Both the position numbers and the translations under genes were made by a program. From contig JAFECT010000003.1 in the NCBI GenBank assembly GCA_018241995.1, positions 434,001-498,000 of the forward strand: a DNA stretch of 64,000 nt, written 5' to 3'. This stretch comes from Pseudomonadota bacterium (GTDB lineage Bacteria > Pseudomonadota > Alphaproteobacteria > Caulobacterales > Caulobacteraceae). This document shows positions 1-64,000 of this stretch, piece after piece (the first letter of the stretch is position 1; each line of letters starts with the position of its first letter). The notes under the pieces were generated by a model. That model did no database searches. It was not told the DNA's origin and was given only the letters and a program-made list of their open reading frames with translations.

Positions 1-1432
1 CGGCCAGTTGCTCGGCGTAGAGCGCCCAGCCCTCGCCGTAGCCGGAGAAGCCCGAGGCCTTGCGGATCAGGGGCAGGTTCTTGTTCGACAGGGCCAAGCC
101 GCCCTCGAACTGATGACCGGGCAGGCCCTCGTGGAACACGGTCGTGGCCAGGCAGAACTTTGGCCACTCGGCGGAGTCATGCAGGTTGAAATAGACCAAG
201 CCTGGGCGTGAGCCGTCGGCCGCCGGCGCCTGGGAGAAGGCCGAGGCCGCGCCCGCCTCGGTCTGTGGCGGCACGCGGCGCACCTCGAACCTGTAGTCGG
301 GCGTGCGGCTGAACATCGAGGGCAGGCGCGGCCGGATCGCGTCCAGCCGGTTGTTACAATAGGCGATGGCCTGGGCCTTGCCTTCGTCGGTGTTGGGGAA
401 CAGCTGCTTGGGGTCCCGGTACAGCGCCGCCATGCGCTGGCCGACCGTGCCCTTGGTCATGCCTTGCGCCTTCAGCAGGCCGTCCAGCCGCGCGGTGATC
501 TCGCGGGCCTGCTCCAGGCCGATCCTGTGCACCTCGTCCGGCGAATAGGAGGTGGTGGTCGTGTTGTGCAGGGCCATCTCGTAGAAGGCCGGGCCCTCCT
601 TGAAGCGCCAGATGCCCGCGTCGTGCACGGCGCCCGCGCGCAGGCGTTTGGTCTCGGCGATCTGGCGGTCCAGCGCCGGCAGCACCCTCTCGTCGTAGAC
701 CTTCGCCGCGTCCTTGCCGTAGCGCTCGGAAAGGCCCTTGGCGGCGGCGCGGCGGGCGATGGAGGTCACCACCAGAGCCTGGTCGGCGGGAACGCGGGTC
801 TTCTCCATCTGGGTGAGCGTCACATCGAGCAGGAAGTCCGGCGGGACCACGCCCAGCCCCGCGTCGTGCTTCATCCGATCGGTGTTGGCGTTCAGCTGAT
901 CGGCGAAGGCCGATAGGCGCGACAGGTAGGCGTCGGCATCCTCCGCCGAATTGATCTGGTGCTTGGTGTCCAGGAAGTCCGGCACGCTTTGATAGGCGCC
1001 GGTCAGCTGACTGACGACATAGGGCGAAGGGCCATAGGAATTGCCGCCGAAGTCGAAGGCCTGGACCCGGGCCTGCTGCTCGCGCGTGTAGGTCACGACC
1101 TCCAGGTTGAGCTTGTCGGCCGGGTCGAGGGCAGGGGCGTAGGGCAGGTTCTTCAGGATGGCGAGCTGCTGCCGGTTCAGCGCCCGCGCCGCCTCGCGCC
1201 CGGCCTCGCTCTCGTCGGAAAGCTTGCTCTTCAGGTCGGCGTTCGGCCCCTTGTCGAGGCCCAGTTGGGTCGCGCCCTCCGGCCGCAGGCGCAGGCCCTC
1301 GCGATACATCTGGTCGAACAGCTCGTTCAGCAGCTGATGCGGCAGCGGTGGCGGCATCGCCAAGGCGGGCGAGGTCGCAGCGACCGCCACGGTGGCGGCG
1401 CCGGACACGAGAAGCGAGCGGCGGTTCAGCAT
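1..1432 (-). CDS. DUF885 family secreted hydrolase (C-terminus off the left edge)
   Basis: The reading frame is open from an ATG at 1432 to the left edge, about 477 residues, so the C-terminus is missing; DUF885 proteins are usually near 590 residues. The N-terminus MLNRRSLLVSGAATVAVAAT is a twin-arginine-like export signal ending near SPALA. The family signature HEGLPGHQFE starts at His434 and is followed by GYGEGWALYAEQL, as in DUF885 proteins, which are presumed metal-dependent peptidases or carboxypeptidases of the envelope. The start is chosen because AGAGGG lies about 6 bases upstream. A tandem 66-bp duplication supplies a second in-frame ATG at 1498, but TAG follows after 12 codons. 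The family is clear; the substrate is unknown. Confidence 0.85.
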   Translation of the reverse strand, partial: MLNRRSLLVSGAATVAVAATSPALAMPPPLPHQLLNELFDQMYREGLRLRPEGATQLGLDKGPNADLKSKLSDESEAGREAARALNRQQLAILKNLPYAPALDPADKLNLEVVTYTREQQARVQAFDFGGNSYGPSPYVVSQLTGAYQSVPDFLDTKHQINSAEDADAYLSRLSAFADQLNANTDRMKHDAGLGVVPPDFLLDVTLTQMEKTRVPADQALVVTSIARRAAAKGLSERYGKDAAKVYDERVLPALDRQIAETKRLRAGAVHDAGIWRFKEGPAFYEMALHNTTTTSYSPDEVHRIGLEQAREITARLDGLLKAQGMTKGTVGQRMAALYRDPKQLFPNTDEGKAQAIAYCNNRLDAIRPRLPSMFSRTPDYRFEVRRVPPQTEAGAASAFSQAPAADGSRPGLVYFNLHDSAEWPKFCLATTVFHEGLPGHQFEGGLALSNKNLPLIRKASGFSGYGEGWALYAEQLA

Positions 1433-1549
1433 GGGGCCCTCTGGAATCTGCGCGGGACGCTAGCATGCGCCGCGCCGGTCGGCGCGGCGGTTCAGCATGG
1501 GGCCCTCTGGAATCTGCGCGGGACGCTAGCATGCGCCGCGCCGGTCGGC
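1418..1549. repeat. Perfect 66-bp tandem duplication over the start of the DUF885 gene
   Basis: Bases 1418-1483 and 1484-1549 are identical. The unit contains the ribosome-binding site, the ATG and the first codons of the leftward DUF885 gene. The outer copy creates a decoy start at 1498 that is in frame with the real gene but stops after 12 codons. The two copies have no differences, so the duplication is recent or an assembly artefact. Confidence 0.9.
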
Positions 1550-1567
1550 CCAGGCCCGCGCGCCTGA

Positions 1568-2470
1568 TCAGGCCGCCTTGGGTAGCGGGTGCTCGGCGAA
1601 GCGCCGGCGCGCCGCCAGGATGAAGGCGGTGACATTGGCAGAGCCCGTACGCTCGGCGCGATAGACCAGGCTGACGGGAGAGGGATCGGCGGCGAACGCC
1701 TCGAGCAGCATCACCAGACGGCCATCCGCCACGGCGTCGGCGACCTGATACGACAGGGCGCGCGTGATCCCCAGGCCATGCTCCGCCGCAAGCAGCGCCG
1801 TTTCCGCGGTGTTGACACTGAGCCGGGGCTGGATTCTCACGACCTGGGATCCGCCTGCGCCGAAGCGCCAGTCATTGGTCGCGGCGACGCCTTCGAAAGC
1901 GATCAGCTGGTGATCGCCCAGACTGGCGGGTGAGGCGGGCGCACCCCGGCCGGCGACATAGGCGGGGCTCGCGACAATCACCGGCCGGACCTCGCCCACC
2001 TTCACCGCCCGCAAGGCGCTGTCGGGCAGGTCGCCGATCCGCACGGCGAGGTCCACGCCTTCGTCGACGAGGTGAACGATCCGGTCGGTCAGCAGCAGCC
2101 GGACCGACAGGGCTGGGTGCGCTTCCAGCAGGCCCTCGACGATCGGCGCCACGTGCATGCGCCCGAACATCATCGGCGCGCTGACCGTAAGCCCGCCGCG
2201 CGGCGCGGAGTCTTCGCCGCGGACGAGCCGGGCCGTGTCCTCGAACTCATCCAGGATCAGTCGGCATCGCCGATGAAACAGCTCGCCGCGCTCGGTCAGT
2301 CTCACCGATCGCGTGGTGCGTCTGAGCAGGTTGACGCCGAGCTCGTCCTCGAGCTGGGCCACCGCGCGGCTGGTCGCGGCGGCCGACAGCCTCAGCCGGC
2401 GCGCGGCCTCAGTGAAACTGCCGAGGTCGGCCACCGATAGGAATGCGCGCATAGCCTCGATACGATCCAT
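1568..2470 (-). CDS. LysR family transcriptional regulator
   Basis: A 300-residue LysR-type regulator. Residues 1-60 form the winged helix-turn-helix, starting MDRIEAMRAFLSVADLGSF and including AARRLRLSAAATSRAVAQLE. The rest is a periplasmic-binding-protein-like effector domain of the AaeR/DmlR-like subgroup. An upstream in-frame extension exists, but the start at 2470 matches the family and leaves a 118-bp divergent control region. The gene is back to back with the AhpD-like/DUF1348 pair, so control of that pair plus itself is the natural guess. The inducer cannot be told from sequence. Confidence 0.9.
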   Translation of the reverse strand: MDRIEAMRAFLSVADLGSFTEAARRLRLSAAATSRAVAQLEDELGVNLLRRTTRSVRLTERGELFHRRCRLILDEFEDTARLVRGEDSAPRGGLTVSAPMMFGRMHVAPIVEGLLEAHPALSVRLLLTDRIVHLVDEGVDLAVRIGDLPDSALRAVKVGEVRPVIVASPAYVAGRGAPASPASLGDHQLIAFEGVAATNDWRFGAGGSQVVRIQPRLSVNTAETALLAAEHGLGITRALSYQVADAVADGRLVMLLEAFAADPSPVSLVYRAERTGSANVTAFILAARRRFAEHPLPKAA

Positions 2471-2484
2471 GATTGCACCGATTT

Positions 2485-2527
2485 CCGCAATAATGATCCG
2501 CAATAATGCACGATTATCACGTGCATT
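2485..2527. promoter_or_regulatory. Candidate LysR operator in the divergent intergenic region
   Basis: Between the LysR start (2470) and the AhpD-like start (2589) lies a perfect inverted repeat, AATGCACG (2505-2512) and CGTGCATT (2520-2527), with a 7-base AT-rich spacer. Next to it is a direct repeat CCGCAATAATG at 2485-2495 and 2498-2508, 13 bases apart. Dyads in this position are typical LysR-type binding sites. That this LysR protein binds here is inferred. Confidence 0.6.
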
Positions 2528-2588
2528 GGAAAGGCGCACGGTCTGGCCTGGGCGGAGGCGCCGCCCGTCAAAGCCTGAAAGGCCACCG

Positions 2589-3134
2589 ATGTCCCGTATC
2601 CCTGTACCCGCCCGCGATGCTGTCCCGGCCGCTTCCAAACCCCTGCTCGACGCGGTGGAGAAGCAACTCGGCGTCGTCCCCAACCTGTTCCGCCTGGTCG
2701 GCCAGAGCCCGGCCGCCCTGCAGGGGCTGCTCGGCCTGAACGGCGCGCTCGGCCATGCCTTTGACCCCGCCACGCGCGAGCGGGTCGCCCTGGCGGTGGC
2801 TCAGGCCAACGGCTGTGACTACTGTCTGTCCGCGCACGCCTATCTCGCGGCGAACCTGGCCAAGCTCGACGCCGCCGAGATCGAACGCAATCGCGCCGGC
2901 GGCTCCAGCGATCCGAAGGCCGACGCCATCGTCAAGTTCGCCGCCAAGGTGACGGTGGCGAAGGGCCGGGTCAGCGACGCCGACATCGCCGCGGTCAAGC
3001 TGGCCGGCGTGACCGATGCCCAGGTGATGGAGGTGGTCGCCCTGGTGGCCGTTAACGTCTTCACCAACTACGCCAACAACCTCGCCGAGACGCCGATCGA
3101 CTTCCCGGTGGTGCGCGCGGCCGAAGCCGCTTGA
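2589..3134 (+). CDS. AhpD-like carboxymuconolactone decarboxylase-family protein (peroxidase-related)
   Basis: A 181-residue all-helical protein of the CMD/AhpD superfamily. The redox motif CDYCLSAH sits at 76-83 with Cys76, Cys79 and His83, and Glu65 lies in the ERVALAV helix, giving the E..CxxC..H arrangement of alkylhydroperoxidase-like proteins. It probably detoxifies peroxides or acts as a small thiol reductase in the cytosol. The ATG at 2589 is preferred over a longer upstream frame that runs into the divergent regulator. The DUF1348 gene follows within about 45 bp and is probably co-transcribed. The exact substrate is not predictable. Confidence 0.85.
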
Positions 3135-3178
3135 GCCTGAAGCCCGCGCGGCCGCGGCGCCGCGCGGGCGCCTCTCCG

Positions 3179-3658
3179 ATGGATTTCGCCATGACCCCGA
3201 AACCGCCCCTTCCACCCTTCGATCGCCCGGGCGCAATCGAAAAGGCGCGCCTCGCCGAAGACCTCTGGAACAGTCGCGACCCGGCCCGCGTGGCGGCGGC
3301 CTATACCGCCGACAGCCGCTGGAGGAACCGCACCGAGGAACTGCACGGCCGCGAAGCCATCGTGGACTTGCTCACCCGCAAGTGGGCGACGGAACTGGAC
3401 TATCGTCTGATCAAGGAGGTGTGGGGCTTCCGCGAGAACCGCATGGCCGTGCGCTTCAAGTACGAATGGCGCGATGCGGAAGGCCGGTGGTTCCGTTCGA
3501 GCGGCGTGGAACTGTGGGAGTTCGACCAGGGGGGCCTGATGCGGCGGCGCGAAGCCAGCATCAACGACGAGCCCATCGCCGAGGCCGGCAGGCGCTTCCG
3601 CTGGCCTCTCGGTCCGCGGCCGGCGGACCATCCCGGCCTCACCGAGCTCGGCTGGTAG
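3179..3658 (+). CDS. DUF1348 / nuclear transport factor 2-like protein
   Basis: About 159 residues with the strongly conserved DUF1348 sequence: [20 protein letters not shown] near the N-terminus, [27 protein letters not shown], and a [14 protein letters not shown]-terminus. The fold is the NTF2 cone. Members are often next to redox or degradation enzymes, but no activity is established. Two ATGs, 3179 and 3191, are possible and neither has a strong ribosome-binding site. An in-frame TTG at 3131 overlapping the previous stop would add arginine-rich residues unlike the family, so it is rejected. It is probably in an operon with the AhpD-like gene. Confidence 0.85.
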
Positions 3659-3664
3659 CCGGGC

Positions 3665-6004
<2,340 letters not shown>

Positions 6005-6112
6005 GATCGAGTCGGAACATATGGGGTCCGAAGCCCAGCGCCAACGCGCGACAGATCGTCTTGCCCAAGGTAGACATAGGCATGACGTTCAAGCGCCTGC
6101 CGGAGTGAGCGC

Positions 6113-6481
6113 ATGAGGCTTCCCAATCTTTCGTGGCGGCTCTGCCTATGGTGCGCCCTTCTGACGATCGCGATCGTGCTTTCGGCGCGCAGCTATCTGG
6201 CTGACGGTGCCTTTGCCGAACAGGCGCGCGCGCTTTCGGTGGAAGCGCGGCAAGCGGCGGGAGCGGCGCCCTCAGGCTCTTGGACCAGGCGAACAGGCGC
6301 CCAGATCGCTACGCGCGCAGACGCTTCGGAACGTTACTGGCGCGAGGCCCGCGATAAGGAGCTGCTCATGGGCGGCGCGTGGACTGCCGCCTTCGTGGGC
6401 CTGATCTACCTCGAACTCCGCAAGGGCAGGCGTGCGCCCAAAGGGGTCCCGAGAGCTTCTCAAGGCCCAGCGACGGCCTGA
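6113..6481 (+). CDS. Small two-helix membrane protein, function unknown
   Basis: A 122-residue protein with an N-terminal hydrophobic segment (CLWCALLTIAIVLSA, about 12-26) and a second near GGAWTAAFVGLIYLEL (about 86-101), separated by a polar alanine/arginine-rich loop. It ends in a basic tail. It looks like a small inner-membrane protein with both ends on the same side. I recognise no family. It lies between the divergent uvrD gene and the DUF6491 gene, whose own ribosome-binding site suggests separate translation. The coding call rests on an open frame with clear membrane segments. Confidence 0.6.
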   Translation: MRLPNLSWRLCLWCALLTIAIVLSARSYLADGAFAEQARALSVEARQAAGAAPSGSWTRRTGAQIATRADASERYWREARDKELLMGGAWTAAFVGLIYLELRKGRRAPKGVPRASQGPATA

Positions 6482-6566
6482 TGCCGTTGCTGGGAACCGG
6501 CTTGCGGATTGGCCGGTGACGTGTCGTCCTGTGCGCTGGGGAAGCGATGCGCTTCGGAGGATTGTG

Positions 6567-6980
6567 ATGAAAGCCATCTATCTGGCGCTGGGGGCGGGCG
6601 CCGCCCTGGCAACGCTTGCCGCAACCGCGGCCCTCGGCATGGATCCGCCCGCGCAGGACAAGCCCGCTGCGCCCGTTTGCTTCCGCGGCGACATGGTCCG
6701 CAACTTCGCGGCGCGCGACGAGGAGCACCTTTATCTGCGCGTCGGTGTGAAGAGCGACGTCTATGTGTTCGACATGGTCGGCGCCTGCTCGGGCCTGCAG
6801 GAGGCGGATTCCGTGTCGGTCGGGACGGGCGCCTGCCTCGGCGCCCCGGCGGATGTGATGGTGGTGTTTCGCAACGGCAAACGGCTCGCCCGCGGCAATG
6901 CGATCTGCCATGCGCAAGTGGTGGCCAAGCTGAGCAAGGAAGAGGCGGCCAAGACCCTGCCGCCGGGCGCCCATCCCTGA
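6567..6980 (+). CDS. DUF6491 family exported protein
   Basis: A 137-residue protein preceded by GGAGG at 6556-6560. It has a signal peptide (MKAIYLALGAGAALATLAAT, cleavage near residues 22-25). The mature part shows the DUF6491 pattern: an N-terminal CFRGDMVRNF, LYLRVGVKSDVYVFDM, a central Cys in GACSGL, and a C-terminal Cys in GNAICHAQVV, suggesting one or two disulfides. It is small, periplasmic and of unknown role. The last codons overlap the start of the downstream methyltransferase in CTGA at 6977-6980, so the two are translationally coupled. Confidence 0.78.
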   Translation: MKAIYLALGAGAALATLAATAALGMDPPAQDKPAAPVCFRGDMVRNFAARDEEHLYLRVGVKSDVYVFDMVGACSGLQEADSVSVGTGACLGAPADVMVVFRNGKRLARGNAICHAQVVAKLSKEEAAKTLPPGAHP

Positions 6981-7639
6981 ACCACGACCGCCTCGATATC
7001 GAGCGCTTTATCCTTGAGAACCTGCCTCTGACCGAGGTTCCGGACGTGCCCGAGGTGCGCCTGCATCTGGCCGGACCGACGAGCGGTCTTGGCAGGCTCG
7101 CCGATGCCGATCCGGGTGGCTTCCGCACGCCCTATTGGGCCTATCCGTGGGGCGGAGGCCTGGCCTTGGCGCGCCATGTCCTGGACCACCCAGAGACAGT
7201 CGCCGGGCGCTCGGTGATGGACCTGGGCGCAGGCTCGGGCCTGGTCGGCATCGCCGCCGCCAAGGCGCGCGCGCGGCAGGTGCTGGCGGTGGATGTGGAC
7301 GCCTACGCCGCTGTCGCCGCGCCGCTCAACGCCGAAGCCAACGGCGTCGAAATCCGCTTCCTGCTGGCCGACCTGCTCGCCAGTGAGCCGCCGGAGGGCG
7401 TCGAGATCGTGCTCGCGGCCGACCTGTTCTACGAAGAGGCCTTGGCGCGCCGAACCACAGCCTTCCTCGAACGCTGCCTGCAAGCCGGCGTCGACGTTCT
7501 GATTGGGGACCCTTGGCGCACCCACCTGCCGCGCGAACGCCTGCAGGTGCTGGCCGACTATTCTACCGCCGATGTCGGCCGCTCTGGTCAGGCGCAGGCG
7601 AGCGCAGTGTTCGCCCTGAAAGCCTCGCCACAATCCTGA
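6977..7639 (+). CDS. Class I SAM-dependent methyltransferase (ETFB lysine methyltransferase-like)
   Basis: About 220 residues of a Rossmann methyltransferase. Motif I is VMDLGAGSGLVGIAAAKA near residue 80, followed by VLAVDVDAYA and ADLFYEEALA. The N-terminal FILENLPL and PYWAYPWGGGLALARHVLD resemble the nicotinamide N-methyltransferase/ETFB lysine-methyltransferase group found across alphaproteobacteria. No ATG, GTG or TTG lies in frame near the conserved N-terminus. The best start is CTG at 6977, overlapping the preceding stop as CTGA. That rare start is an inference; the family call is firm. It is co-expressed with the DUF6491 gene. Confidence 0.85.
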   Translation: MNHDRLDIERFILENLPLTEVPDVPEVRLHLAGPTSGLGRLADADPGGFRTPYWAYPWGGGLALARHVLDHPETVAGRSVMDLGAGSGLVGIAAAKARARQVLAVDVDAYAAVAAPLNAEANGVEIRFLLADLLASEPPEGVEIVLAADLFYEEALARRTTAFLERCLQAGVDVLIGDPWRTHLPRERLQVLADYSTADVGRSGQAQASAVFALKASPQS

Positions 7640-7748
7640 CGCAATTCTGAACGCCGCGTGCCGGGGTCGTTCAAACGCAAAGGTGGAGTGTGCCTTCCGA
7701 CGGCGCGGCGATCCTCGCCCGCCGCCTCATCCAAGGAGGGAGACCCCC

Positions 7749-8168
7749 ATGCGTGCAGTGTCCAAGAGCGTTCTGGCCCTGGTTCTCGGCGGCATGGCCG
7801 CCGGCGCCGTCACCACCTCGGCCCTCGCCGGCACGGCCACCGCCGTGCTCGATCCGGCTTCGCCGCCGCACTACGTCGGCAAGTGCCCGGGAACCATCAA
7901 GTTCAACGGCTGGATCAGCTCCAGCGTCCCGGGCGTGGTGAAGTACCGCTGGTTCCGGTCCGACGGAGCACTCGGCCCGGTCCAGACCCTGGTGTTCCGG
8001 CAGAAGGGCCGCCTGCCGATCTCGACCACCTGGACGCTCGGCGGCATCCCCGCCCTGCCGTCCTACGCGGGCTGGGAGGCGGTGCATGTGCTCTCGCCGG
8101 CCGGCCCGGACTCCAACAAGGCGCCCTTTACCCTGAAGTGCGTCCAGTCGCCCCTGACCCACGGGTGA
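7749..8168 (+). CDS. Exported protein of unknown function
   Basis: A 139-residue protein with a strong ribosome-binding site (AAGGAGG about 10 bases upstream) and a signal peptide (MRAVSKSVLALVLGGMAAGA, cleavage after SALA). The mature domain has a beta-rich look: KCPGTIKFNGWISSS, VKYRWFRSDGA, TTWTLGG, WEAVHVLSP and a C-terminal KCVQS. Two cysteines, in KCPG and KCVQ, could join its ends. It resembles a single immunoglobulin-like beta-sandwich secreted domain. I do not recognise a named family. Confidence 0.7.
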   Translation: MRAVSKSVLALVLGGMAAGAVTTSALAGTATAVLDPASPPHYVGKCPGTIKFNGWISSSVPGVVKYRWFRSDGALGPVQTLVFRQKGRLPISTTWTLGGIPALPSYAGWEAVHVLSPAGPDSNKAPFTLKCVQSPLTHG

Positions 8169-8267
8169 TCCGGGTCTGCTCCTCCCTTGCCGGGCAGGGG
8201 AGGAGCGGCCTGCCGGAACCGCCACTCACGCCCGTCTGTTGGAATAGGCAAAGCAAAGGAGCGGCCC

Positions 8268-8513
8268 ATGGCCCCCCACAGCTCCAGCGCCGATTTCCAC
8301 GACCGCGATCACGGAAGCGCCACGCCCTGGCTGGCCTTCGCGCTCGGCGTGATCGTCACCGCCGTGGTGGCGATGGCGGTGTTCCTGCTGGCGAGCGGCG
8401 GGCATCGCGAGAGCCGGCGCATCGACATCGACCTGCAGGCGCCCACGCCGTCTGCGCCCGTCACCCCGCCGTCCCCGCCCAAGATGCCGACGCCCTCGAC
8501 GCCGACGCAGTAG
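8268..8513 (+). CDS. Small single-pass membrane protein with proline-rich tail
   Basis: An 81-residue protein preceded by AAAGGAG. A polar N-terminus with His/Asp (SADFHDRDHGSATPW) is followed by one transmembrane helix (LAFALGVIVTAVVAMAVFLL, about 23-42). A short basic stretch and a Pro/Thr/Ser-rich C-terminus (PSAPVTPPSPPKMPTPSTPT) follow. It is probably anchored in the inner membrane. No family is recognised. The stop codon abuts the convergent ribbon-helix-helix gene at 8514. Confidence 0.65.
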   Translation: MAPHSSSADFHDRDHGSATPWLAFALGVIVTAVVAMAVFLLASGGHRESRRIDIDLQAPTPSAPVTPPSPPKMPTPSTPTQ

Positions 8514-8726
8514 TCAGCGGCCCCGCACCCACTCCAGCGCCGCCAGCCGGCAGGCCGAGGCCAGCGGGCGATCGGCGCGCGACAGGTCCAGTTCCGCGAT
8601 CAGGCCGGCCAGGCTCAGGCCCTTGGCGGCGGCGATCTCGTCCAGCACCGCCCAGAACTCCGGTTCCAGCGCCAGCGAGGTGGCGTGGCCGGCGACGGTC
8701 AGGGAACGCTTTCGTAAGTTGACCAT
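8514..8726 (-). CDS. Ribbon-helix-helix domain protein (RHH_4 type)
   Basis: A 70-residue protein with the single-domain pattern of the RHH_4 family common in alphaproteobacteria: a short beta strand with basic residues (LRKRSLTVAGHATSLALEP), then EFWAVLDEIAAAKGLSLAGLIAEL and a C-terminal SACRLAALEWVRGR. The family is thought to bind DNA as dimers, but targets are unknown. It is convergent with the preceding small membrane protein and shares no intergenic space with it. The palindromic region at 8774-8883 lies upstream of it. Confidence 0.75.
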   Translation of the reverse strand: MVNLRKRSLTVAGHATSLALEPEFWAVLDEIAAAKGLSLAGLIAELDLSRADRPLASACRLAALEWVRGR

Positions 8727-8773
8727 GCGTGATCTTGCGCGGATTCGAAGCCTCGATACCCTAAAGGCCTCAC

Positions 8774-8883
8774 GAGCATGTCAGGGAAAGTGGGTCGCAC
8801 TTTCCCGCCCGGACATGCTCTAAATTTGAGTGGGAGCCTTTTCGGGCGGGTCAGGCGGGAGCCACCTGACCCTAAAAGGCTCC
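8774..8883. repeat. Pair of long intergenic hairpins upstream of coq4
   Basis: First hairpin: GAGCATGTC (8774-8782) pairs with GACATGCTC (8812-8820), with an inner stem GGGAAAGTG (8784-8792)/CACTTTCCC (8798-8806). Second: GGAGCCTTTT (8833-8842) pairs with AAAAGGCTCC (8874-8883), with an inner GGGTCAGG (8848-8855)/CCTGACCC (8865-8872). The first resembles the GAGCATG...CATGCTC intergenic palindromes dispersed in alphaproteobacterial genomes. The second lies within the 5' leader of coq4 and ends 17 bases before its ATG. Confidence 0.7.
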
Positions 8884-8900
8884 GGAGCGAGTGGCGAGCC

Positions 8901-9689
8901 ATGAACGCGCCGACCCCCGTAAACGCCAGGACCAGCGCCGAGCGCGCCGCGACGGCCGAGGCCTGCGACCGCGAATATCGCGCGCGCCGCCTCAAGCCCC
9001 TGCACGCGCTGAAGGCCTTCGGCCGGCTTATGGCCGACAAGGAAGACACCCGGCAGGTGTTCGAGATCATGAACGCCCTGACCGGCCGCTCCACGCCCAA
9101 GGGCTATGCGCGCCTGACCTGGGCGGCGGGCGGCATCGCCTTCCAGCGCGAGGAGTTGGCCAAGCGCTTCTCCGATCCCGTGTGGCTGGCCAAGTTCGAG
9201 CCGGGCACGGTGGGCGCCGCCTATCGCGAGTTCATGGCGGTTGAGAAGCTGACCGCCGAGGGCCTGCGCAAGGACAACGCCGCGGTCTCGCCGTTCGTGG
9301 AGGCCCCGCACGTCTTCGCCTGGTATGCGCGGCGCCTGCGCGACATCCACGACGTCTGGCACGTGCTGACCGGCTATGGCCGCGACGCGCTGGGCGAGGC
9401 CTGTCTGGTGGCCTTCTCCCACGCCCAGACCGGCAACAAGGGCTTCGGCTTCATCGGCCTGATGGCCGCCTTCCGCGTGCGCTCGGAGACCTATCCGGTG
9501 CCGACCAAGCGGGCGGTGTGGGAAGCGTGGCGCAACGGGCGCAAGGCCGACTGGCTGCCGGCGCAGGACTACGCCGCGCTGTTCGCGGAGCCGTTGGAGA
9601 GCGCGCGTCAGCGCCTGGGGATCGCCTCGCCCGCGACCTATCTGTCGGTGCCGGAGGATGTGCGCGCGACCCTGAACTTCGGCGGCTGA
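8901..9689 (+). CDS. Coq4 family ubiquinone biosynthesis protein
   Basis: A 262-residue Coq4-like protein. The signature is RRLRDIHDVWHVLTGYGRD, containing the HDxxH metal/lipid-site motif of Coq4, followed by GEACLVAFSHAQTGNKGFGF. In yeast Coq4 organises the ubiquinone complex and has been implicated in oxidative decarboxylation. Alphaproteobacterial homologues are assigned to quinone synthesis by homology. The ATG at 8901 is preferred; the longer frame would read through the upstream palindromes. An alpha/beta hydrolase gene starts 4 bases after the stop, so the two probably form an operon. Confidence 0.87.
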   Translation: MNAPTPVNARTSAERAATAEACDREYRARRLKPLHALKAFGRLMADKEDTRQVFEIMNALTGRSTPKGYARLTWAAGGIAFQREELAKRFSDPVWLAKFEPGTVGAAYREFMAVEKLTAEGLRKDNAAVSPFVEAPHVFAWYARRLRDIHDVWHVLTGYGRDALGEACLVAFSHAQTGNKGFGFIGLMAAFRVRSETYPVPTKRAVWEAWRNGRKADWLPAQDYAALFAEPLESARQRLGIASPATYLSVPEDVRATLNFGG

Positions 9690-9693
9690 GGAC

Positions 9694-10584
9694 GTGCCGA
9701 AGGTCGCTTCGAACGGCGTCGAGATCGAATACGAGCGCTTTGGTCCCGTCGACGACACGCCGATCCTCCTGATCATGGGGTTGGGCGCCCAGCTGACCCG
9801 CTGGCGGCCCGAATTCATCGAGCGCCTGACCCGGCGCGGCCGCGGGGTGATCCGCTTCGACAACCGCGACGTGGGCCTCTCCACCCACCTGGACAGCGCG
9901 CCCGTGCCGCCGGTGGAAGAGGTGATCGCCGCCAAGCTCGGCGGCCGGCCGACGCCCGCCCCCTACGACCTGTCCGACATGGCGCGCGACGCCCTTGGCC
10001 TCATGGATGCGCTGCAAATCGAGCGCGCGCATCTGGTCGGGGCCTCGATGGGCGGGATGATCGCGCAGGAGACGGCGTTCCTGGCGCCGGAGCGGGTCGA
10101 GACCCTGACCTCGATCATGTCCACCACCGGCGGCTGGGACCTGCCGCCGCCGACGCCCGAGGCGATCGCGGTGATGACCGGGCCCGCGCCGAAGCCGTCG
10201 GACCGCACGGCCTTCGCGGAGCACGGCGTTCGCGTCTGGCGCACCATCGGCAGCCCGGGCTTTCCGCCCGACGACGACGAGACCCGCGCCCGCGTCCTGG
10301 CCGATGCGGACCGCGCCTATGACCGAGCCGGCTATGGCCGGCAGATGGCGGCGATCTACGCCTCCGGAGACCGCCGCGAGCGGGTGCGCCGGATCACGGC
10401 CCCGACCCTGGTGATCCATGGCGATCGGGATCCTCTGGTGCCGGTCGAGGGCGGGCGCGATACCGCCGCCTGTGTGCCGGGCGCGCAACTGATGATCATC
10501 GAGGGCATGGGCCACGACCTGCCCGCGGCGCTTTACGACCGCATCGCCGAGGCCATCCTCGCCAACGTCGCCCGCGCCGGCTGA
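9694..10584 (+). CDS. Alpha/beta-fold hydrolase
   Basis: A 296-residue alpha/beta hydrolase starting at GTG 9694. The nucleophile elbow is GASMGG (Ser118). The acid is in HGDRDPLVP and the His in GMGHDLP, giving a complete Ser-Asp-His triad. The sequence IRFDNRDVGLST is typical of the haloalkane dehalogenase/epoxide hydrolase-like esterase branch. It is cytoplasmic, with no signal peptide. It sits 4 bases downstream of coq4, suggesting co-transcription but not proving a quinone role. The substrate is unknown. Confidence 0.88.
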   Translation: MPKVASNGVEIEYERFGPVDDTPILLIMGLGAQLTRWRPEFIERLTRRGRGVIRFDNRDVGLSTHLDSAPVPPVEEVIAAKLGGRPTPAPYDLSDMARDALGLMDALQIERAHLVGASMGGMIAQETAFLAPERVETLTSIMSTTGGWDLPPPTPEAIAVMTGPAPKPSDRTAFAEHGVRVWRTIGSPGFPPDDDETRARVLADADRAYDRAGYGRQMAAIYASGDRRERVRRITAPTLVIHGDRDPLVPVEGGRDTAACVPGAQLMIIEGMGHDLPAALYDRIAEAILANVARAG

Positions 10585-10686
10585 TTTCGGAAAAATCCTG
10601 ACACGAGGTGTCATTCGGCCTGTGCCAGAAGCGGTGCTATGCGCCGCGCGACGTCTGCCGTTCGCAACTTTCCACTTGGCATAAAG

Positions 10687-10706
10687 ATATAAAGATATCT
10701 TTATAT
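10687..10706. promoter_or_regulatory. Perfect 20-bp palindrome over the start of the EamA gene
   Basis: ATATAAAGATATCTTTATAT is a perfect palindrome and is part of a 9-bp-period repeat (ATAAAGAT twice from 10681). It overlaps the ATG at 10705. It has the form of an ArsR/SmtB-class operator. Similar AT-rich palindromes are reported for SAH-responsive regulators of methionine genes in proteobacteria, but that match is from memory and tentative. A bound repressor would block both transcription and the start region. Confidence 0.6.
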
Positions 10707-11673
10707 GATTATGAATTCCGAATCCGAGATCACCGCCGCCGCGGAAGCGACGAAAATCACCGCGCCGGCGTCGGGCGCGGCGCACGGCCCGCTTAGTCCC
10801 TTCGACCTTACCGCGCTGATCGCCTGCAGCCTGATCTGGGGCACGACCTGGTTCGCCATCACCTGGCAGCTGGGTTCGGTCGCGCCGGTGGTGTCGGTGG
10901 TCTATCGCTTCGGCTTGGCCGCAGCCCTGCTGTTCGGGTGGTGTCTGGTCTCTCGCCGCTCGATGCGCATGAGCCTGCGCCAGCACCTGATCGTGGCGAC
11001 GCAGGGGCTGTTTGTGTTCGGCCTGAACTATGCCCTGGTCTATCTGTCGGAGGAGCGCATCGCCTCGGCCGTTGCGGCCGTGGCCTTCGCGGGCCTCGCC
11101 TTCTTCAACGTGGTGCTGTTTCGCGTGACGCTCGGCCAGAAGGCGCCGCCTGCCGTGTGGATCGCGGCGCTGCTGGGTCTCGCCGGCGTGGGCGTGGTGT
11201 CGTGGGCTGAGCTGCAGCGCACCCACATGGACGCGCGCGCCTGGGCGGGCCTGGGCTTCGCGGGCGCGGCCGTCTGCGCGGCGGCCGTCGGCAACTACTT
11301 CTCGCACAAGGCGCAGGAGGCCGGGACCAAGCTGACCGCCGGCACGGCCTGGGCCATGGCCTACGGCACGGCGTTTCTTGTGATCGCCGCGCTGGTCTCG
11401 GGCTCCAGGTGGACCTTCCAGTGGACCGTCCCCTATGTCGCCTCGCTGCTCTACCTCAGCCTGTTCGGGTCGGTGACGGCCTTCGTGCTCTACTTCGCGC
11501 TGGCCAAGCGGCGCGGCTACACCTTTGCCTCCTACATCAGCGCGGTGACGCCCCTGTTGGCCATGGTCGTGTCGATGGTGTTCGAGCATGCCCGCTGGGG
11601 CTGGGAAGCCTTCGCCGGCATCGCCCTGGTGGTCACCGGGCAGGTGCTGATGATCCGCGGCCGAAAGGCCTAG
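10705..11673 (+). CDS. EamA/DMT-superfamily transporter
   Basis: A 322-residue permease of the drug/metabolite transporter superfamily. About ten hydrophobic segments form two EamA repeats: the first starts at LTALIACSLIWGTTWFAI, the second near AGLGFAGAAVCAAAVGNYFS. The cytosolic N-terminus is polar. Such proteins usually export amino acids or metabolites across the inner membrane. Two nearby ATGs, 10705 and 10711, are possible. A 20-bp palindrome overlaps the start, implying tight repression and perhaps a leaderless transcript. The stop overlaps the convergent gene at 11670. Confidence 0.88.
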   Translation: MIMNSESEITAAAEATKITAPASGAAHGPLSPFDLTALIACSLIWGTTWFAITWQLGSVAPVVSVVYRFGLAAALLFGWCLVSRRSMRMSLRQHLIVATQGLFVFGLNYALVYLSEERIASAVAAVAFAGLAFFNVVLFRVTLGQKAPPAVWIAALLGLAGVGVVSWAELQRTHMDARAWAGLGFAGAAVCAAAVGNYFSHKAQEAGTKLTAGTAWAMAYGTAFLVIAALVSGSRWTFQWTVPYVASLLYLSLFGSVTAFVLYFALAKRRGYTFASYISAVTPLLAMVVSMVFEHARWGWEAFAGIALVVTGQVLMIRGRKA

Positions 11674-12074
11674 CAGACAGCGCGCAACAGGCGGTCGGCC
11701 ATGGAGCCCGGCGTGACGCTCTCCACCGGCGCCTTATCCGCCAGCATGACTGGGCCGATGTAGGCGTTGTCCGAAGAGCGGTAGCGCTTGGCCATCCGCG
11801 ACTGGATGGTGTGCTGGGCGCAGTCGATGTGCACGATGAAGGTGATCTTCTCGGCGCCCTTGTCCTTGGAGTCGGTCCACTCGACCTGGCGGAAATTGTC
11901 GATCCGGTAGACCGAGCGCGGCGAGTAGTAGAAATGCGCGTCCACGCCGGCGTTGTAATAGTACTCGGTCCAGTCGCTGTAATAGGGTTCGTCGGCCATG
12001 GCGGGGGTCTGAAGCCCCAGGCATAGGCTTAAGGCCACGCCGACGAAAATCACTCGGGAACGATGCTTGTGCAT
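11670..12074 (-). CDS. Exported protein, surface-adhesin-E-like
   Basis: A 134-residue protein with a signal peptide (RVIFVGVALSLCLGLQTPAMA, cleavage near residue 27). The mature part is beta-rich and aromatic (YYSDWTEYYYNAGVDAHFYY, RIDNFRQVEWTD, ITFIVHIDCAQHTIQSRM) and has one Cys in that region and one at the C-terminus. The pattern (a small exported domain with DSKxxxxxIxxxxxDCAxxTI) matches proteins annotated as surface-adhesin protein E-like, where it appears as a general periplasmic fold. No activity is known. Its stop overlaps the stop of the convergent EamA gene. Confidence 0.65.
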   Translation of the reverse strand: MHKHRSRVIFVGVALSLCLGLQTPAMADEPYYSDWTEYYYNAGVDAHFYYSPRSVYRIDNFRQVEWTDSKDKGAEKITFIVHIDCAQHTIQSRMAKRYRSSDNAYIGPVMLADKAPVESVTPGSMADRLLRAVC

Positions 12075-12132
12075 GACGGCCTCCCTCGATGCGGGGGCAG
12101 CCTAGCACGGCCGTATGTCAGCCACCTTGCGC

Positions 12133-12306
12133 TTACTCGCGTTCGTGCTCGTCCAGGCGCCGCTCGGCCAGCGCCTTCTCGGCCTCGGCCTTGCGCTTGT
12201 CGGCCTTGCTGCGGCCGAAGGCTAGGCGGTTCTCGGCGGCCCGCGTCTTGTCGCCGGCCTTGGCCTTGGCCTTGCGCGCCTTGTTCAGGTTGATGATCTC
12301 GGCCAT
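12133..12306 (-). CDS. DUF4169 family small basic protein
   Basis: A 57-residue, highly charged helical protein beginning MAEIINLNKARKAKAKAG and continuing RLAFGRSKADKRKAEAEKAL and AERRLDEHERE, the signature of DUF4169. GGAG about 8 bases before the ATG at 12306 decides the start; an in-frame ATG nine codons upstream is less likely. The family is widespread in alphaproteobacteria and has no assigned function. Confidence 0.85.
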   Translation of the reverse strand: MAEIINLNKARKAKAKAGDKTRAAENRLAFGRSKADKRKAEAEKALAERRLDEHERE

Positions 12307-12458
12307 CGGCTCCGTCTCCCGTACTTCGATCATGCCTCAGCGCCGCGCGCTGTCCAGCGGCGCGGGAACTTGGCCCCTCCGCGCCAGTTGTTCGCCCTGA
12401 AAGGGTCGGCGCGCCGCGCCTCGATCCCCGGCGTTTCTCACCCAGGAAGGGATACTTC

Positions 12459-12695
12459 ATGATCGACACCACCAGCATCCGCGAACACATGGAAGTCGTG
12501 GGCTCGGACGGCGGCCACGTGGGCAAGGTCGACCACGTGCTCGGGACCGAGATCGAGCTGGCCAAGCTGGACCTGGGCTCGGGCTTCAAGCACCACCTGA
12601 TCCCGGTCAGCTGGGTCGAGGGCGTGACCGAGGACAAGGTCCGCCTGAACCTGACGAAGGATGAAGCCAAGGCCCAGTGGCGCGAAAAACACTGA
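12459..12695 (+). CDS. DUF2171 family protein (PRC-barrel-like)
   Basis: A 78-residue protein starting 9 bases after an AGGAAGG ribosome-binding site. The sequence IREHMEVVGSDGGHVGKVDH, then KLDLGSGFKHHLIPVSWVE, is the DUF2171 signature, a small beta-barrel related to PRC-barrel domains. It is soluble, abundant in stress-related contexts in alphaproteobacteria, and of unknown role. A stem-loop followed by TTTT lies shortly downstream, supporting a monocistronic transcript. Confidence 0.85.
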   Translation: MIDTTSIREHMEVVGSDGGHVGKVDHVLGTEIELAKLDLGSGFKHHLIPVSWVEGVTEDKVRLNLTKDEAKAQWREKH

Positions 12696-12727
12696 TCGCC
12701 TGAGCGCCCCTAGCGGAAAATCGAGAC

Positions 12728-12756
12728 GCCGCTCGGCTTGCGCCGGGCGGCCTTTT
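12728..12756 (+). terminator. Rho-independent terminator after the DUF2171 gene
   Basis: GCCGCTCGGC (12728-12737) and GCCGGGCGGC (12742-12751) form a 10-bp stem with one G.U pair and a 4-base loop, followed by a short T run at 12753-12756. It lies 33 bases after the stop. Confidence 0.65.
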
Positions 12757-12808
12757 CGCGCCGGAAACGCAGCAGCGGGGTAACAGTCCGACCTGAGTGC
12801 GCCGCCGC

Positions 12809-13573
12809 TCAGGCGATCGGCTCATCATTCCTGGGCCAGGGACTGAGATGAAGGTAACGCGCGTCGAACCCGGCGACCGCGCGCAAGGCCTCGGGATCGG
12901 GCAGCATCACCAGCGCGCCTCGCCGCGAAACGTGCCTTTCCGCGCTCAGCACCTTCAGCGTCCGGTTGACGTGGACCGGAGTTAGCCCGGTGGCGTCGGC
13001 GATCTGGTCCTGTGTGAGGGGGATCGGCGTGTTCTGGAAATCGAAGCCCTGGGCGCGAAGGCGTACCGAGATTTCGCAAAGCAGGTGGGCGATCCTCGCC
13101 CGCGCGTCGCGTCGGCCCACATTCAGGGTCCACTCACGAAAGATCGATGCATCGACCAGCAGCGCTCTCATGACGGCTTCGGCGATGGCCGGATGCGCCG
13201 CCAACAGGGCATGCAGGTCCCTCTGCGCGACACAGGCCAGGGTGCAGTCCTTCGCCACCTGGAGCCCGTCATCGGCCAGGGGCAGGTAGAGGTGCTCGAA
13301 GTTGATGGGGTCGCCCGGAACGTAGATCGTCAGAATCTGCCGTTCGCCTTCTTCGGTGATCCGGAAGCGATGAACGAAGCCCTCGACCAGCACCATGCAC
13401 TGCCCGGTGAGGTCTCCCACGCGAACCAGTTGGGTGTTCTGCGACCGGCTGATAAATTTCCACGGCAGTTCGATCAGGGCCTGGACGTCACGCTCCGCCA
13501 GTGTGGAATGCAGCCGAAGGCGGTTGACGAACGTTTTGAGCGAGTGCGCTTCTGATGACTTTCCGACTGCCAT
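12809..13573 (-). CDS. Crp/Fnr family transcriptional regulator
   Basis: A 254-residue Crp/Fnr-type regulator. Residues about 15-130 are the cyclic-nucleotide-binding-like beta barrel (GQCMVLVEGFVHRFRITEEG, ILTIYVPGDPINFEHLYLP). Residues about 150-225 form the winged helix, with the recognition region LTQDQIADATGLTPVHVNRTL. The cysteine cluster of oxygen-sensing Fnr is absent, so it is not an Fe-S sensor. Caulobacterales carry many such paralogues without known ligands. It is divergent from the DUF6894 gene across about 100 bp that contains a short palindrome. Confidence 0.9.
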   Translation of the reverse strand: MAVGKSSEAHSLKTFVNRLRLHSTLAERDVQALIELPWKFISRSQNTQLVRVGDLTGQCMVLVEGFVHRFRITEEGERQILTIYVPGDPINFEHLYLPLADDGLQVAKDCTLACVAQRDLHALLAAHPAIAEAVMRALLVDASIFREWTLNVGRRDARARIAHLLCEISVRLRAQGFDFQNTPIPLTQDQIADATGLTPVHVNRTLKVLSAERHVSRRGALVMLPDPEALRAVAGFDARYLHLSPWPRNDEPIA

Positions 13574-13625
13574 GAGGTCGTGGCTAGCGCATGGGTTATT
13601 TGCCGACGCTAATCTGCGTTGGTAG

Positions 13626-13639
13626 TGCTATGTATAGCA
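13626..13639. promoter_or_regulatory. Short palindrome between crp-like and DUF6894 genes
   Basis: TGCTAT (13626-13631) and ATAGCA (13634-13639) form a dyad in an AT-richer patch between the divergent Crp-like and DUF6894 genes. It does not match the classical TTGAT-N4-ATCAA Fnr/FixK box. A regulatory role is only a possibility. Confidence 0.3.
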
Positions 13640-13672
13640 TAGGTTAAACCCACGTCGCAGGATCGCGCCGCC

Positions 13673-13921
13673 GTGGCCAGGTATTATTTTCATCTGCTGG
13701 ATGGTCCGGGTCGACTGCTCGATCCGGAGGGCAAATGGGTGGAAGATCCTGCCCAGATTCCAGCCATCGCCCTCAAGGAGGCGCGTTTTCTCATCGCCCA
13801 GGACGTGCTGCGGGGCGAGGTCGATATGGATCAGAGATTGGAAGTCGAAGACGAGAGCCACGCCGTGGTGCACGTCGTCGCCTTCAAGGACGCCGTGCGC
13901 CTGATCGGCGGCCGGGGGTGA
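13673..13921 (+). CDS. DUF6894 family protein
   Basis: An 82-residue protein beginning at GTG 13673 with MARYYFHLLDGPGRLLDPEG, matching the conserved N-terminus of the DUF6894 family (xRYFFHLxDGxxxxDxxG). It continues with an ALKEARFLIAQDV helix and LEVEDESHAVVHVVAF strands. It is a soluble small alpha/beta protein common in Alphaproteobacteria and has no known activity. It is convergent with the PhyH-like gene. Confidence 0.8.
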   Translation: MARYYFHLLDGPGRLLDPEGKWVEDPAQIPAIALKEARFLIAQDVLRGEVDMDQRLEVEDESHAVVHVVAFKDAVRLIGGRG

Positions 13922-13940
13922 ACCGTCGCCCGCCTGAAGG

Positions 13941-14618
13941 TCAGACCCCCAGCCAAGCCAACCCGCCGGGAAGCGCATCGGCGGAGAAGTCGACCTGAAG
14001 GACGCGGCGCCGTCGGGGCTGAGCGGCGCGGTCGGAGGCGTGCAGGATCGGCGTGGCGTAGACCCAGACGTCTCCGGGGCCTGCAAGGCAGACGGCGGAT
14101 CCCAGGCGCTCCGCCTGGCCCGCGGCCTCCGAGGCGGCGACCCGGCCGAGCAGATGCGAGCCGGGAGCGATCAGCAAGGGCGCATTGTCGACGGGGCAGG
14201 GGTCGAGATGGATGCGCAGCGTCAGCATGCGTTCCAGCAGCGCGAAGGGCGGGGCTACGTGCGTCACGCCGGCCTTGGTCGACCACGGACCGAAACCCTC
14301 GACGTCGCGGCGGGCTTCGACCGCGATGGTGCGGTCCTGGTGCCAGGCCACGGCCCAGTTGTTGACCTCGCTCTTGTCGAAGACGACGGCGCGCACGGCC
14401 CTGACGGCCCGCCCAAGGCGCGGGGCGGCCAGCGCGCCGATCAGACCGTTGGGAGCCAGCAGGGGACGCAAGGCTTCGGCGCCGAAAAGCCGCGCGCCGG
14501 GACGCTTGGCGAGATTGGCGTCGGCCAGACTACACAGGAGCTCCAGCGTCGGCTCATTCAGCACCGCCTCGTAGCGCTGGGCGCCGTCACGGTCCAGGTC
14601 CAGCGACACTGAGTTCAC
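13941..14618 (-). CDS. Phytanoyl-CoA dioxygenase (PhyH) family protein
   Basis: A 225-residue Fe(II)/2-oxoglutarate dioxygenase-like protein. WHQDRTIAV supplies the HxD iron ligands, ILHASDRAAQPRRRRVLQVD supplies the distal His and the 2-oxoglutarate-binding Arg, and LRIHLDPCPVDNAPLLIAPG is the characteristic PhyH core. The facial triad therefore looks intact. The start is GTG at 14618. It lies 8 bases downstream of fumC on the same strand and may be co-transcribed with it. The substrate is unknown. Confidence 0.82.
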   Translation of the reverse strand: MNSVSLDLDRDGAQRYEAVLNEPTLELLCSLADANLAKRPGARLFGAEALRPLLAPNGLIGALAAPRLGRAVRAVRAVVFDKSEVNNWAVAWHQDRTIAVEARRDVEGFGPWSTKAGVTHVAPPFALLERMLTLRIHLDPCPVDNAPLLIAPGSHLLGRVAASEAAGQAERLGSAVCLAGPGDVWVYATPILHASDRAAQPRRRRVLQVDFSADALPGGLAWLGV

Positions 14619-14626
14619 GGCGGACC

Positions 14627-16018
14627 TCAGCCCGGCGAGATCATCTTCTCCGGCCGCACCAGGGCATCGAATTCTTCGTTGGTCACGTAGCCGCCGCCGA
14701 CCGCCTCTTCGCGGAGCGTCGTGCCGTTCTTGTGGGCGGTCTTGGCGATCTTGGCGGCGTTATCGTAGCCGATCTTGGGGGCGAGCGCGGTGACCAGCAT
14801 CAAGGAACGTTCGAGTGCGTGCTGGATGTTTTCCAGGCGGGGCTCGATGCCGACCACGCAGTTGTCGGTGAAGCTGACCGCCGCGTCGGCCAGCAGGCGC
14901 ACCGACTGCAGGAAGTTGTAGGCCATCACCGGGTTGAAGACGTTCAGCTCGAAGTGGCCCTGGCTGCCGGCGACGGTCAGGGTGGTGTTGTTGCCGAACA
15001 CCTGGGCGCAGACCTGCGTCAGGGCCTCGCACTGGGTCGGGTTGACCTTGCCCGGCATGATCGAGGAGCCCGGCTCGTTCTCCGGCAGGGCCAGCTCACC
15101 CAGGCCCGAGCGCGGGCCCGAGCCCAGGAAGCGGATGTCGTTGGCGATCTTGAACAGGCTGACGGCGACCGTGTTGATGGCCCCATGTGTGAAGACCATG
15201 GCGTCGTGCGCGGCCAGGGCCTCGAACTTGTTGGGCGCCGATGTGAAGGGCAGGCCGCTGATCTCGGCGATCTTGGCCGCCACCCGCTCGGCGAACCCGA
15301 CCGGCGCGTTCAGGCCGGTGCCGACCGCCGTGCCGCCCTGGGCCAGCTGCATCAGCATCGGCAGGGTCATCTCGATGCGCTTGATCCCGTTCTCGACCTG
15401 GGTCGCGTAGCCCGAGAACTCCTGGCCCAGCGTCAGCGGCGTGGCGTCCTGGGTGTGGGTGCGGCCGATCTTGATGATGTCCTTCCAGGCGGCGGCCTTG
15501 GCGGCCAGGGCTTGGTGCAGGTGCTTCAGCGCCGGAAGCAGCCGGCGGACGGTCTCCTCCGCGCAGGCGATGTGCATGGCCGTCGGATAGGTGTCGTTCG
15601 ACGACTGGCTCATGTTGACGTGGTCGTTGGGGTGGACCGGCTTCTTGGAGCCCATCTCCCCGCCCAGGATCTCGATGGCGCGGTTCGAGATCACCTCGTT
15701 GGCGTTCATGTTCGACTGGGTGCCGGAGCCGGTCTGCCAGACCACCAGCGGGAAGTGATCGTTCAGCTTGCCCTCGATGACCTCATTGGCGGCCTGCACG
15801 ATGGCGGCGCCGATCTTCGGATCGAGCCGGCCCAGCGCCATGTTGGTCTCGGCCGCCGCGCGCTTGACGATGCCCAGCGCCCGCACGACGGGCAGGGGCT
15901 GCTTCTCCCAGCCGATCTTGAAGTTGCCGAGCGAGCGCTGCGCCTGCGCCCCCCAATAGCGGTCGGACGCGACCTCGATCGGGCCGAAGGTGTCGGTTTC
16001 GGTGCGGGTCGTGGGCAT
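14627..16018 (-). CDS. fumC: Fumarate hydratase class II
   Basis: A class II, oxygen-stable fumarase of the TCA cycle interconverting fumarate and malate. The signature [13 protein letters not shown] is present, as are [36 protein letters not shown] and [16 protein letters not shown]. With the start at 16018 ([16 protein letters not shown]) the protein is 463 residues, the usual length. The frame is open 32 codons further up to 16114, adding a basic, hydrophobic stretch ([18 protein letters not shown]) not usual for FumC; that longer start is possible but disfavoured. A RusA-like gene is divergent. Confidence 0.97.
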
Positions 16019-16153
16019 GGCGGGGCTCGGCGGCTGGGAGTAGGAATTGGGGGCGCGGTGTACCACGCGCTTGCGCCCGAACAAGGCCGCCAGCCAATCG
16101 AAAGGACCACCCATGAACGCCCCCGCGGAACTCTACGGCGGCGGATATAGCAC

Positions 16154-16522
16154 GTGAGCGAAGCCGGCTGGACCGTCTCGGGCAAGGTGCGGGCGCGCGA
16201 GGCGCCGGGCGGGGTGATCGAAGTGGTGATCGATGGCCTGACGACCCAGGCCCGCTACTACAAGCCCCTGGTCTACGAGTTCTTCCGCAAGGAGTGGCGC
16301 GGGGCGCGGCCGAGCTGGGGCGAGTTCTCGGTCGAAATCCGCATGGAGCACGTCGGCGACCCGCCGTGGATGGACCTCGACAATCTCGCAAAGGCCCTGC
16401 TGGACGCCATCAAGGGCTATGTCTTCCACGACGACGCCCAGGTCTCGCGCCTGCTGGTCGAGCGAAATCCGGGCGAGCGGGAGCGGATCATGATCCGCGT
16501 GGAGCCACGGAAGCCCGCCTAG
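16154..16522 (+). CDS. RusA family crossover junction endodeoxyribonuclease
   Basis: A 122-residue RusA-like protein starting at GTG 16154. The core WMDLDNLAKALLDAIKGYVF followed by HDDAQV contains the paired aspartates of the catalytic site (DLDN and HDD), so it appears active. RusA proteins resolve Holliday junctions as dimers and usually travel in lambdoid prophages. No phage gene is visible here: the neighbours are fumC and a serine hydrolase. It may be a domesticated chromosomal resolvase. Its last bases overlap the stop of the convergent hydrolase gene. Confidence 0.88.
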   Translation: MSEAGWTVSGKVRAREAPGGVIEVVIDGLTTQARYYKPLVYEFFRKEWRGARPSWGEFSVEIRMEHVGDPPWMDLDNLAKALLDAIKGYVFHDDAQVSRLLVERNPGERERIMIRVEPRKPA

Positions 16523-18555
16523 CTCCAGGGGATCAAGGCGCCCCAGAAGGCCAGGAGCACCCCGAAGACGGTGAAGACCACCGCCCCCAGGCTCTGGCGC
16601 AGCTTCCTCCACACGGTCCAGCCGCCGTCGGTGCGCCGGTCGGCGTTGCGCCAGGCCGGGACCAGCAGGAGCAGCATCATCACCGATCCGAAGGTGGCGA
16701 AGAGCGCCAAGGTCGAGGCCAGGATCAGGTTCGCGCCGGGCCAATGGTAGATCACGTTCTCCACGTTCGCGGCCGAGCGGCCGAACAGGGCGAAAAACAG
16801 GAAGCTGAGCAGCCACAGCACGCCGGTCCCCAGACCGATGAGGCTCGACAGGGCCTGGAACTGGGTCGGGCGCACGTCGCGGCCGAGGCGGGTGAATGCG
16901 CCGATCACCGTCGCCAGCGCCGCGATCAGGGCCAGGGCGGCCCAGAACTGCAGAGTGCCTGCGGAATAAAGTGCGCCGATGCGCTCGAAGGTCTGGGTGC
17001 CCGAGGCGCCGTTGAAGCTGACGGCGCGGCCCTTGGCGTCGAGCCTGAAGGTCATGACCCGCTCGCCCTCCGCCGAGCGGAAACGGCCCGGCGCGCCCTC
17101 GGGGACCCACTGGCTGGGCGCGCCGCCCGCACCGAAGACCCACAGGTAGCCATCCGGCGCGACCGAGACCTTGGCGGGGCCCTGCACCAGCCCGACTAGC
17201 TTCTCCAGGCCCGAATAGGCGCGCCGGGTCGTCAGATACTCACCCGCGTAGAGCTTGGCGTGCTTGACCAGGTCCGGGTCGCCTTGGCGATGCAAGGCCG
17301 GCGGGTGGGCGTAGAAATGCTCGACGATCAGAGCCGGCAGGCGTTCGCTGAGGGGCCGGCCCGTGTCGGTGTTGGTGGTGACGAACACGCCGAGGTTCAG
17401 CGGATGCACCAGCATCATCTCGGTGAAGTAGTCGAGCAGGGCGCCGCCGTGGCCGTAAGCCATATAGCCGCCGGGAAGGCTGGTCATCATGAAGCCGTGC
17501 GCCCAGCCGTTGACACCCTCCGGGACCTTCAGCAGCGGCGTGCGGAAGGCCTGGGCGGTGGCCGGGCTGTAGACGGTGGTCCCGTCCAGCGAGCCGCCGT
17601 TCAACTGCATGAGCATGTAGCGGCTCATGTCCTCGGCGGTGGTCGAGGCGTTGCCGACGCCGGCGATCTGGGTGGCGTACTCGTACTTCAGCGGCGTGAA
17701 GCCCGAGCCATTCCAATGGAAGCCGCTGGACCGATCGGCCGAAAGGTTCGCGGGCATCGGCGCGGGCAGGCCGGCGCGGGCGGGGTAGGGCTCGCGGAAG
17801 GTGGTGCGACTCATGCCGAGCGGGCCGGTGATCTCGCGCTCGATCAGGCTCGGATAGTCGGCTTTCGCGTCGCGGATCAGCGCCTGCATCGCCAGCGCCA
17901 CGCCATAGTTTGAATAGGTCGCGAACTGGCCGGGCTCGCGCACGCGCCGCGGGCGGTGCTTCACGATATAGACGTCCGGCGCCTCGATGCGCTCGGGCTT
18001 CTCGACGAACAGGTGGCCCAGCGCGGTGTCTTCGAAGCCCGGTGTGTGGTCCATCAGGTCCACGACCTTGATTGGGTGGTCAAAGCCCTGGTCGGGCACG
18101 CGCTGGTTCGGCGCCAGATAATCGTTGATCGGCCGGTCGAGTTTGATGCGGCCCTGATCGGCCGCGTTCATCAGCGCGATCCAGGTGAAGGTCTTGGACA
18201 GCGAGCCGATGCGGAACAGGGTGCGGCTGGGATCGACCGGGCGCGAGGGGTTCAGGCTTGCGAAGCCGTAGCCCTTCAGCAGCACGACCTTGCCGTTCTG
18301 GACGATGGAGACTTCCACCCCGGCGATGTGCTCGGTGGCCATGGCGTCGCGGACCACCCCGTCGACGAAGGCTTCGAGCTCGGCCTGCGGGATGGGCTGG
18401 CCGGGCGCCAACGGGCCGCCGGGGCGCGGCGCGGCGGACGCCTCGACCGGGGTCGGAGCCTTGGCGCGGGCGGCGGGCGGAACCTGGGCGGTGGCCGGCG
18501 CGAAGGCCAGGGCCAGCATGGCTGCGGCGCAAAGCGCCTTCCTGAACGGTCCCAT
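16519..18555 (-). CDS. Beta-lactamase/PBP4-like serine hydrolase with C-terminal membrane helices
   Basis: A 678-residue exported protein with a signal peptide (about 1-23) and a Pro/Ala-rich linker. A class C beta-lactamase-like domain covers about 60-430, with SxxK as SLSK (Ser118, Lys121), the YSN motif in TYSNYG and a GHGG motif near the end of the fold. A beta-rich middle domain follows (YLWVFGAGGAPSQW). The last 160 residues contain about four transmembrane segments, so it is anchored in the inner membrane facing the periplasm. It is a likely D-aminopeptidase or esterase, not an antibiotic resistance enzyme. The C13 peptidase gene lies upstream on the same strand. Confidence 0.88.
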   Translation of the reverse strand: MGPFRKALCAAAMLALAFAPATAQVPPAARAKAPTPVEASAAPRPGGPLAPGQPIPQAELEAFVDGVVRDAMATEHIAGVEVSIVQNGKVVLLKGYGFASLNPSRPVDPSRTLFRIGSLSKTFTWIALMNAADQGRIKLDRPINDYLAPNQRVPDQGFDHPIKVVDLMDHTPGFEDTALGHLFVEKPERIEAPDVYIVKHRPRRVREPGQFATYSNYGVALAMQALIRDAKADYPSLIEREITGPLGMSRTTFREPYPARAGLPAPMPANLSADRSSGFHWNGSGFTPLKYEYATQIAGVGNASTTAEDMSRYMLMQLNGGSLDGTTVYSPATAQAFRTPLLKVPEGVNGWAHGFMMTSLPGGYMAYGHGGALLDYFTEMMLVHPLNLGVFVTTNTDTGRPLSERLPALIVEHFYAHPPALHRQGDPDLVKHAKLYAGEYLTTRRAYSGLEKLVGLVQGPAKVSVAPDGYLWVFGAGGAPSQWVPEGAPGRFRSAEGERVMTFRLDAKGRAVSFNGASGTQTFERIGALYSAGTLQFWAALALIAALATVIGAFTRLGRDVRPTQFQALSSLIGLGTGVLWLLSFLFFALFGRSAANVENVIYHWPGANLILASTLALFATFGSVMMLLLLVPAWRNADRRTDGGWTVWRKLRQSLGAVVFTVFGVLLAFWGALIPWS

Positions 18556-18600
18556 CAGTCCCCCTAAGCGCCGGTTTCGGCGCTGTCCCCGTCGCCGGCC

Positions 18601-19374
18601 TCAGTGGCTGGCGAATCGCATGAACGGCGCCCACACCTTGGCCTCTGCGCCGATGTAGGTCTGCGGCTCCGACGCGGGCTGCAGGTGTTCGTCGGTCTCG
18701 CGCTTGTCCACGCAGGCCTTGGCTCGCCGCGAAAGCACCACGAAATCCGTCGATTGCGGAAAACTCTGCAGAACGCAGGCGTCGAAATAGGGATAGCGGT
18801 CCTTGTCGCTGCACCCGAACGAGGAGCGATCCGGCCGCGCGGCGGTCATGATCAGGCGGTTCGGCGCAGCCAGCGGATCGACGAAGACGCCGGAATAGCA
18901 GGCCGAGATCACCGCCACCGTCGGCTTGCCGGGGCACAGTGAGTCCAGGATCTTGCCCAGCGCCATGGGCCTGAGCACCGCGGTCGGGCCGAACACCGCG
19001 CCCTCGGGCGAGCCGTGCGAGGAGATGTAGAACAGGCAGCCGGACGGCGCCTTGTTGGCCACGCGCTCGAAGCCGTCGAGCACATGCTGAGGGTCAGTGA
19101 CGATGGCCGGATCATCCCCGGGCTTGGGGGGCCTGAGCGAGAACTGCACCAGGTTCTCGGAGCGGAAGCCGGCCTTGACCAGGGCTGCGGAAACGTCACG
19201 GCGGGTGTTGTCGAAGGCTTCGGTGTCGCCGCCCGCGTGCGAGCGCCAGTCGCCGGCGATCACCACCACCGCCCAGTCGGAGAAGTCGCTGTTGCGCGCC
19301 TGGGCGCAGGCGCTGCCTGCCCACGCACAGGCCAGCGTCATCGCCATGCCGATGGAAAGCAGCAAACGCCCCAT
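18601..19374 (-). CDS. Peptidase C13 (legumain-like, caspase fold) exported protein
   Basis: A 257-residue protein with a signal peptide (MGRLLLSIGMAMTLACAWAG). The clan CD dyad is visible: a hydrophobic strand then His in LFYISSHGSPEG (His120) and a second strand then Cys in VAVISACYSGVF (Cys159). RLIMTAARPDRSSFGC after it is characteristic of bacterial C13 proteins. It is predicted to be a periplasmic cysteine peptidase of the legumain/caspase clan; substrates are unknown. It is 45 bp upstream of the serine hydrolase gene on the same strand, so the two may act together in the envelope. Confidence 0.87.
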   Translation of the reverse strand: MGRLLLSIGMAMTLACAWAGSACAQARNSDFSDWAVVVIAGDWRSHAGGDTEAFDNTRRDVSAALVKAGFRSENLVQFSLRPPKPGDDPAIVTDPQHVLDGFERVANKAPSGCLFYISSHGSPEGAVFGPTAVLRPMALGKILDSLCPGKPTVAVISACYSGVFVDPLAAPNRLIMTAARPDRSSFGCSDKDRYPYFDACVLQSFPQSTDFVVLSRRAKACVDKRETDEHLQPASEPQTYIGAEAKVWAPFMRFASH

Positions 19375-19454
19375 GACGCCCCTCGCAACCGACGCGAAGG
19401 AGCTTAGGACGGATCGGGCGCGATTTTGAAGACCCTCGCTATGCGGCGCGGGAC

Positions 19455-19946
19455 CTACTTCTTCCGGAACTGGTCCAGGGAGACGATCTTGGGGGTGTCG
19501 TGCGCGGGCTCTTCCGCGGCGGGGGCGGCGTCTTCAGCCGCTTCCGGTTCTTCCGCTTCAACCAGTTCCGGCTCCGGCGCTTCGAACTGCAACAGGAACT
19601 GAACGCTGGGATCGTAGAAACGCGTCACTGCGGCATAGGGCGCTGACAGCCGCTTGGGCTCCCCGCCGAACTTGAGCATGACCGTGAAGAAGGTCTCGCC
19701 CGGCGCCAAGTCCCAGTACTGGTGCTGCAGGACGATGGTCATCTCGTCCGGGTACTTCTCGATCAGGTCGGCGGGCAGGCTGACGCCCGGCGCCTTGGAC
19801 TTGAAGGTGATGTAGAAGTGATGCGCCCCCGGCAGGCCGTCGGGCTCGGCCGCGCGCTTCAGCGCCGCCTTGACCACGCCGCGCAGAGCCTCCTGGGCCA
19901 GCGCGTCGTAGTGCATCTCATCCTTGGGGAAACTGTCCTCGGACAT
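19455..19946 (-). CDS. sspB: SspB, ClpXP adaptor (alpha type)
   Basis: A 163-residue SspB. The core reads MHYDALAQEALRGVVKAAL, HHFYITFKSKAPGV, MTIVLQHQYWDL and FFTVMLKFGGEP, followed by an acidic, disordered linker and the ClpX-docking tail PKIVSLDQFRKK. SspB tethers ssrA-tagged proteins to ClpXP for degradation, and in Caulobacter it speeds turnover of tagged and cell-cycle substrates. It lies next to the tmRNA gene that makes its ligand, on the same strand. Confidence 0.95.
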   Translation of the reverse strand: MSEDSFPKDEMHYDALAQEALRGVVKAALKRAAEPDGLPGAHHFYITFKSKAPGVSLPADLIEKYPDEMTIVLQHQYWDLAPGETFFTVMLKFGGEPKRLSAPYAAVTRFYDPSVQFLLQFEAPEPELVEAEEPEAAEDAAPAAEEPAHDTPKIVSLDQFRKK

Positions 19947-20114
19947 TTGACCTTCTTAACCAGCGGACCGCCGATTTTAACGCGCGAGCGCTCATCGGCA
20001 AAGCGACAGCGTGCGGATTGAGGTCCGTTGCGGGCCGCTGTCAATGCGCAAACGCGCGTGCGTCCCAAGATGACGCGGCCGCGCGGCCTGGTGAGCAAAT
20101 CTGGAGCGGGAAGA

Positions 20115-20445
20115 GGAAGTGAGGGGATTCTGTTGCAAGGTTCCCCTCGGACCCCGCCTAGGGCTGCTAAGACCCTAGGAGTTGTAGGCGCGAGAACGTC
20201 CGAACCGCATTACGCGGCCAGGGCGTACTCTTGAGCGAAGTTATCGTTCGCAGTTAGTTAAAGGCCCGAAACGGTGGGCCAAGCCGAGAGAAAGCAACGC
20301 CTTTACACGTCCGTCGATGCTGATCGGCCCCAAGCTTTCCGCCGATAACGCGGAGGAAGGATTGGTGGAGCCGCCGGGAATCGCACCCGGGTCCGGTCCG
20401 CTTATTTCGCGCGCGTTTATCTCCATAGTCCGGCCGAGACCGGAC
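20115..20445 (-). ncRNA. ssrA: Circularly permuted two-piece tmRNA
   Basis: Reading leftward, the acceptor piece (about 20445-20363) ends in the T arm GGACCCGGGTGCGATTCCC, the stem CGGCTCC and an encoded ACCA at 20363. A 31-base spacer (20362-20332) follows. The coding piece then starts GGGGCCGATCAGCATCGACG at 20331; its GGGGCCG pairs with CGGCTCC (one G.U), closing the tRNA-like acceptor stem. The tag frame at 20251-20210 encodes ANDNFAQEYALAA and TAA. This order, 3' half first, is the alphaproteobacterial permuted form that is cut into two RNAs. tmRNA frees stalled ribosomes and tags proteins for ClpXP. Both outer ends are estimates. Confidence 0.95.
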
Positions 20446-20451
20446 GCTGGG

Positions 20452-20480
20452 AATATAGGCGCAAGACGAGCCGATTTAAA
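20452..20480 (-). promoter_or_regulatory. Candidate promoter of ssrA
   Basis: On the minus strand, TATATT (20457-20452) sits 17 bases after TTTAAA (20480-20475), giving a sigma-70-like arrangement whose start would fall near 20445, just before the acceptor piece. The -35 match is weak. Confidence 0.4.
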
Positions 20481-20501
20481 GGCTTGGCGTGACCGGACCG
20501 G

Positions 20502-20807
20502 TCAGCGCGGACCGCCCACGAGACCGCCGGTCGGCGCGGCGTTGGCCGGATCGAACGGACGCTCGACGGCCTGGATGCCGCCGTCCTTCAAGGTGGAGCG
20601 GCTCTGCTCTTCGGCCACGTCCCACTCGTGCTTGGTCATGCAGATCTTCTGCGGACGGTGGCTGCCCACGAGCTCTTCGCGACGGCAGATGATGCGATTG
20701 GGGTCTTTGAAGTCCGACTTGGCCGCGGGCTTCGGCGCGGCGGCCGGCGCCGGAGCGGCGGACGGATCAGCGGTGAGGGCCAGGGCGAGCAGGGCGGCGA
20801 TGATCAT
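20502..20807 (-). CDS. Small exported protein, tandem paralogue A
   Basis: About 101 residues from ATG 20807. It has a hydrophobic N-terminal signal (MIIAALLALALTADPSA), a Pro/Ala-rich linker, then the conserved block DPNRIICRREELVGSHRPQK and CMTKHEWDVAEEQSR. The two cysteines (in IICRR and ICMTK) could form a disulfide. It ends in a Gly/Pro tail. The family, small periplasmic or lipidated-looking proteins in Caulobacterales and Sphingomonadales, has no known function. It lies directly upstream of the tmRNA gene and 170 bp from its paralogue. Confidence 0.75.
   Translation of the reverse strand: MIIAALLALALTADPSAAPAPAAAPKPAAKSDFKDPNRIICRREELVGSHRPQKICMTKHEWDVAEEQSRSTLKDGGIQAVERPFDPANAAPTGGLVGGPR
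20575..20704. repeat. Direct repeat partner of 21021-21150 (paralogous gene block)
   Basis: Bases 20575-20704 and 21021-21150, an offset of 446, are nearly identical, differing at scattered positions. They encode the shared Cys-containing block of the two small exported proteins. Recombination between them would fuse the two genes and delete 446 bp. Confidence 0.8.
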
Positions 20808-20977
20808 GAGGTTTCCCCACAGATTGAGCAGCTTAAAGTGGACCACACGCGCGCGGGATCGCCAATCCCCACGTGCAAACGTGACGATTAGTTAATGTTG
20901 CCAAATGGCAGATATCCGCCTCGCAATCCGAGGCGCGAGAGGCGGTCCGAAGCACCCTTCGGACCGCCGCAGGCGTC

Positions 20978-21268
20978 TTACTTCACGCCGCCGAAGTCGA
21001 GCGGCTTGGCGATGGCTTGGGTGCCGCCGTCCTTCAGCACGGTGCGGCTCTGCTCTTCAGCCACGTCCCACTCGTGCTTGGTCATGCAGGTCTTCTGCGG
21101 ACGGTGGCTGCCCACGAGCTCTTCGCGGCGGCAGATGATGCGGTTGGGATCCTTCATGTCGCCCTTGGGCTTGGCGGCCGGAGCCGGCGCGGCGGCGGGC
21201 GCAGCAGCGGGCGCGGGCGCGGCGGGATCGGCGGCCAGGACCAGGGACAGAAGCGCGGCGACAATCAT
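20978..21268 (-). CDS. Small exported protein, tandem paralogue B
   Basis: About 96 residues from ATG 21268. It has a signal peptide (MIVAALLSLVLAADPAAP), an Ala/Pro linker longer than in its neighbour, then the same block DPNRIICRREELVGSHRPQK and CMTKHEWDVAEEQSR, ending LDFGGVK. It differs from the copy at 20502-20807 mainly outside the block. The pair shares a roughly 130-base stretch of very similar DNA, a sign of recent duplication or gene conversion. Function unknown. Confidence 0.75.
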   Translation of the reverse strand: MIVAALLSLVLAADPAAPAPAAAPAAAPAPAAKPKGDMKDPNRIICRREELVGSHRPQKTCMTKHEWDVAEEQSRTVLKDGGTQAIAKPLDFGGVK

Positions 21269-21352
21269 AGGAATCCCCCACAAGGAAAATAGAGCGGCGC
21301 GCAACTGAACACACTCGTCGAATTGTGCAACCCCTGTGGCGTAACAGGGGAT

Positions 21353-22216
21353 CTAGGTCGAGCTGAGCCTTGGCCACGTCGGCGTCTGGTTGCGAAGCCA
21401 AGTGAGCTGGCGCTTTGCGTAGCGCCGGGTCTCACGCTGGGCGGCTTCGATGGCCTCCTCCCGCGACCATTCGCCTCGCAGGAATCCGGCCAGTTCGCGC
21501 AGGCCGGTGGCCTTCATCGCGGGAAGCGCGGGATCGAGGCCGCGCGCCATGAGCGCCTCCACCTCGGCGAGGGCGCCCTCATCGAGCATGGCCTCCAGCC
21601 GCCGGTCGCAACGGGCGTAGAGGGTCTCGCGCGGCGGCTCCAGCACCACGGCGGACCAATCTTCGGCCGCCAGGGTCGGCGCGGTCTCGGCCTGCCAGGC
21701 GCTGAGCGGCTTGCCGGTGGCCAGCGCGACCTCGAAGGCGCGCACCAACCGCTGGCGATCACCGGGGAAGATGCGCTCGGCCGCGGCTGGATCGCGCTCG
21801 GCCAGGGCGGCGCGGAACGCCGCCTCGCCTTCACGGGCGAAGCGAGCTTCCGCCTCTTCGCGCGCAGCGGCGGGTATGGCGGGAACGTCGGCGAGGCCTT
21901 GGGTCAGGGCGCGGAAGTACAGGCCCGTGCCACCCACCACAACGGCGGGACGCCCATCGGCTCCGGCTTCGGCCAGCACCGCCTGAGCCGCCTCGAGCCA
22001 CCGACCGACGGACCAGCCGTCGGCGGCGTCGGCCACGCCATAGAGCCGGTGCGGGGCCTGGGCCTCCTCCTCGGCGGAGGGGCGAGCCGTCAGGATGCGG
22101 AGGTCGGCGTAGAGCTGCAGCGCATCGGCGTTGACGACCACGCCGCCAATGCGCCGCGCCAGCTCCAGCGCCACGGCCGACTTGCCGCTGGCGGTGGGTC
22201 CGGCGATCAGGCGCAC
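21353..22216 (-). CDS. miaA: tRNA dimethylallyltransferase
   Basis: Adds a dimethylallyl group to A37 of tRNAs reading UNN codons. The P-loop [17 protein letters not shown] is near the N-terminus. [19 protein letters not shown] and [21 protein letters not shown] follow, as do [12 protein letters not shown] and the C-terminal [14 protein letters not shown]. The start is uncertain: GTG at 22216 gives 287 residues, close to the usual 300, while a CTG at 22237 would add seven. A longer ORF reaching 22504 overlaps mrp and is Pro/Arg-rich, so it is rejected. hfq, often downstream in proteobacteria, is absent here. A CCCCTGT/ACAGGGG stem at 21331-21350 follows the stop. Confidence 0.93.
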
Positions 22217-22358
22217 GGGCGCGCCGTCGTCGGCCAGGGCGGGGGGAGGGGCGGGGCGTTCGGGCAGGGGATAAGGGTCCGCTTCTGCGCCACGGTCTTG
22301 TGTTCGGGCGCTCAGGCTCGGATATGAGGCGCGCCCGCCTTCCCGATCAAGGACGCAG

Positions 22359-23489
22359 ATGCCCGATCCGACCGCCCAGACCCCCGACCGCGACGCAGTG
22401 CTCGCCGCCCTGGAGCGGGTGATCGACCCGAAGACCGGCCAGGGGCTGAACAGTGCGGGCCTGGTGCGAGGCCTGGTGCTGGGCGCCGGGCGCGCGGGCT
22501 TCATGCTGGAGGTCCCGCGCGGCGACGCGGAAGCCTACGCCTCAGTGCGCAAGGCGGCCGAAGAGGCGCTGAAGGCCGTGCCGGGCGTGGCGCAGGCGCA
22601 GGTGGTCTTGACCGCCGAGAGCGCGCCGGCCCGCACCGTCTCGCGCGGCGCCAAGCTCTCCAGCGAAGCGGTGGAGCAGGGGCGGCCCAAGGCCCCCGTG
22701 CCGCAGGGGCGGCCCGATCACGTGCGCAAGGTCATCGCCGTGGCCAGCGGCAAGGGTGGGGTCGGCAAGTCGACGGTGGCCGTGAACCTGGCCTGTGCGC
22801 TCGCGGGCCTGGGCTTGCGCGTGGGCTTGCTGGACGCGGACGTCTACGGCCCCTCGGCGCCGACCATGCTGGGGCTGTCGGGCGCGCCCGAGTACGGGCC
22901 GGACAAGAAGATGGTCCCCAAGGACGCGTGGGGTCTCAAAGCCATGTCGATCGGCCTGCTGGTCGATCCCGACCAGGCCATGGTCTGGCGCGGACCGATG
23001 GCGTCGCAGGCGCTGGGCCAGATGCTGGGCGAGACGCGCTGGGGAACCGAGGATGCGCCGCTTGATATCCTGGTGGTGGATCTGCCGCCCGGCACCGGCG
23101 ACGTGCAGCTGACCCTGGTGCAGCGGACCGTGCTCGACGGCGCGGTGATCGTCTCCACGCCGCAGGAGGTGGCCCTGGCCGATGCACGGCGTGGCGTGCG
23201 CATGTTCGAGAAGGTGGGCGCGCCCGTGCTGGGCCTGGTCGAGAACATGGCCTTCTTCCCCGATCCCTCGACCGGCGAGCCGATCCCGATCTTCGGCCGC
23301 GGCGGCGCCAAGGCGGAGGCCGAACGCCTGGGCGTGAAATTCCTGGGGGAAATCCCCCTCGACATGGACCTGCGTAAGGGCGCGGACGCGGGCCGGCCGC
23401 TGGTGGCGACCGACCGCCAGGGCTCGACCGCCCAGGTGTTCGCGGGCGTGGCCCAAGCGGTGCGCGACGCGCTGAGCCTTACTTCGTAG
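22359..23489 (+). CDS. mrp: Mrp/NBP35-type P-loop ATPase (Fe-S carrier family) lacking CxxC
   Basis: A 376-residue Mrp/ApbC protein. Residues about 10-85 are the DUF59/MIP18-like N-terminal domain. A deviant Walker [17 protein letters not shown], lies near 130, with [30 protein letters not shown] and GLVENMAFF after it. Mrp proteins carry Fe-S clusters to apoproteins, usually with a CPxC or CxxC at the dimer interface after ENM. Here that stretch reads [20 protein letters not shown] with no cysteine, and the protein has almost no cysteines overall. It may use another ligand or act differently. Divergent from miaA. Confidence 0.93.
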
Positions 23490-23859
23490 GGTCGGTCGCC
23501 GTGTCGAACGGGGTGTAGGCCACCACCTTGCCGGTGCTGTCGAGCCTGACCGAGGCGTTCTTGGACTTGCCGTTGGCGGCCAGGTCCGAGCCCGACACGT
23601 CGCCGCCCTGCGGCACGCCCGTGGCGGCGCAGGGCACGCTCAGCAGGATCGCCGAACCCGGCTGATAGCGGGCCCCGTCGCGCACGGTCACGACCCAGCC
23701 CCTGACCGTGCAGTCGCTCGAAGAGGCGTCGGCGCCGGAGATGTGGTCGATGGAGATGTCGATCCACTCGCTCGCCTTGGGCGTCGCGGCTGACGCGGTC
23801 CCGGCGCAGGCGAGCGCGGCGGCCGACAGGGCGAGGATAGAGAGGCGGATGGGGCGCAT
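23479..23859 (-). CDS. Small exported protein, function unknown
   Basis: A 126-residue protein with a signal peptide (LSILALSAAALACAGTASAA, cleavage near 24-25). The mature region is beta-rich (EWIDISIDHISGADASSSDC, VRGWVVTVRDGARY, AILLSVPCAA) and ends with a Lys-Thr-Asp-rich tail. Two cysteines, in SSSDC and SVPCAA, may pair. No family recognised. Its 3' end overlaps the end of mrp by 11 bases, convergently. Confidence 0.68.
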   Translation of the reverse strand: MRPIRLSILALSAAALACAGTASAATPKASEWIDISIDHISGADASSSDCTVRGWVVTVRDGARYQPGSAILLSVPCAATGVPQGGDVSGSDLAANGKSKNASVRLDSTGKVVAYTPFDTATDPTK

Positions 23860-23926
23860 GTCGTGTCTCCTGCATTCCCCGACCGATCGGGGATCAGAAC
23901 GCCCGCGCTTTGGCCCCGTTCCCGGC

Positions 23927-25255
23927 TCAGTTCTGCAGATGCAGCCTCAGGCCGAACACCGAGACCGGTCCGCGGTCGCGGTTGTAGGCGGGGTGGTCGA
24001 TGAACTGATAGTCGGCGCTGACCTTAACGCGCTTGGTCGCCGCGGCGCTGTACCAGGTCTCGAACGCCGCCTCCGCGCCCGGATGGGGCAGCCGCCCATC
24101 GCCGACCAGAATCCCCAAGCCGCCCGCGTCCAGATAGGCTTGGTGCGCCTTGGATATGCCGTTGACCACGCCGCCAACAGCGAAGGCGTCATCTGGCCGG
24201 CCCCAGCGCTTGCCGTTGAAGGACAGGCCGGCGGCGACGGTGCGGTCGATGTCGGAGAACTCGTAGGGCTCCTTGTCGCCTTGGGCCCACCCGGCGCGCA
24301 CGAACAGGCCCAGATCGTCGGACAGCGGCTCTTCCAGGCTGGCGCCCAGGCCCGCGCGCGAGCCGTAGTGGCGCACCAGGGCCACGTCAGCCGGTTGGCT
24401 CGTGGCGGCGGCCAGGGCCACGGCGTCGTCGAAGCGGCCCATGCGCCCGCGGGTGATGAAGCCGGTCAGCTTCAGCTTGCCCTCGCGATCCTCCGGGCCG
24501 AAGCGGCGCTCGATCTCGGCGATGGTCTGGAACTGCGCGAACTTAGGGTCCAGCCGCGTGGAGTTGGGCACGATCGACAGGTCGAACACCCCGCCGCGCA
24601 GGGTCCAGCGCCCGGCGTACCACTCGGCGGAAGCGCCCGCGGAATAGCCCCAGGCGTCAGCGGCGTAGTCGAAGGTCCCGGTATCGATGATCGCCCAGTT
24701 CAGGAAGTCGCCGCGAGGATCGTGGGCGTATTTGTTGGTGTCGAACACATCGCCGACCGAAAACTTGCCCGCGGTCAGCACGATGCGGTCGGCCGCCTGG
24801 CTTCCGCCGAGCTGGTTCTGGTCGGCCTCGATCTTCTGCGCAGGTCCGCCGAGGTCGATGGTGTGGCGGACGAACAGGCGCTGCAGCCGCAGATAGGGGT
24901 CGCTCTTGCCGACCTTGTAGGCTTCGCCCGAGGGGAATGCGGCCGCGCCCAGGGTGTTCGACAGGCCGAAGCCCTGGTCGACCTCGGGGTTGATCCAGAT
25001 CTCGGTGCGCGGCCCCAGCCGCAGGCCGGCGTAGAGGGTCAGGTCGAAGGTTTCGTCGCCGCGCGCGGCGGGATCCATGCTGTTCGGCCCGCGATAGGGC
25101 GAGGTGAAGCTGGGGTGGCCCTGCCAGACCACTGTGGACTGCAGATGGATGGCCCAGGACTGGTCCGGCTTTGCGGGGGCGGATTCCGGATCGTCTGCGA
25201 GCGCCGGCCCGGCCAGGACGAGGAACAGCAGCGACAGGAGCAGGCGCCGGATCAT
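23927..25255 (-). CDS. OprB-like carbohydrate-selective porin
   Basis: A 442-residue outer-membrane beta-barrel protein. It has a signal peptide (MIRRLLLSLLFLVLAGPALA), then a mature start WAIHLQSTVVWQGHPSFTSP and repeated amphipathic strands such as FDLTLYAGLRLGPRTEIWIN, VKVSADYQFIDHP and VFGLRLHLQN, which ends in the expected C-terminal aromatic/hydrophobic strand. The order AGKFSVGDVFDTNKYAHDPR and WGYSAGASAEWY is typical of the OprB family, which admits sugars. An upstream in-frame extension lacks a signal peptide and was rejected. Substrate not known. Confidence 0.85.
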   Translation of the reverse strand: MIRRLLLSLLFLVLAGPALADDPESAPAKPDQSWAIHLQSTVVWQGHPSFTSPYRGPNSMDPAARGDETFDLTLYAGLRLGPRTEIWINPEVDQGFGLSNTLGAAAFPSGEAYKVGKSDPYLRLQRLFVRHTIDLGGPAQKIEADQNQLGGSQAADRIVLTAGKFSVGDVFDTNKYAHDPRGDFLNWAIIDTGTFDYAADAWGYSAGASAEWYAGRWTLRGGVFDLSIVPNSTRLDPKFAQFQTIAEIERRFGPEDREGKLKLTGFITRGRMGRFDDAVALAAATSQPADVALVRHYGSRAGLGASLEEPLSDDLGLFVRAGWAQGDKEPYEFSDIDRTVAAGLSFNGKRWGRPDDAFAVGGVVNGISKAHQAYLDAGGLGILVGDGRLPHPGAEAAFETWYSAAATKRVKVSADYQFIDHPAYNRDRGPVSVFGLRLHLQN

Positions 25256-25430
25256 GCAATGTCTCCGCGTCTCGGTGGCAGGGAAGCGCAGAACAGGCTC
25301 TGCCGTTCCACGGCGCTCGCCTAGCCGAGGTCGATGACGGTTTCCAGACGCGGCGACGGGTCGAAGAGCCCGCCGCGTTTGAGCCTGAGTGGGGCGCCCT
25401 CGTGCGCCGGGGGGCATTCGAAGGCAAGCC

Positions 25431-27458
25431 ATGAACATCGTCCGTCTTCTCGCGACCGTCGCGGTCGCCGCCGTCTGCCTGCAAGGCGCGGCCACCGCAG
25501 CGCCTGAAGCGCCGCGCTACGGCGCCTGGGGCTTCGATGTGAAGGGGCAGGACGCGCGGGTGAAGCCGGGCGACGATTTCTACCGCTACGCCAACGGGAC
25601 CTACATCGACACGCTGGAGCTCCCGGCCGACCGCGCCCGCGTCGGCATGTTCGACGGCCTGTCGAACCTGTCGCAGCAGCGCCTGCGCTCGATCATCGAC
25701 GAAGAGGTCGCTCATCCCGGCCCCGACGCCGACGAGCAGAAGATCGCCGACCTCTACCGCGCTTACATGGACACCGGCGCCATCGAGAAGCGTGGGGCCG
25801 CGCCCCTGGCCCAGGAGCTGGATGGCATCCGCGCGATCAAGTCCAAGGCCGAGTTCGTCAACTTCATGGGCGCCCGCCACGGCTTCGGAGGGGCGCTGTT
25901 CAGTCTTCGCATCGGCAACGACGCCAAGGACCCGGAAAAGCGGGCGGTGTCGCTGTCGACCGGCGGCCTCGGCGCGGGCAACCGCGAATACTATCTGTCG
26001 GCCGACTTTGCGGCGCAGAAGGCGGCCTACGAGGCCTATGTCGCCAAGCTGCTGAAACTGTCGGGCTGGGCCGATCCCGAAGGCTCGGCCAAGGCCATTG
26101 TCGCTTTCGAGACACGCCTGGCCGGCGCGACCTGGACGCGGGCGGAGTCGCGCAACCGCGACCGCACCTACAATCCCATGAACGTGGCCGACCTGCCCAA
26201 ATACGCGCCGGGCTTCGACTGGCCGGCCTATTTCGCGAGTTCGGGCCTTGGCGACGTCACCCGCGTGATCGCGACCGACAACACCGCGCTTCCCAAGTTC
26301 GCGGCCATCTATGCCGAGACCCCGCTGGAGACGCTCAAGGCCTGGGAGGCGTTCCGCATCGCCGACGCGGCCTCGCCCTACCTGCCCAAGGCCTTCACCG
26401 AGGCGCGCTTCGAGTTCCGTTCCAAGGCGCTGGCCGGGGTCACCGAGGAGCAGGAGCGCTGGAAGCAGGGCGTGGGCGCCGTCAACGGCGTGTTCGGCGG
26501 GGAGCTGGGCCGCATCTATCTGAAGCGCTATTTCTCCGAGGACGCCCGCGCCAAGGCCGAGGCCTTGGTCTCAGACATCAAGGCGGCGCTGAAGAACCGC
26601 ATCGAGCACGTGGCCTGGATGACGCCGGAGACGCGGGCCAAGGCGCTCGACAAGCTCGACAAGATGAAGGTCAAGATCGCCTTCCCGACCGCCGAGCGCG
26701 GCCGGCGCATCGATATCAAGGCCGACGACCTCTACGGCGACATGGAGCGCCTGCGTCAGGTCGCCTGGGAGCGCCAGGTCGAGCGCCTGCGCCGCCCCGG
26801 CGGCCGCGACAATCGTCCGGGCATGAGCCCGCAGACGGTCAACGCCTCCTACAACGCTCAGCAGAACCAGATCACCATCCCCGCCGCGATCCTGCAGGCG
26901 CCCTTCTTCGACGCCAACGCCGACCCGGCGATCAACTACGGCGGCATCGGGGGCGTGATCGGCCACGAGATGACCCACGGCTTCGACGACCAGGGCAGGA
27001 AGTCCGACGGCATGGGCAGGTTGATCGACTGGTGGGGACCGGCCGACGGCGCGGCGTTCCAGGCGCGGGCCGATCACCTGGGCGAGCAGTATTCCGCCTT
27101 CGAGCCCCTGCCGGGCGCGCACATCGACGGTAAGCTGACCATGGGCGAGAACATCGCCGACCTGGGCGGTTTGCTGCTTGCGCTCGACGCCTACCACGCC
27201 TCCCTGCACGGCAGGCCCGCGCCGGTCATCGACGGCCTGACCGGCGACCAGCGCGTGTTCCTGGGCTGGGCCCAGGTCTGGCGCGCCAAGAGCCGTCCCG
27301 ATGCGCTGCGCCGCCAGCTGATCAGCGATCCGCACTCCCCGCCCGAGGCGCGGGTGAATGCTGTCGTCCGCAACGTCGACGCCTGGTACGCGGCCTTCAA
27401 CGTCAAGCCCGGCGACAAGCTCTATGTCGCGCCGGAGCAGCGGGTCCGCCTCTGGTAG
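25431..27458 (+). CDS. M13 family metallopeptidase (neprilysin/PepO-like)
   Basis: A 675-residue secreted zinc endopeptidase. The signal peptide is MNIVRLLATVAVAAVCLQGA. DFYRYANGTY marks the N-terminal helical domain. The zinc site GVIGHEMTHGFDDQGRK has HExxH at His512, and the third ligand is in GENIADLGG. A C-terminal PDALRRQLISDPHSPPEARVN segment is typical of M13. It degrades peptides in the periplasm or outside. The gene is monocistronic, between the divergent porin gene and rnpB. Confidence 0.95.
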   Translation: MNIVRLLATVAVAAVCLQGAATAAPEAPRYGAWGFDVKGQDARVKPGDDFYRYANGTYIDTLELPADRARVGMFDGLSNLSQQRLRSIIDEEVAHPGPDADEQKIADLYRAYMDTGAIEKRGAAPLAQELDGIRAIKSKAEFVNFMGARHGFGGALFSLRIGNDAKDPEKRAVSLSTGGLGAGNREYYLSADFAAQKAAYEAYVAKLLKLSGWADPEGSAKAIVAFETRLAGATWTRAESRNRDRTYNPMNVADLPKYAPGFDWPAYFASSGLGDVTRVIATDNTALPKFAAIYAETPLETLKAWEAFRIADAASPYLPKAFTEARFEFRSKALAGVTEEQERWKQGVGAVNGVFGGELGRIYLKRYFSEDARAKAEALVSDIKAALKNRIEHVAWMTPETRAKALDKLDKMKVKIAFPTAERGRRIDIKADDLYGDMERLRQVAWERQVERLRRPGGRDNRPGMSPQTVNASYNAQQNQITIPAAILQAPFFDANADPAINYGGIGGVIGHEMTHGFDDQGRKSDGMGRLIDWWGPADGAAFQARADHLGEQYSAFEPLPGAHIDGKLTMGENIADLGGLLLALDAYHASLHGRPAPVIDGLTGDQRVFLGWAQVWRAKSRPDALRRQLISDPHSPPEARVNAVVRNVDAWYAAFNVKPGDKLYVAPEQRVRLW

Positions 27459-27496
27459 GATTTGATTTTCCCGGGTTTGGACGCCACTTTGCGCCC

Positions 27497-27889
27497 GGAT
27501 CAGACGGCCGGGCGGTCGCGGCGCGCATGCGCGTCGAGGAAAGTCCGGGCTCCACGGCGACAAGGCGGCGGGTAACGCCCGCCGGGGGTGACCCCAGGGA
27601 TAGCGCCACAGAAAGCAAACCGCCCGCGGCTTCGGCCGCAGGTAAGGGTGAAAGGGTGGGGTAAGAGCCCACCGCGTTCCTGGTGACAGGGACGGCATGG
27701 TAAGCCCCGCCTGGAGCAAGACCGAATAGGGATCGCGCGCCTCCGGCCTCGGCTGGAGGTAGGCCCGTCGCCGGGCCGAGCGGTCCGGGTAGGTCGCGAG
27801 AACCGGTCGGCAACGGCCGGTCCAGAGGAATGATCGTCGCCTCGGCCTCGGCCGAGGGCACAGAACCCGGCTTACAGGCCGTCTGATCC
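27497..27889 (+). ncRNA. rnpB: RNase P RNA (class A)
   Basis: The catalytic RNA of RNase P, which matures tRNA 5' ends. The outer P1 helix is formed by GGATCAGACGGCC (27497-27509) and GGCCGTCTGATCC (27877-27889). The universal CR-I element GAGGAAAGTCCGGGCTCCAC follows the 5' end, and the CR-V counterpart ACAGAACCCGGCTTACAG lies near the 3' end; the central GGTAAGGGTGAAAGGGTGGG contains the conserved purine-rich core. About 393 nt, usual for alphaproteobacteria. The region 27459-27496 before it holds the M13 gene tail spacer. Confidence 0.96.
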
Positions 27890-27903
27890 GCTCGCGCCCG
27901 CGC

Positions 27904-28371
27904 CTATTCCGCCGCGCCAAAGGTTGCGCGAAGCGCACACAACTCCGCCAGCAGGGTGGAGGCGGCTTGTGCGCTGGTCGCCTCGCTGGTCCCGATCGCC
28001 CGCAGAGCGGCGATGTGCAGGCGCACCGCTTCCGGCCGCCACGCGCCGCTTTCCCGGAGGGCCTGAACCGCGACGGCGATTCCGCGCGCGATCTCGCCAG
28101 CCGCTTCAAGACCGGCCGCGGCAGCGACATCGGCGACGTCGAGCGCCTCTCCGCTCAGGCTATCGCAGCGGGCGAACAGGACATCGTCGTCACACCGCTC
28201 CTGCGCGACGATGCGAGCGACCGCCTCGGTGACGAATGCCCGGATCGTATTGCTCTTTTCGGCCACGAGGCGGTTGGCCTCAGCGACCAGATCCGCAGGC
28301 GCGTCGCCGTGGGAGCCGGCCAGCGCGGCGGCCAGGCGGTTTCTTGGAATGAACGCTTGCGGAGCCGCCAT
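27904..28371 (-). CDS. Helical protein of unknown function in the chemotaxis locus
   Basis: A 155-residue, almost entirely alpha-helical acidic protein from ATG 28371. It begins AAPQAFIPRNRLAAALAGSH, has a long LVAEKSNTIRAFVTEAVARI helix, and ends LLAELCALRATFGAAE. It has no signal peptide, no membrane segment and no recognisable domain. It follows the response regulator with an 8-bp gap and is the last gene of the leftward unit cheY-cheZ-like-receiver. A four-helix-bundle accessory factor of this pathway is plausible but unproved. Confidence 0.7.
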   Translation of the reverse strand: MAAPQAFIPRNRLAAALAGSHGDAPADLVAEANRLVAEKSNTIRAFVTEAVARIVAQERCDDDVLFARCDSLSGEALDVADVAAAAGLEAAGEIARGIAVAVQALRESGAWRPEAVRLHIAALRAIGTSEATSAQAASTLLAELCALRATFGAAE

Positions 28372-28379
28372 GGAGGTTG

Positions 28380-28952
28380 TCACCCGAACAATGAATCGAC
28401 TTCGGTTTGCGACAGGGCGCGCTCGGGGCTGGCGGTCAGGGCCAGCGCTTCGGCGCGGCGCTCCTCCACACCTGGCGGCAGGATATGGCTCTTGAAGCGC
28501 CTGTCCGGCCCGCAATAGGCGTCGCTGGTGATGAAGGGACGCGAAACCCTTGCGAGCCAAAGGATGCGATCCATCAGCACGCCCGGCGAGATTGGCTTTC
28601 GGACCACCATGTTGGCCCCCGCGTCGCGCGCCGCGGAAATTCTCTGGAACGAGGTGGAGCCGCTCATGAGGACGATGGGAGCGGTGAAATTGAGCTGGTC
28701 GCGCCGGGAGCGCACGTAGCGGGTCAGCGACAGCCCGTCCTCGTTGGGCATCTCACAATCGGCCAGGATCAGGTCGAACGATTCGAACTCCAGCAGGCCG
28801 CGTGACTCCTCCGCCGAGGCGCAACAGCGGGGCTGAGGCACGCGAAAGCCCAGCAGCACTTGGAGTACGAGATCGAGCGAGTGGGGATTGTCGTCGACCA
28901 GCAGGATGCGTGTCTTGCGCAGATTGAGCCGGCCGGAAGGCTGCAGGATCAT
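28380..28952 (-). CDS. Response regulator receiver protein with C-terminal FliM/CheZ-like motif
   Basis: A 190-residue protein. A CheY-like receiver spans about 14-135: acidic pair Asp20-Asp21, phosphoacceptor Asp65 in LILADCEMP, Ser in VLMSGST and Lys in VVRKPIS. The unusual C-terminal extension of about 50 residues contains CGPDRRFK and ends with LSQTEVDSLFG. That end resembles the CheY-docking peptide at the start of FliM (LSQAEIDALL-type) and the CheZ C-terminus. The start at 28952 is chosen over an Arg-rich upstream extension. It likely relays or sequesters phosphoryl signal in this chemotaxis pathway. Confidence 0.88.
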   Translation of the reverse strand: MILQPSGRLNLRKTRILLVDDNPHSLDLVLQVLLGFRVPQPRCCASAEESRGLLEFESFDLILADCEMPNEDGLSLTRYVRSRRDQLNFTAPIVLMSGSTSFQRISAARDAGANMVVRKPISPGVLMDRILWLARVSRPFITSDAYCGPDRRFKSHILPPGVEERRAEALALTASPERALSQTEVDSLFG

Positions 28953-28968
28953 GCCCGACCACCCCCCG

Positions 28969-29313
28969 TTACCGCGCGCCGCCCTGGAGCAGCGCGTCAA
29001 TCGCAGCCTGGTCCAGGCCCTCGCCAGGCAGGGCTGGGCCATTCAGGAGAGGATCGCGCGCCAGGGCCGCGTCGGGCGTGCTCAGCATGCGACGCAGTTC
29101 GGCGAGCCGCTGGCCCACAATGTCGTGGAATGCGCACGCTTGCAGGATTCTGCCGAGGGAACCTTCGAGTTCAGCCAGCGAGGGTTCGACGCCCTGCCGG
29201 GCGCCGGCGAGGGAACGGAGCGACGCTTCCGCCTCGGTGAGAATGACGTTCGCCGCGCCGTCGATCTCAGTGCGAATGGCCTCGAGGGCGCGGTGCGCTT
29301 CAGGATCGCCCAT
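28969..29313 (-). CDS. Very short CheZ-like CheY phosphatase
   Basis: A 114-residue helical protein whose ATG at 29313 lies one base after the cheY stop, with GGAGAG about 8 bases upstream. ACAFHDIVGQRLAELRRML (from about 60) fits the CheZ active-site helix FQDxTGQ, with Asp64 and the catalytic Gln68 in the right spacing. A disordered Pro/Gly linker leads to LDQAAIDALLQG at 100-111, matching the CheZ C-terminal CheY-docking helix and the FliM N-terminal peptide. Known CheZ proteins are about 200 residues, so this one keeps only the catalytic helices and the tether. Function inferred from motif and position. Confidence 0.78.
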   Translation of the reverse strand: MGDPEAHRALEAIRTEIDGAANVILTEAEASLRSLAGARQGVEPSLAELEGSLGRILQACAFHDIVGQRLAELRRMLSTPDAALARDPLLNGPALPGEGLDQAAIDALLQGGAR

Positions 29314-29314
29314 G

Positions 29315-29701
29315 TCAGAGCTCTCCAAGAACCGCCGTTAGCTTCTGCTTGAGCACGGCCAGGGTGAAGGGCTTGATGATGTAGTTGTTCACGCCTGCGT
29401 TGCGCGCGGCGACAATGTTTTCCGCCTTGGCTTCGGCAGTAACCATGACGAAGGGGGTCGCCTTCGTGCGCTGATCCGCGCGGACTGCCTTAAGCAATTC
29501 GTACCCCGTCATCGGGGTCATGTTCCAGTCCGACAGGATCAGCCCATAGTCCTTGTGGCGTATCTGCTCTAAGGCCGAAGGGCCATCCACCGCGGTATCT
29601 ATATTGTTGAAGCCGAGTTGCTCCAGGAGACCGCGGACGATCCGGATCATGGTTGTATAGTCGTCGACGACGAGCACGTTCATTGACTTGTTGACCGGCA
29701 T
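29315..29701 (-). CDS. cheY: CheY-type chemotaxis response regulator
   Basis: A 128-residue single-domain receiver. The acidic pair is Asp13-Asp14, the phosphoacceptor Asp58 in LILSDWNMTPMTGYELL. The signalling residues are in MVTAEA (Thr) and IIKPFT (Lys), and the sequence is very close to canonical CheY. It is first in a leftward unit with the CheZ-like phosphatase and an accessory receiver protein, facing cheA across an AT-rich control region. It probably carries the output to the flagellar motor or another effector. Confidence 0.94.
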   Translation of the reverse strand: MPVNKSMNVLVVDDYTTMIRIVRGLLEQLGFNNIDTAVDGPSALEQIRHKDYGLILSDWNMTPMTGYELLKAVRADQRTKATPFVMVTAEAKAENIVAARNAGVNNYIIKPFTLAVLKQKLTAVLGEL

Positions 29702-30050
29702 CTTGCCCTCTTCAGCGCGGTTATGCGAACAGTGTAATTGTCGAGTCGATATCGATTTTTATCTGCTAACAAAAAGTATCCAGACCGAGCCGAGTGGGCG
29801 TGCGACCGGTGTCGCCGGGGTAATAATTTCCCTATATGGGTATTTAAGTAGCTGCTTAGGTGTGGGATTGCCCGAGGTGTGTAAGCGAATAGTGTCGTCG
29901 TTTACGATTTATATTTTCATTATACATACAATTAGATGATGAATGCTGGCGTACAACTTAAAATAAGCACCGCCTTTAATTTCGCATTAATCTCATTGCG
30001 GTCGATTGGCGCCGAACACGCGGTACGCCGCATGACTTCGGGAGACGCCG
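29702..30050. other. AT-rich divergent control region between cheY and cheA
   Basis: About 350 bases without a convincing gene, markedly richer in A and T than the surroundings, especially at 29880-29995. It should hold the divergent promoters of the cheY and cheA units. GGGAGACG lies just before the TTG start of cheA. I did not find a convincing pair of boxes by eye. Two short ORFs here overlap the promoters and are not supported. Confidence 0.6.
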
Positions 30051-33000
30051 TTGAGCGATCCGGTCGACGATCTGGTAAGCGACTTCATTGCGGAGACCCG
30101 CGAAGGTCTCGAGGCGCTCGACAGCGAACTCGTGCGCTTCGAGGCCTGTCCCGACGACCCCGCATCCCTGGGCGAGGTGTTCCGTCTCATCCACACCATC
30201 AAGGGCACGTGCGGGTTTCTGGGTCTTCAGCGCCTGCAGACGGTCGCCCACTCCGCCGAGAACGTCCTGGGCGGCTTCCGAGACGGAGAGGTGGCCGTTA
30301 CGCCGACCGCCGTTTCGGCGATCCTGGACACGGTCGACCTGATCAGGTCCCTGATCGACAGCCTTGCGTCCACGGGCGTCGAGCCTGAGGGGGATGACAG
30401 CGCGATCATCGATCGTCTTGAGATGATCTTCGCGGGCGGCGGCGTGCAGGACGCGACCGGCGTCGCTCCCGCGCCCGAGGAACCCGCGCCACAAGCCAAG
30501 GCCGAAGAAGCTGTGGCGGCGCGTAGCCCGTCGCCAGCGCCCAGCCGCAGTCTGATCGACCGTCTTGGAGGGGATTCCACCCTCGATGCCGCGGTGGAGA
30601 TGGCTCTGCCGAAGATGGTTGGGGATCCACGCCTCGGCGCAGTCTTCGCCGGCGTCGATCACGACCGCATGCAAGCCGGGCTGCGCGACGCGCTGTGCCA
30701 GCTCGCGCGCAGAGAAACGCCGGGGACGGCGTTCGAAGCCGCGATCGCCGCCCTCGTCGATGCGACGCCCGATGCGGGCGTCGTCGAAGCGGTGTTCCGG
30801 GCCATCGCCGACGCGGCCGCCGCACTGGATGCTGAGGCCTCCGACCTTGAGAAGCTGCGGGGGTTGGCGGCCGTCAGCGCGCCGCCGGAGGCCCAGCGGC
30901 AGGAACCGGCCGTCGCTCCCGCGTTTCTCCCCCGCGACGTCTGCCCGTCAGGAGATCGAAGCGGTGATGTGGAGCCGGAGGTCGTGCAGAAGGCGCCGAC
31001 ACGACAGCCGCCTGCGCGATCCGCGGCGTCCGAAGCGCCGGTCAGGTCCGAGGGCGAGTCAGCGGCGGCCCAGACCATCCGCGTCAGCGTCGATGCGCTT
31101 GAACATCTGATGACCGTGGTCAGCGAGCTGGTGCTGATCCGCAACCAGCTCATCCAGACCCTGCGGCTGGAGCCGGAAAGCCCGTTCGCAGCGCCCCTGA
31201 ACCGCCTGAACCAGGTGACCAGCGAACTGCAGGAAGGGGTGATGACCACCCGCATGCAGCCGATCAGCGGGGCCTGGGCGAAGCTGCCTCGCCTGGTCCG
31301 CGACCTGGCGCAGGACCTCGGCAAGACCATCGAACTGCAGATGTTCGGCCAGGAGACCGAACTCGACCGCCAGGTGCTTGAATTGATCAAGGATCCGCTC
31401 ACGCACATGATCCGCAATGCCGCGGATCACGGGCTTGAGACACCCGCCGAACGCCGCGCCGCCGGCAAACCCGAGACGGGGCGCATCACCCTGCAGGCGC
31501 GCCACGAGGGCGGGGCGATCGTCATCGAGGTCGCGGACGACGGGCGGGGCCTTCCCGCCGACAGGATTCGCGACAAGGCGGTCTCCAGCGGTCTGCTTTC
31601 CAGCGCGCAGGCTGAGCAGATGTCCGACGCCGAAGCCCGGCAGCTGATCTTCATGCCCGGATTTTCCACGGCCTCGCAGGTCACGTCCGTGTCCGGCCGC
31701 GGCGTGGGCATGGATGTGGTGCGCACCAATATCGAGAAGATCGGCGGGGTGATCGAGCTCTCCTCGGTTCCGGGCGGCGGCACGCGCTTCACGATCCGTA
31801 TCCCCCTGACCCTGACCATCGTCTCCGCGCTGATCGTCGAATGCTGCGGCGAGCGTTTCGCCATGCCTCAGTCGGCGATCGTGGAACTGGTCAGCGCCAG
31901 CGAGAGCTCCGGAAGAACCATCGAATACATCGACGGCGCTGCGGTTCTGAGGCTCCGCGACCGCCTGCTGCCGCTGATTTCCCTGCAAGCCCTGCTGGGG
32001 CTCGAGCCCAGCGAGAGCCCGCTCGGCGAGACCTGCATCGTCGTGGCCAGGGTCGGCGCTTTCAACTTTGGCGTCACCGTCGATCGCGTGTTCGACACCG
32101 AAGAGATCGTGGTCAAGCCGGTGGCCACCGTGCTGCGCCATCTGAAGCTCTATTCGGGCGCGACGATCATGGGCGACGGCTCAGTCATTCTGATCCTGGA
32201 CCTGAAGGGCGTCTCCGCCGAGGCCGGGGCGGGGCAGAACTCCACCGGCATCCAGGACGACGACGCCGACACGACATCCGCAGATCAGGACCTCTCGGCG
32301 ATCCTGGTGTTCCGCGCCGACGACAATACCTTGAAGGCGGCTCCGCTGGCGGAAGTCTCGCGCATCGAAGAGGTCGCCGCCGGCCAGATCGAGCGCGTCG
32401 ACGGGCGCACGGTCGTCCAGTATCGCGGCAAGCTGATGCCCATTGTCAGCGCCGACGCGGAGCCCGCGGCCGACTGGCAGGGCGGCGAGCGGCGCCCGTT
32501 GCTGGTCTTCGCACGTGATGATCGAGCCGTCGGACTGCTCGCGGGGGAGATCGTCGACATCGTCGAAAGCTCGACCCGGACGCACCTGCCGTCGTCGCAA
32601 CTGGGGTCGCAGGGGAGCCTGATCATCGGCGGCAACGCCATGGAACTGATCGACGTCGGCTATTACTGGCGAAAGGCGCTGGACGAGCCCGAGCAGGCTC
32701 CCGTCGCCGCATCGTCGTCTGCAGCCGCGCTCGGGCAGGCGTTGTTCTCCGCCGCCTCGGCGCCCACGGCGTCGGTCGCCGCCCGGCGGCTGCTCCTGAT
32801 CGACCAGAGTCCTTTCGCCCAGCTGCTGCTGCGCCCGTTGCTCTCCCAGGCCGGATACGACGTGACCGTGGCCACCGATCCCGAGGCGGCGCTGGCGCTC
32901 TATGACGCGGGCGAGGTCTTCAGCCTGATCATGGCCGACACCAGCGACAGCCAGCAGGCGCGCGACTTCGCGCGCGCCTTCGCCAGGGCGACCCATTGGC

Positions 33001-33107
33001 ACAAGACGCCTTTGCTGAGCCTCGCGCTTCAACCCGGCGGGGCGGCTGCGCCGTCGGTGCTCGACGCCGTCTCCGAGGCGCTGGAAGACGTGAGGATGTC
33101 CGCATGA
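30051..33107 (+). CDS. cheA: Chemotaxis kinase CheA with globin-like insert and C-terminal receiver
   Basis: A 1018-residue CheA (usual length 650-750). The Hpt domain is at 1-125 with His48 in RLIHTIKGTCG. A globin-like helical region is at about 165-275 (LIDRLGGDST..., VGDPRLGAVFAGVD). The dimerisation domain starts near 342 (TIRVSVDALEHLMTVV). The ATPase follows, with MIRNAADHGLE, VADDGRGLPA and GRGVGMDVVRTN. A CheW-like domain is at about 590-730 and a second one at about 750-880. A degenerate receiver is at about 910-1018 (RRLLLIDQSPF, LIMADTSDS, no clear Lys). The start is TTG after GGGAGACG. It overlaps cheW by ATGA. Confidence 0.95.
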   Translation: MSDPVDDLVSDFIAETREGLEALDSELVRFEACPDDPASLGEVFRLIHTIKGTCGFLGLQRLQTVAHSAENVLGGFRDGEVAVTPTAVSAILDTVDLIRSLIDSLASTGVEPEGDDSAIIDRLEMIFAGGGVQDATGVAPAPEEPAPQAKAEEAVAARSPSPAPSRSLIDRLGGDSTLDAAVEMALPKMVGDPRLGAVFAGVDHDRMQAGLRDALCQLARRETPGTAFEAAIAALVDATPDAGVVEAVFRAIADAAAALDAEASDLEKLRGLAAVSAPPEAQRQEPAVAPAFLPRDVCPSGDRSGDVEPEVVQKAPTRQPPARSAASEAPVRSEGESAAAQTIRVSVDALEHLMTVVSELVLIRNQLIQTLRLEPESPFAAPLNRLNQVTSELQEGVMTTRMQPISGAWAKLPRLVRDLAQDLGKTIELQMFGQETELDRQVLELIKDPLTHMIRNAADHGLETPAERRAAGKPETGRITLQARHEGGAIVIEVADDGRGLPADRIRDKAVSSGLLSSAQAEQMSDAEARQLIFMPGFSTASQVTSVSGRGVGMDVVRTNIEKIGGVIELSSVPGGGTRFTIRIPLTLTIVSALIVECCGERFAMPQSAIVELVSASESSGRTIEYIDGAAVLRLRDRLLPLISLQALLGLEPSESPLGETCIVVARVGAFNFGVTVDRVFDTEEIVVKPVATVLRHLKLYSGATIMGDGSVILILDLKGVSAEAGAGQNSTGIQDDDADTTSADQDLSAILVFRADDNTLKAAPLAEVSRIEEVAAGQIERVDGRTVVQYRGKLMPIVSADAEPAADWQGGERRPLLVFARDDRAVGLLAGEIVDIVESSTRTHLPSSQLGSQGSLIIGGNAMELIDVGYYWRKALDEPEQAPVAASSSAAALGQALFSAASAPTASVAARRLLLIDQSPFAQLLLRPLLSQAGYDVTVATDPEAALALYDAGEVFSLIMADTSDSQQARDFARAFARATHWHKTPLLSLALQPGGAAAPSVLDAVSEALEDVRMSA

Positions 33108-33583
33108 AACGCGTGAACGGGGCGGCCCTTATCGCGGAAGCCGCCGAGGGACTGGTCTCAATCAAGGTCGGCAAACAGACCTTCGGCGTCCCGGTGCTGA
33201 AGGTCCAGGACGTCATCACCCAGACCACGATCAATCGGGTGCCGCTGGCGCCGCCCGAGGTGGCGGGGTCGCTGAACCTGCGCGGACGGATCGTCACGGC
33301 GATCGACATGCGCCGGCGTCTGAAGATGGCGGCTCGCGACGAAGACGACCGCTACATGTGCGTCATCGTCGAGCACGGCGGGGAGCTCTATGCCCTCCTG
33401 GTCGATGACGTGGGTGACGTGCTGTGGCTGTCATCGGCCGACTACGAAGGCGGGCCCGCGACCCTGTCGCCGCATTGGCGCTCGGTGTGCAGCGGACTCT
33501 ACCGCCTCGACCATGAGCTGCTGCTGGTCCTCGACATCGCACAGGTCCTGACCCTGACGGGCGGCGCGAACATGGCCGCCTGA
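33104..33583 (+). CDS. cheW: Chemotaxis coupling protein CheW
   Basis: A 159-residue CheW made of the two-lobed SH3-like fold. [37 protein letters not shown] and [12 protein letters not shown] are the conserved segments. It links the receptor tip to CheA and CheR/CheB pathways in the cytoplasm. It starts in the ATGA overlap with the cheA stop, so the two are translationally coupled. The soluble receptor gene follows after 80 bp. Confidence 0.95.
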
Positions 33584-33662
33584 GCTTGCTTCAACCAAGG
33601 GCGGCCAGGCTTGGCTCGTCCGGACGACCCCCAACGCTTTCCGACGAAGGCAGGAGATAGAA

Positions 33663-35606
33663 ATGGCAAACGCCGCCGCAAAACTGGCCGAAGACATCGT
33701 TGCGTTCGACGAGATCGCCGCGATCCGCACCGCGGTCGACAATACCTCGGTCGCGCTGATGATGGTCGACCGCGATCTGGTCATCACCTTCGTCAACCAG
33801 GCGACACGTGACCTGATGGGCCGCAATATCGAGGCCTTCAGGACCGCTTTCCCGCGCATCGATTTCGACAATCTGATCGGCGTCAACATCGACGCCTTCC
33901 ACAAGCACCCGGAGCACCAGAGGCGTATCCTCGCCTCGCCGGGGCGCGAGCCGCACCAGGCCGAGATCGCGGTCGGCGACCTGCGCTTCCAACTGCGCGT
34001 CAGCGGGGTCATGGATCCGGCCGGCGATCACGTCGGAAGCGTGCTGGAGTGGGCCGACGTCACGCTCATGCGCACCCAGGAAGGCATGCTGGCCGCGCTG
34101 GACAAGGCGCAGGCGGTGATCGAGTTCAGCCTGGACGGCACGATCGTCAACGCCAACGCCAACTTCCTGAACACCGTCGGCTACACCATCGAGGAGATCC
34201 GCGGGCGGCACCACTCAATGTTCGTCGATCCGGCCTATCGTGACGGCGCGGAATACCAGGCGTTCTGGGCCAAGCTTGGGCGGGGTGAGTATGACGCCGG
34301 CCAGTACAGGCGCGTCGGCAAGGGCGGGCGCGAGATCTGGATCCAGGCCAGCTACAACCCCATCCTCGACAAGAGCGGCAAGGCCTTCAAGGTCGTGAAG
34401 TACGCGACCGACATCACCGCCGAGAAGCTGCAGGCGGCCGATTTCGCAGGGCAGATCGACGCCATCGGCAAGGCCCAGGCGGTCATCTCCTTCAGCCTCG
34501 ACGGCAAGGTGCTCGAAGCCAACGAGAACTTCCTCAGCACCATGGGCTACACCATGGACGAAATTCGTGGCCAGCCACACGCCATGTTCGTCGACCCGGA
34601 GTACAGGCAGTCGGTCGAATATCGGGCCTTCTGGGAAAAGCTGGCGCGAGGGGAATACGACGCCGGCCAGTATCGCCGCCTCGCCAAGGGCGGGCGTGAG
34701 GTCTGGCTGCAGGCCAGCTACAACCCGATCAACGACATGAACGGTCGCCCGGTGAAGGTAGTGAAGTACGCGACCGACATCACCGCCCAGCGTGACTTCC
34801 GCAAGGTGGCCGAACGGGTCAAGGAAATCTCCAACGTCGTCGCGTCGGCGGCCTCGGAAATGCGCGCGACGGCGGAATCGATGTCGCGCACGGCGCAGGA
34901 AGCGACCCAGCAGGCGACCGCCGTCGCCAACGCCGCCCAGCTGGCCTCGACCAATGTGCAAACCGTGTCGGCGGCCAGCGAGGAGCTGTCGGCATCCATC
35001 GCAGAGATCGCGCGGCAGGTCAGCGAATCCACCAACATCACCCAGCGCGCGGTCGCCGAGACCGACAAGACCAGCTCCGCGATCCAGAGCCTCGCGGATG
35101 CGGCCCAGAAGATCGGCAATGTGGTCACCCTGATCAACAACATCGCCGGCCAGACCAAGCTCCTGGCGCTCAACGCCACCATCGAAGCGGCGCGGGCGGG
35201 CGATGCGGGCAAGGGTTTTGCGGTTGTGGCTTCTGAGGTGAAGAGCCTGTCGGATCAGACGGCCAAGGCCACCCACGAGATTTCGTCGGAGGTCGCCGCC
35301 ATGCAGGCGGCGACGGCGACCTCGGTCGCGGCCATCCAGGGCATCGCCGAGACCATCGGCAAGGTCGCGGAAATCGCCGCCGCGATCGCCAGCGCGGTGG
35401 AAGAACAGTCTGCGGCGACGGGTGAAATCTCCGCCAACGTCACCGAGGCGGCGGCGAGCACGCGCGAGGTATCGACGAACATCCAGAGCGTGACTGAAGG
35501 CGTGGCTCAGACCAGTCTTGCCTCGGCCGAGCTGCTGACCGCCTCGGGCGAACTCGCGGTGCAGTCCGAGGCCCTGAGCGCCGAGATGGACAATCTGCTG
35601 AAGTAG
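33663..35606 (+). CDS. Soluble methyl-accepting chemotaxis protein with three PAS domains
   Basis: A 647-residue receptor without transmembrane helices, hence cytoplasmic. PAS1 is at about 18-135. PAS2 (about 138-260) and PAS3 (about 262-382) are close duplicates: both contain MFVDPx[12 protein letters not shown] and [10 protein letters not shown]. The signalling domain covers about 385-640, with the hairpin tip [20 protein letters not shown] and [18 protein letters not shown]. No C-terminal CheR/CheB-docking pentapeptide is visible. The PAS domains probably bind a redox or small ligand. It is the natural receptor for the CheA/CheW upstream. Confidence 0.93.
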
Positions 35607-35648
35607 CCGGCGCGCCGACCCCGCAGCTTCGGCTGGCCCAAAATTAAG

Positions 35649-35678
35649 CGCCCACCCCGCCGCTCGTCGGGGTGGGCG
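35649..35678 (+). terminator. Terminator-like stem-loop after the receptor gene
   Basis: CGCCCACCCCG (35649-35659) and CGGGGTGGGCG (35668-35678) form a perfect 11-bp stem with an 8-base loop, between the convergent receptor and cheR genes. No T run follows, so termination in either direction is only probable. Confidence 0.6.
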
Positions 35679-35736
35679 AAGTCGTTTCGCGATGAGAGGC
35701 GGCGCGCGCGATGGCGTCTTCGACCCCCGACCTGTC

Positions 35737-36570
35737 TCAGGCGATCTTGGCCGCCGGCGCCTGGGAGCGGCGGTAGAGGCCGCGCGCCTCGGGGGCGGCC
35801 TCGAACACGGAGCTCACGCCGAGCACGGTCTCCGCGCTGCCCAGGAACAGCCGGCCGTCCGGAGCCAGGGCCGTGGCGAGTTGCGCCAGGATCTCGCGCT
35901 TCCGCTCGACCTCGAAGTAGATCAGCACATTGCGGCAGAGGATGATGTCGAAGGTCCCCAGCCCGGCCACGCCCTGCAGCAGGTTATGCGGTCGGAAGGT
36001 GATCATCTGCTTCAAGGCGGGCGAGACCTGCCAGGCTTCGCCAACCTTTGAGAACCAGCGCCCCAGCCGCTCCGGCGACAGGCCGCGACGCACCTCGAAA
36101 TCGCTATAGATCCCGTCGCGCGCCTTGCGCAGGATCGGGGCGGACATGTCGGTGGCCACGATCTCGGTGCGCCATCCGGCCAGGAGTCCGCCGAGCTCCT
36201 GCAGCACCATCGCCACTGAATAGGGTTCCTGGCCGCTTGAGGCCGCCGCGCACCAGATGCGCAAGGACCGTGCGGCGGGGCGCGCCGCGACCAGTTCGGG
36301 CACGACGACCTGGGCCAACTGCTCGAACGGGGTTCCGTCACGGAAGAAATAGGACTCGTGCGTGGCCATGGCGTCCACGCAACGTTGCATCAGCTCTTCC
36401 GGCGCGCCCGCCTTCAGCTTGGCGAGCAGGGCGGGGACATCGGCCAGGCCTTCGGACCGGGCGACGGGCGCCAGCCGGCTGCGGACCAGATAGCCCTTTT
36501 CCGCGGTCAGGCTGAGGCCGGAGCGGGCTTTGACCGCCTGGCAGAAGTGATCGAACTCGGCGCCGGTCAT
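35737..36570 (-). CDS. cheR: Chemotaxis receptor methyltransferase CheR
   Basis: A 277-residue glutamate methyltransferase using SAM. The helical N-terminal domain carries SLTAEKGYLVRSRL, and ATHESYFFRD follows. The SAM site contains IWCAAASSGQEPYSVAM and IVATDMSAPIL. FDIILCRNVLIYFE and GRLFLGSAETV match CheR. It lies downstream of cheB on the minus strand with a 4-base overlap, the reverse of the usual order. The soluble receptor here has no docking pentapeptide, so CheR would act by direct binding. Confidence 0.95.
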   Translation of the reverse strand: MTGAEFDHFCQAVKARSGLSLTAEKGYLVRSRLAPVARSEGLADVPALLAKLKAGAPEELMQRCVDAMATHESYFFRDGTPFEQLAQVVVPELVAARPAARSLRIWCAAASSGQEPYSVAMVLQELGGLLAGWRTEIVATDMSAPILRKARDGIYSDFEVRRGLSPERLGRWFSKVGEAWQVSPALKQMITFRPHNLLQGVAGLGTFDIILCRNVLIYFEVERKREILAQLATALAPDGRLFLGSAETVLGVSSVFEAAPEARGLYRRSQAPAAKIA

Positions 36571-37631
36571 GCCGCAACTCCCGTCGCGCGCCGGAGCCAG
36601 GGCCCGACATCATCTATCGGCAACACCTGTTCGGCCAGGCCCGTGGCGGCGGCGGCGCCCGGCATGCCCCACACCACGCTCGAGGCTTCGTCCTGGACGA
36701 TGAAGCGTCCGCCCGCGTGGGCCACCGCCTCACACCCCTTGGCGCCGTCCGCGCCCATTCCGGTCAGGATCGCAGCCATCACGCCGCTACCGTAGATTCG
36801 CGCGGCGCTCCGCAGCATTGGGTCCACCGCGGGCCGGCAGTAGTTCTCGGGCGGCTCCTGGTTCAGGCGGATTACAGCCGCCCCCTCGTGACGGTCCACC
36901 ACCATGTGCCACCCGCCCGGCGCGACGTAGCAATGGCCGGGCCGGACGTAATCGCCGTCACGCGCCTCGGCGCAGGGCCTATCGCCGACGCGTGTCAGCT
37001 GCTCGGCCAGCAGCGCGGTGAAGGTCGCCGGCATGTGTTGGGTCAGCAGGATCGGCTGCTCGACGGCGCCGCGGAGGGACTCGAACAGCTTCATCAGCGC
37101 CGGCGGCCCTCCTGTGGAGGAGCCGATGGCCAGCACCGCGGGCCGGTGCTTGATGGCCGGAGCCATGCGAAGGCGCACAGGCTCCGCCGCCATCGGCGCG
37201 CTCGCCGCGACAGGGGCGAGGCGAGGGGGCCTAGGCGAGCGCGCGACCAAGGCCTTGATCTTGGCCAGGAGGTCGCGCCTGAAGTCGTCGGCGCCTGTCA
37301 GTCCGCCGTCCGGCTTGGGAATGTAGTCGGACGCCCCGAGCTGGAGCGCCTTCAGGCTGATTTCAGCGTTTCGCCGGGTGAGCGTGGAGGCCATCACCAC
37401 ACGCACGTCCGGGTGGTCTGCGACAATGTGTCCAAGCGCCGTCAGGCCGTCCATGACGGGCATTTCTATGTCGAGCACCACCACATCGACAGGTCGATGG
37501 CGCAGTTGCATCAGGGCGACCTCGCCGTTCGAGGCGGTCGCGACCACCTCGATACGCGGGTCGGAGCTGAGCTGTTTGGATATGAGGCCGCGCACGATCG
37601 CGGAGTCGTCGACCACCATCACGCGGATCAT
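36567..37631 (-). CDS. cheB: Chemotaxis methylesterase CheB
   Basis: A 354-residue receptor-demethylating and deamidating enzyme. An N-terminal receiver has MVVDDSAIVRGLI and phosphoacceptor Asp in VVVLDIEMPVMDG. After a Pro/Ala-rich linker the esterase domain has the catalytic Ser in GSSTGGPPAL, His in QHMPATFT and Asp in GMGADGA. The start at 37631 (MIRVMVVDDS) matches family length; a further ATG at 37664 is 11 codons upstream. The cheB and cheR stop and start overlap by 4 bases. Confidence 0.95.
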   Translation of the reverse strand: MIRVMVVDDSAIVRGLISKQLSSDPRIEVVATASNGEVALMQLRHRPVDVVVLDIEMPVMDGLTALGHIVADHPDVRVVMASTLTRRNAEISLKALQLGASDYIPKPDGGLTGADDFRRDLLAKIKALVARSPRPPRLAPVAASAPMAAEPVRLRMAPAIKHRPAVLAIGSSTGGPPALMKLFESLRGAVEQPILLTQHMPATFTALLAEQLTRVGDRPCAEARDGDYVRPGHCYVAPGGWHMVVDRHEGAAVIRLNQEPPENYCRPAVDPMLRSAARIYGSGVMAAILTGMGADGAKGCEAVAHAGGRFIVQDEASSVVWGMPGAAAATGLAEQVLPIDDVGPWLRRATGVAA

Positions 37632-37919
37632 TGATTCTATTGAAGAAATGCAAGGCAGGGTCATGCGCCGACGTCCGCAGCAAAAAGGGGTTCGGCTGAC
37701 CGTTCCATGCCGCCAAGGCGCGGCGGCTGAAGCGACAAACCATCGAAGTCAGGATGTGTTGGCGAGGTTTAAATTATGGAAATGACGGCCCAACATTAAG
37801 TATAAAAATATCCCCTTCTGCTACCATTAGTCGAATTTGCAGAAATTAGGATTTTCCTGGCCTCTTTATTTTTCTCATCCAATTTGAATCGGTGGGGATT
37901 CGGCAGGACTTGTCGTCTG

Positions 37920-38612
37920 ATGCTTGATTTGGTTACGGGCCGCGACCTGCGTGCGGCGCGCGCAATGGCTTACGTTACGCAAGGTCAACTTGCGGTCCGC
38001 GCCGGCGTCAGCATGGAGACCATCAAGCGGCTGGAGGGCATCCGGGGCCCGGTCAATGCGAATGTTCGCACTCTGGCCGACATCCTGGCGGCTCTCGATC
38101 ATTTCGGAGTGTTTTTCGAGAGGGTCGATAGGCAGGTCGTCGTTCGCATGCGAGGGCGCGCTGCCGGCGGCCCCCACACGGCGGCGGGCGCGGCACCTCG
38201 CGTGCCCGGTGATCCGAGCGATCCGATGTTCGCCGATCAGGGCGCGCCATCCTGTCAGACGATGCTGCGCAACATTCCGGGTATGTTGGGATATTGGGAC
38301 CGCGATCTGCGGTGCCGTTTCAGCAATCAGGCCTACAAGGAATGGTTCGGTAAGACGCCGGATCAAATGCGCGGCATTGCGGCGTGGGAGTTGCTGGGAT
38401 CGGAGCTGTTTGAGCTCAACAAGCCGTATTTCCTCGCCGCATTGGGCGGGACGCCGCAGGCCTTTGAGCGGATCATCGTCAAGCCCAGCGGCCAACCCGG
38501 GCGCACCTGGGCTCAGTACGTGCCTGACAGGGACGAGAACGGCTTGGTCAAGGGTGTCTGTGCGATCGTCACGGATATCAGCGCCCTGAAAGTTGCGCCC
38601 CCTCGCGTTTAA
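37920..38612 (+). CDS. XRE-type HTH protein with a C-terminal PAS domain
   Basis: A 230-residue regulator. The N-terminal XRE helix-turn-helix is at about 8-65 (VTQGQLAVRAGVSMETIKRL, LADILAALDHFGVFF). After a Gly/Ala linker, a PAS domain follows at about 110-222 (LRNIPGMLGYWDRDLRCRFS, YVPDRDENGLVKGVCAIVTD). The ATG at 37920 is chosen; a TTG at 37884 would extend it by 12 residues. It faces away from cheB across a 288-base AT-rich gap, so it may sense a ligand by PAS and act on nearby promoters. It is not the usual chemotaxis receptor. Confidence 0.85.
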   Translation: MLDLVTGRDLRAARAMAYVTQGQLAVRAGVSMETIKRLEGIRGPVNANVRTLADILAALDHFGVFFERVDRQVVVRMRGRAAGGPHTAAGAAPRVPGDPSDPMFADQGAPSCQTMLRNIPGMLGYWDRDLRCRFSNQAYKEWFGKTPDQMRGIAAWELLGSELFELNKPYFLAALGGTPQAFERIIVKPSGQPGRTWAQYVPDRDENGLVKGVCAIVTDISALKVAPPRV

Positions 38613-38901
38613 CGCGCCGCTCACCCATCCCTTGAGCCGGGGAGGCCTTTGAGGTCTCCGCGCCGCTGCGCCACGCCAGCTTCGCCGTTAACCTTTCTGA
38701 ACGTTTTGCTTGCGGACTGCGGCCAAACGACCCTGAATACTGTGGATGTTCTGTGTATGTTCGCAATTATTCAGCAAAAGTCGGCCCCAAAGCCGCCGTT
38801 GTGGTTAAAAATGTCATTCAGTGTCATTGCAGCCCATCTGGTCCCGTGTTAACCCATTCGGCAGGGCAAATCAGGGGGCGGGCCGCACGGTCTGACAGGC
38901 T

Positions 38902-39369
38902 TTGTTTCTCTCCACCTTCGAGAAACAGCTGGACGCGAAGCGGCGCATCGTCGTGCCGCAGGATTTCCGCGCCGCGGCCGCAGGCTCCTTCGACGGCGTG
39001 TTCTGCTTCCCCTCCATCGAGGCCGACTGCCTCGAAGGCGGCGGCAAGGCCCTGTTCGACCTCTACGAGGGCATGATCGAGGAGCTGCCGTTCGGCGACC
39101 CCCTGCGTTCGTCGCTGGAGTTCGTCGTCTACGGCGGCATGAGTCAGCTGGCGTTCGACAGCGCCGGCCGCATCACCCTGCCCGAGAAGCTGTGCGAGGA
39201 GTTCGGCATCGACGACTGGGTCGTGGTCGTGGGCCTGAAGGACCGCTTCCAGATCTGGAGCCGGGAGCGCTATCAGGCGCACCGCGACGCCCAGCGCGCC
39301 TCGGCCCGCGCCGGCCTGGCGCAACTGCGCCAGCAGCAGCGCGCCGCCAAGGTCGGGGGCGCGTCGTGA
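38902..39369 (+). CDS. mraZ: MraZ, transcriptional regulator of the dcw cluster
   Basis: A 155-residue MraZ with two AbrB-like SpoVT folds: [19 protein letters not shown], then [20 protein letters not shown]. MraZ binds repeats in its own promoter and represses division and wall genes. The start is TTG at 38902. The 289-base upstream region (38613-38901) contains short repeats such as TGTCATT twice near 38814-38830, but no TGGG-type MraZ box could be settled by eye. Its stop overlaps rsmH by 4 bases. Confidence 0.95.
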
Positions 39370-40316
39370 GCGAAGCGCACATCTCCGTCCTGCTGAGCGA
39401 GGTGGTCGAGGCCATCGACCCGCGCGAGGGCGACCTGATCATCGACGGCACCTTCGGCGCCGGCGGCTATACCCGCGCCTTCCTGGAGCGCGGCGCCGAG
39501 GTCCTGGCCTTCGACCGCGATCCGAGCGTCCGGGGCTTCGCCGAGGCCCTGTCGGCGGTGCACGGCGGGCGGCTGGAGCTCGTGGAGCGCCGCTTCTCGG
39601 AAATACGCCAGAGTTTGAAGGACTTCGGACGCGAGCACTGCCAGGGCGTGGCGCTGGATATCGGCGTCTCCTCGATGCAGCTGGACGAGGCCGACCGCGG
39701 CTTCTCCTTCATGCGCGACGGGCCGCTCGATATGCGCATGGGCAAGAATGGGCCCACTGCGGCGGACCTGGTGAACCACGAGGACGTCACCGAGCTGGCG
39801 CGCATCTTCTATGTGTACGGCGAGGAGCGGGCTTCGCGCCGCATCGCCTCCGCCATCGTGCGCCGCCGCGACGAGACGCCGTTCGAGCGGACGCTGGACC
39901 TGGCCGAGGTGGTCGAGCGGGCGCTGGGCGGGCGCAAGGGCGCGCCGGTGCATCCCGCCACCCGCGTGTTTCAGGCCCTGCGCATCGCCGTCAACGACGA
40001 GCTGGGCGAGCTGGAAAAGGGCCTGGCCGCGGCGGAGGCCGTGCTGGCGCCGGGCGGTCGCCTCGCGGTCGTCACCTTCCACTCGCTGGAAGACCGTATC
40101 GTGAAGAGCTTCCTGAACGAGCGCTCGGGCAACATCCCATCCGGCTCGCGCCACGCGCCGCCGAAGGCCTCGGGCCCACGCCCGACCTTCGAACTGCTGT
40201 TCAAGGGCGCAAAGGCTCCGGGCGAAGCCGAGCTGAACGCCAACCCGCGCGCCCGCTCGGCCAAGCTGCGCGCCGCGCGGCGCACCGATGCGCCTGCCCT
40301 GAGGGCCGCCGCATGA
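39366..40316 (+). CDS. rsmH: 16S rRNA (cytosine1402-N4)-methyltransferase
   Basis: A 316-residue RsmH (MraW). [57 protein letters not shown] and [16 protein letters not shown] are conserved. It methylates C1402 in the ribosomal P site. The GTG at 39366 overlaps the mraZ stop. Its end overlaps ftsL by ATGA. Confidence 0.96.
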
Positions 40317-40702
40317 ACCCGATCGCCGCCCTGTTCGAGCGCCGGATCCGCGGCTTCCGCGTGGTGGAGGTGGTGACCTTCGCCCTGCTGATCATGCTGG
40401 TGCTGTGGGTCTACCTGGCCAAGGCCGGCGCCGCGCGCGAACGCTCCGAGATCGCCCAGATTGAGCAGCGCATCGGCGACGAGCAGCGCAAGGTGAAGAG
40501 CCTGCGCGCCGAGGCCGCCAAGCTGGAGCAGCCGGCGCGTCTCGAGGCCCTGTCGGAAACCTATCTGAAGCTGGCGCCGGTCAGCGCCAAGCAGGAGGCG
40601 CGCCCCGACCGTCTCGACGGCTTGGCCGACCGGCCCGTGGCCAAGGCGCCCGATCCCGCCGCCGCCCCGGCCGAGCCTGCGGTTAAGGAGGGGGTGCAGT
40701 GA
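40313..40702 (+). CDS. ftsL: Cell division protein FtsL
   Basis: A 129-residue bitopic division protein. The transmembrane helix is [19 protein letters not shown] (about 18-36), followed by a periplasmic coiled coil ([37 protein letters not shown]) and a disordered Pro/Ala tail. FtsL joins FtsB and FtsQ to activate FtsW/FtsI at the septum. Identified by size, topology and position between rsmH and ftsI. Confidence 0.93.
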
Positions 40703-42447
40703 GCCTCTTCGACATCCGCATCCAGGCCCCGATTCCGTCCCTGCGCTGGCTGGCCGAGCGGGTCTGGTCGGTGGAGCACGCCTTCGAGCGCGCCAAGGCC
40801 CAGGCGCGGCCCGAAGAAGACACCCGCGTCCGCATCTTCATGGTGCTGTGCGTGTTCGGCCTGGCCTTCGGCTTGCTGACGCTGGGCGCCACTCGCGCGG
40901 CCCTGTTCTCGGGCAAGCAGACGGTGAGCGGTCCGGCCGCGGCGGCGGCGGCCTCGCGCGCCGACCTGGTCGACCGCAACGGCGAGCTGATCGCCACCAA
41001 CCTGGTGCACTACGGCCTCTACGTCGATCCGGACGAGGTCTGGGACGTGGACCAGACGCGCCAGGCCCTGCTGGCCGCTGCGCCGCAGCTGAACGCCCAG
41101 CGCCTGCAGAAGGCGCTGACCGCCGACCACGTCTCCTACCTCCTGGGTGGGCTCACCCCCCAGGACAAGGACCGTATCCACGCCCTGGGCCTGCCGGGCA
41201 TCAGCTTCGCGGAGGAGGACAAGCGCGTCTATCCGCTGGGCGTCTCCGCCTCACACCTGGTCGGGTTCGTGGACTCCGGCGGGCAGGGGATCGCGGGCAT
41301 GGAGCGCGCGCTCGACGCCACGATCCGCCAGGCCGGCCGGTCTGGCCAGCCGGTGGCCCTGGCCATCGACCTGCGCGTCCAGGGCGCGCTGGAGGACGAG
41401 CTGTCCAGCGCCATCGTCAAGCTGGGCGCCAAGGGCGGCGTGGGCATCGTCACCGATACCCAGACTGGCGAGGTCCTGGGCATGGCCAGCTATCCGGACT
41501 TCGATCCCGCGGCCCCCGGTCGCGCGTCGGACGACGCCAAGCTCAACCGCGCCGCCTCCTCGGTGTTCGAGATGGGTTCGACCTTCAAGGTGTTCACCCT
41601 GTCGGCCGCGCTGGACTCCGGCACGGCCACCCTGGACAGCCGCGTCGACGTCTCGTCCCTGCGTATCGGCGACCGCCAGATCCACGACGACGAGAAGTCG
41701 AATCGTGTGATGACCTTGTCGGAAGTGTTCATCCATTCCTCCAACATCGGCACCTCGAAGCTGGCGCTGCAGATGGGCGGCGACAGGCTGGTTCCGTACT
41801 TCGACGCCTTCGGCCTGTTCCGCCCCGCGCCCATCGAATTGCGCGAGAGCGCCCGCCCGCTGGCGCCCCGGAAATGGAGCGAGACCACCGTCGCCTCGGC
41901 CTCCTTCGGCCACGCCATTTCGGTGACGCCGCTGCAGGTCGCCGCCGGCGTCGGCGCGGTCGCCAACGGCGGGGTCTACGTGCCCCTGACCCTGAAGAAG
42001 CGCGTTCCCGGCCAGCCGATCGTAGGTCGCCGCGTGATCAAGCCCGAGACCAGCGAGGCCATGCTCGGCCTGATGCGGCTGAACGTGATGAAGGGCACCG
42101 GGACCAAGGCCAACGTTCCGGGCCTGCGCGTCGGCGGCAAGACCGGCTCGGCCGAGAAGGCCATCGGCGGCCACTATGAGCGCCACAAGGTCGTGGCCTC
42201 CTTCGCCTCGGTCTTCCCGACCGACGGCCCGGTCAATCAGAAGCGCTATCTGGTGCTGATCCTGGTCGACGAGCCGGTCGGCAACGCCTTCTCCATGGGT
42301 CAGCGCACCGCCGCCTGGACCGCCGCGCCCGTCGCCGGGCGGGTGATCGACCGCATCGCCCCATTCCTGGGCGTGCGCCGCGTGACCGACCTGCCGAACC
42401 TCACTCCGACGCCCGTGCCGGAAGTCGAGACGGAGGGCGAGCAGTGA
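40699..42447 (+). CDS. ftsI: Septal peptidoglycan transpeptidase (PBP3)
   Basis: A 582-residue FtsI. A cytosolic tail is followed by a membrane anchor near VRIFMVLCVFGLAFGLLTLG. A dimerisation-like domain follows, then the transpeptidase with the SxxK in FEMGSTFKVFTL, SSN in HSSNIGTSK, and KTGS in GGKTGSAEK. It cross-links septal peptidoglycan with FtsW. The GTG start overlaps the ftsL stop by 4 bases. It shares TGATG with murE. Confidence 0.96.
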   Translation: MSLFDIRIQAPIPSLRWLAERVWSVEHAFERAKAQARPEEDTRVRIFMVLCVFGLAFGLLTLGATRAALFSGKQTVSGPAAAAAASRADLVDRNGELIATNLVHYGLYVDPDEVWDVDQTRQALLAAAPQLNAQRLQKALTADHVSYLLGGLTPQDKDRIHALGLPGISFAEEDKRVYPLGVSASHLVGFVDSGGQGIAGMERALDATIRQAGRSGQPVALAIDLRVQGALEDELSSAIVKLGAKGGVGIVTDTQTGEVLGMASYPDFDPAAPGRASDDAKLNRAASSVFEMGSTFKVFTLSAALDSGTATLDSRVDVSSLRIGDRQIHDDEKSNRVMTLSEVFIHSSNIGTSKLALQMGGDRLVPYFDAFGLFRPAPIELRESARPLAPRKWSETTVASASFGHAISVTPLQVAAGVGAVANGGVYVPLTLKKRVPGQPIVGRRVIKPETSEAMLGLMRLNVMKGTGTKANVPGLRVGGKTGSAEKAIGGHYERHKVVASFASVFPTDGPVNQKRYLVLILVDEPVGNAFSMGQRTAAWTAAPVAGRVIDRIAPFLGVRRVTDLPNLTPTPVPEVETEGEQ

Positions 42448-43892
42448 TGGCCGCGCGCCTGTCGGAGATCCTGCGCCGCGACGTCGCCGTCGACCCCCTG
42501 ATCACCGGGGTGACCGCCGACAGCCGCAAGGTCGCCTCGGGCGTGCTGTTCGCGGCCTTGCCGGGCGCGCGCGCCGACGGCCGCGCCTTTATCCCGCAGG
42601 CCATCGCCCAGGGCGCCGCGGCCGTGCTGGCGCCGGAAGACACGCCCGCGGAGGCCGCGCCGGTGCTGGTGCGCTCCGGCGACGTGCGCCGCGCTTATGC
42701 CCTGGCCGCCAAGGCCTTCTACGGCGCCCAGCCCAAGACCTGCGTGGCGGTGACCGGCACCAACGGCAAGACCTCGGTCGCCACCTTCTGCCACCAGATC
42801 TGGACGAAGCTCGGCCGCAACGCCGCGAGCATGGGCACGCTGGGCGTCACCGCCGGCGAGGAGACGATCACCGGCCCCGGCCTCACCAGCCCGGACGCCG
42901 CCGAGGCCGCCCGCCTGCTGGCCGAGCTGGCCCAGCGCGGCGTCACCCACCTGGCGCTGGAGGCCTCGTCGCACGGCATCGACCAGCGGCGCCTGGACGG
43001 CGTGGCCCTGACCGCGGCGGGTTTCACCAACCTGACCCAGGATCACCTGGACTATCACGGCGACATGGCCGCCTATCGGACGGCCAAGCTGCGCCTGTTC
43101 GAACAGTTGCTGCCGCGCGGGCGCACGGCGGTGCTGAACGCCGACTCCGACGCCTACAACCACTTCGCCGCCTCCTCGATCATGTCGGGGCTGGGCATCT
43201 ATTCGGTGGGCGAGCGCGGGCGGAACCTGTCGCTGGCCTCGCGCCGGCTGGTGCCCGAAGGCCAGCGGCTGACCATCGACGCCGACGGCGAACTGCACGA
43301 GATCCTGCTGCCCCTGGCGGGCGCCTTCCAGGCGTCCAACGCCATGGTCGCGGCGGGCCTCTGTGTTGCGGCGGGCGAAAAGGCCCTCGACGTGCTGACG
43401 GCGATGGAAGCCATCAAGGGCGCGCCCGGGCGCCTGCAACGCATCGGGACCGGCCACCACGGCGGCGAGGCCTATGTCGACTACGCCCACACCCCAGATG
43501 GGCTGGAGACGGTGCTGAAGGCTCTGCGGCCGCATGCGTCCGGCAAGCTGGTGGTGGTGTTCGGCTGCGGCGGCGATCGCGACCGGGCCAAGCGCCCGAT
43601 CATGGGGCAGATCGCCGAGCGCCTCGCCGATGTGGCCATCCTGACCGACGACAATCCCCGCTCCGAGAGCCCTGCCGCCATCCGCGCCGAGGTGCGCAAG
43701 GGCGCGCCGGGCGCGCGCGAAATCGCCGACCGCGCCGCCGCCATCCAGGAGGCTGTCGAAGGCCTGCGACAAGGCGACGTGCTGGTTGTCGCCGGAAAAG
43801 GTCACGAGCAGGGTCAAATTGTCGGCGAAACCGTCTATCCCTTCGACGACGCGACCGAGGTCGCGCGCGCTTTGAAGGGGGAGACCGTCTAG
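42447..43892 (+). CDS. murE: UDP-MurNAc-L-Ala-D-Glu:meso-DAP ligase
   Basis: A 481-residue Mur ligase adding meso-diaminopimelate. Motifs: ATP site TGTNGKTSVATFC, LEASSHGIDQRRLDG, DYAHTPDGLETVL, and the DNPR motif in LTDDNPRSESPAA, which indicates DAP specificity. The ATG overlaps the ftsI stop as TGATG; a GTG one codon upstream is also in frame. Confidence 0.96.
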   Translation: MAARLSEILRRDVAVDPLITGVTADSRKVASGVLFAALPGARADGRAFIPQAIAQGAAAVLAPEDTPAEAAPVLVRSGDVRRAYALAAKAFYGAQPKTCVAVTGTNGKTSVATFCHQIWTKLGRNAASMGTLGVTAGEETITGPGLTSPDAAEAARLLAELAQRGVTHLALEASSHGIDQRRLDGVALTAAGFTNLTQDHLDYHGDMAAYRTAKLRLFEQLLPRGRTAVLNADSDAYNHFAASSIMSGLGIYSVGERGRNLSLASRRLVPEGQRLTIDADGELHEILLPLAGAFQASNAMVAAGLCVAAGEKALDVLTAMEAIKGAPGRLQRIGTGHHGGEAYVDYAHTPDGLETVLKALRPHASGKLVVVFGCGGDRDRAKRPIMGQIAERLADVAILTDDNPRSESPAAIRAEVRKGAPGAREIADRAAAIQEAVEGLRQGDVLVVAGKGHEQGQIVGETVYPFDDATEVARALKGETV

Positions 43893-45299
43893 ATGGCCGA
43901 ACCGCTGTGGACCTCCGACGAGGTCCTGGCCGCAACGACCGGGCGTCTGGCCGGAGACGGGTTCTCCGCCGGCGGCGTCACCTTCGACACGCGCGAGCTG
44001 CAGCCGGGCGACCTGTTCATCGCGCTTGCCGGCGAGCGTGACGGGCATGAGTTCGTGGCCCAGGCCTTCGAGAAGGGCGCGGCCGCCGCCCTGGTCTCCA
44101 AGCCGGTCGAAGGCGGGCCGCATGTGCTGGTCGGTGATACCCTGAAGGCTCTGGAGGCCCTGGGGGCCTTCGCGCGTGACCGGGCGCCGCAAGTGCGGCG
44201 GGGCGCGGTGACCGGCTCCGTCGGCAAGACCAGCGTGACTCAGGCCATCGCCGCGGGCCTGAGGCTGGCCGGGCCGTCGCACAACTCGGTCAAGAGCTTC
44301 AACAACCACATCGGCGTGCCGCTGACCCTGGCGCGGATGCCGCGCGGGACCGAGCGGGCGGTGTTCGAGATCGGCATGAACCATGCCGAGGAGATCCGGC
44401 CGCTGTCCAAGATGGTCCAGCCGCACGCGGTCTGCGTGACGACGGTCGGCCCGGTCCACATCGAGAACTTTCCCGACGGCGAGGCCGGCGTGGCCAAGGC
44501 CAAGGCCGAGATCTTCGACGGCCTGGGGCCGGGCGGCATGGCGGTGATCAACGCCGACAACCGCTGGTTCGACCAGATGAAGCAGGCGGCCCTGCACGTG
44601 GGCGCCCGCGTGATGGGCTTCGGCTCGGACGAAACGGCGGACGCGCGGTTGCTGGACTTCCAGCCCGACCTGAACGGGGCGCGGGTCTCGGCCCGCATCT
44701 GGGGCCATGATTATGTCTTCACCCTGGCCCAGACCGGCTTCCACTGGGGGCTGAACAGCCTCGCGGTCCTCCTGATGCTCGATGCGCTGGACGTGCCGAT
44801 GGAGACGGGGCTGCAGGCCCTGTCGGAGTTCCAGCCCCTGGCCGGCCGCGGCGAGGAGAGGCGGGTGCGCGTCGAGGGCGGCGAATTCGTGCTGATCGAC
44901 GAGAGCTACAACGCCAATCCGATGTCGATGAAGGCCACCCTGGCCAGCCTCGCCGTGCGCAGGCCCGAGGACAACGGCCGGCGCATCGTGGCCCTGACCG
45001 ACATGCTTGAACTCGGCCCCGACGCGGACGACCTGCACGCGGGCCTGGCCGAGGCCATCGAGCAGGCTGACGTGCACCAGGTGTTTCTGGCCGGGCCGCA
45101 CATGAAGGCGCTGTGGGGCGTGCTGCCAGAAAGCCGCCGCGGCGCCTGGGCGGCCACGGCCGCGGAGCTTTCGCCTCAGGTCACCGAGGCCGTGCGGCCG
45201 GGTGATCTCATCATGGTCAAGGGGTCGAACGGCTCCAAGGCCTCCCTCATCGCCAAGGCCCTGGCAGGCCTCGACTTTTCCGCGCGGGAGACCGGCTGA
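43893..45299 (+). CDS. murF: UDP-MurNAc-tripeptide D-Ala-D-Ala ligase
   Basis: A 468-residue MurF. Motifs: [19 protein letters not shown] site [13 protein letters not shown] (TGSVGKT), [30 protein letters not shown]. It makes UDP-MurNAc-pentapeptide. The ATG follows the murE stop TAG directly. Its stop overlaps the mraY start as TGATG. Confidence 0.96.
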
Positions 45300-46411
45300 T
45301 GTTCTATCTGCTCTATGAGCATTTCGCGAAGTACAGCCACGTCTTCCCGCTGCTCAACCTGCTCAAGTACCTGACGGTGCGCGTGGGCCTCTCCATGGCC
45401 ACCTCGGGCTTCGTCACCATCGCCATGGGCTCGCGCTTCATCGCCTGGATGCGGACCAAGCAGGGCCGCGGCCAGCCGATCCGCACCGATGGGCCGGAGG
45501 GGCACCTGCTGACCAAGCAGGGGACGCCCACCATGGGCGGGCTGATGATCCTGGCCGGGGTGGCGGTCGCGACCCTGCTCTGGGCCAATCTGCGCGACAT
45601 CTATGTCTGGATCGTGCTGGGCGTGACCCTGGGCTACGGCGTGTTGGGCTTCATGGACGATTACGCCAAGGTCACCAAACAGACCTCGGCCGGCCTGACC
45701 AGCACCCAGAAGCTGATCTTCCAGTTCCTCATCGCGATCGTCGCCGTGGTGGTGCTGATCATCTTCGCGCCCAAGCAGAACCTGACACCGGGGCTCGAGA
45801 CCTCCGTCGCCTTCCCCTTCTTCAAGGAGCTGGTGATCCCGCTGGGGTGGTTCTACGTGGCCTTCGCCTCGATCTGCATCGCCGGGTTCTCCAATGCGGT
45901 GAACATCACCGACGGCCTGGACGGCCTGGCGACGGTGCCGGTGATGATGGCCTCGGCCGCCTTCGGCGTGATCTGCTACCTGGTCGGCAACTACGTCTTC
46001 TCCAAGTACCTGGGCGTCCATTTCGTGCCCGAGGTGGGGGAGGTGGCGATCATCTGCGCCGCCCTGATCGGCGGCGGCATGGGCTTCCTCTGGTACAACG
46101 CGCCCCCGGCCAAGATCTTCATGGGCGACACCGGGTCGCTGGCGCTCGGCGGGGCGCTGGGCGCCATCGCCGTCTGCACCAAGCATGAGATCGTGCTGGG
46201 CATCATCGGCGGCCTGTTCGTGGTCGAGGCGCTCTCGGTGATGATCCAGGTCGGCTACTTCAAGCTGACCAAGAAGCGGGTGTTCCTGATGGCCCCGATC
46301 CACCACCACTTCGAGAAGCTGGGCTGGGCGGAACCGACCATCGTGATCCGCTTCTGGATCGTGGCGGCGCTCTTGGCCCTGATCGGCCTGTCGTCGCTGA
46401 AGCTGCGCTAG
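45299..46411 (+). CDS. mraY: Phospho-MurNAc-pentapeptide transferase
   Basis: A 370-residue polytopic enzyme that makes lipid I on undecaprenyl phosphate. About ten membrane segments are visible. The conserved loops [48 protein letters not shown] and the triple-His [12 protein letters not shown] are all present. Start overlaps the murF stop. Confidence 0.97.
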
Positions 46412-46415
46412 GGCG

Positions 46416-47828
46416 ATGATCACCGTCCGCGGCTTCGAGGGACAGCGCGTCGCCATCTTCGGCCTGGGCCGCAGCGGGCTTCCGGCCGCGCGCGCGCTGA
46501 AGGCCGGCGGCGCGAAGCCTGTGCTGTGGGACGAGAACGAGAAGTCGCGCGCCGTCGCTGAGGCCGAGGGTTTTGAGCTGGAAGACCTGACCAAGGCCGA
46601 CTGGTCCTCGTTCCAGGCCCTGGTGCTGGCGCCCGGCGTGCCCCTGACCCATCCCGAGCCGCACTGGGCGGTGGTCCGCGCCAAGGCGGTGGGCGTGCCG
46701 GTGATCGGCGACATGGAGCTCTACGCGCGCGCCGTCTCCGCCTTGCCTGCCGCGCAGCGTCCGAAGTCGGTCGCCATCACCGGCACCAACGGCAAGTCCA
46801 CCACCACCGCCCTGATCGGCTGGGTGCTGAAGCAGGCCGGCCGGGACGTGCGCATCGGCGGCAACATCGGGGTCGGCGTGCTGAGCCTCGACGACATGCA
46901 TCCGGGCGCGGTCTACGTGCTGGAGGTCTCGTCCTACCAGCTGGACCTGACCCGCAGCTTCAAGCCCGACGTGGCGGTGCTGCTGAACGTCAGCCCCGAC
47001 CACCTGGACCGGCACGGCTCGATGGAAGGCTATGTCGCGGCCAAGCGGCATATCTTCGGCGTGCAGGACAAGGGCGACACCGCCGTGATCGGTGTCGACG
47101 ACGCCTGGTGCCAGAAGATCTGCACCGACCTGACGGCGGCCAAGCGGCAGGCGGTGACGCCTATCTCGTCCGCCCGCGCGGTGAGCCGCGGCGTCTACGC
47201 CTTGCAGGGCGTGCTCTATGACGCGACCGGGGATCGGACCCTGGAAGTCGCGGACCTGACCCAGGCGCGCTCGCTGCCGGGGCGCCACAACGCCCAGAAT
47301 GCGGCGGCCGCCTATGCGGCGGTGCGCGCGCTGGGCCTGACCGTGGACGAAGCGGCCGAAGGCCTGCTGAGCTTCCCGGGTCTCGCTCACCGCATGGAAG
47401 AGGTCGCCCGCATCGGCCGGGTGCGCTTCATCAACGACTCCAAGGCCACCAACGCCGACGCCGCGCGCCAGGCGCTGTCGAGCTACCCCAAGGTACGCTG
47501 GATCGCCGGTGGCCGCGCGAAGGAAGGCGGCATCGAGAGCCTGTCCGACCTCTTCCCGCGCGTGGAGAAGGCCTATCTGATCGGCGAGGCGGCGCAATGC
47601 TTCGCCGACACCCTGGGCGACAAGGCGGCGTGGGTTCTCAGCCGCGACATCGACACCGCCGTGGGCCAGGCCTACGCCGACGCGATCATGAGCGGCGAAG
47701 AAACGGTGGTCCTGCTGTCCCCGGCCTGCGCCTCCTTCGACCAGTTCGCCGACTTCGAGCAGCGAGGCGAGGCGTTCCGGGCGGCGGTGCTGAGCCTGAC
47801 GGGAGCGAAGGCCAAGGCGAAGGTCTGA
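46416..47828 (+). CDS. murD: UDP-MurNAc-L-Ala:D-Glu ligase
   Basis: A 470-residue MurD. Conserved parts: VAIFGLGRSGLPAARAL, the ATP site ITGTNGKSTTTALIG, EVSSYQLDLTRSF, NVSPDHLDRHG, RFINDSKATNADAARQAL and VLLSPACASFDQF. Four bases separate it from the mraY stop. A 135-base gap follows before ftsW. Confidence 0.97.
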   Translation: MITVRGFEGQRVAIFGLGRSGLPAARALKAGGAKPVLWDENEKSRAVAEAEGFELEDLTKADWSSFQALVLAPGVPLTHPEPHWAVVRAKAVGVPVIGDMELYARAVSALPAAQRPKSVAITGTNGKSTTTALIGWVLKQAGRDVRIGGNIGVGVLSLDDMHPGAVYVLEVSSYQLDLTRSFKPDVAVLLNVSPDHLDRHGSMEGYVAAKRHIFGVQDKGDTAVIGVDDAWCQKICTDLTAAKRQAVTPISSARAVSRGVYALQGVLYDATGDRTLEVADLTQARSLPGRHNAQNAAAAYAAVRALGLTVDEAAEGLLSFPGLAHRMEEVARIGRVRFINDSKATNADAARQALSSYPKVRWIAGGRAKEGGIESLSDLFPRVEKAYLIGEAAQCFADTLGDKAAWVLSRDIDTAVGQAYADAIMSGEETVVLLSPACASFDQFADFEQRGEAFRAAVLSLTGAKAKAKV

Positions 47829-47963
47829 CCGTTTTCACTCCTCCCTCGCGGGCGAGGGAAGAGTAAAGTAGGGCGTTCCGAGATAGCCGGTGAGCTTCAC
47901 GCCAACCTCTGATTAACCCTGTTCGCCCAAGGTGATCGCTCACCCTCCGCGCCCAGAGTCCCC

Positions 47964-49121
47964 ATGACCGCTTACGCCCATCCGTTCGCCCGCACCGACC
48001 GGTCCGCGTTCGGGCAGTGGTGGTGGACGGTCGACAAGCTGCTCCTGGCCGGGGTCGCGGCGCTGATCCTGGTGGGCGTGATGATGTCGTTCGCCTCCAG
48101 CCCGGCCGCCGCGGCCCGCCTGGGTGTGGATGACCAGTTCCATTTCACCATCCGCCAGTCGATCTTCGCGGCTGGGGCGGCGGTGATCCTGATCGCGACC
48201 TCCATGCTGTCGCCACGCGGGGTCAGGCGCATCGCGCTGGCGGTCTATCTGCTGTCGGTCCTGGTGCTGATCGCGTTGCCGTTCGTCGGCCACTCGGCCA
48301 AAGGCGCCCAGCGCTGGCTGCAGCTCGGCGGCTTCTCCTTGCAGCCGTCGGAGTTCGTGAAGCCCGCGGTGATCGTGCTGGCCGCCTGGATGTTCTCCGA
48401 AGGGCAGAAGGGGCAGGGTGTGCCCGGCATGTCCATCGCCTTCGGGCTCTACGGCCTTGTGGTCGGGCTGTTCCTGATCCAGCCGGACATCGGCCAGACG
48501 GTGCTGCTCACCATCGCCTTCGGGGCGACCTTCTTCATGGCCGGGGTGCCGTTCAAGTGGATCCTGGGCCTGGCGGGGGTGGCCATACCGGGCCTGGTCT
48601 CGACCTATTTCCTGTTCGGTCACGTGGCCGCGCGGGTGCAGAAGTTCCTGTCCCACGACAAGGCCGACACGCACCAGATCGACCGCGCGTCTGAAGCCAT
48701 CGCCAACGGCGCCCTGTTCGGCCGCGGGCCGGGCGAGAGCGTGATGAAGAACCACGTGCCCGATCTGCACACCGACTTCATCTACTCGGTCGGCGCCGAG
48801 GAGTTCGGCCTGGTGTTCTCCGTGGCCCTGATCGGGGTGTTCGCGCTCGTCGCCATCCGCGGCCTGCACAAGGCCATGCGCCTGACCGACCCGTTCGAGC
48901 AGGTCGCCTCGGCTGGCCTGTTCGTGTTGTTCGCCATGCAGTCGGTGATCAATGTCGCGGTCAACTTGAACCTGATGCCGACCAAGGGCATGACGCTTCC
49001 GTTCATCTCCTACGGAGGCTCGTCCATGCTCGCCATGGGCCTCACCCTGGGCCTGGCCCTGGCCCTGACCCGCAAGCGCCCCGGCGCCTACGCCACGCCT
49101 GAAGGCGCGGCCTTCCGGTGA
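47964..49121 (+). CDS. ftsW: Septal peptidoglycan glycosyltransferase FtsW
   Basis: A 385-residue SEDS-family polymerase with about ten membrane helices. Typical: GAQRWLQLGGFSLQPSEFVK, LIQPDIGQTVL, GRGPGESVMKNHVPDLHTDF and GGSSMLAMGLTLGLALAL. It polymerises septal glycan with FtsI. It is preceded by a 135-base gap, the only sizeable break in the cluster, which may hold an internal promoter. The stop overlaps murG by 4 bases. Confidence 0.96.
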   Translation: MTAYAHPFARTDRSAFGQWWWTVDKLLLAGVAALILVGVMMSFASSPAAAARLGVDDQFHFTIRQSIFAAGAAVILIATSMLSPRGVRRIALAVYLLSVLVLIALPFVGHSAKGAQRWLQLGGFSLQPSEFVKPAVIVLAAWMFSEGQKGQGVPGMSIAFGLYGLVVGLFLIQPDIGQTVLLTIAFGATFFMAGVPFKWILGLAGVAIPGLVSTYFLFGHVAARVQKFLSHDKADTHQIDRASEAIANGALFGRGPGESVMKNHVPDLHTDFIYSVGAEEFGLVFSVALIGVFALVAIRGLHKAMRLTDPFEQVASAGLFVLFAMQSVINVAVNLNLMPTKGMTLPFISYGGSSMLAMGLTLGLALALTRKRPGAYATPEGAAFR

Positions 49122-50212
49122 GCGCCTCTGAGAGCGGCAAGCTCGCCGTCGTCGCGGCGGGCGGCACCGGCGGCCACATGTTCCCGGCCGAGGCCCTGGC
49201 TCGCGCCCTGACCGACCGAGGCTGGCGGGTGGTGCTGGCCACCGACGCGCGCGGCGACCAGTTCGCGCACAGCTTCCCGGCCGTCGAGCGGATCGCACTG
49301 AACGCGGCCACCTTCAAGACCACCGACCCGATCGGCGCCATCCGCGGCGGGATCAAGATCGCCCAGGGCGTGATGCAGGCCAGGAAGGCTTTCAAGCGGC
49401 TGAACCCGGCGGTGGTCGTGGGCTTCGGCGGCTATCCGTCCCTGCCGGCCCTGCTGGCGGCGATGAGCCAGCACCGCCCGACCGTGATCCACGAGCAGAA
49501 CGCGGTGCTGGGGCGCGTGAACCGGCTCCTGGCCTCTCGCGTCAGCGCCGTCGCCTGCGCCTTCCCGACCCTGGAGAAGAAGCCAGCGGGCGTGACGGCC
49601 GAGGTGGTCGGCAACCCGGTGCGGCCCGATATCCAGGCCCTGGCCCAGCACGCCTATCAGGCGCCCGACCGCAACATCCGCATGCTGGTGACCGGCGGCA
49701 GCCAGGGCGCGCGCATGCTGTCCGAGACCGTGCCCGCCGCCGTGGCGCAGCTCGCCGAGAACATCCGCGAGCGCCTGATCGTGGAGCAGCAGTCGCGACC
49801 GGAGTCGCTGGATACCGCCCGCGCCATCTACGCCGACGCCATGGTGCAGGCGCAGGTCGCCCCCTTCTTCCGCGACATGGCCAGCCGCCTCGCCGAAGCG
49901 CACCTGGTGGTCGGCCGCGCCGGCGCCTCCACCGTCAGCGAGCTGGCCGTGGCGGGCCTGCCGTCGGTGCTGATCCCGCTGAAGATCGCCATGGACGACC
50001 ATCAGACCTTCAACGCCAAGCTCCTGTCCGACGTGGGCGCGGCCGAGGTGCTGCCGGAGGATGAGGTGAGCGTCGACGCCCTGGCCAATCTGCTGCAGCG
50101 GCTGCTGTCCGACCCGGAAGGACTGGCGAGGCGGGCCGCGGCTGCTCGGGGCGTCGGCATGCCCGACGGGGCCGAGCGCCTGGCCGACCTCGTGGAGAAG
50201 GTCGCGGCCTAG
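49118..50212 (+). CDS. murG: Lipid II-forming GlcNAc transferase MurG
   Basis: A 364-residue glycosyltransferase. VVAAGGTGGHMFPAEALA (G-loop 1), VVVGFGGYPSLPALLAA, HEQNAVLGRVNRLLA, VTGGSQGARML and VVGRAGASTVSELAVAG are the conserved stretches. It adds GlcNAc to lipid I at the inner membrane face. GTG start in overlap with ftsW. It is the last dcw gene here: murC, murB, ddl, ftsQ, ftsA and ftsZ do not follow. An AGCCGCG/CGCGGCT stem lies at 50226-50245. Confidence 0.97.
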   Translation: MSASESGKLAVVAAGGTGGHMFPAEALARALTDRGWRVVLATDARGDQFAHSFPAVERIALNAATFKTTDPIGAIRGGIKIAQGVMQARKAFKRLNPAVVVGFGGYPSLPALLAAMSQHRPTVIHEQNAVLGRVNRLLASRVSAVACAFPTLEKKPAGVTAEVVGNPVRPDIQALAQHAYQAPDRNIRMLVTGGSQGARMLSETVPAAVAQLAENIRERLIVEQQSRPESLDTARAIYADAMVQAQVAPFFRDMASRLAEAHLVVGRAGASTVSELAVAGLPSVLIPLKIAMDDHQTFNAKLLSDVGAAEVLPEDEVSVDALANLLQRLLSDPEGLARRAAAARGVGMPDGAERLADLVEKVAA

Positions 50213-50271
50213 GGGCCGAGGGAACAGCCGCGCCGTCTCGCGGCTTGACCTCCCGACACAGGAGACCGCCC

Positions 50272-50604
50272 ATGACCCCGCTAGACCCCAGCGCCGACGA
50301 AGCCAGCGGCGCCGCCCACGAAGGCTCGGATCCCGCGGGCGCCGAAGCCTCCGACAAGTCGGGTGAGAGTTCGGCCGGCGAGGCGCTTCGGCCGCCTGAA
50401 GGGGGCAGCTTCGCCCAGCTCGGCCTCGATGGCGCCGGATCCGGCGAGGCGCCGGGCATCGACACCCATGGCCGCCTTGTCGGCGCGGCCGAGGGCCTGC
50501 CGCCCGAACGCGCCGAAGACCTCAACCAGATCGCCGCCGACGATGTGGGCGCCACCGCCATGGCGGAACGGGCGGCCGGAAAGGCCAAGCCCGGAGACGC
50601 CTGA
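50272..50604 (+). CDS. Acidic, low-complexity protein
   Basis: A 110-residue acidic protein from ATG 50272 with AGGAGA upstream. Rich in Ala, Gly, Ser, Asp and Glu (DPSADEASGAAHEGSDPAGA) and predicted disordered, with a more ordered end (LNQIAADDVGATAMAERAAG). No membrane segment and no family recognised. It resembles, in composition, the product of the 52245 gene. Confidence 0.55.
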   Translation: MTPLDPSADEASGAAHEGSDPAGAEASDKSGESSAGEALRPPEGGSFAQLGLDGAGSGEAPGIDTHGRLVGAAEGLPPERAEDLNQIAADDVGATAMAERAAGKAKPGDA

Positions 50605-50649
50605 CCGGAGCGGATCGGAACCCATCGAGCGCCGGGGGATTTCGCCCCC

Positions 50650-52167
50650 ATGACCAGTTCATATGTTTCCGGCGCCTCGCGCCTTGCGCTGATCCTTGCC
50701 GCCGCGACGGCGGCGGGGTCGCTCGCCGCCTGCGACCGCAACGGGCCCCAGACGCCGGACCGCGTCTCCGCCCCACAGGCCGCCATGGCCCTGACCACGG
50801 GCCCGGCGCTGCCGCTGACCCGCGCCCCCTCGGCGCAAGCCCTGCCTGACGTGCGGCCGATCTCGGTGGTCGAACCGCCGCCGGGCGCCGATGACGGCTA
50901 CTACTACCGCTACCTCGACGACGCCGACTACATGACCACCTCGTTCTTCGACGGGCCGCCGGACTACACCTTCGACTACGGCGGCGTGTATCCGTGGGCC
51001 TGGCGTGCGGACGACAACGCCCTGGCTCTGGCCGAGCCGGTCTCGGACGGTTACCGCTACTATTACTACCATCCCGGCGACGACTATCCGTTCCTGGTCC
51101 AGGATCCGGACTACGCCTACGGCTATAACGACGGCGCCCTGATCACCGTGTTCGACAGCTTCGGCCGCGTGGTGCCGCGCTTCGAATATGTGCAGCGCGC
51201 GCCCATCGCCGCCCGCTATCTCGACCGCGGACGGGGCCTGTTCCAGGCCGCGCGCGCGCCGAACCGTCGCGCCGTCACCCAGGCGGCGTGGCTGGAGCGG
51301 CGCGCTCAGGTGGCCGCCATCACCGAGCGGTGGGCGCGGGATCGCGAGCGCAACGAAGGCTGGCGCAATTTCCGCGCCCAGCACGCGCCGCAGCAACAGG
51401 CCATGTGGGCGCCGGAGCGCTATCGCCGCGAGGCCGCCGCCGCGCGCTTCTTCCAGCGCGTGAACGACCCCGCCGCTTCGCAGCGGCACTGGCAGCAGGC
51501 GCTGCAGGCCCGCGCCGAGGATCGCCAGCCGCGGACCCTGCCGCAACGGGCCGGCTTCCGCGCCTTCAACGCCGGCGACCGCCAGGCGGCGGCTCCGCCC
51601 GCGCAGGTCGTGCAGCCCCAGCCGCAGACGAACCCGCGCCAGGCCGAGATAGAGGCCCGACGAGAGGCTCGTGTGCAACAGCAGGCGCAGGTTCAGGCAG
51701 CCAACCCGGCCGTCCAGCAGGGCCAGGCACGCCAGGCCGCGGAGGCCCAGCGGATGCAGGCGCGCCAGGCGCAGGTCCAGGCCCGTCAGGCCGAAATCCA
51801 GGCGCGCGCGCAGCAGCAAGGCGCCCAGCAGGCCGCTCGCGCCGCCCAGATGCAGGCCCGTCAGGCCGAACACGCGCAGGCGGCCGCCGCGCGCAATAAC
51901 GACCACGCCGCGGCGGAGGCCTCGCGCATGCAGGCGCGACAGGCCCAGGTACAGGCCCATGCTCAGCAGCAGGCGGCTCACGCGGCCCAGGCCCAGGCGC
52001 GGCAGCAGGCTGTCCAGGCCCGGCAGGCCGCGCGCCAGGCGGCAGTGATACAGCCTCGCCCGCAATCGGCCCAGCGGCAGGGGCCTGCGCCCCAGGCGCG
52101 TCAGGGCGGCGGCCAGCCGCACGGCCCCCAGCCTGACGGCGGCAAGGAGAAGGACAAGCATCACTGA
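50650..52167 (+). CDS. Lipoprotein with Tyr-rich domain and Gln/Ala/Arg-rich coiled-coil tail
   Basis: A 505-residue protein. The signal peptide ends in the lipobox SLAAC (Cys27), so it is a predicted lipoprotein. The following domain is rich in Tyr and Asp (DGYYYRYLDD, YRYYYYHPGDDYPF). From about 330 on, the sequence is a Gln/Ala/Arg repeat with recurring MQARQAQVQARQ-like units, predicted helical coiled coil, ending in a Lys/His tail (GGKEKDKHH). No known domain. It is likely structural, in the cell envelope. Confidence 0.7.
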   Translation: MTSSYVSGASRLALILAAATAAGSLAACDRNGPQTPDRVSAPQAAMALTTGPALPLTRAPSAQALPDVRPISVVEPPPGADDGYYYRYLDDADYMTTSFFDGPPDYTFDYGGVYPWAWRADDNALALAEPVSDGYRYYYYHPGDDYPFLVQDPDYAYGYNDGALITVFDSFGRVVPRFEYVQRAPIAARYLDRGRGLFQAARAPNRRAVTQAAWLERRAQVAAITERWARDRERNEGWRNFRAQHAPQQQAMWAPERYRREAAAARFFQRVNDPAASQRHWQQALQARAEDRQPRTLPQRAGFRAFNAGDRQAAAPPAQVVQPQPQTNPRQAEIEARREARVQQQAQVQAANPAVQQGQARQAAEAQRMQARQAQVQARQAEIQARAQQQGAQQAARAAQMQARQAEHAQAAAARNNDHAAAEASRMQARQAQVQAHAQQQAAHAAQAQARQQAVQARQAARQAAVIQPRPQSAQRQGPAPQARQGGGQPHGPQPDGGKEKDKHH

Positions 52168-52244
52168 GGCGTGAGGCGGCTTCGGAACCCGGTCATTCCA
52201 ACGCGGGTTGTCGGAGCAGAGCAGCCTGGCGGCGAGGAAGATCC

Positions 52245-52505
52245 ATGCCCGATCCCACGGACGACGACGACCAGATTGGCGAACAGGGCCAGGCGGGCGG
52301 CGAGGGTCACGGCCTCTATGCGCCCGACGCGGTCGAAGCCACGCGCATGCGCGAGAAGGGCCTGGGCGTCGGCGAGGAGGACTTGCAGCTGCAGCGTGAC
52401 CCCGGCGGGGCCACGACCACGGACGAGTTCCGCAAGAGCACGGGGACCTCGGCCGAGGATGAAGAGCCGCCCGTGGCTGAGCGGCCGTCTGATCGCCGGC
52501 ACTAG
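52245..52505 (+). CDS. Small acidic protein of unknown function
   Basis: An 86-residue protein with an Asp-rich N-terminus (PDPTDDDDQIGEQGQAGGEG) and a more ordered centre, YAPDAVEATRMREKGLGVGE, then TTDEFRKSTGTSAEDEEP. No signal peptide or membrane segment. No known family. GAGGAAG lies upstream of the ATG. Codon use matches the neighbourhood, so it is probably real. Confidence 0.55.
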   Translation: MPDPTDDDDQIGEQGQAGGEGHGLYAPDAVEATRMREKGLGVGEEDLQLQRDPGGATTTDEFRKSTGTSAEDEEPPVAERPSDRRH

Positions 52506-52535
52506 GCGGCTTCGCGGGCTTGGAGGGCGCAGCGA

Positions 52536-52739
52536 ATGATGAAGAGCTATTTCTGCTATTTCCGCGCCGGCGGCAGGCCGGTGCAGGGCTTCGAGGTGGT
52601 GCAGGGCGTCGACGACAGGGCCGCGCGCAAGCTGGCGGCAGTGCTGCTGAAGCGCCATCCCATGCGTGAGCGGGTCGAGGTGTGGGAAAGCGCCAAGCGC
52701 ATCTGCACCGTGACGCAGCGCGAACTCAGGGCGTTCTGA
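52536..52739 (+). CDS. Small protein, function unknown
   Basis: A 67-residue protein, MMKSYFCYFRAGGRPVQGFE then VVQGVDDRAARKLAAVLLKR and VEVWESAKRICTVTQREL. A small alpha/beta shape with two cysteines. No family recognised. It is convergent with purQ, 15 bp away. Confidence 0.6.
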   Translation: MMKSYFCYFRAGGRPVQGFEVVQGVDDRAARKLAAVLLKRHPMRERVEVWESAKRICTVTQRELRAF

Positions 52740-52754
52740 GGCCCATTCAGCCGA

Positions 52755-53417
52755 TCAGGCGCTGGCCATCACGCTTCTGAACAGGTCCGCGCCGTCGGCC
52801 GAGCCCAGCTCCGGCTCGAAGGCCCTGTCGGGGTGGGGCATCATGCCCAGCACATTGCCGCGCGCCGAGACAATGCCGGCGATGTCGCGCGCCGACCCGT
52901 TCGGATTGTCGACATAGCGGAACACCACCTGACCTTCGCCCTCGATGCGGTCCAGCGTTTCCGCGTCGGCGAAATAGTTGCCGTCGCCGTTGCCCTGGGT
53001 CATGCGCACGCGGCGCTTGGAACCATAGGCGGCGGTAAAACGGGTCTGGGCGTTGGTGACGTCGAGCTCGACCGGCTTGCAGACGTACTTGAGGCCCGCG
53101 TTGCGCAGCAGGGCGCCGGGCAGCATCCCGGCCTCGCACAGCATCTGGAAGCCGTTGCAGATGCCCAGGACCGCGACGCCGCGATCGGCCGCGTCCTTCA
53201 CCGCAGGCATGATCGGCGAGAGCGCCGCGATAGCGCCGCAGCGCAGATAGTCGCCGTAGGAAAAGCCGCCGGGCAGGACAATCAGGTCCACGCCCGCAGG
53301 CAGGGTGGTCTCCTGATGCCAGACCATCTCGACAGGGGCGCCGGTGGAGCGCTCCACGGCGACCTTGCAGTCACGGTCGCAGTTGGATCCGGGGAAGACG
53401 ACGACGGCGGCTTTCAT
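52755..53417 (-). CDS. purQ: FGAM synthase glutaminase subunit
   Basis: A 220-residue class I glutamine amidotransferase that supplies ammonia to PurL in step four of purine synthesis. The nucleophile Cys is in [10 protein letters not shown], the His and Glu are in [13 protein letters not shown], and [10 protein letters not shown] is the N-terminal strand. Together with purS it forms the split three-part FGAM synthase typical of alphaproteobacteria and Gram-positives; purL is not in the window. Confidence 0.96.
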
Positions 53418-53480
53418 GGGCGGCCATATGGTCCGGTTCGATGCGGAAGTCGAGACCGGCAGGGGGTCACAGACGCGTGC

Positions 53481-53891
53481 TCAGGCGTGCGGCGGCTTCG
53501 GCGGACGATGCGCCTCCAGCTGCGCCCTGATCTCGTCCACGCGCGCCCGCACGGTCTCGAACCAGTCGCGGAAGGCGTCGGCGTCGCCGTAGACGCAGCC
53601 CTCGGTGTGGACGTTGATGCCGTCGGTCTCCAGACCCAGGTTCTGGCGGATGATCCCCGGATGCGCCGGGTGCCCGGGCCGGGTCAGGAAATAGACCGCG
53701 GCGTTGTCCGGATCGTCAATGCGCTCCACATTCGGCGCCGCTGGGCCGGCAGGGCCATGACCGGCGGCGCGGATATCGGCCCCAAGCTTGGCGAAGCCCT
53801 TGTCGCACGCCATGGGCACAGGCTCGGCCAGGGCCTGGCCGGCGCAGAACAGCACGCCGAGCGTGCAGGCAACCGCCGTCGGAAGTCTCAT
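53481..53891 (-). CDS. Exported protein of unknown function inside the pur run
   Basis: A 136-residue protein with a signal peptide (LPTAVACTLGVLFCAGQALA). The mature part contains VPMACDKGFAKLGADIRAAG, VYFLTRPGHPAHPGIIRQNL and a GCVYGDADAFRDWFETV helix. Two mature cysteines. No family recognised. It lies between purQ and the lipoprotein gene, all on the minus strand, but is not a purine enzyme. Confidence 0.7.
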   Translation of the reverse strand: MRLPTAVACTLGVLFCAGQALAEPVPMACDKGFAKLGADIRAAGHGPAGPAAPNVERIDDPDNAAVYFLTRPGHPAHPGIIRQNLGLETDGINVHTEGCVYGDADAFRDWFETVRARVDEIRAQLEAHRPPKPPHA

Positions 53892-53956
53892 GGCAAGGGC
53901 CCCTTTCGCTCGCACCGGCGGCAAGGTCGTCGTGGAAAAGGGAGAAACTGTGGCGC

Positions 53957-54364
53957 TCAATTGCGCAGGTTCCAGCGAGTATCGCCCTGGGCCGGGCATT
54001 CGTAGCGCAGCTCGAACCGCGCGCCGCCGTGATGCGCGTCGAAGCGCATCTCCCGCTCCTTGGATTCGACCTCGCCGCGCAGGCAGATCGACACCGTCCT
54101 GTCGCCGACGCGACCGGCCGAAAGAAGGGACGACCCGCGCGGCCCCGCGATCGAAGCCACCAGGGTCTTGTCGTCCTGATTGCCGCCGTCGGGCACGAGG
54201 TGCAGGTCTTCGTGGCGCGGCCCAAAGGCCTGGGTGCGGTCGTAGGCCTGGAGCGTATAGCCCGCGCGCGGCTCGTCCCTGGTGGTGAAGCGGCGCTGTG
54301 TGCGGTCCGAGCAACCTGCAGCGAGCGTGAGCAAGGCCAGCGCCAGCAGCGCCGCCCGCCGCAT
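53957..54364 (-). CDS. Small lipoprotein inside the pur run
   Basis: A 135-residue lipoprotein. The signal is MRRAALLALALLTLAAGC with lipobox LAAGC (Cys18). The mature part has RRFTTRDEPRAGYTLQAY, ASIAGPRGSSLLSAGRVGD and a beta-rich C-terminus (RFELRYECPAQGDTRWNL). No known domain. The start is 3 bp after the purS stop. Confidence 0.72.
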   Translation of the reverse strand: MRRAALLALALLTLAAGCSDRTQRRFTTRDEPRAGYTLQAYDRTQAFGPRHEDLHLVPDGGNQDDKTLVASIAGPRGSSLLSAGRVGDRTVSICLRGEVESKEREMRFDAHHGGARFELRYECPAQGDTRWNLRN

Positions 54365-54367
54365 GGC

Positions 54368-54613
54368 TCAGGCCACCTCGACCCGGTAGCCTTCGATCAC
54401 GGTGTTGGCGAGCAGCTTCTCGCACATGGCCTTGACCTCCGCCTCGGCGGCGGCGCGGTCAGCGGACTTCAGGTCGAACTCGATGGTCTTGCCGACCCGG
54501 ACGTTGGCGACGTCGCCCCAGCCCAGGCCGTGCAGGGCGCCTTCGACGGCCTTGCCCTGCACGTCGAGCACGCCGGGCTTCAGATAGACATGGACCTTGG
54601 CCTTCAGGCTCAC
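54368..54613 (-). CDS. purS: FGAM synthase PurS subunit
   Basis: An 81-residue PurS that bridges PurQ and PurL. Reads [20 protein letters not shown], then [20 protein letters not shown], then [16 protein letters not shown], all conserved. The start overlaps the purC stop by 4 bases. Confidence 0.95.
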
Positions 54614-55365
54614 GAAACGCCCCCTTCGATCACGCGGGGCATGTCCTTCATGATCCCCAGACGCTTAGCCACCTCGGTGTAGCTCTCGATGACGTTGCCG
54701 AGGTCGCGGCGGAAGCGGTCCTTGTCGAGCTTCTCGTTGGTGGCGCTGTCCCACAGCCGGCAGCTGTCCGGGCTGATCTCGTCGGCCAGGATCACGCGGG
54801 AGAAGTCGCCCTCGAAGATGCGGCCGTATTCGATCTTGAAGTCGACCAGGGTGATGCCGACCGCGCCGAACAGGCCGGAGAGGAAGTCGTTCACCCGCAG
54901 CGTCATGGCCAGCATGTCGTCGATCTCCTGGGTCGAGGCCCAGTTGAACGCGGTGATGTGCTCCTCGGTGACCATCGGGTCGTTGAGCTTGTCGTCCTTG
55001 TAGTAGAACTCGATGATCGAGCGGGGCAGGGCCTGGCCCTCGGGCAGGCCGAGCCGCGTCGCCAGCGAGCCCGCCGCGATGTTCCTGCAGACCACCTCCA
55101 GCGGGATGATCTCCACTTCCTTGATCAGCTGCTCGCGCAGGCTCAGCCGCTTGATGAAGTGGTTCTGCACGCCGATGGCGCCCAGCCGGGTCATCACATA
55201 CTCGCTGATGCGGTTGTTGATGACGCCCTTGCCCTCCAGAACCGCCTTCTTCTGCGCGTTGAACGCAGTGGCGTCGTCCTTGAAGTACTGGATCAGGGTG
55301 CCGGGCTCGGGACCCTCGTAGAGGATCTTGGCCTTGCCTTCGTAGATTTTCTTGCGGCGGGTCAT
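54610..55365 (-). CDS. purC: SAICAR synthetase
   Basis: A 251-residue phosphoribosylaminoimidazole-succinocarboxamide synthase of purine synthesis. Typical parts: [43 protein letters not shown]-like [17 protein letters not shown], and [10 protein letters not shown]. First gene of the leftward run purC-purS-lipoprotein-exported protein-purQ. Confidence 0.96.
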
Positions 55366-55701
55366 CGGTCTCGAACTCCCCGGGAGAAGGGAGCGCCGCC
55401 GGAAAGAAAAAACGCGCGGCCGTCATTGGCGCGCGTCGTCCGGAATCGGCGTCTGGCGGATAATATAGACTGCGCAGCCTCTAATGGAACCGGGCTTCGC
55501 GCGCAAACGGAGCCGGTGAGAATGGGTCTGCGCCCACAGGCCGTCCCCCGCCGCCGGTAACCCCTTCAGCCCGCCAAGGCGCCCTTTCGCCGACCGGAGA
55601 CAGTTCGGCCCGCGCTTTGTCGCGCTTCTTCGAAAATCGGGTGCGCCGCCGGCCGCAAATCGCAAAGCTGGCCGCCATCTTGTTTCATCCAGGACACCGT
55701 C
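55366..55701. other. Divergent intergenic region between purC and the MarR/LytTR operon
   Basis: About 336 bases with no convincing gene. It must hold the purC promoter leftward and the promoter of the 55702 operon rightward. GC-rich, with an AT patch at 55460-55480 (GATAATATAGAC) that could be a -10 region. No riboswitch or known operator recognised. Confidence 0.5.
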
Positions 55702-55941
55702 ATGGACGAAGACGACGTCTCCCCCATCCGCCTGCGCGCCGAGATCGTCATCGATATCGACGCGCGCGACTACTTCGAGGCGGCCGAGCATCAGCGCCGG
55801 CTCGACGCCCTGCTGCTCGCCGTCAAGGATTCCTATCGCCAGACACGGTTTGCGTTGCGCTCCCGGCGCGCGCCTCGGGCAAGGGCAGGCCTGTCCGCGC
55901 CGCCGAACGGCCGGTCCGGGCGCGTGCATGTCTATGAGTAA
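55702..55941 (+). CDS. Small protein, first gene of the LytTR operon
   Basis: A 79-residue protein, MDEDDVSPIRLRAEIVIDID, then ARDYFEAAEHQRRLDALLLA, then a basic tail with RRAPRARAGL. No signal peptide. The first half is an acidic alpha/beta segment. The ORF overlaps the downstream MarR-like gene by 14 bases, which supports a shared operon. Function unknown. Confidence 0.55.
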   Translation: MDEDDVSPIRLRAEIVIDIDARDYFEAAEHQRRLDALLLAVKDSYRQTRFALRSRRAPRARAGLSAPPNGRSGRVHVYE

Positions 55942-56383
55942 GGGGCTCGCCTTCGACGTGCCGGGCTCGCACGCCGGGGCCGTGGCGCGACGCCGGCGCA
56001 ACACGGTGCTGGAAGCGATCGAGCGGTTTCGCCGCCTCGACCGGGAGCTGACGGTCACATCCCTGCTCGCCTTCCTCTATATTTGCGAGAATGAGGGTCT
56101 CAGCGTGAGCGACGTGGCCGATCTGTGCGGTCTTGGGCGAACAACCGCCTCGCGCGCCTGCCGTGCGCTGGGCGAACCCGCCTACGGCCTGTCGTTGCCG
56201 CCCTCCCTGGGGCTGGTCACCTTCCACGAGAACCCTCACGACGGCCGGGGCAAGCTCCTGTTCCTGACCGAGCGGGGCCGTGTCCTGGAGGCTGAGATCG
56301 ACGCCGCGATTGCGCGCGCCGTGCCCATCGCGGCCGGCGAGACGCGCGCGGCCGGTCCGATCCCGGCCCAGGTCTCCGCTTGA
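55928..56383 (+). CDS. MarR-like winged-helix regulator
   Basis: About 151 residues. A winged helix reads LTVTSLLAFLYICENEGLSV, SDVADLCGLGRTTASRACRA, then a wing GLVTFHENPHDGRGKLLFL and TERGRVLEAEI, a MarR-like order. The start is ATG 55928 or ATG 55934. Its stop overlaps the kinase TTG in TTGA. Probably an operon autoregulator. Confidence 0.8.
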   Translation: MSMSKGLAFDVPGSHAGAVARRRRNTVLEAIERFRRLDRELTVTSLLAFLYICENEGLSVSDVADLCGLGRTTASRACRALGEPAYGLSLPPSLGLVTFHENPHDGRGKLLFLTERGRVLEAEIDAAIARAVPIAAGETRAAGPIPAQVSA

Positions 56384-57516
56384 CGGGGGCGGCGCAGGCC
56401 GAGCGGCCCGACGCCGGACCGTTGGTGTCGCAGACCTTCCCGGTCGACGGGGAGATCGCGCGGGACGAGGCGCGGCGCCTGAACCGCGAGGTGATCGTAG
56501 TCCTGTCATGCGTGTGGCTGGCGGAGCTCGCCATCTCGGTCAGCCGCGCCGCCTACCTGGGCGCCTACGCCGATGCGGGCTCGATGCTCGCGCGCGTCGC
56601 CGGAGCGTGCGTCGGCGCCGGCCTGGCCTATTCGACCCATCTCCTGCTGCGCCGGTTCCGCTTTCGCATGCTCCCGGGAAGGTTCGCCGCCGCCACAGCG
56701 GCGGCGGCGGCGGCCTGCACCCTGTTCATGCTCGCCGATCAGCTGTTGTTCTTCGCATTTTCTGCGCGCTACCGGGCCACGGTCGGCGGGCTCGATGCGC
56801 ACACCTTCGTCAACGACCTGCTGTTCGTCTGGGTGTTCGTGGCCTGGGGCGGGCTCTACACCGCATTGTCCTACAACGCTGACCTGCGAACGCGGGACCG
56901 GCGCATCGCCGAGATCGAGGCGATGGCGCAGCGCGCCCAGCTCGAGGCCCTGCGCTTCCAGCTCAACCCGCACTTCCTGTTCAACACGCTCAACTCACTT
57001 TCCGGCCTCGTGCGGCTTGGCCGGGCAGGGGAGGCGGAGCGCGCGATCCTGAGCCTGTCGGCCCTGCTGCGGCACACCATAGAGGCGGGGCCGACGGCCT
57101 TGACGCCGCTGAAGGACGAGATCGCGGCCCAGACCCTTTATTTCGACATCGAACAGCTGAGGTTCGGCGACCGACTGGAGCTGGCCATCGAGGTGGCGGA
57201 AGACCTGGGCGGGGTTCTCGTGCCCAACCTCATCCTGCAGCCGCTGATCGAGAATGCGGTGAAGCACGGCGTGGCTCAATCCGCGACTCCGGTCGCCATC
57301 CGGATCGAGGCCCGTCGCGTCGGGGCCGATGTGGAGATCGCCGTGGAGAACAGCGCGCCTGACACTACCTCGGCTACGACGTCGGGCTTCGGTATCGGCC
57401 TGGAGAATGTGCGCCGGCGCCTGGAGGCGACCTATGGTGACACCGCCGCGTTGAGCGCGGCGTCGACCGCCTCGGGCGGGTGGCGAAGCGTGATAAGATT
57501 GCCGGCGAGGTTCTGA
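56380..57516 (+). CDS. LytS/YehU-type sensor histidine kinase
   Basis: A 378-residue kinase of the His_kinase family. About four transmembrane segments lie within residues 35-165. The phosphoacceptor is in LRFQLNPHFLFNTLNSLSGL. The ATPase part includes LVPNLILQPLIENAVKHGVA and SGFGIGLENVRRRLEATYG. TTG start at 56380. Pairs with the LytTR regulator 4 bp downstream. Confidence 0.92.
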   Translation: MTGAAQAERPDAGPLVSQTFPVDGEIARDEARRLNREVIVVLSCVWLAELAISVSRAAYLGAYADAGSMLARVAGACVGAGLAYSTHLLLRRFRFRMLPGRFAAATAAAAAACTLFMLADQLLFFAFSARYRATVGGLDAHTFVNDLLFVWVFVAWGGLYTALSYNADLRTRDRRIAEIEAMAQRAQLEALRFQLNPHFLFNTLNSLSGLVRLGRAGEAERAILSLSALLRHTIEAGPTALTPLKDEIAAQTLYFDIEQLRFGDRLELAIEVAEDLGGVLVPNLILQPLIENAVKHGVAQSATPVAIRIEARRVGADVEIAVENSAPDTTSATTSGFGIGLENVRRRLEATYGDTAALSAASTASGGWRSVIRLPARF

Positions 57517-57520
57517 GCCG

Positions 57521-58312
57521 ATGCGCGTCGTCATCGCCGAGGATGAGGCCATCGCCCGTGAGCGCCTGGCGCTCGCGCTGGCCTGCGTGCCCGAAGCCGA
57601 GCTGGTCGGTGCGGCGTCGACCGGCGCCGAGGCGATCGCGCTTATCCGGGAAACCCAGCCGGACATCGCCGTGCTCGACATCCAGATGCCGCGGGGCGGC
57701 GGACTGGAGGTGGCCGAGCGCATTCGAAGCGACGCGCACCTGCCGGAGCTGATCTTCCTCACCGCCTACAGCGAGCATGCGATCAAGGCCTTCGAGCTGA
57801 ACGCCGCCGACTATCTGCTGAAGCCGGTCCCGTTCGAGCGCCTGCGCGAAGCGCTGCGGCGCGCGCAGGCGCGGCTGCTCGCTCGCACCAGCGACGAGAG
57901 GTTCGCCGAGCTGGAGCGCTTGATCGACTCGCTGCGCCGCGACGAGCCCGGCGCCCCGGCGCACAAGCGGGAAGTCTGGGTTCGGGAGCGCAACGGCCTC
58001 ACCCGGCTTGCGCTGGAGACGGTGCGGCTGATGACGGCCGAGGGCGACTACATCCTCATGCACAGCGAGGGCGGATCGACCCATATGGTCAAGGACACCA
58101 TGTCGGCGATGGAACAGCGGCTCGATCCGACCATGTTCCTCCGCATTCACCGATCGACCATCGTGAACCTCAGCGCTGTGCGTCAGGTGGTGCGCCGCCC
58201 GCCCAAGGGTCTTGCAGTGGTCCTGGACGACGGCCGCCAGATCACGGTGGGCCCCAGCTACGCCGACGCCGCGGCGCAGCAGCTGCAGGTGCGCCGGTGG
58301 CGGCTGAAATGA
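57521..58312 (+). CDS. LytTR family response regulator
   Basis: A 263-residue regulator. An N-terminal receiver has VVIAEDEAIARERL, phosphoacceptor Asp in IAVLDIQMPRGGG, and KPVPFERL. The C-terminal LytTR DNA-binding domain reads TAEGDYILMHSEGG, FLRIHRSTIVNLSAV and GRQITVGPSY. It receives phosphate from the upstream kinase. Its stop overlaps the VOC gene by ATGA. Confidence 0.94.
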   Translation: MRVVIAEDEAIARERLALALACVPEAELVGAASTGAEAIALIRETQPDIAVLDIQMPRGGGLEVAERIRSDAHLPELIFLTAYSEHAIKAFELNAADYLLKPVPFERLREALRRAQARLLARTSDERFAELERLIDSLRRDEPGAPAHKREVWVRERNGLTRLALETVRLMTAEGDYILMHSEGGSTHMVKDTMSAMEQRLDPTMFLRIHRSTIVNLSAVRQVVRRPPKGLAVVLDDGRQITVGPSYADAAAQQLQVRRWRLK

Positions 58313-58779
58313 CGGTGCTCCACGCGCTCGCGGCCATGGCGATCCTGGCGTCGCCGGTGACCGAAGCGGCGGTTGGCGCACCCCCGGCCGAAGCGTTCTT
58401 TGCCGTGAGCGTGGCGGATCTGGACGGTTCGGAGCGCTGGTATTGCGACAATCTCGAGCTGCACGAGATTTGGCGCAGCGACCCCAAGGCGCCCTGGGGC
58501 GCCGCCCGCGTCCTGGAAGGCGGCTCCGTGATGGTGGAGCTCATCCACAAGGGGACCGCGCCGGCCCTGCCGATGGCGGCGGAGGCGGAAGGGCTGGGCC
58601 TGCGCAAGGCGGGCTTTTCGGTCGCCGATCTGGATCGCCGCCGGGTTCTATGGCGCACGAACGGCGTCCGGATCGCCTACCGCTTCCACGACGAGGCGAC
58701 GGGACGCGAGACCGCGATCATCGCCGATCCGGAAGGCAATCTGATCCAGGTCTTCGGCCCGCCGGGCGCGACGCGCTGA
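58309..58779 (+). CDS. VOC (glyoxalase/bleomycin resistance) family protein with signal peptide
   Basis: A 156-residue VOC protein. A signal-like N-terminus (TVLHALAAMAILASPVTEAA) precedes FFAVSVADLDGSERWYCDNL, AARVLEGGSVMVELIHKG, then GFSVADLDRRRVLWRTNG and AIIADPEGNLIQVFGPPG, the paired beta-alpha-beta modules. Export is unusual for VOC proteins. The last gene of the LytTR operon, with an ATGA overlap. Confidence 0.83.
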   Translation: MTVLHALAAMAILASPVTEAAVGAPPAEAFFAVSVADLDGSERWYCDNLELHEIWRSDPKAPWGAARVLEGGSVMVELIHKGTAPALPMAAEAEGLGLRKAGFSVADLDRRRVLWRTNGVRIAYRFHDEATGRETAIIADPEGNLIQVFGPPGATR

Positions 58780-58783
58780 GCCG

Positions 58784-59650
58784 TCAGAGCGGCGCGACCT
58801 CTTCCAGCAGCAATATCCACCCGGCGGAGCGGCGCTGCCAGACGCGCACATAGACCCCGTGCACGGCGCTCGCTTGCGGGCTCTGCCAGTCGCAGACGCC
58901 GTAGGTGTAGGCGAGGTCGCCCGCGCCGGAGCTCTCTCCGCCCTGGAACGTCGCCGCGATGGCCTTCGGGCGTCGGCCGGCGGCGGCCAAGGCGGCTTCG
59001 CGTCCCGTCGCCAGCGGCTCCAGGCCCATCACGCGCGCGTCGGCCGCCGCCAGCTGAGCGATGGCGTCGGTTCGCCCGGCGGCGAGGTCGGCGTTGAGGC
59101 GGGAGTCCAGGGAGCGCACCTGGGCGAAGGCCTGCTCGGGAGGAGCCGGGGCCACGTCGGACACAGGGGCGAAGTCGGCGTGCGCCGGCGGTGGGAAGGC
59201 CGGCGGGGCGCTCAGCGCATAGCCCTGGTCCAGAGTCCATTTCCAGACCCCGCCCGAGCCGCGCTTCCAGATCGTGAAATACATCCCGTAGGAGGAGCGG
59301 TTCTCGCGCACCCAGGGTCCCGTGCTGAAGCCCAGGTCGCCGGAGCGTGAGACGCCGACGAACACGGGGGCCCAGAGCAGCGGCGACGGCTCCAGCCGCT
59401 CAGGCCACTTCTCGATACGCGGCTTGGCGAGGCTGAGCTTGGGGTTGAGGAAGACGGCGTCGTCCGCGGCCGCATGCAGGAACGAGGCCCGCTCCCCCTG
59501 GACCACCGCCTCTGCGGCGAAGGCGCGTTCGGCCGCTTCGACCGCGGCGGGATCGGCTGCCGCGCCAAGCTCGGGAACCGCTGTCTGGGCGCGGGCCGCG
59601 GCGGTGGTGAAGAGGAGCAGGGCGAGCGCGGCCGCGGGGCGGAGGATCAT
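58784..59650 (-). CDS. Exported protein with two NTF2/SnoaL-like domains
   Basis: A 288-residue protein with a signal peptide (MILRPAAALALLLFTTAAARA). Two NTF2-like modules: one at about 40-150 (AERAFAAEAVVQGERASFLH, GFSTGPWVRENRSSYGMYFT), the other at about 170-288 (LDSRLNADLAAGRTDAIAQL, GDLAYTYGVCDWQ, YVRVWQRRSAGWILLLEE), as in DUF4440 proteins. No enzymatic residues evident. Convergent with the VOC gene. Confidence 0.78.
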   Translation of the reverse strand: MILRPAAALALLLFTTAAARAQTAVPELGAAADPAAVEAAERAFAAEAVVQGERASFLHAAADDAVFLNPKLSLAKPRIEKWPERLEPSPLLWAPVFVGVSRSGDLGFSTGPWVRENRSSYGMYFTIWKRGSGGVWKWTLDQGYALSAPPAFPPPAHADFAPVSDVAPAPPEQAFAQVRSLDSRLNADLAAGRTDAIAQLAAADARVMGLEPLATGREAALAAAGRRPKAIAATFQGGESSGAGDLAYTYGVCDWQSPQASAVHGVYVRVWQRRSAGWILLLEEVAPL

Positions 59651-60043
59651 GGGATTTCCTTTCGATTACGGCCAAGCATCCGCACGGCGGGGGAGGAAGG
59701 CGAAATCGGCGAAACGGCGGTTCATGGGGGCGGACGAGCGCAGATGCCGACCACAACGCCCGTTGCATGGGCAAACCGGCGGCCCCCGACCTGAGGCGTC
59801 ATGCCCGATTGGGTGCGCAAGTAACAATATTGAAAAGCGATGCACTGTGCGCATCTACTTAAGATGTGCTTCTGGTGAGACATATCCAATATAAGTAATG
59901 TTAGGCGGCCGTGGCCGCGTTGTTCGATGTCTTTCCTGAGAATAGCGTTCTTCGACTCGCGGAATTGCCGCGGGCTCACGTCTGTTTTTTGGGGCGTCAT
60001 TCAAAGCCGGAACAAGGGCGCGCCCCGCTCAGGAGGATGAACC
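59651..60043. other. Control region upstream of the TonB-dependent receptor
   Basis: About 390 bases with no convincing gene. It includes an AT-rich stretch at 59820-59900, a small hairpin GCGCATCT (59849-59856) with AGATGTGC (59862-59869), and AGGAGG about 8 bases before the TTG start at 60044. The long leader may hold the receptor's promoter and regulator sites; I could not identify a Fur or other known box. Confidence 0.5.
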
Positions 60044-62974
60044 TTGAAAATCCAAACCACGCGCGAGCGCCTCTTGGCCTCGACGATGATCGGCGGCGCG
60101 GCGCTCGCAGCGCTCGTCGTGACCCCCGCTGCGGCGCAAGACCAGCCGGCTCAGGTCAAGGAAGTCGTGATCACCGGCTCGCGCATCCCGCAGCCCGGCC
60201 TGACCTCGACCAGCCCACTTTCGGTCATCAACGACCAGGAAGTGAAGCTGCAAGGCACGACCAACGCCGAGAACCTGGTCAACAGCCTGCCGCAGGTGTT
60301 CGCCTCCTACGGCTCTGAAGTGTCGAACGGCTCGACCGGCACCGCCACCGTCAACCTGCGCGGTCTGGGCACGCGCCGGACCCTGGTGCTGATCGACGGC
60401 AAGCGGATGATGCCGGGCGACCCGGTGCTGCCCGTGGCCGACTTGAACCAGATCCCGGCGACCCTGATCGACCGCGTGGAACTGGTCACCGGCGGCGCCT
60501 CGGCCGTGTATGGCTCGGACGCCATCTCCGGCGTCGTCAACTTCATCATGAAGAAGGACTTCGAGGGTCTGCGGATCGACAGCCAGTACGCCTTCTACCA
60601 GCACGACAACAACGACAGCTTCTCCCGGACCGCCAACACCGCTCATGGTTACACGCCCCCGACCGGCAATGTGACCGACGGCGCGACCTGGGACTTCACC
60701 GCGGTGATGGGCGCCTCCTCGCCGGACGGCAAGGGCAACGTCACCGCCTACATGGGTTATCGCAACACCCAGGCCGTGACCGAGAACAAGCGCGATTTCT
60801 CCAACTGTTCCTATTCGGCGATCAACAATAATCCCCTGGTCTGCCAGGGTTCGTCGACCAGCTTCCCCGGCCGCTTCACCAGCGTGACCCTGGCCAAGCA
60901 GCCGTCCAAGACCATCGCCGACTCCTCGGGCAACCTGACGCCATACTCGGGTGCGGCGAACTCGTTCAACTTCGCGCCGTACAACTACTTCCAGCGTCCT
61001 GACGAGCGCTACACCGGCGGCTATTTCGCCCACTATCAGCTCAAGCCGTGGATGGACGTCTATTCGTCCTTCATGTTCATGGACGACCACACCGTCGCCC
61101 AGATCGCCCCCTCGGGCGCCTTCTTCGGTCGCACCTTCGCGGTCAACTGCGACAACCCGCTGCTGTCGGCGGCCGAGGTCACCCAGTGGTGCACGAGCCA
61201 AGGCCTCGCCGGCAGCCAGGACGCCAGCCTCTTCATCGGCCGTCGTAACGTGGAGGGCGGTCCGCGCCAGGACGACCTGCGCCATGACGCCTTCCGCCTT
61301 GTGCTGGGCGCCAAGGGCGACTTCGCCGACGCCTGGACCTACGACGTCTATGCCCAGTACGGCGCGACGGTCTATTCCGAGAACTATCTGCACGACCTGT
61401 CGCTGCGGAAGATCGGCCGCTCGCTAGAGGTGGTGAATGTCGCGGGCGTCCCGACCTGTAAGTCGGTCGTCGACGGCACCGACCTGGCCTGCGTGCCCTG
61501 GAACATCTTCAAGCTGGGCGGCGTGACGCCGGCGGCGACCGCCTACCTCGACACTCCGGGCTTCAAGGAGGGCAACACCACCGAGCAGGTCGTATCGGCC
61601 TCGATCTCGGGCGACCTGGGCAAATACGGCATGAAGTCGCCGTGGGCCAAGGACGGCCTGGGCGTGGCGCTGGGCGCGGAATATCGGCGCGAGGCGCTCG
61701 ACTTCCGCACCGACCTGGAGATGCAGACCGGCGACCTCGCCGGCCAGGGCGGCCCGATCCCGTCCACTCACGGAACGTTCGACGTGAAGGAAGTCTTCGG
61801 CGAGGTGCGGGCGCCCATCGTGCAGGACGCGCCCTTCGCCAAGGACCTGTCCATCGAAGGCGGCTACCGGACCTCCGACTACTCGTCCTCCGGCCACATC
61901 AACTCCTACAAGGTCTCGGGCGAGTGGGCGCCCACCGACGACATCCGCTTCCGCGGCAGCTACCAGCGCGCGGTCCGGGCGCCCAATATCGTGGAGATGT
62001 TCACGCCACAGGCCATCGGCCTGTTCGGCGGCCAGGACCCCTGCGCCGGGGCCGTGCCGACCGCGTCTCTGGCGGCGTGCCAGAACATGGGCGTCACGGC
62101 GGGGCAGTACGGCTCGATCCTCCAGTGCTCGTCCGCCCAGTGTAACGGCCTGTTCGGCGGCAACCCGACCCTGAAACCCGAGGAATCGACCACCAAGTCC
62201 TACGGCGTCGTGTTCACGCCGAGCTTCATCAAGGGCTTCAACGCCACGGTCGACTACTTCGATATCGACCTGACCGGCGCCATCGGCGCGCTTCCGGCGA
62301 CCTCGACGCTGGCGAGCTGTGTCGCGACGGGCAATCCGCTGTTCTGCGGCAAGGTCCATCGGGCGCCGGTGACGGGTGTGATCTTCGGCGGTCCGACCGG
62401 GTATGTGCAGGCGGGCAACGTCAACGCCGGCTTCCTGGCCACCAAGGGCCTGGACCTGGAGATGAACTACCGCGCCAACCTGTCGGATTGGGGCATGGGC
62501 GACCACGGCGGGCTGCGCTTCAACCTGGTGGGCACCTACACCCAGACCCAGGACAATCAGCCCTCGCCGACAGCGGCGGTGATCCACTGCGCCGGCATGT
62601 TCGGTCCGCAGTGCGGCACCCCGACGCCGAAGTGGCGTCACAAGTTCCGCACCACCTGGACCACGCCGTGGCGCATGGCCCTGTCGGCCGACTGGCGCTA
62701 CATCGGCGGCTCAACCGCCACCGTCGGCGGGCCGAACATGGTCAACAAGCACATCGAGGCGTTCAACTACCTCGATCTGTCGGGCACCTGGAACTTCCGG
62801 GACGGCATGCAGCTGCGCGCCGGGGTGAACAACCTCTTCGACAAGAAGCCACCAGTGCTCGATTCCTCGAACCTGGGCCTGTCGTCGCCGCCCTTCGGCA
62901 ACGGCAACACCTTCCCGCAGGTGTACGACGCCCTGGGTCGGACCTTCTTCATCGGCATCACCGCCGACTTCTGA
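60044..62974 (+). CDS. TonB-dependent outer-membrane receptor
   Basis: A 976-residue receptor. The signal peptide ends near VTPAAAQ, followed by the TonB-box-like KEVVITGSRIP. The plug domain has VNLRGLGTRRTLVLIDGKRM and TGGASAVYGSDAISGVVNFI. The barrel ends with LRAGVNNLFDKKPPVL and the terminal strand DALGRTFFIGITADF. It imports a large or scarce nutrient using TonB energy. TTG start after AGGAGG. Ligand unknown; large families of such receptors are typical of Caulobacterales. Confidence 0.94.
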   Translation: MKIQTTRERLLASTMIGGAALAALVVTPAAAQDQPAQVKEVVITGSRIPQPGLTSTSPLSVINDQEVKLQGTTNAENLVNSLPQVFASYGSEVSNGSTGTATVNLRGLGTRRTLVLIDGKRMMPGDPVLPVADLNQIPATLIDRVELVTGGASAVYGSDAISGVVNFIMKKDFEGLRIDSQYAFYQHDNNDSFSRTANTAHGYTPPTGNVTDGATWDFTAVMGASSPDGKGNVTAYMGYRNTQAVTENKRDFSNCSYSAINNNPLVCQGSSTSFPGRFTSVTLAKQPSKTIADSSGNLTPYSGAANSFNFAPYNYFQRPDERYTGGYFAHYQLKPWMDVYSSFMFMDDHTVAQIAPSGAFFGRTFAVNCDNPLLSAAEVTQWCTSQGLAGSQDASLFIGRRNVEGGPRQDDLRHDAFRLVLGAKGDFADAWTYDVYAQYGATVYSENYLHDLSLRKIGRSLEVVNVAGVPTCKSVVDGTDLACVPWNIFKLGGVTPAATAYLDTPGFKEGNTTEQVVSASISGDLGKYGMKSPWAKDGLGVALGAEYRREALDFRTDLEMQTGDLAGQGGPIPSTHGTFDVKEVFGEVRAPIVQDAPFAKDLSIEGGYRTSDYSSSGHINSYKVSGEWAPTDDIRFRGSYQRAVRAPNIVEMFTPQAIGLFGGQDPCAGAVPTASLAACQNMGVTAGQYGSILQCSSAQCNGLFGGNPTLKPEESTTKSYGVVFTPSFIKGFNATVDYFDIDLTGAIGALPATSTLASCVATGNPLFCGKVHRAPVTGVIFGGPTGYVQAGNVNAGFLATKGLDLEMNYRANLSDWGMGDHGGLRFNLVGTYTQTQDNQPSPTAAVIHCAGMFGPQCGTPTPKWRHKFRTTWTTPWRMALSADWRYIGGSTATVGGPNMVNKHIEAFNYLDLSGTWNFRDGMQLRAGVNNLFDKKPPVLDSSNLGLSSPPFGNGNTFPQVYDALGRTFFIGITADF

Positions 62975-63013
62975 GGGGGCGCGGCGGCGGCGCTTCGGCG
63001 TCGCCGCCGACTG

Positions 63014-63058
63014 GCCGGTCGCTCCCGCTCCCCGGCGTTGGAGCGGCCGGCTTTTTTT
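63014..63058 (+). terminator. Rho-independent terminator after the TonB-dependent receptor
   Basis: GCCGGTCGCTCC (63014-63025) and GGAGCGGCCGGC (63040-63051) form a 12-bp stem with one G.U pair, followed by seven T at 63052-63058. Convergent with the anti-sigma gene whose stop is at 63057. Confidence 0.9.
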
Positions 63059-63830
63059 ACGAACGACCGGAATGGTCCGCGCCGTCCTTTTCGATCAGTT
63101 GCCGCAGGGCTTTCAGCTCGTCCGCGTCGACGTCCGACACCGCCCACCAGTCGAAGCCGCCCTTGCGCCAACCGATCAGGTGATAGCCGCGCCGGTCGGC
63201 CGACCGGGGCGGCGGCGGACCGTCGCCGGAAGGGCGCACGAACACGTCGACGGTGTGCTTGCGCCGGCCGTAGACCATCACCGCCGCGCGACGCCCCTCG
63301 ACATAGTCGAGCCGCCCGCCGAGCAGAGGGAACCCCTGGGCGGCGAAGTCGGTGACGGGCGGGGCGAAGTCGAGCCTGGCGTCCAGCCACGGCTTGACCG
63401 TGTGGCGGTCGGAGGAGACCACCTCGATGGCCTTGCCGGGATCCTGGGCGCGCACGTGGGCGTCCATCAGGGTCTGGACGCGGCCGCCGTCCTGACGCCC
63501 CAACACCGCGAAGGTGGCGCCCGAGGACAGGATGGCGACGCCCGCCAGGGCCGCGGCCTGCAGCCACCAGGCGGGCGCGGCGCGGCGGTGCGCCAGGTTC
63601 GGCCGGGCCGAAGCGGAGGTGATCCCCGCGATCCTGGCCCGAAGCGCGGCGGGGGCGGCGCCGGGGTCGAGCGCGTCTGCCAGCACACGACGGTTGGCCA
63701 TCACGGTCCCGAGCTGCTCGCGGCAGTCGGCGCAGGTCTCCAGGTGCGCTTCGAACGCGGTCGCTGCGCCGGGCGCCAGCTCGTTGTCGGCATAGGCTTC
63801 GACGCGCTTCTGCGCCTCAGAATGCTCCAT
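63057..63830 (-). CDS. Anti-sigma factor, zinc-finger (ZAS) type
   Basis: A 257-residue membrane anti-sigma factor. The N-terminal ZAS motif HLETCADCREQL carries the His-Cys-Cys zinc ligands. One transmembrane helix lies near WWLQAAALAGVAILSSGATF (about 88-107). A periplasmic domain follows. It holds the ECF sigma factor encoded directly upstream, overlapping it by 14 bases, until a periplasmic signal releases it. Confidence 0.9.
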   Translation of the reverse strand: MEHSEAQKRVEAYADNELAPGAATAFEAHLETCADCREQLGTVMANRRVLADALDPGAAPAALRARIAGITSASARPNLAHRRAAPAWWLQAAALAGVAILSSGATFAVLGRQDGGRVQTLMDAHVRAQDPGKAIEVVSSDRHTVKPWLDARLDFAPPVTDFAAQGFPLLGGRLDYVEGRRAAVMVYGRRKHTVDVFVRPSGDGPPPPRSADRRGYHLIGWRKGGFDWWAVSDVDADELKALRQLIEKDGADHSGRS

Positions 63831-64000
63831 GGCCGGCCTCCTCGCTCATCCGCCGCACCCGCTCGCCCAGCATCTTGCGGGCGCGCGAGAGGCGCGACAT
63901 CACCGTGCCGATCGGGACCCCGGTCACTTCGGCCAGGTCGCGATAGGCCATGTCCTCCACCTCCCTCAGCACCAGGACCTCGCGGAACTCGTCCGGGAGA
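63817..64000 (-). CDS. ECF-family RNA polymerase sigma factor (N-terminus off the right edge)
   Basis: Only the last 60 residues are in the window. They form region 4: LPDEFREVLVLREVEDMAYR, DLAEVTGVPIGTVMSRLSRA and RKMLGERVRRM. The helix-turn-helix binds the -35 element. Its stop lies within the anti-sigma gene, a 14-base overlap, as usual for such pairs. Regions 2 and the start are off the edge. Confidence 0.93.
   Translation of the reverse strand, partial: LPDEFREVLVLREVEDMAYRDLAEVTGVPIGTVMSRLSRARKMLGERVRRMSEEAGHGAF

Follow-up and report, generated by a model that had tools for sequence, protein, structure and literature searches.

SAH inhibits methyltransferases, so that cells must keep its level low, and the textbook route for its removal is recycling by AhcY. 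The core SahR regulon of alpha-proteobacteria, as set out in the parts of the regulon report covered here (Leyn et al. 2014, PMC4239095), comprises sahR, ahcY, metH, metF and metK, and its motif is a 20-bp palindrome. SahR represses at low SAH and releases when SAH rises, according to the Desulfovibrio work cited in the available text on Ensifer aridi (PMC8877191), and the primer table of that paper gives a length of 1023 bp for the E. aridi sahR gene. The bacterial methionine exporters named in the available parts of a review are YjeH, LeuE and BrnFE (PMC8140960). Here we describe a SahR-type palindrome in front of an EamA-family transporter gene and compare the locus with these systems.

Results

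A perfect palindrome in front of an EamA gene

The initial annotation of the window (the whole 64,000-base stretch of DNA that was analysed) reported a perfect 20-bp palindrome within positions 10681-10710, and the palindrome ATATAAAGATATCTTTATAT is indeed present there (Table 1). It lies in the intergenic stretch that separates an alpha/beta hydrolase gene from the EamA-family transporter gene, and it is a single copy in the window even when up to three mismatches are allowed. One hundred shuffles of the window gave 0 matches to the palindrome, with 0 expected. A second match to the operator pattern, with 4 mismatches and a shift of 8 bp, overlaps the palindrome and contains an upstream repeat of the half-site TAAAGATA. 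This upstream repeat is also present in the sahR promoter of the window's genome, and the extra half-site may give room for a second SahR dimer. The half-site repeat ATAAAGAY (10682-10704) was likewise seen in sahR promoters and in many Rhizobium LysE promoters.

The alpha/beta hydrolase gene directly upstream (9694-10584) had its best NCBIfam matches among macrolide esterase models (167.8 bits against a cutoff of 420), and because these scores lie far below the cutoffs its product is probably a general esterase. A Coq4-like protein (ubiquinone biosynthesis; Pfam E 3.9e-16) is encoded at 8886-9689.

Table 1. Features of the EamA promoter region (window positions) and loci elsewhere considered for the operator
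Feature	Position or loci	Strand	Basis
Perfect 20-bp palindrome ATATAAAGATATCTTTATAT, putative SahR-type operator	10687-10706	.	Sequence; window, genome and family motif searches
Operator plus overlapping imperfect upstream half-site (TAAAGATA repeated 8 bp upstream)	10682-10706	+	Second overlapping match
Predicted -35 box TTGGCA	10676-10681	+	5/6 match to TTGACA, 13 nt before operator core
Predicted -10 region, CTTTAT (17-bp spacing) or TTTATA (18-bp spacing)	10699-10705	+	Spacing
Upstream in-frame ATG at the palindrome edge; unlikely start	10705-10707	+	sahR promoter layout
EamA/DMT transporter gene, likely start ATG 10711	10711-11673	+	Pfam EamA, E 1.7e-22
Operator with cobalamin riboswitch	metE L048, L084, L151, L154, L162, L168, L174; mesX L089, L180; btuB-like L141		
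LysE loci, operator upstream of the LysE match in 5 of 5 family genomes and 24 of 42 wider relatives (<=3 mismatches)	L160, L189-L193, L195-L235		

Copies of the operator in the same genome

The genome of the window (3.77 Mb, 19 contigs) was searched with the 16-bp core of the palindrome, ATAAAGATATCTTTAT, allowing up to three mismatches and using the reversed pattern as a control. Three exact copies and one with 2 mismatches were found. The exact copies stood before a gene for an ArsR-methyltransferase regulator (sahR), followed by metF and two MetH parts, before ahcY, and before the EamA gene, the last being the copy in the window; the copy with 2 mismatches stood before metK. Since the reversed pattern also matched at 2 places in this genome at up to three mismatches, the grounds for accepting the metK site are its position and the family pattern, and not its score. 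The EamA palindrome, a full 20/20 match, fits the pattern more closely than the sahR and metK sites of this genome do. The further copies that the initial annotation proposed to look for therefore exist, and their positions before sahR-metF-metH, ahcY and metK support its reading of the palindrome as an ArsR-class operator linked to methionine/SAH metabolism.

The regulator gene behind the motif (an ORF of L001) encodes a protein of 320 aa with an ArsR-type helix-turn-helix (HTH_5) and a methyltransferase domain. From this domain make-up, the set of targets and a gene length similar to that in E. aridi, we assign the protein as the putative SahR of this genome, and the targets predicted for it, sahR, metF, metH, ahcY and metK, are those of the published SahR regulon.

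Distribution of the motif in Caulobacteraceae and in the class

The core with at most one mismatch was present in 94 of 99 Caulobacteraceae genomes, and the reversed pattern at the same threshold in 0 of 99. We fetched 129 family sites outside the window's genome, drawn from among the matches listed, and assigned them by tblastn: 45 stood before sahR, 34 before ahcY, 34 before metK, 9 before metE and 1 before metF (123 together), and the other six before two metE genes (L162, L168), two mesX genes (L089, L180), one BtuB-like receptor gene (L141) and one LysE-type exporter gene (L160). In the class, the exact 18-bp form occurred in 23 genomes among 289; the 32 class sites outside the window's genome comprised 15 before ahcY, 11 before sahR, 2 before metF, 2 before metH, 1 before metK and 1 without assignment.

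These counts bear on the reading that the palindrome arose by chance or serves another regulator. AT-rich palindromes can indeed arise by chance, and SahR binding at this locus is a prediction; against this stand the expectation of 0 matches in the window, the absence of the reversed control pattern from all 99 family genomes at one mismatch or fewer, and the location of 123 of the 129 fetched sites before methionine-cycle genes, and we consider a chance palindrome or a site for another regulator very improbable. Judged by its motif, the palindrome is almost certainly a landing site for SahR.

In loci of metE, mesX and a BtuB-like receptor gene, operators were also observed directly ahead of cobalamin riboswitches (Table 1). 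A match to RF00174 lay beside the operator in 10 of the 12 loci scanned, an arrangement that suggests double control of the metE, mesX and BtuB-like genes by SAH and B12.

Promoter layout and start codon of the EamA gene

The palindrome had been described as covering the ATG of the EamA gene. The in-frame ATG at 10705-10707 begins within the palindrome, whose final two bases supply its A and T, and to that extent the description holds; a second in-frame ATG, at 10711-10713, lies outside the palindrome, 6 nt after the core, and is the likely start. We compared this arrangement with 45 Caulobacteraceae sahR loci, in 32 of which the start codon stood 5-8 nt after the core, the distance in the other 13 being 20-55 nt. 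Among the 32 close-spaced promoters, which were used for the box count, 30 had a TTGACA-like box (at least 5/6) starting 12-15 nt before the core, and in 21 it lay at exactly 13 nt; a control window further upstream of the core held a box of at least 5/6 in 0 of 32. The genome's own sahR promoter and the EamA promoter are nearly identical over about 33 bp (CTTGCCATAAAGACATAAAGATATCTTTATATGCTCCATG and CTTGGCATAAAGATATAAAGATATCTTTATATGATTATG, respectively). In ahcY promoters the operator is situated further upstream, ahead of a TTGC box (consensus line).

Because the TTGACA-like box and the core-to-start spacing match the layout of sahR promoters, the EamA gene probably starts at ATG 10711, and the ATG at 10705 was judged less likely from the same spacing. 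The family operator usually ends in ..TTTATATG or ..TTTATATC, so that the operator sequence can by itself produce an ATG at its edge; the own sahR promoter has the same operator-edge ATG, but out of frame. The spacing of -35 box, core and start places the operator over the predicted -10 region, which sits within the right half of the palindrome, and the 5' end of a leaderless EamA transcript would accordingly fall at or near ATG 10711. Many mRNAs of Caulobacter crescentus are leaderless (375, or 9.6% of genes, in the covered part of PMC4117421). An E. coli-type consensus promoter scan did not call the EamA promoter, whose -10 region is a poor match to that consensus. A palindrome lying over the true start codon is thus probably wrong: the operator would cover the -10 region, and it ends 4 bases before ATG 10711.

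The EamA protein and its relatives

The EamA protein contains two EamA repeats (PF00892, two stretches, E 1.7e-22). Its best NCBIfam match was to the model of the E. coli DMT exporter YedA, at 85 bits and under the model cutoff of 270, and RhtA, another E. coli DMT exporter considered as a close relative, gave short weak matches only (E 0.02), which permit no claim of equivalence. No characterised close relative was found in the searches run, and no solved structure of a close relative was found. The scan of named genomes with the EamA protein gave no relative, plasmid-borne relatives were absent at 1e-30, and no riboswitch was found near the gene.

Relatives of the protein were detected in 21 of 99 Caulobacteraceae genomes and, at E <= 1e-80, in 122 of 390, the window's own genome being included in both counts; in the class they were detected at 1e-50 in 14 of 385 genomes, 4 of which were already in the set. 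We examined 43 family relatives (38 of the 121 others at 1e-80 and 5 weaker ones) and 10 class relatives, 53 in all. Each locus was scanned in full with flanks of up to 1.5 kb on either side, although contig ends cut two of the loci short. The operator core at up to three mismatches was found in 0 of the 53. The initial annotation had named a lack of conservation upstream of orthologues as a refuting outcome, and such conservation is absent from the relatives examined, which weakens an ancient link of EamA to the regulon, not the claim that the EamA copy is an operator, and points to a lineage-specific addition of EamA; the window's genus is represented by one genome only. An exact SahR-type core was also observed at L265:1557, where another EamA gene (L265:526-1557) has its 3' end and no clear gene follows. 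It was not counted as a further EamA case because it is not upstream of that gene.

The occurrence of the site in this one genome, together with the near identity of about 33 bp to the own sahR promoter, would also fit an EamA gene that came by chance to stand behind a duplicated or captured sahR-type promoter and is under SahR control without a selected role. We consider such a capture unlikely, since the 20/20 palindrome surpasses the sites before sahR and metK in this genome, an AT-rich palindrome without selection would be eroded in GC-rich DNA, and a comparable link between an exporter and SahR exists elsewhere.

A LysE/RhtB exporter with the same operator

LysE/RhtB is a family of amino-acid exporters, and the exporter gene of L160 belongs to it (Pfam LysE, 1.1e-13). 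Relatives of this LysE protein were present at 1e-25 in 5 of 388 Caulobacteraceae genomes, from three genera, and the operator lay just upstream of the gene in all five (core mismatches 1, 3, 0, 1 and 0); the window's genome had no match of the L160 type at 1e-25. A named-genome scan with an alignment of the family LysE proteins gave 42 loci, the first of them from Caulobacter sp. CCUG 60055 and some being the same genes as the family five. The core was found within 200 bp upstream of LysE in 14 of the 42 at up to one mismatch, in 22 at up to two, in 24 at up to three and in 26 at up to four, and elsewhere in these loci 137,404 positions gave 0 matches at up to three mismatches and 6 at up to four. 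Loci with the site came from Caulobacter, Phenylobacterium, Stappia, Shinella, Rhizobium, Phyllobacterium, Microvirga, Sphingomonas and Sphingosinicella; those without it include Bradyrhizobium, Dyella, Aquabacterium, two Rhodospirillaceae MAGs and three Rhizobium.

In a quick tree with several long branches, built from 41 LysE proteins (all 42 except the partial L236), the site label needed 3 changes, compared with a mean of 12.4 in shuffles, none of 500 being as low. SAM/SAH riboswitches were not found in the 16 LysE loci without the operator. No neighbour family was shared among ten flanking frames from 8 LysE loci, and the LysE gene and the operator therefore seem to move as a pair without fixed neighbours.

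The LysE genes also bear on what the EamA protein might carry. It is possible, if somewhat doubtful, that SahR controls EamA for another reason, either import or the export of an unrelated methylation or one-carbon by-product. EamA/DMT is a large family whose members carry many compounds, so that membership does not point to a substrate; the DMT superfamily includes the SAM importers of intracellular bacteria, and the btuB-like, metE and mesX targets make the regulon wider than the SAM cycle. What speaks against this reading is the independent LysE/RhtB target, since this family of amino-acid exporters includes LeuE, a methionine exporter in the available parts of the review (PMC8140960). By analogy, the SahR-linked LysE exporters make an export tied to the methionine cycle more plausible for EamA, and the comparison of sequences suggests that a single lineage recruited EamA, as an exporter, into a regulon under SAH control in which LysE is used elsewhere.

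Discussion

We consider it likely that a SahR operator in a sahR-type promoter controls the EamA gene, and that the EamA protein exports a methionine-cycle compound as an overflow valve. From the observed site, its copies, the regulon genes and the common promoter layout we infer SahR binding, the transcript start, the direction of transport and the substrate as follows. SahR bound at 10687-10706 would lie over the -10 region, between the TTGGCA -35 box and the leaderless start at ATG 10711, and would keep the EamA gene off. A rise in SAH, to which the gene would respond by analogy with published SahR work, would release SahR from the operator, and the EamA protein would be produced alongside the products of ahcY, metK and the sahR-metF-metH operon. 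The enzymes made with it would clear SAH and rebuild methionine, and EamA itself would most likely export methionine, homocysteine, SAH or a related amino acid.

More tentatively, at slightly less than an even chance, SAH-triggered export of a methionine-cycle metabolite may be a general and overlooked arm of the SahR regulon in alpha-proteobacteria. Its usual valve would be an uncharacterised LysE/RhtB protein, whose SahR operator is retained in several families of the class (Caulobacter, Rhizobium, Sphingomonas and others), and in the window's lineage an unrelated EamA protein would have been brought under the same type of promoter. If this is true, two unrelated exporter families stand under a SAH sensor, and export would be a second route of relief for methionine-cycle stress. 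The finding names genes that are candidates for the export of methionine or homocysteine and for which an induction signal is at hand, and these candidates are directly testable in cultured relatives from Caulobacter, Rhizobium or Sphingomonas.

The SahR operator is a known kind of element, and the exporter as its target is new as far as the literature covered shows. No report of an exporter under SahR was found in the available parts of PMC4239095 and PMC8877191 or in literature searches on SahR with exporters and on homocysteine exporters. The locus resembles the SahR regulon of alpha-proteobacteria (PMC4239095) in its 20-bp palindrome, its autoregulated ArsR-family repressor and its ahcY, metF, metH and metK targets. 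However, the covered parts of that report list no exporter among the targets, whereas here EamA, LysE exporters and a BtuB-like receptor are targets of the SahR motif. The genome screen in E. aridi, as given in the available text (PMC8877191), yielded no further SahR sites and hence no exporter. In comparison with YjeH, LeuE and BrnFE, the EamA/DMT protein stands outside the three reviewed families, and control by SahR or SAH is not described in the covered parts of the review (PMC8140960); the proposed overflow role is nevertheless common to all of them, and the SahR-linked LysE genes fall in the RhtB/LysE group of LeuE.

Follow-up and report, generated by a model that had tools for sequence, protein, structure and literature searches.

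In Escherichia coli, the chemotaxis kinase CheA carries a CheY-docking domain, P2, between its phosphotransfer domain (P1) and P3. What occupies this position, and what it does there, is the question raised by a CheA gene lying in a 64,000-nucleotide stretch of a Caulobacteraceae genome (hereafter the window; GenBank assembly GCA_018241995.1, contig JAFECT010000003.1, positions 434,001 to 498,000). A first-pass annotation had read the segment as a truncated-globin-like domain devoid of haem, and the peptides that it quoted are indeed found in the CheA frame at 30543-30875. Overall, the evidence tilts slightly towards an explanation in which a haem-binding group 1 truncated haemoglobin (trHb1) was turned into a haem-less, P2-like docking module within CheA.

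Organisation of the CheA gene and its neighbours

The CheA gene (30051..33107, + strand) starts with TTG and comprises 1018 codons, for a protein of 1018 amino acids. The Hpt, dimerisation, HATPase and CheW domains expected of a CheA histidine kinase are all recognised by Pfam, and their order is F5-like, i.e., Hpt, globin-like domain, dimerisation domain, HATPase, CheW, a second CheW-like part and a degenerate receiver. On the + strand, P1 (Hpt) covers residues 7-99 (30069..30347; E 1.5e-16), P3 (H-kinase_dim) residues 341-399 (31071..31247; E 9e-12), P4 (HATPase_c) residues 448-587 (31392..31811; E 4.4e-20) and P5 (CheW) residues 593-721 (31827..32213; E 4.8e-30), Pfam recording two CheW stretches in all. 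The receiver-like C-terminal part (32793-32939) scores 14.2 bits, below the Pfam cut-off, and seems degenerate; the receiver of the relative L165, described below, is full. Residues 100-340 match no Pfam model, P2 and CheY-binding models included. It is within this interval, in the P2 position, that sequence and structural modelling place the truncated-globin-like domain without haem ligands (residues 167-276; 30549..30878, +).

The gene is flanked by other chemotaxis genes. A divergent neighbour on the - strand (29315..29701; Pfam Response_reg E 6.5e-26) encodes a CheY-like response regulator, a candidate partner of the kinase. Downstream on the + strand lie a CheW without a globin tail (33104..33583; Pfam CheW E 1.5e-30) and a PAS-type methyl-accepting chemotaxis protein, also without globin (33663..35606). 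Two further genes on the - strand encode a response regulator (28380-29042) with the C-terminal tail ALSQTEVDSLFG and a CheZ-like protein (28969-29328) with the C-terminal tail LDQAAIDALLQGG. Both tails look similar to CheY-binding peptides of the FliM/CheZ type.

Identity of the inserted domain

The likeness to trHb1 that had been claimed from inspection of the letters holds under systematic comparison. When the window segment alone is compared by phmmer with all PDB chains, the top 17 rows are all trHb1, the best being 2ksc (E 5.9e-4). With a profile built from 62 free-standing trHb1, CheA excluded, the segment reaches 25.4 bits, whereas the highest score among 5000 shuffles is 8.8 and the reversed sequence scores -0.5; judged on sequence comparison, the resemblance is beyond chance. 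An alignment of 13 relatives gathered from Caulobacterales (A1), in which seven columns are invariant over the 13 sequences, finds the Chlamydomonas trHb1 1uvx as its best match (E 1.5e-6), with 12 more truncated-globin sequences below 0.01. A second set (A3) consists of 13 CheA globin domains from outside Caulobacterales, all 13 of which match the Pfam family Bac_globin; its profile picks up the window domain at 2.3e-10, and hhalign pairs A1 with A3, which comprises haem-competent and intermediate CheA globins, at 99.1% (E 1e-18). Membership of the group 1 truncated haemoglobins (Bac_globin) by profile homology is thus met.

Detection nevertheless depends on intermediate sequences. A profile search had been proposed as a check, and it does return significant globin matches by phmmer and by profiles, but the single window segment does not reach the cut-off of Pfam PF01152 (Bac_globin). 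It matches no Pfam model at all, which is also the sole evidence on membership of the RsbR N-terminal family, and when searched alone against named genome contigs it finds nothing, A1 being needed. NCBIfam gives the single segment one weak match, to XopI, which was set aside because its 17.7 bits lie below the cut-off of 800. The domain had been placed at about residues 165-275; the segment is real, with its boundaries corrected to 167 and about 276. A later helix was also said to line up with trHb1; it does match the trHb F-to-H region through the profile, but this is unclear in the single sequence.

Structure prediction points the same way. With A1 as input, AlphaFold2 returns a confident isolated domain of seven helices (pLDDT 96.4, pTM 0.89). 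Truncated globins fill the first 37 rows of a Foldseek search of the PDB (best E 6.5e-3, TM 0.76) and the first 34 of VIA-align, led by 1dly (Z 11.8, rmsd 2.6 over 101 residues). The predicted model therefore meets the description of a truncated-type globin fold; the P2-like fold or disorder that would have refuted the inference of a globin was not seen in it. In a model of CheA residues 1-412, the globin block has a pLDDT of 95-97 and the flanking linkers 39-49. Linker 1 (residues about 131-163; 30441..30539, +) is predicted to be disordered, with a pLDDT of 43-49 over residues 131-160, and so is linker 2 (residues about 282-343; 30894..31079, +), with 39-46 across most of its length. Between P1 and P3, the domain is predicted to sit as a folded unit held by a disordered tether on either side. 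Taking sequence and predicted structure together, we are highly confident that residues 167-276 form a group 1 truncated globin.

Loss of the haem ligands

The first-pass annotation had noted that the B10 Tyr and the proximal His are missing, and alignment confirms both absences. At the B10 site (30606..30608, +), where free trHb1 and haem-competent CheAs have Tyr, the domain has Leu186, and at the proximal F8 site (30744..30746, +) it has Ile232, so that it fails both ligand criteria of trHb1. All 64 free trHb1 and all eight haem-competent CheAs carry His at F8; most of the 29 Caulobacterales copies carry Leu or Ile there. In the E-F turn, Ala-Arg replaces the GG, a conserved Gly now being Arg. 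Because the B10 Tyr, the F8 His and the E-F turn Gly are all replaced, loss of haem is strongly expected, in the absence of any haem measurement. Gln208 and Arg212 in helix E and Arg220 are conserved, being kept in most relatives.

Distribution of the family and haem-competent relatives

In a sample of 385 alphaproteobacterial genomes (one per species, drawn across families), the A1 and A3 searches recover at least 20 whose CheA bears a globin at the P2 position; in Caulobacterales, such CheAs occur in at least 10 of 299 genomes. Among named genome contigs, examples come from Brevundimonas (including B. bullata), Caulobacter, Phenylobacterium and Euryhalocaulis. The conservation in relatives that had been suggested as a check thus extends to other Caulobacterales and other Alphaproteobacteria, with the domain in the same place.

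The existence of haem-competent versions of the same CheA in other Alphaproteobacteria lay beyond the reach of the earlier reading. At least eight CheAs, all outside Caulobacterales, keep both the B10 Tyr and the F8 His: L165 (genome G541), L101 (G644), L166 (G509), L167 (G722), L168 (G478), L169 (G613), L170 (G513) and L182 (G625), the last despite a divergent sequence. In L165, Pfam reads Hpt, Bac_globin (7e-19), dimerisation, HATPase, CheW and receiver. These intact relatives presumably bind haem, an inference from their residues for which no binding data exist. Besides the globin in the P2 position, two CheAs have another inserted within the CheW (P5) domain: L168 (L168:3354-6953; residues 202-317 and 709-824) and L208 of genome G499 (L208:2-2620; residues 164-279 and 659-774). 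Both P5 globins are intact, with B10 Tyr and F8 His. In the L074 CheA, the globin domain is shortened by about ten residues.

The nearest named relatives of L165 among named genome contigs are plasmid-borne CheAs of Azospirillum and Rhodovastum. Their matches are each split in two and span about two thirds of the query, and we read these CheAs as matching L165 everywhere except the globin.

Globins also occur elsewhere in the chemotaxis proteins of these bacteria. A CheW that ends in a Bac_globin domain, and PAS-type receptors that have one at the N-terminus, are encoded at L063:8884-9834, L063:9988-12432, L083:9016-11052 and L212:4464-7328; in L063 and L083 they adjoin a CheA with a haem-less globin. 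A general pairing of the CheA domain with globins carried by the neighbouring receptor and CheW was considered and rejected: it is true only of G207 (L063) and, as regards the receptor, of L083, and the window's own CheW and methyl-accepting chemotaxis protein carry no globin. In one family elsewhere in the phylum (f189), free trHb1 genes are found as adjacent pairs in many draft genomes (e.g., G845:C44:10914-11771).

Descent within CheA

In a tree of the kinase core, built with the globin columns left out, a 100/98 branch has all 46 globin-bearing rows on the same side. The haem-less Caulobacterales copies form a 100/99 group, and the domain is retained throughout the 30-row Caulobacterales clade. 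The only row scored as without globin inside the globin side is L076, whose globin sits in the upstream frame of a split gene; this globin-type CheA is spread over two reading frames (L076:5440-6345 and 5877-8273), by a frameshift or an assembly error. Mapped on this tree, the haem label needs about six changes. Most simply, these are repeated losses of the ligands; the direction is inferred, since counts on the tree cannot separate loss from gain, and loss is preferred because independent regain of both ligands is unlikely.

CheA globins with and without the haem ligands have a helix-E signature in common, D-x-D-x-L-Q-x-x-x-R, whose D-x-D-x-L-Q part is rare in free trHb1. Leu occupies the fifth position in 6 of the 8 haem-competent and 28 of the 39 haem-less CheA globins, where 61 of 64 free trHb1 have Gln; the sixth is Gln in 38 of 47 CheA globins and Ala or Arg in 61 of 64 free trHb1. 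That the haem-competent and haem-less copies share a signature specific to CheA supports common descent inside CheA. A tree of the domain itself leaves many forks unresolved, its rows being short and its long branches meeting. An origin from another globin of the same genome was also considered and rejected: the only other Bac_globin match above the cut-off (C13:311671) lacks the LGG start of trHb1.

We read the sequence record as one old acquisition of a globin followed by repeated loss of the haem ligands. An ancestral alphaproteobacterial CheA would have acquired a haem-binding trHb1 between P1 and P3, and several lineages, including all Caulobacterales copies examined, would then have lost the ligands while retaining the fold. 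It is probable, with good confidence, that the window domain descends from a haem-competent CheA globin.

Role of the haem-less domain

We give even chances to docking as the present role of the domain, an inference made without any test of binding to CheY or another partner. The haem-less domain would substitute for P2 by drawing a response regulator or another chemotaxis protein near P1, and its contact face would probably be helix E with its signature. Docking is favoured because the gas-sensing residues are gone, whereas a new conserved set in helix E (Gln208, Arg212) remains together with Arg220. It is also favoured because CheAs of the globin-free sister group have a motif in the same linker that is nearly exclusive of the globin. 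In these proteins, VSxAELEAAF stands at the same place in 11 of 13, and it is present in only 1 of 46 globin-bearing rows; L174 has the motif and a decayed globin together. In L002-L013, the linker from Hpt to the dimerisation domain holds a conserved LRPGEVSxAELEAAF, with two copies in L009, which may be a short CheY-docking motif. The VSxAELEAAF core may resemble the CheY-binding peptide at the N-terminus of FliM, and has no match in the PDB.

The domain could instead be a haem-independent sensor, whose pocket would detect another small molecule or a physical signal and alter kinase activity, making it an input domain within CheA. This has precedents in other proteins, where globins without haem serve as sensors: the N-terminal domain of the stressosome protein RsbR is a non-haem globin, a Vibrio RsbR binding haem (PMC9237108), and HemAT binds ethanol in its globin domain without using the haem (PMC7542364). 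Haem-competent relatives in the same CheA position are, moreover, natural candidates for gas sensors. The window domain, however, hangs on disordered linkers with no helix to couple it to the kinase, and no conserved pocket residue that would hint at a ligand was found. We consider sensing possible but unlikely.

Alternatively, the domain may have lost its function with haem and been kept as a vestigial spacer, harmless between two linkers. Scores against the free trHb1 profile do fall along a ladder across the CheA globin family, from 173 to 5 bits, and L074 lacks part of the domain. Against this stand a confidently predicted fold, the seven invariant columns of A1, retention across the Caulobacterales clade and the pattern of substitution. 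In simple Nei-Gojobori estimates on short segments from nine close pairs, dN/dS of the globin is 0.10-0.36 in eight pairs and 0.68 in one, compared with 0.25-1.1 for the linkers and 0-0.13 for the kinase. The haem-less domain is mostly under purifying selection, which does not reach the level seen for the kinase but clearly exceeds that of the linkers in most pairs. The constraint is only moderate, because the domain is more variable than the kinase core (54-92% identity in close pairs, against 92-100%), because of the pair at 0.68 and because of the L074 deletion. A mere spacer thus appears improbable, more so than a sensor.

Haem could still be held through other residues, as globins vary in their ligation and even the divergent L182 keeps its B10 Tyr and F8 His; with F8 Ile or Leu in most Caulobacterales copies, an aliphatic residue at B10 and Ala-Arg in the E-F turn, this is very hard to sustain. 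That the segment is no globin, but a chance match of Ala-rich helices or a diverged P2 domain, finds some room in the lack of a Pfam match for the sequence alone and in the modest Foldseek E-values, and is contradicted by the profile, structural and intermediate-sequence evidence to the point of being negligible.

Relation to known systems and significance

The haem-less domain can be compared with several known systems. With trHb1 (PF01152; 1dly, 1idr, 2ksc), the window domain shares the fold (VIA Z of about 11-12), the N-terminal LGG motif and profile homology; it differs in lacking the F8 His and B10 Tyr, along with the Gln of helix E and the E-F turn GG, and in being fused inside CheA. Like the P2/CheY-binding domain, it lies between P1 and P3 on flexible linkers, but it has an all-helical globin fold and matches no P2 model. 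RsbR is likewise a signalling protein with a haem-less globin and haem-binding kin in the same protein family (PMC9237108), but its globin is of the sensor type and stands at the N-terminus of a STAS protein, rather than being a truncated globin within a histidine kinase. Globin-coupled sensors (HemAT, AfGcHK, globin diguanylate cyclases) also tie a globin to chemotaxis or kinase output; theirs is an N-terminal sensor globin on a receptor or kinase, a description not met by the window domain, which is internal (167-276) and without F8 His. Receptors combining Bac_globin and PAS are already known (PMC6194562).

The remainder of the window CheA resembles an F5-type CheA with two CheW parts and a receiver (PMC10782961). 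In that genome-wide survey, the auxiliary domains of CheA are given as P2, CheY-like and CheC/CheX (PMC10782961; preprint PMC10542144), and CheA is said to have no sensor (input) domain; the words globin and heme are absent from its main text. No report of a globin in CheA was found in the open-access literature. We tentatively suggest, with more doubt than conviction, that in one alphaproteobacterial lineage CheA has a truncated haemoglobin of its own, in some members two (at the P2 position and within P5), through which the kinase itself senses O2, NO or CO without a receptor; in Caulobacterales, this sensor would have become a haem-less docking domain.

Altogether, a globin at the P2 position marks a lineage of CheAs, apparently haem-competent in several alphaproteobacterial families and without haem residues in others. 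It makes two questions testable, namely whether gas can be sensed by a chemotaxis kinase itself and how a haem protein turns into a protein-interaction module with its fold kept. The apparent absence of P2 from many CheAs may partly reflect diverged docking domains that escape Pfam.
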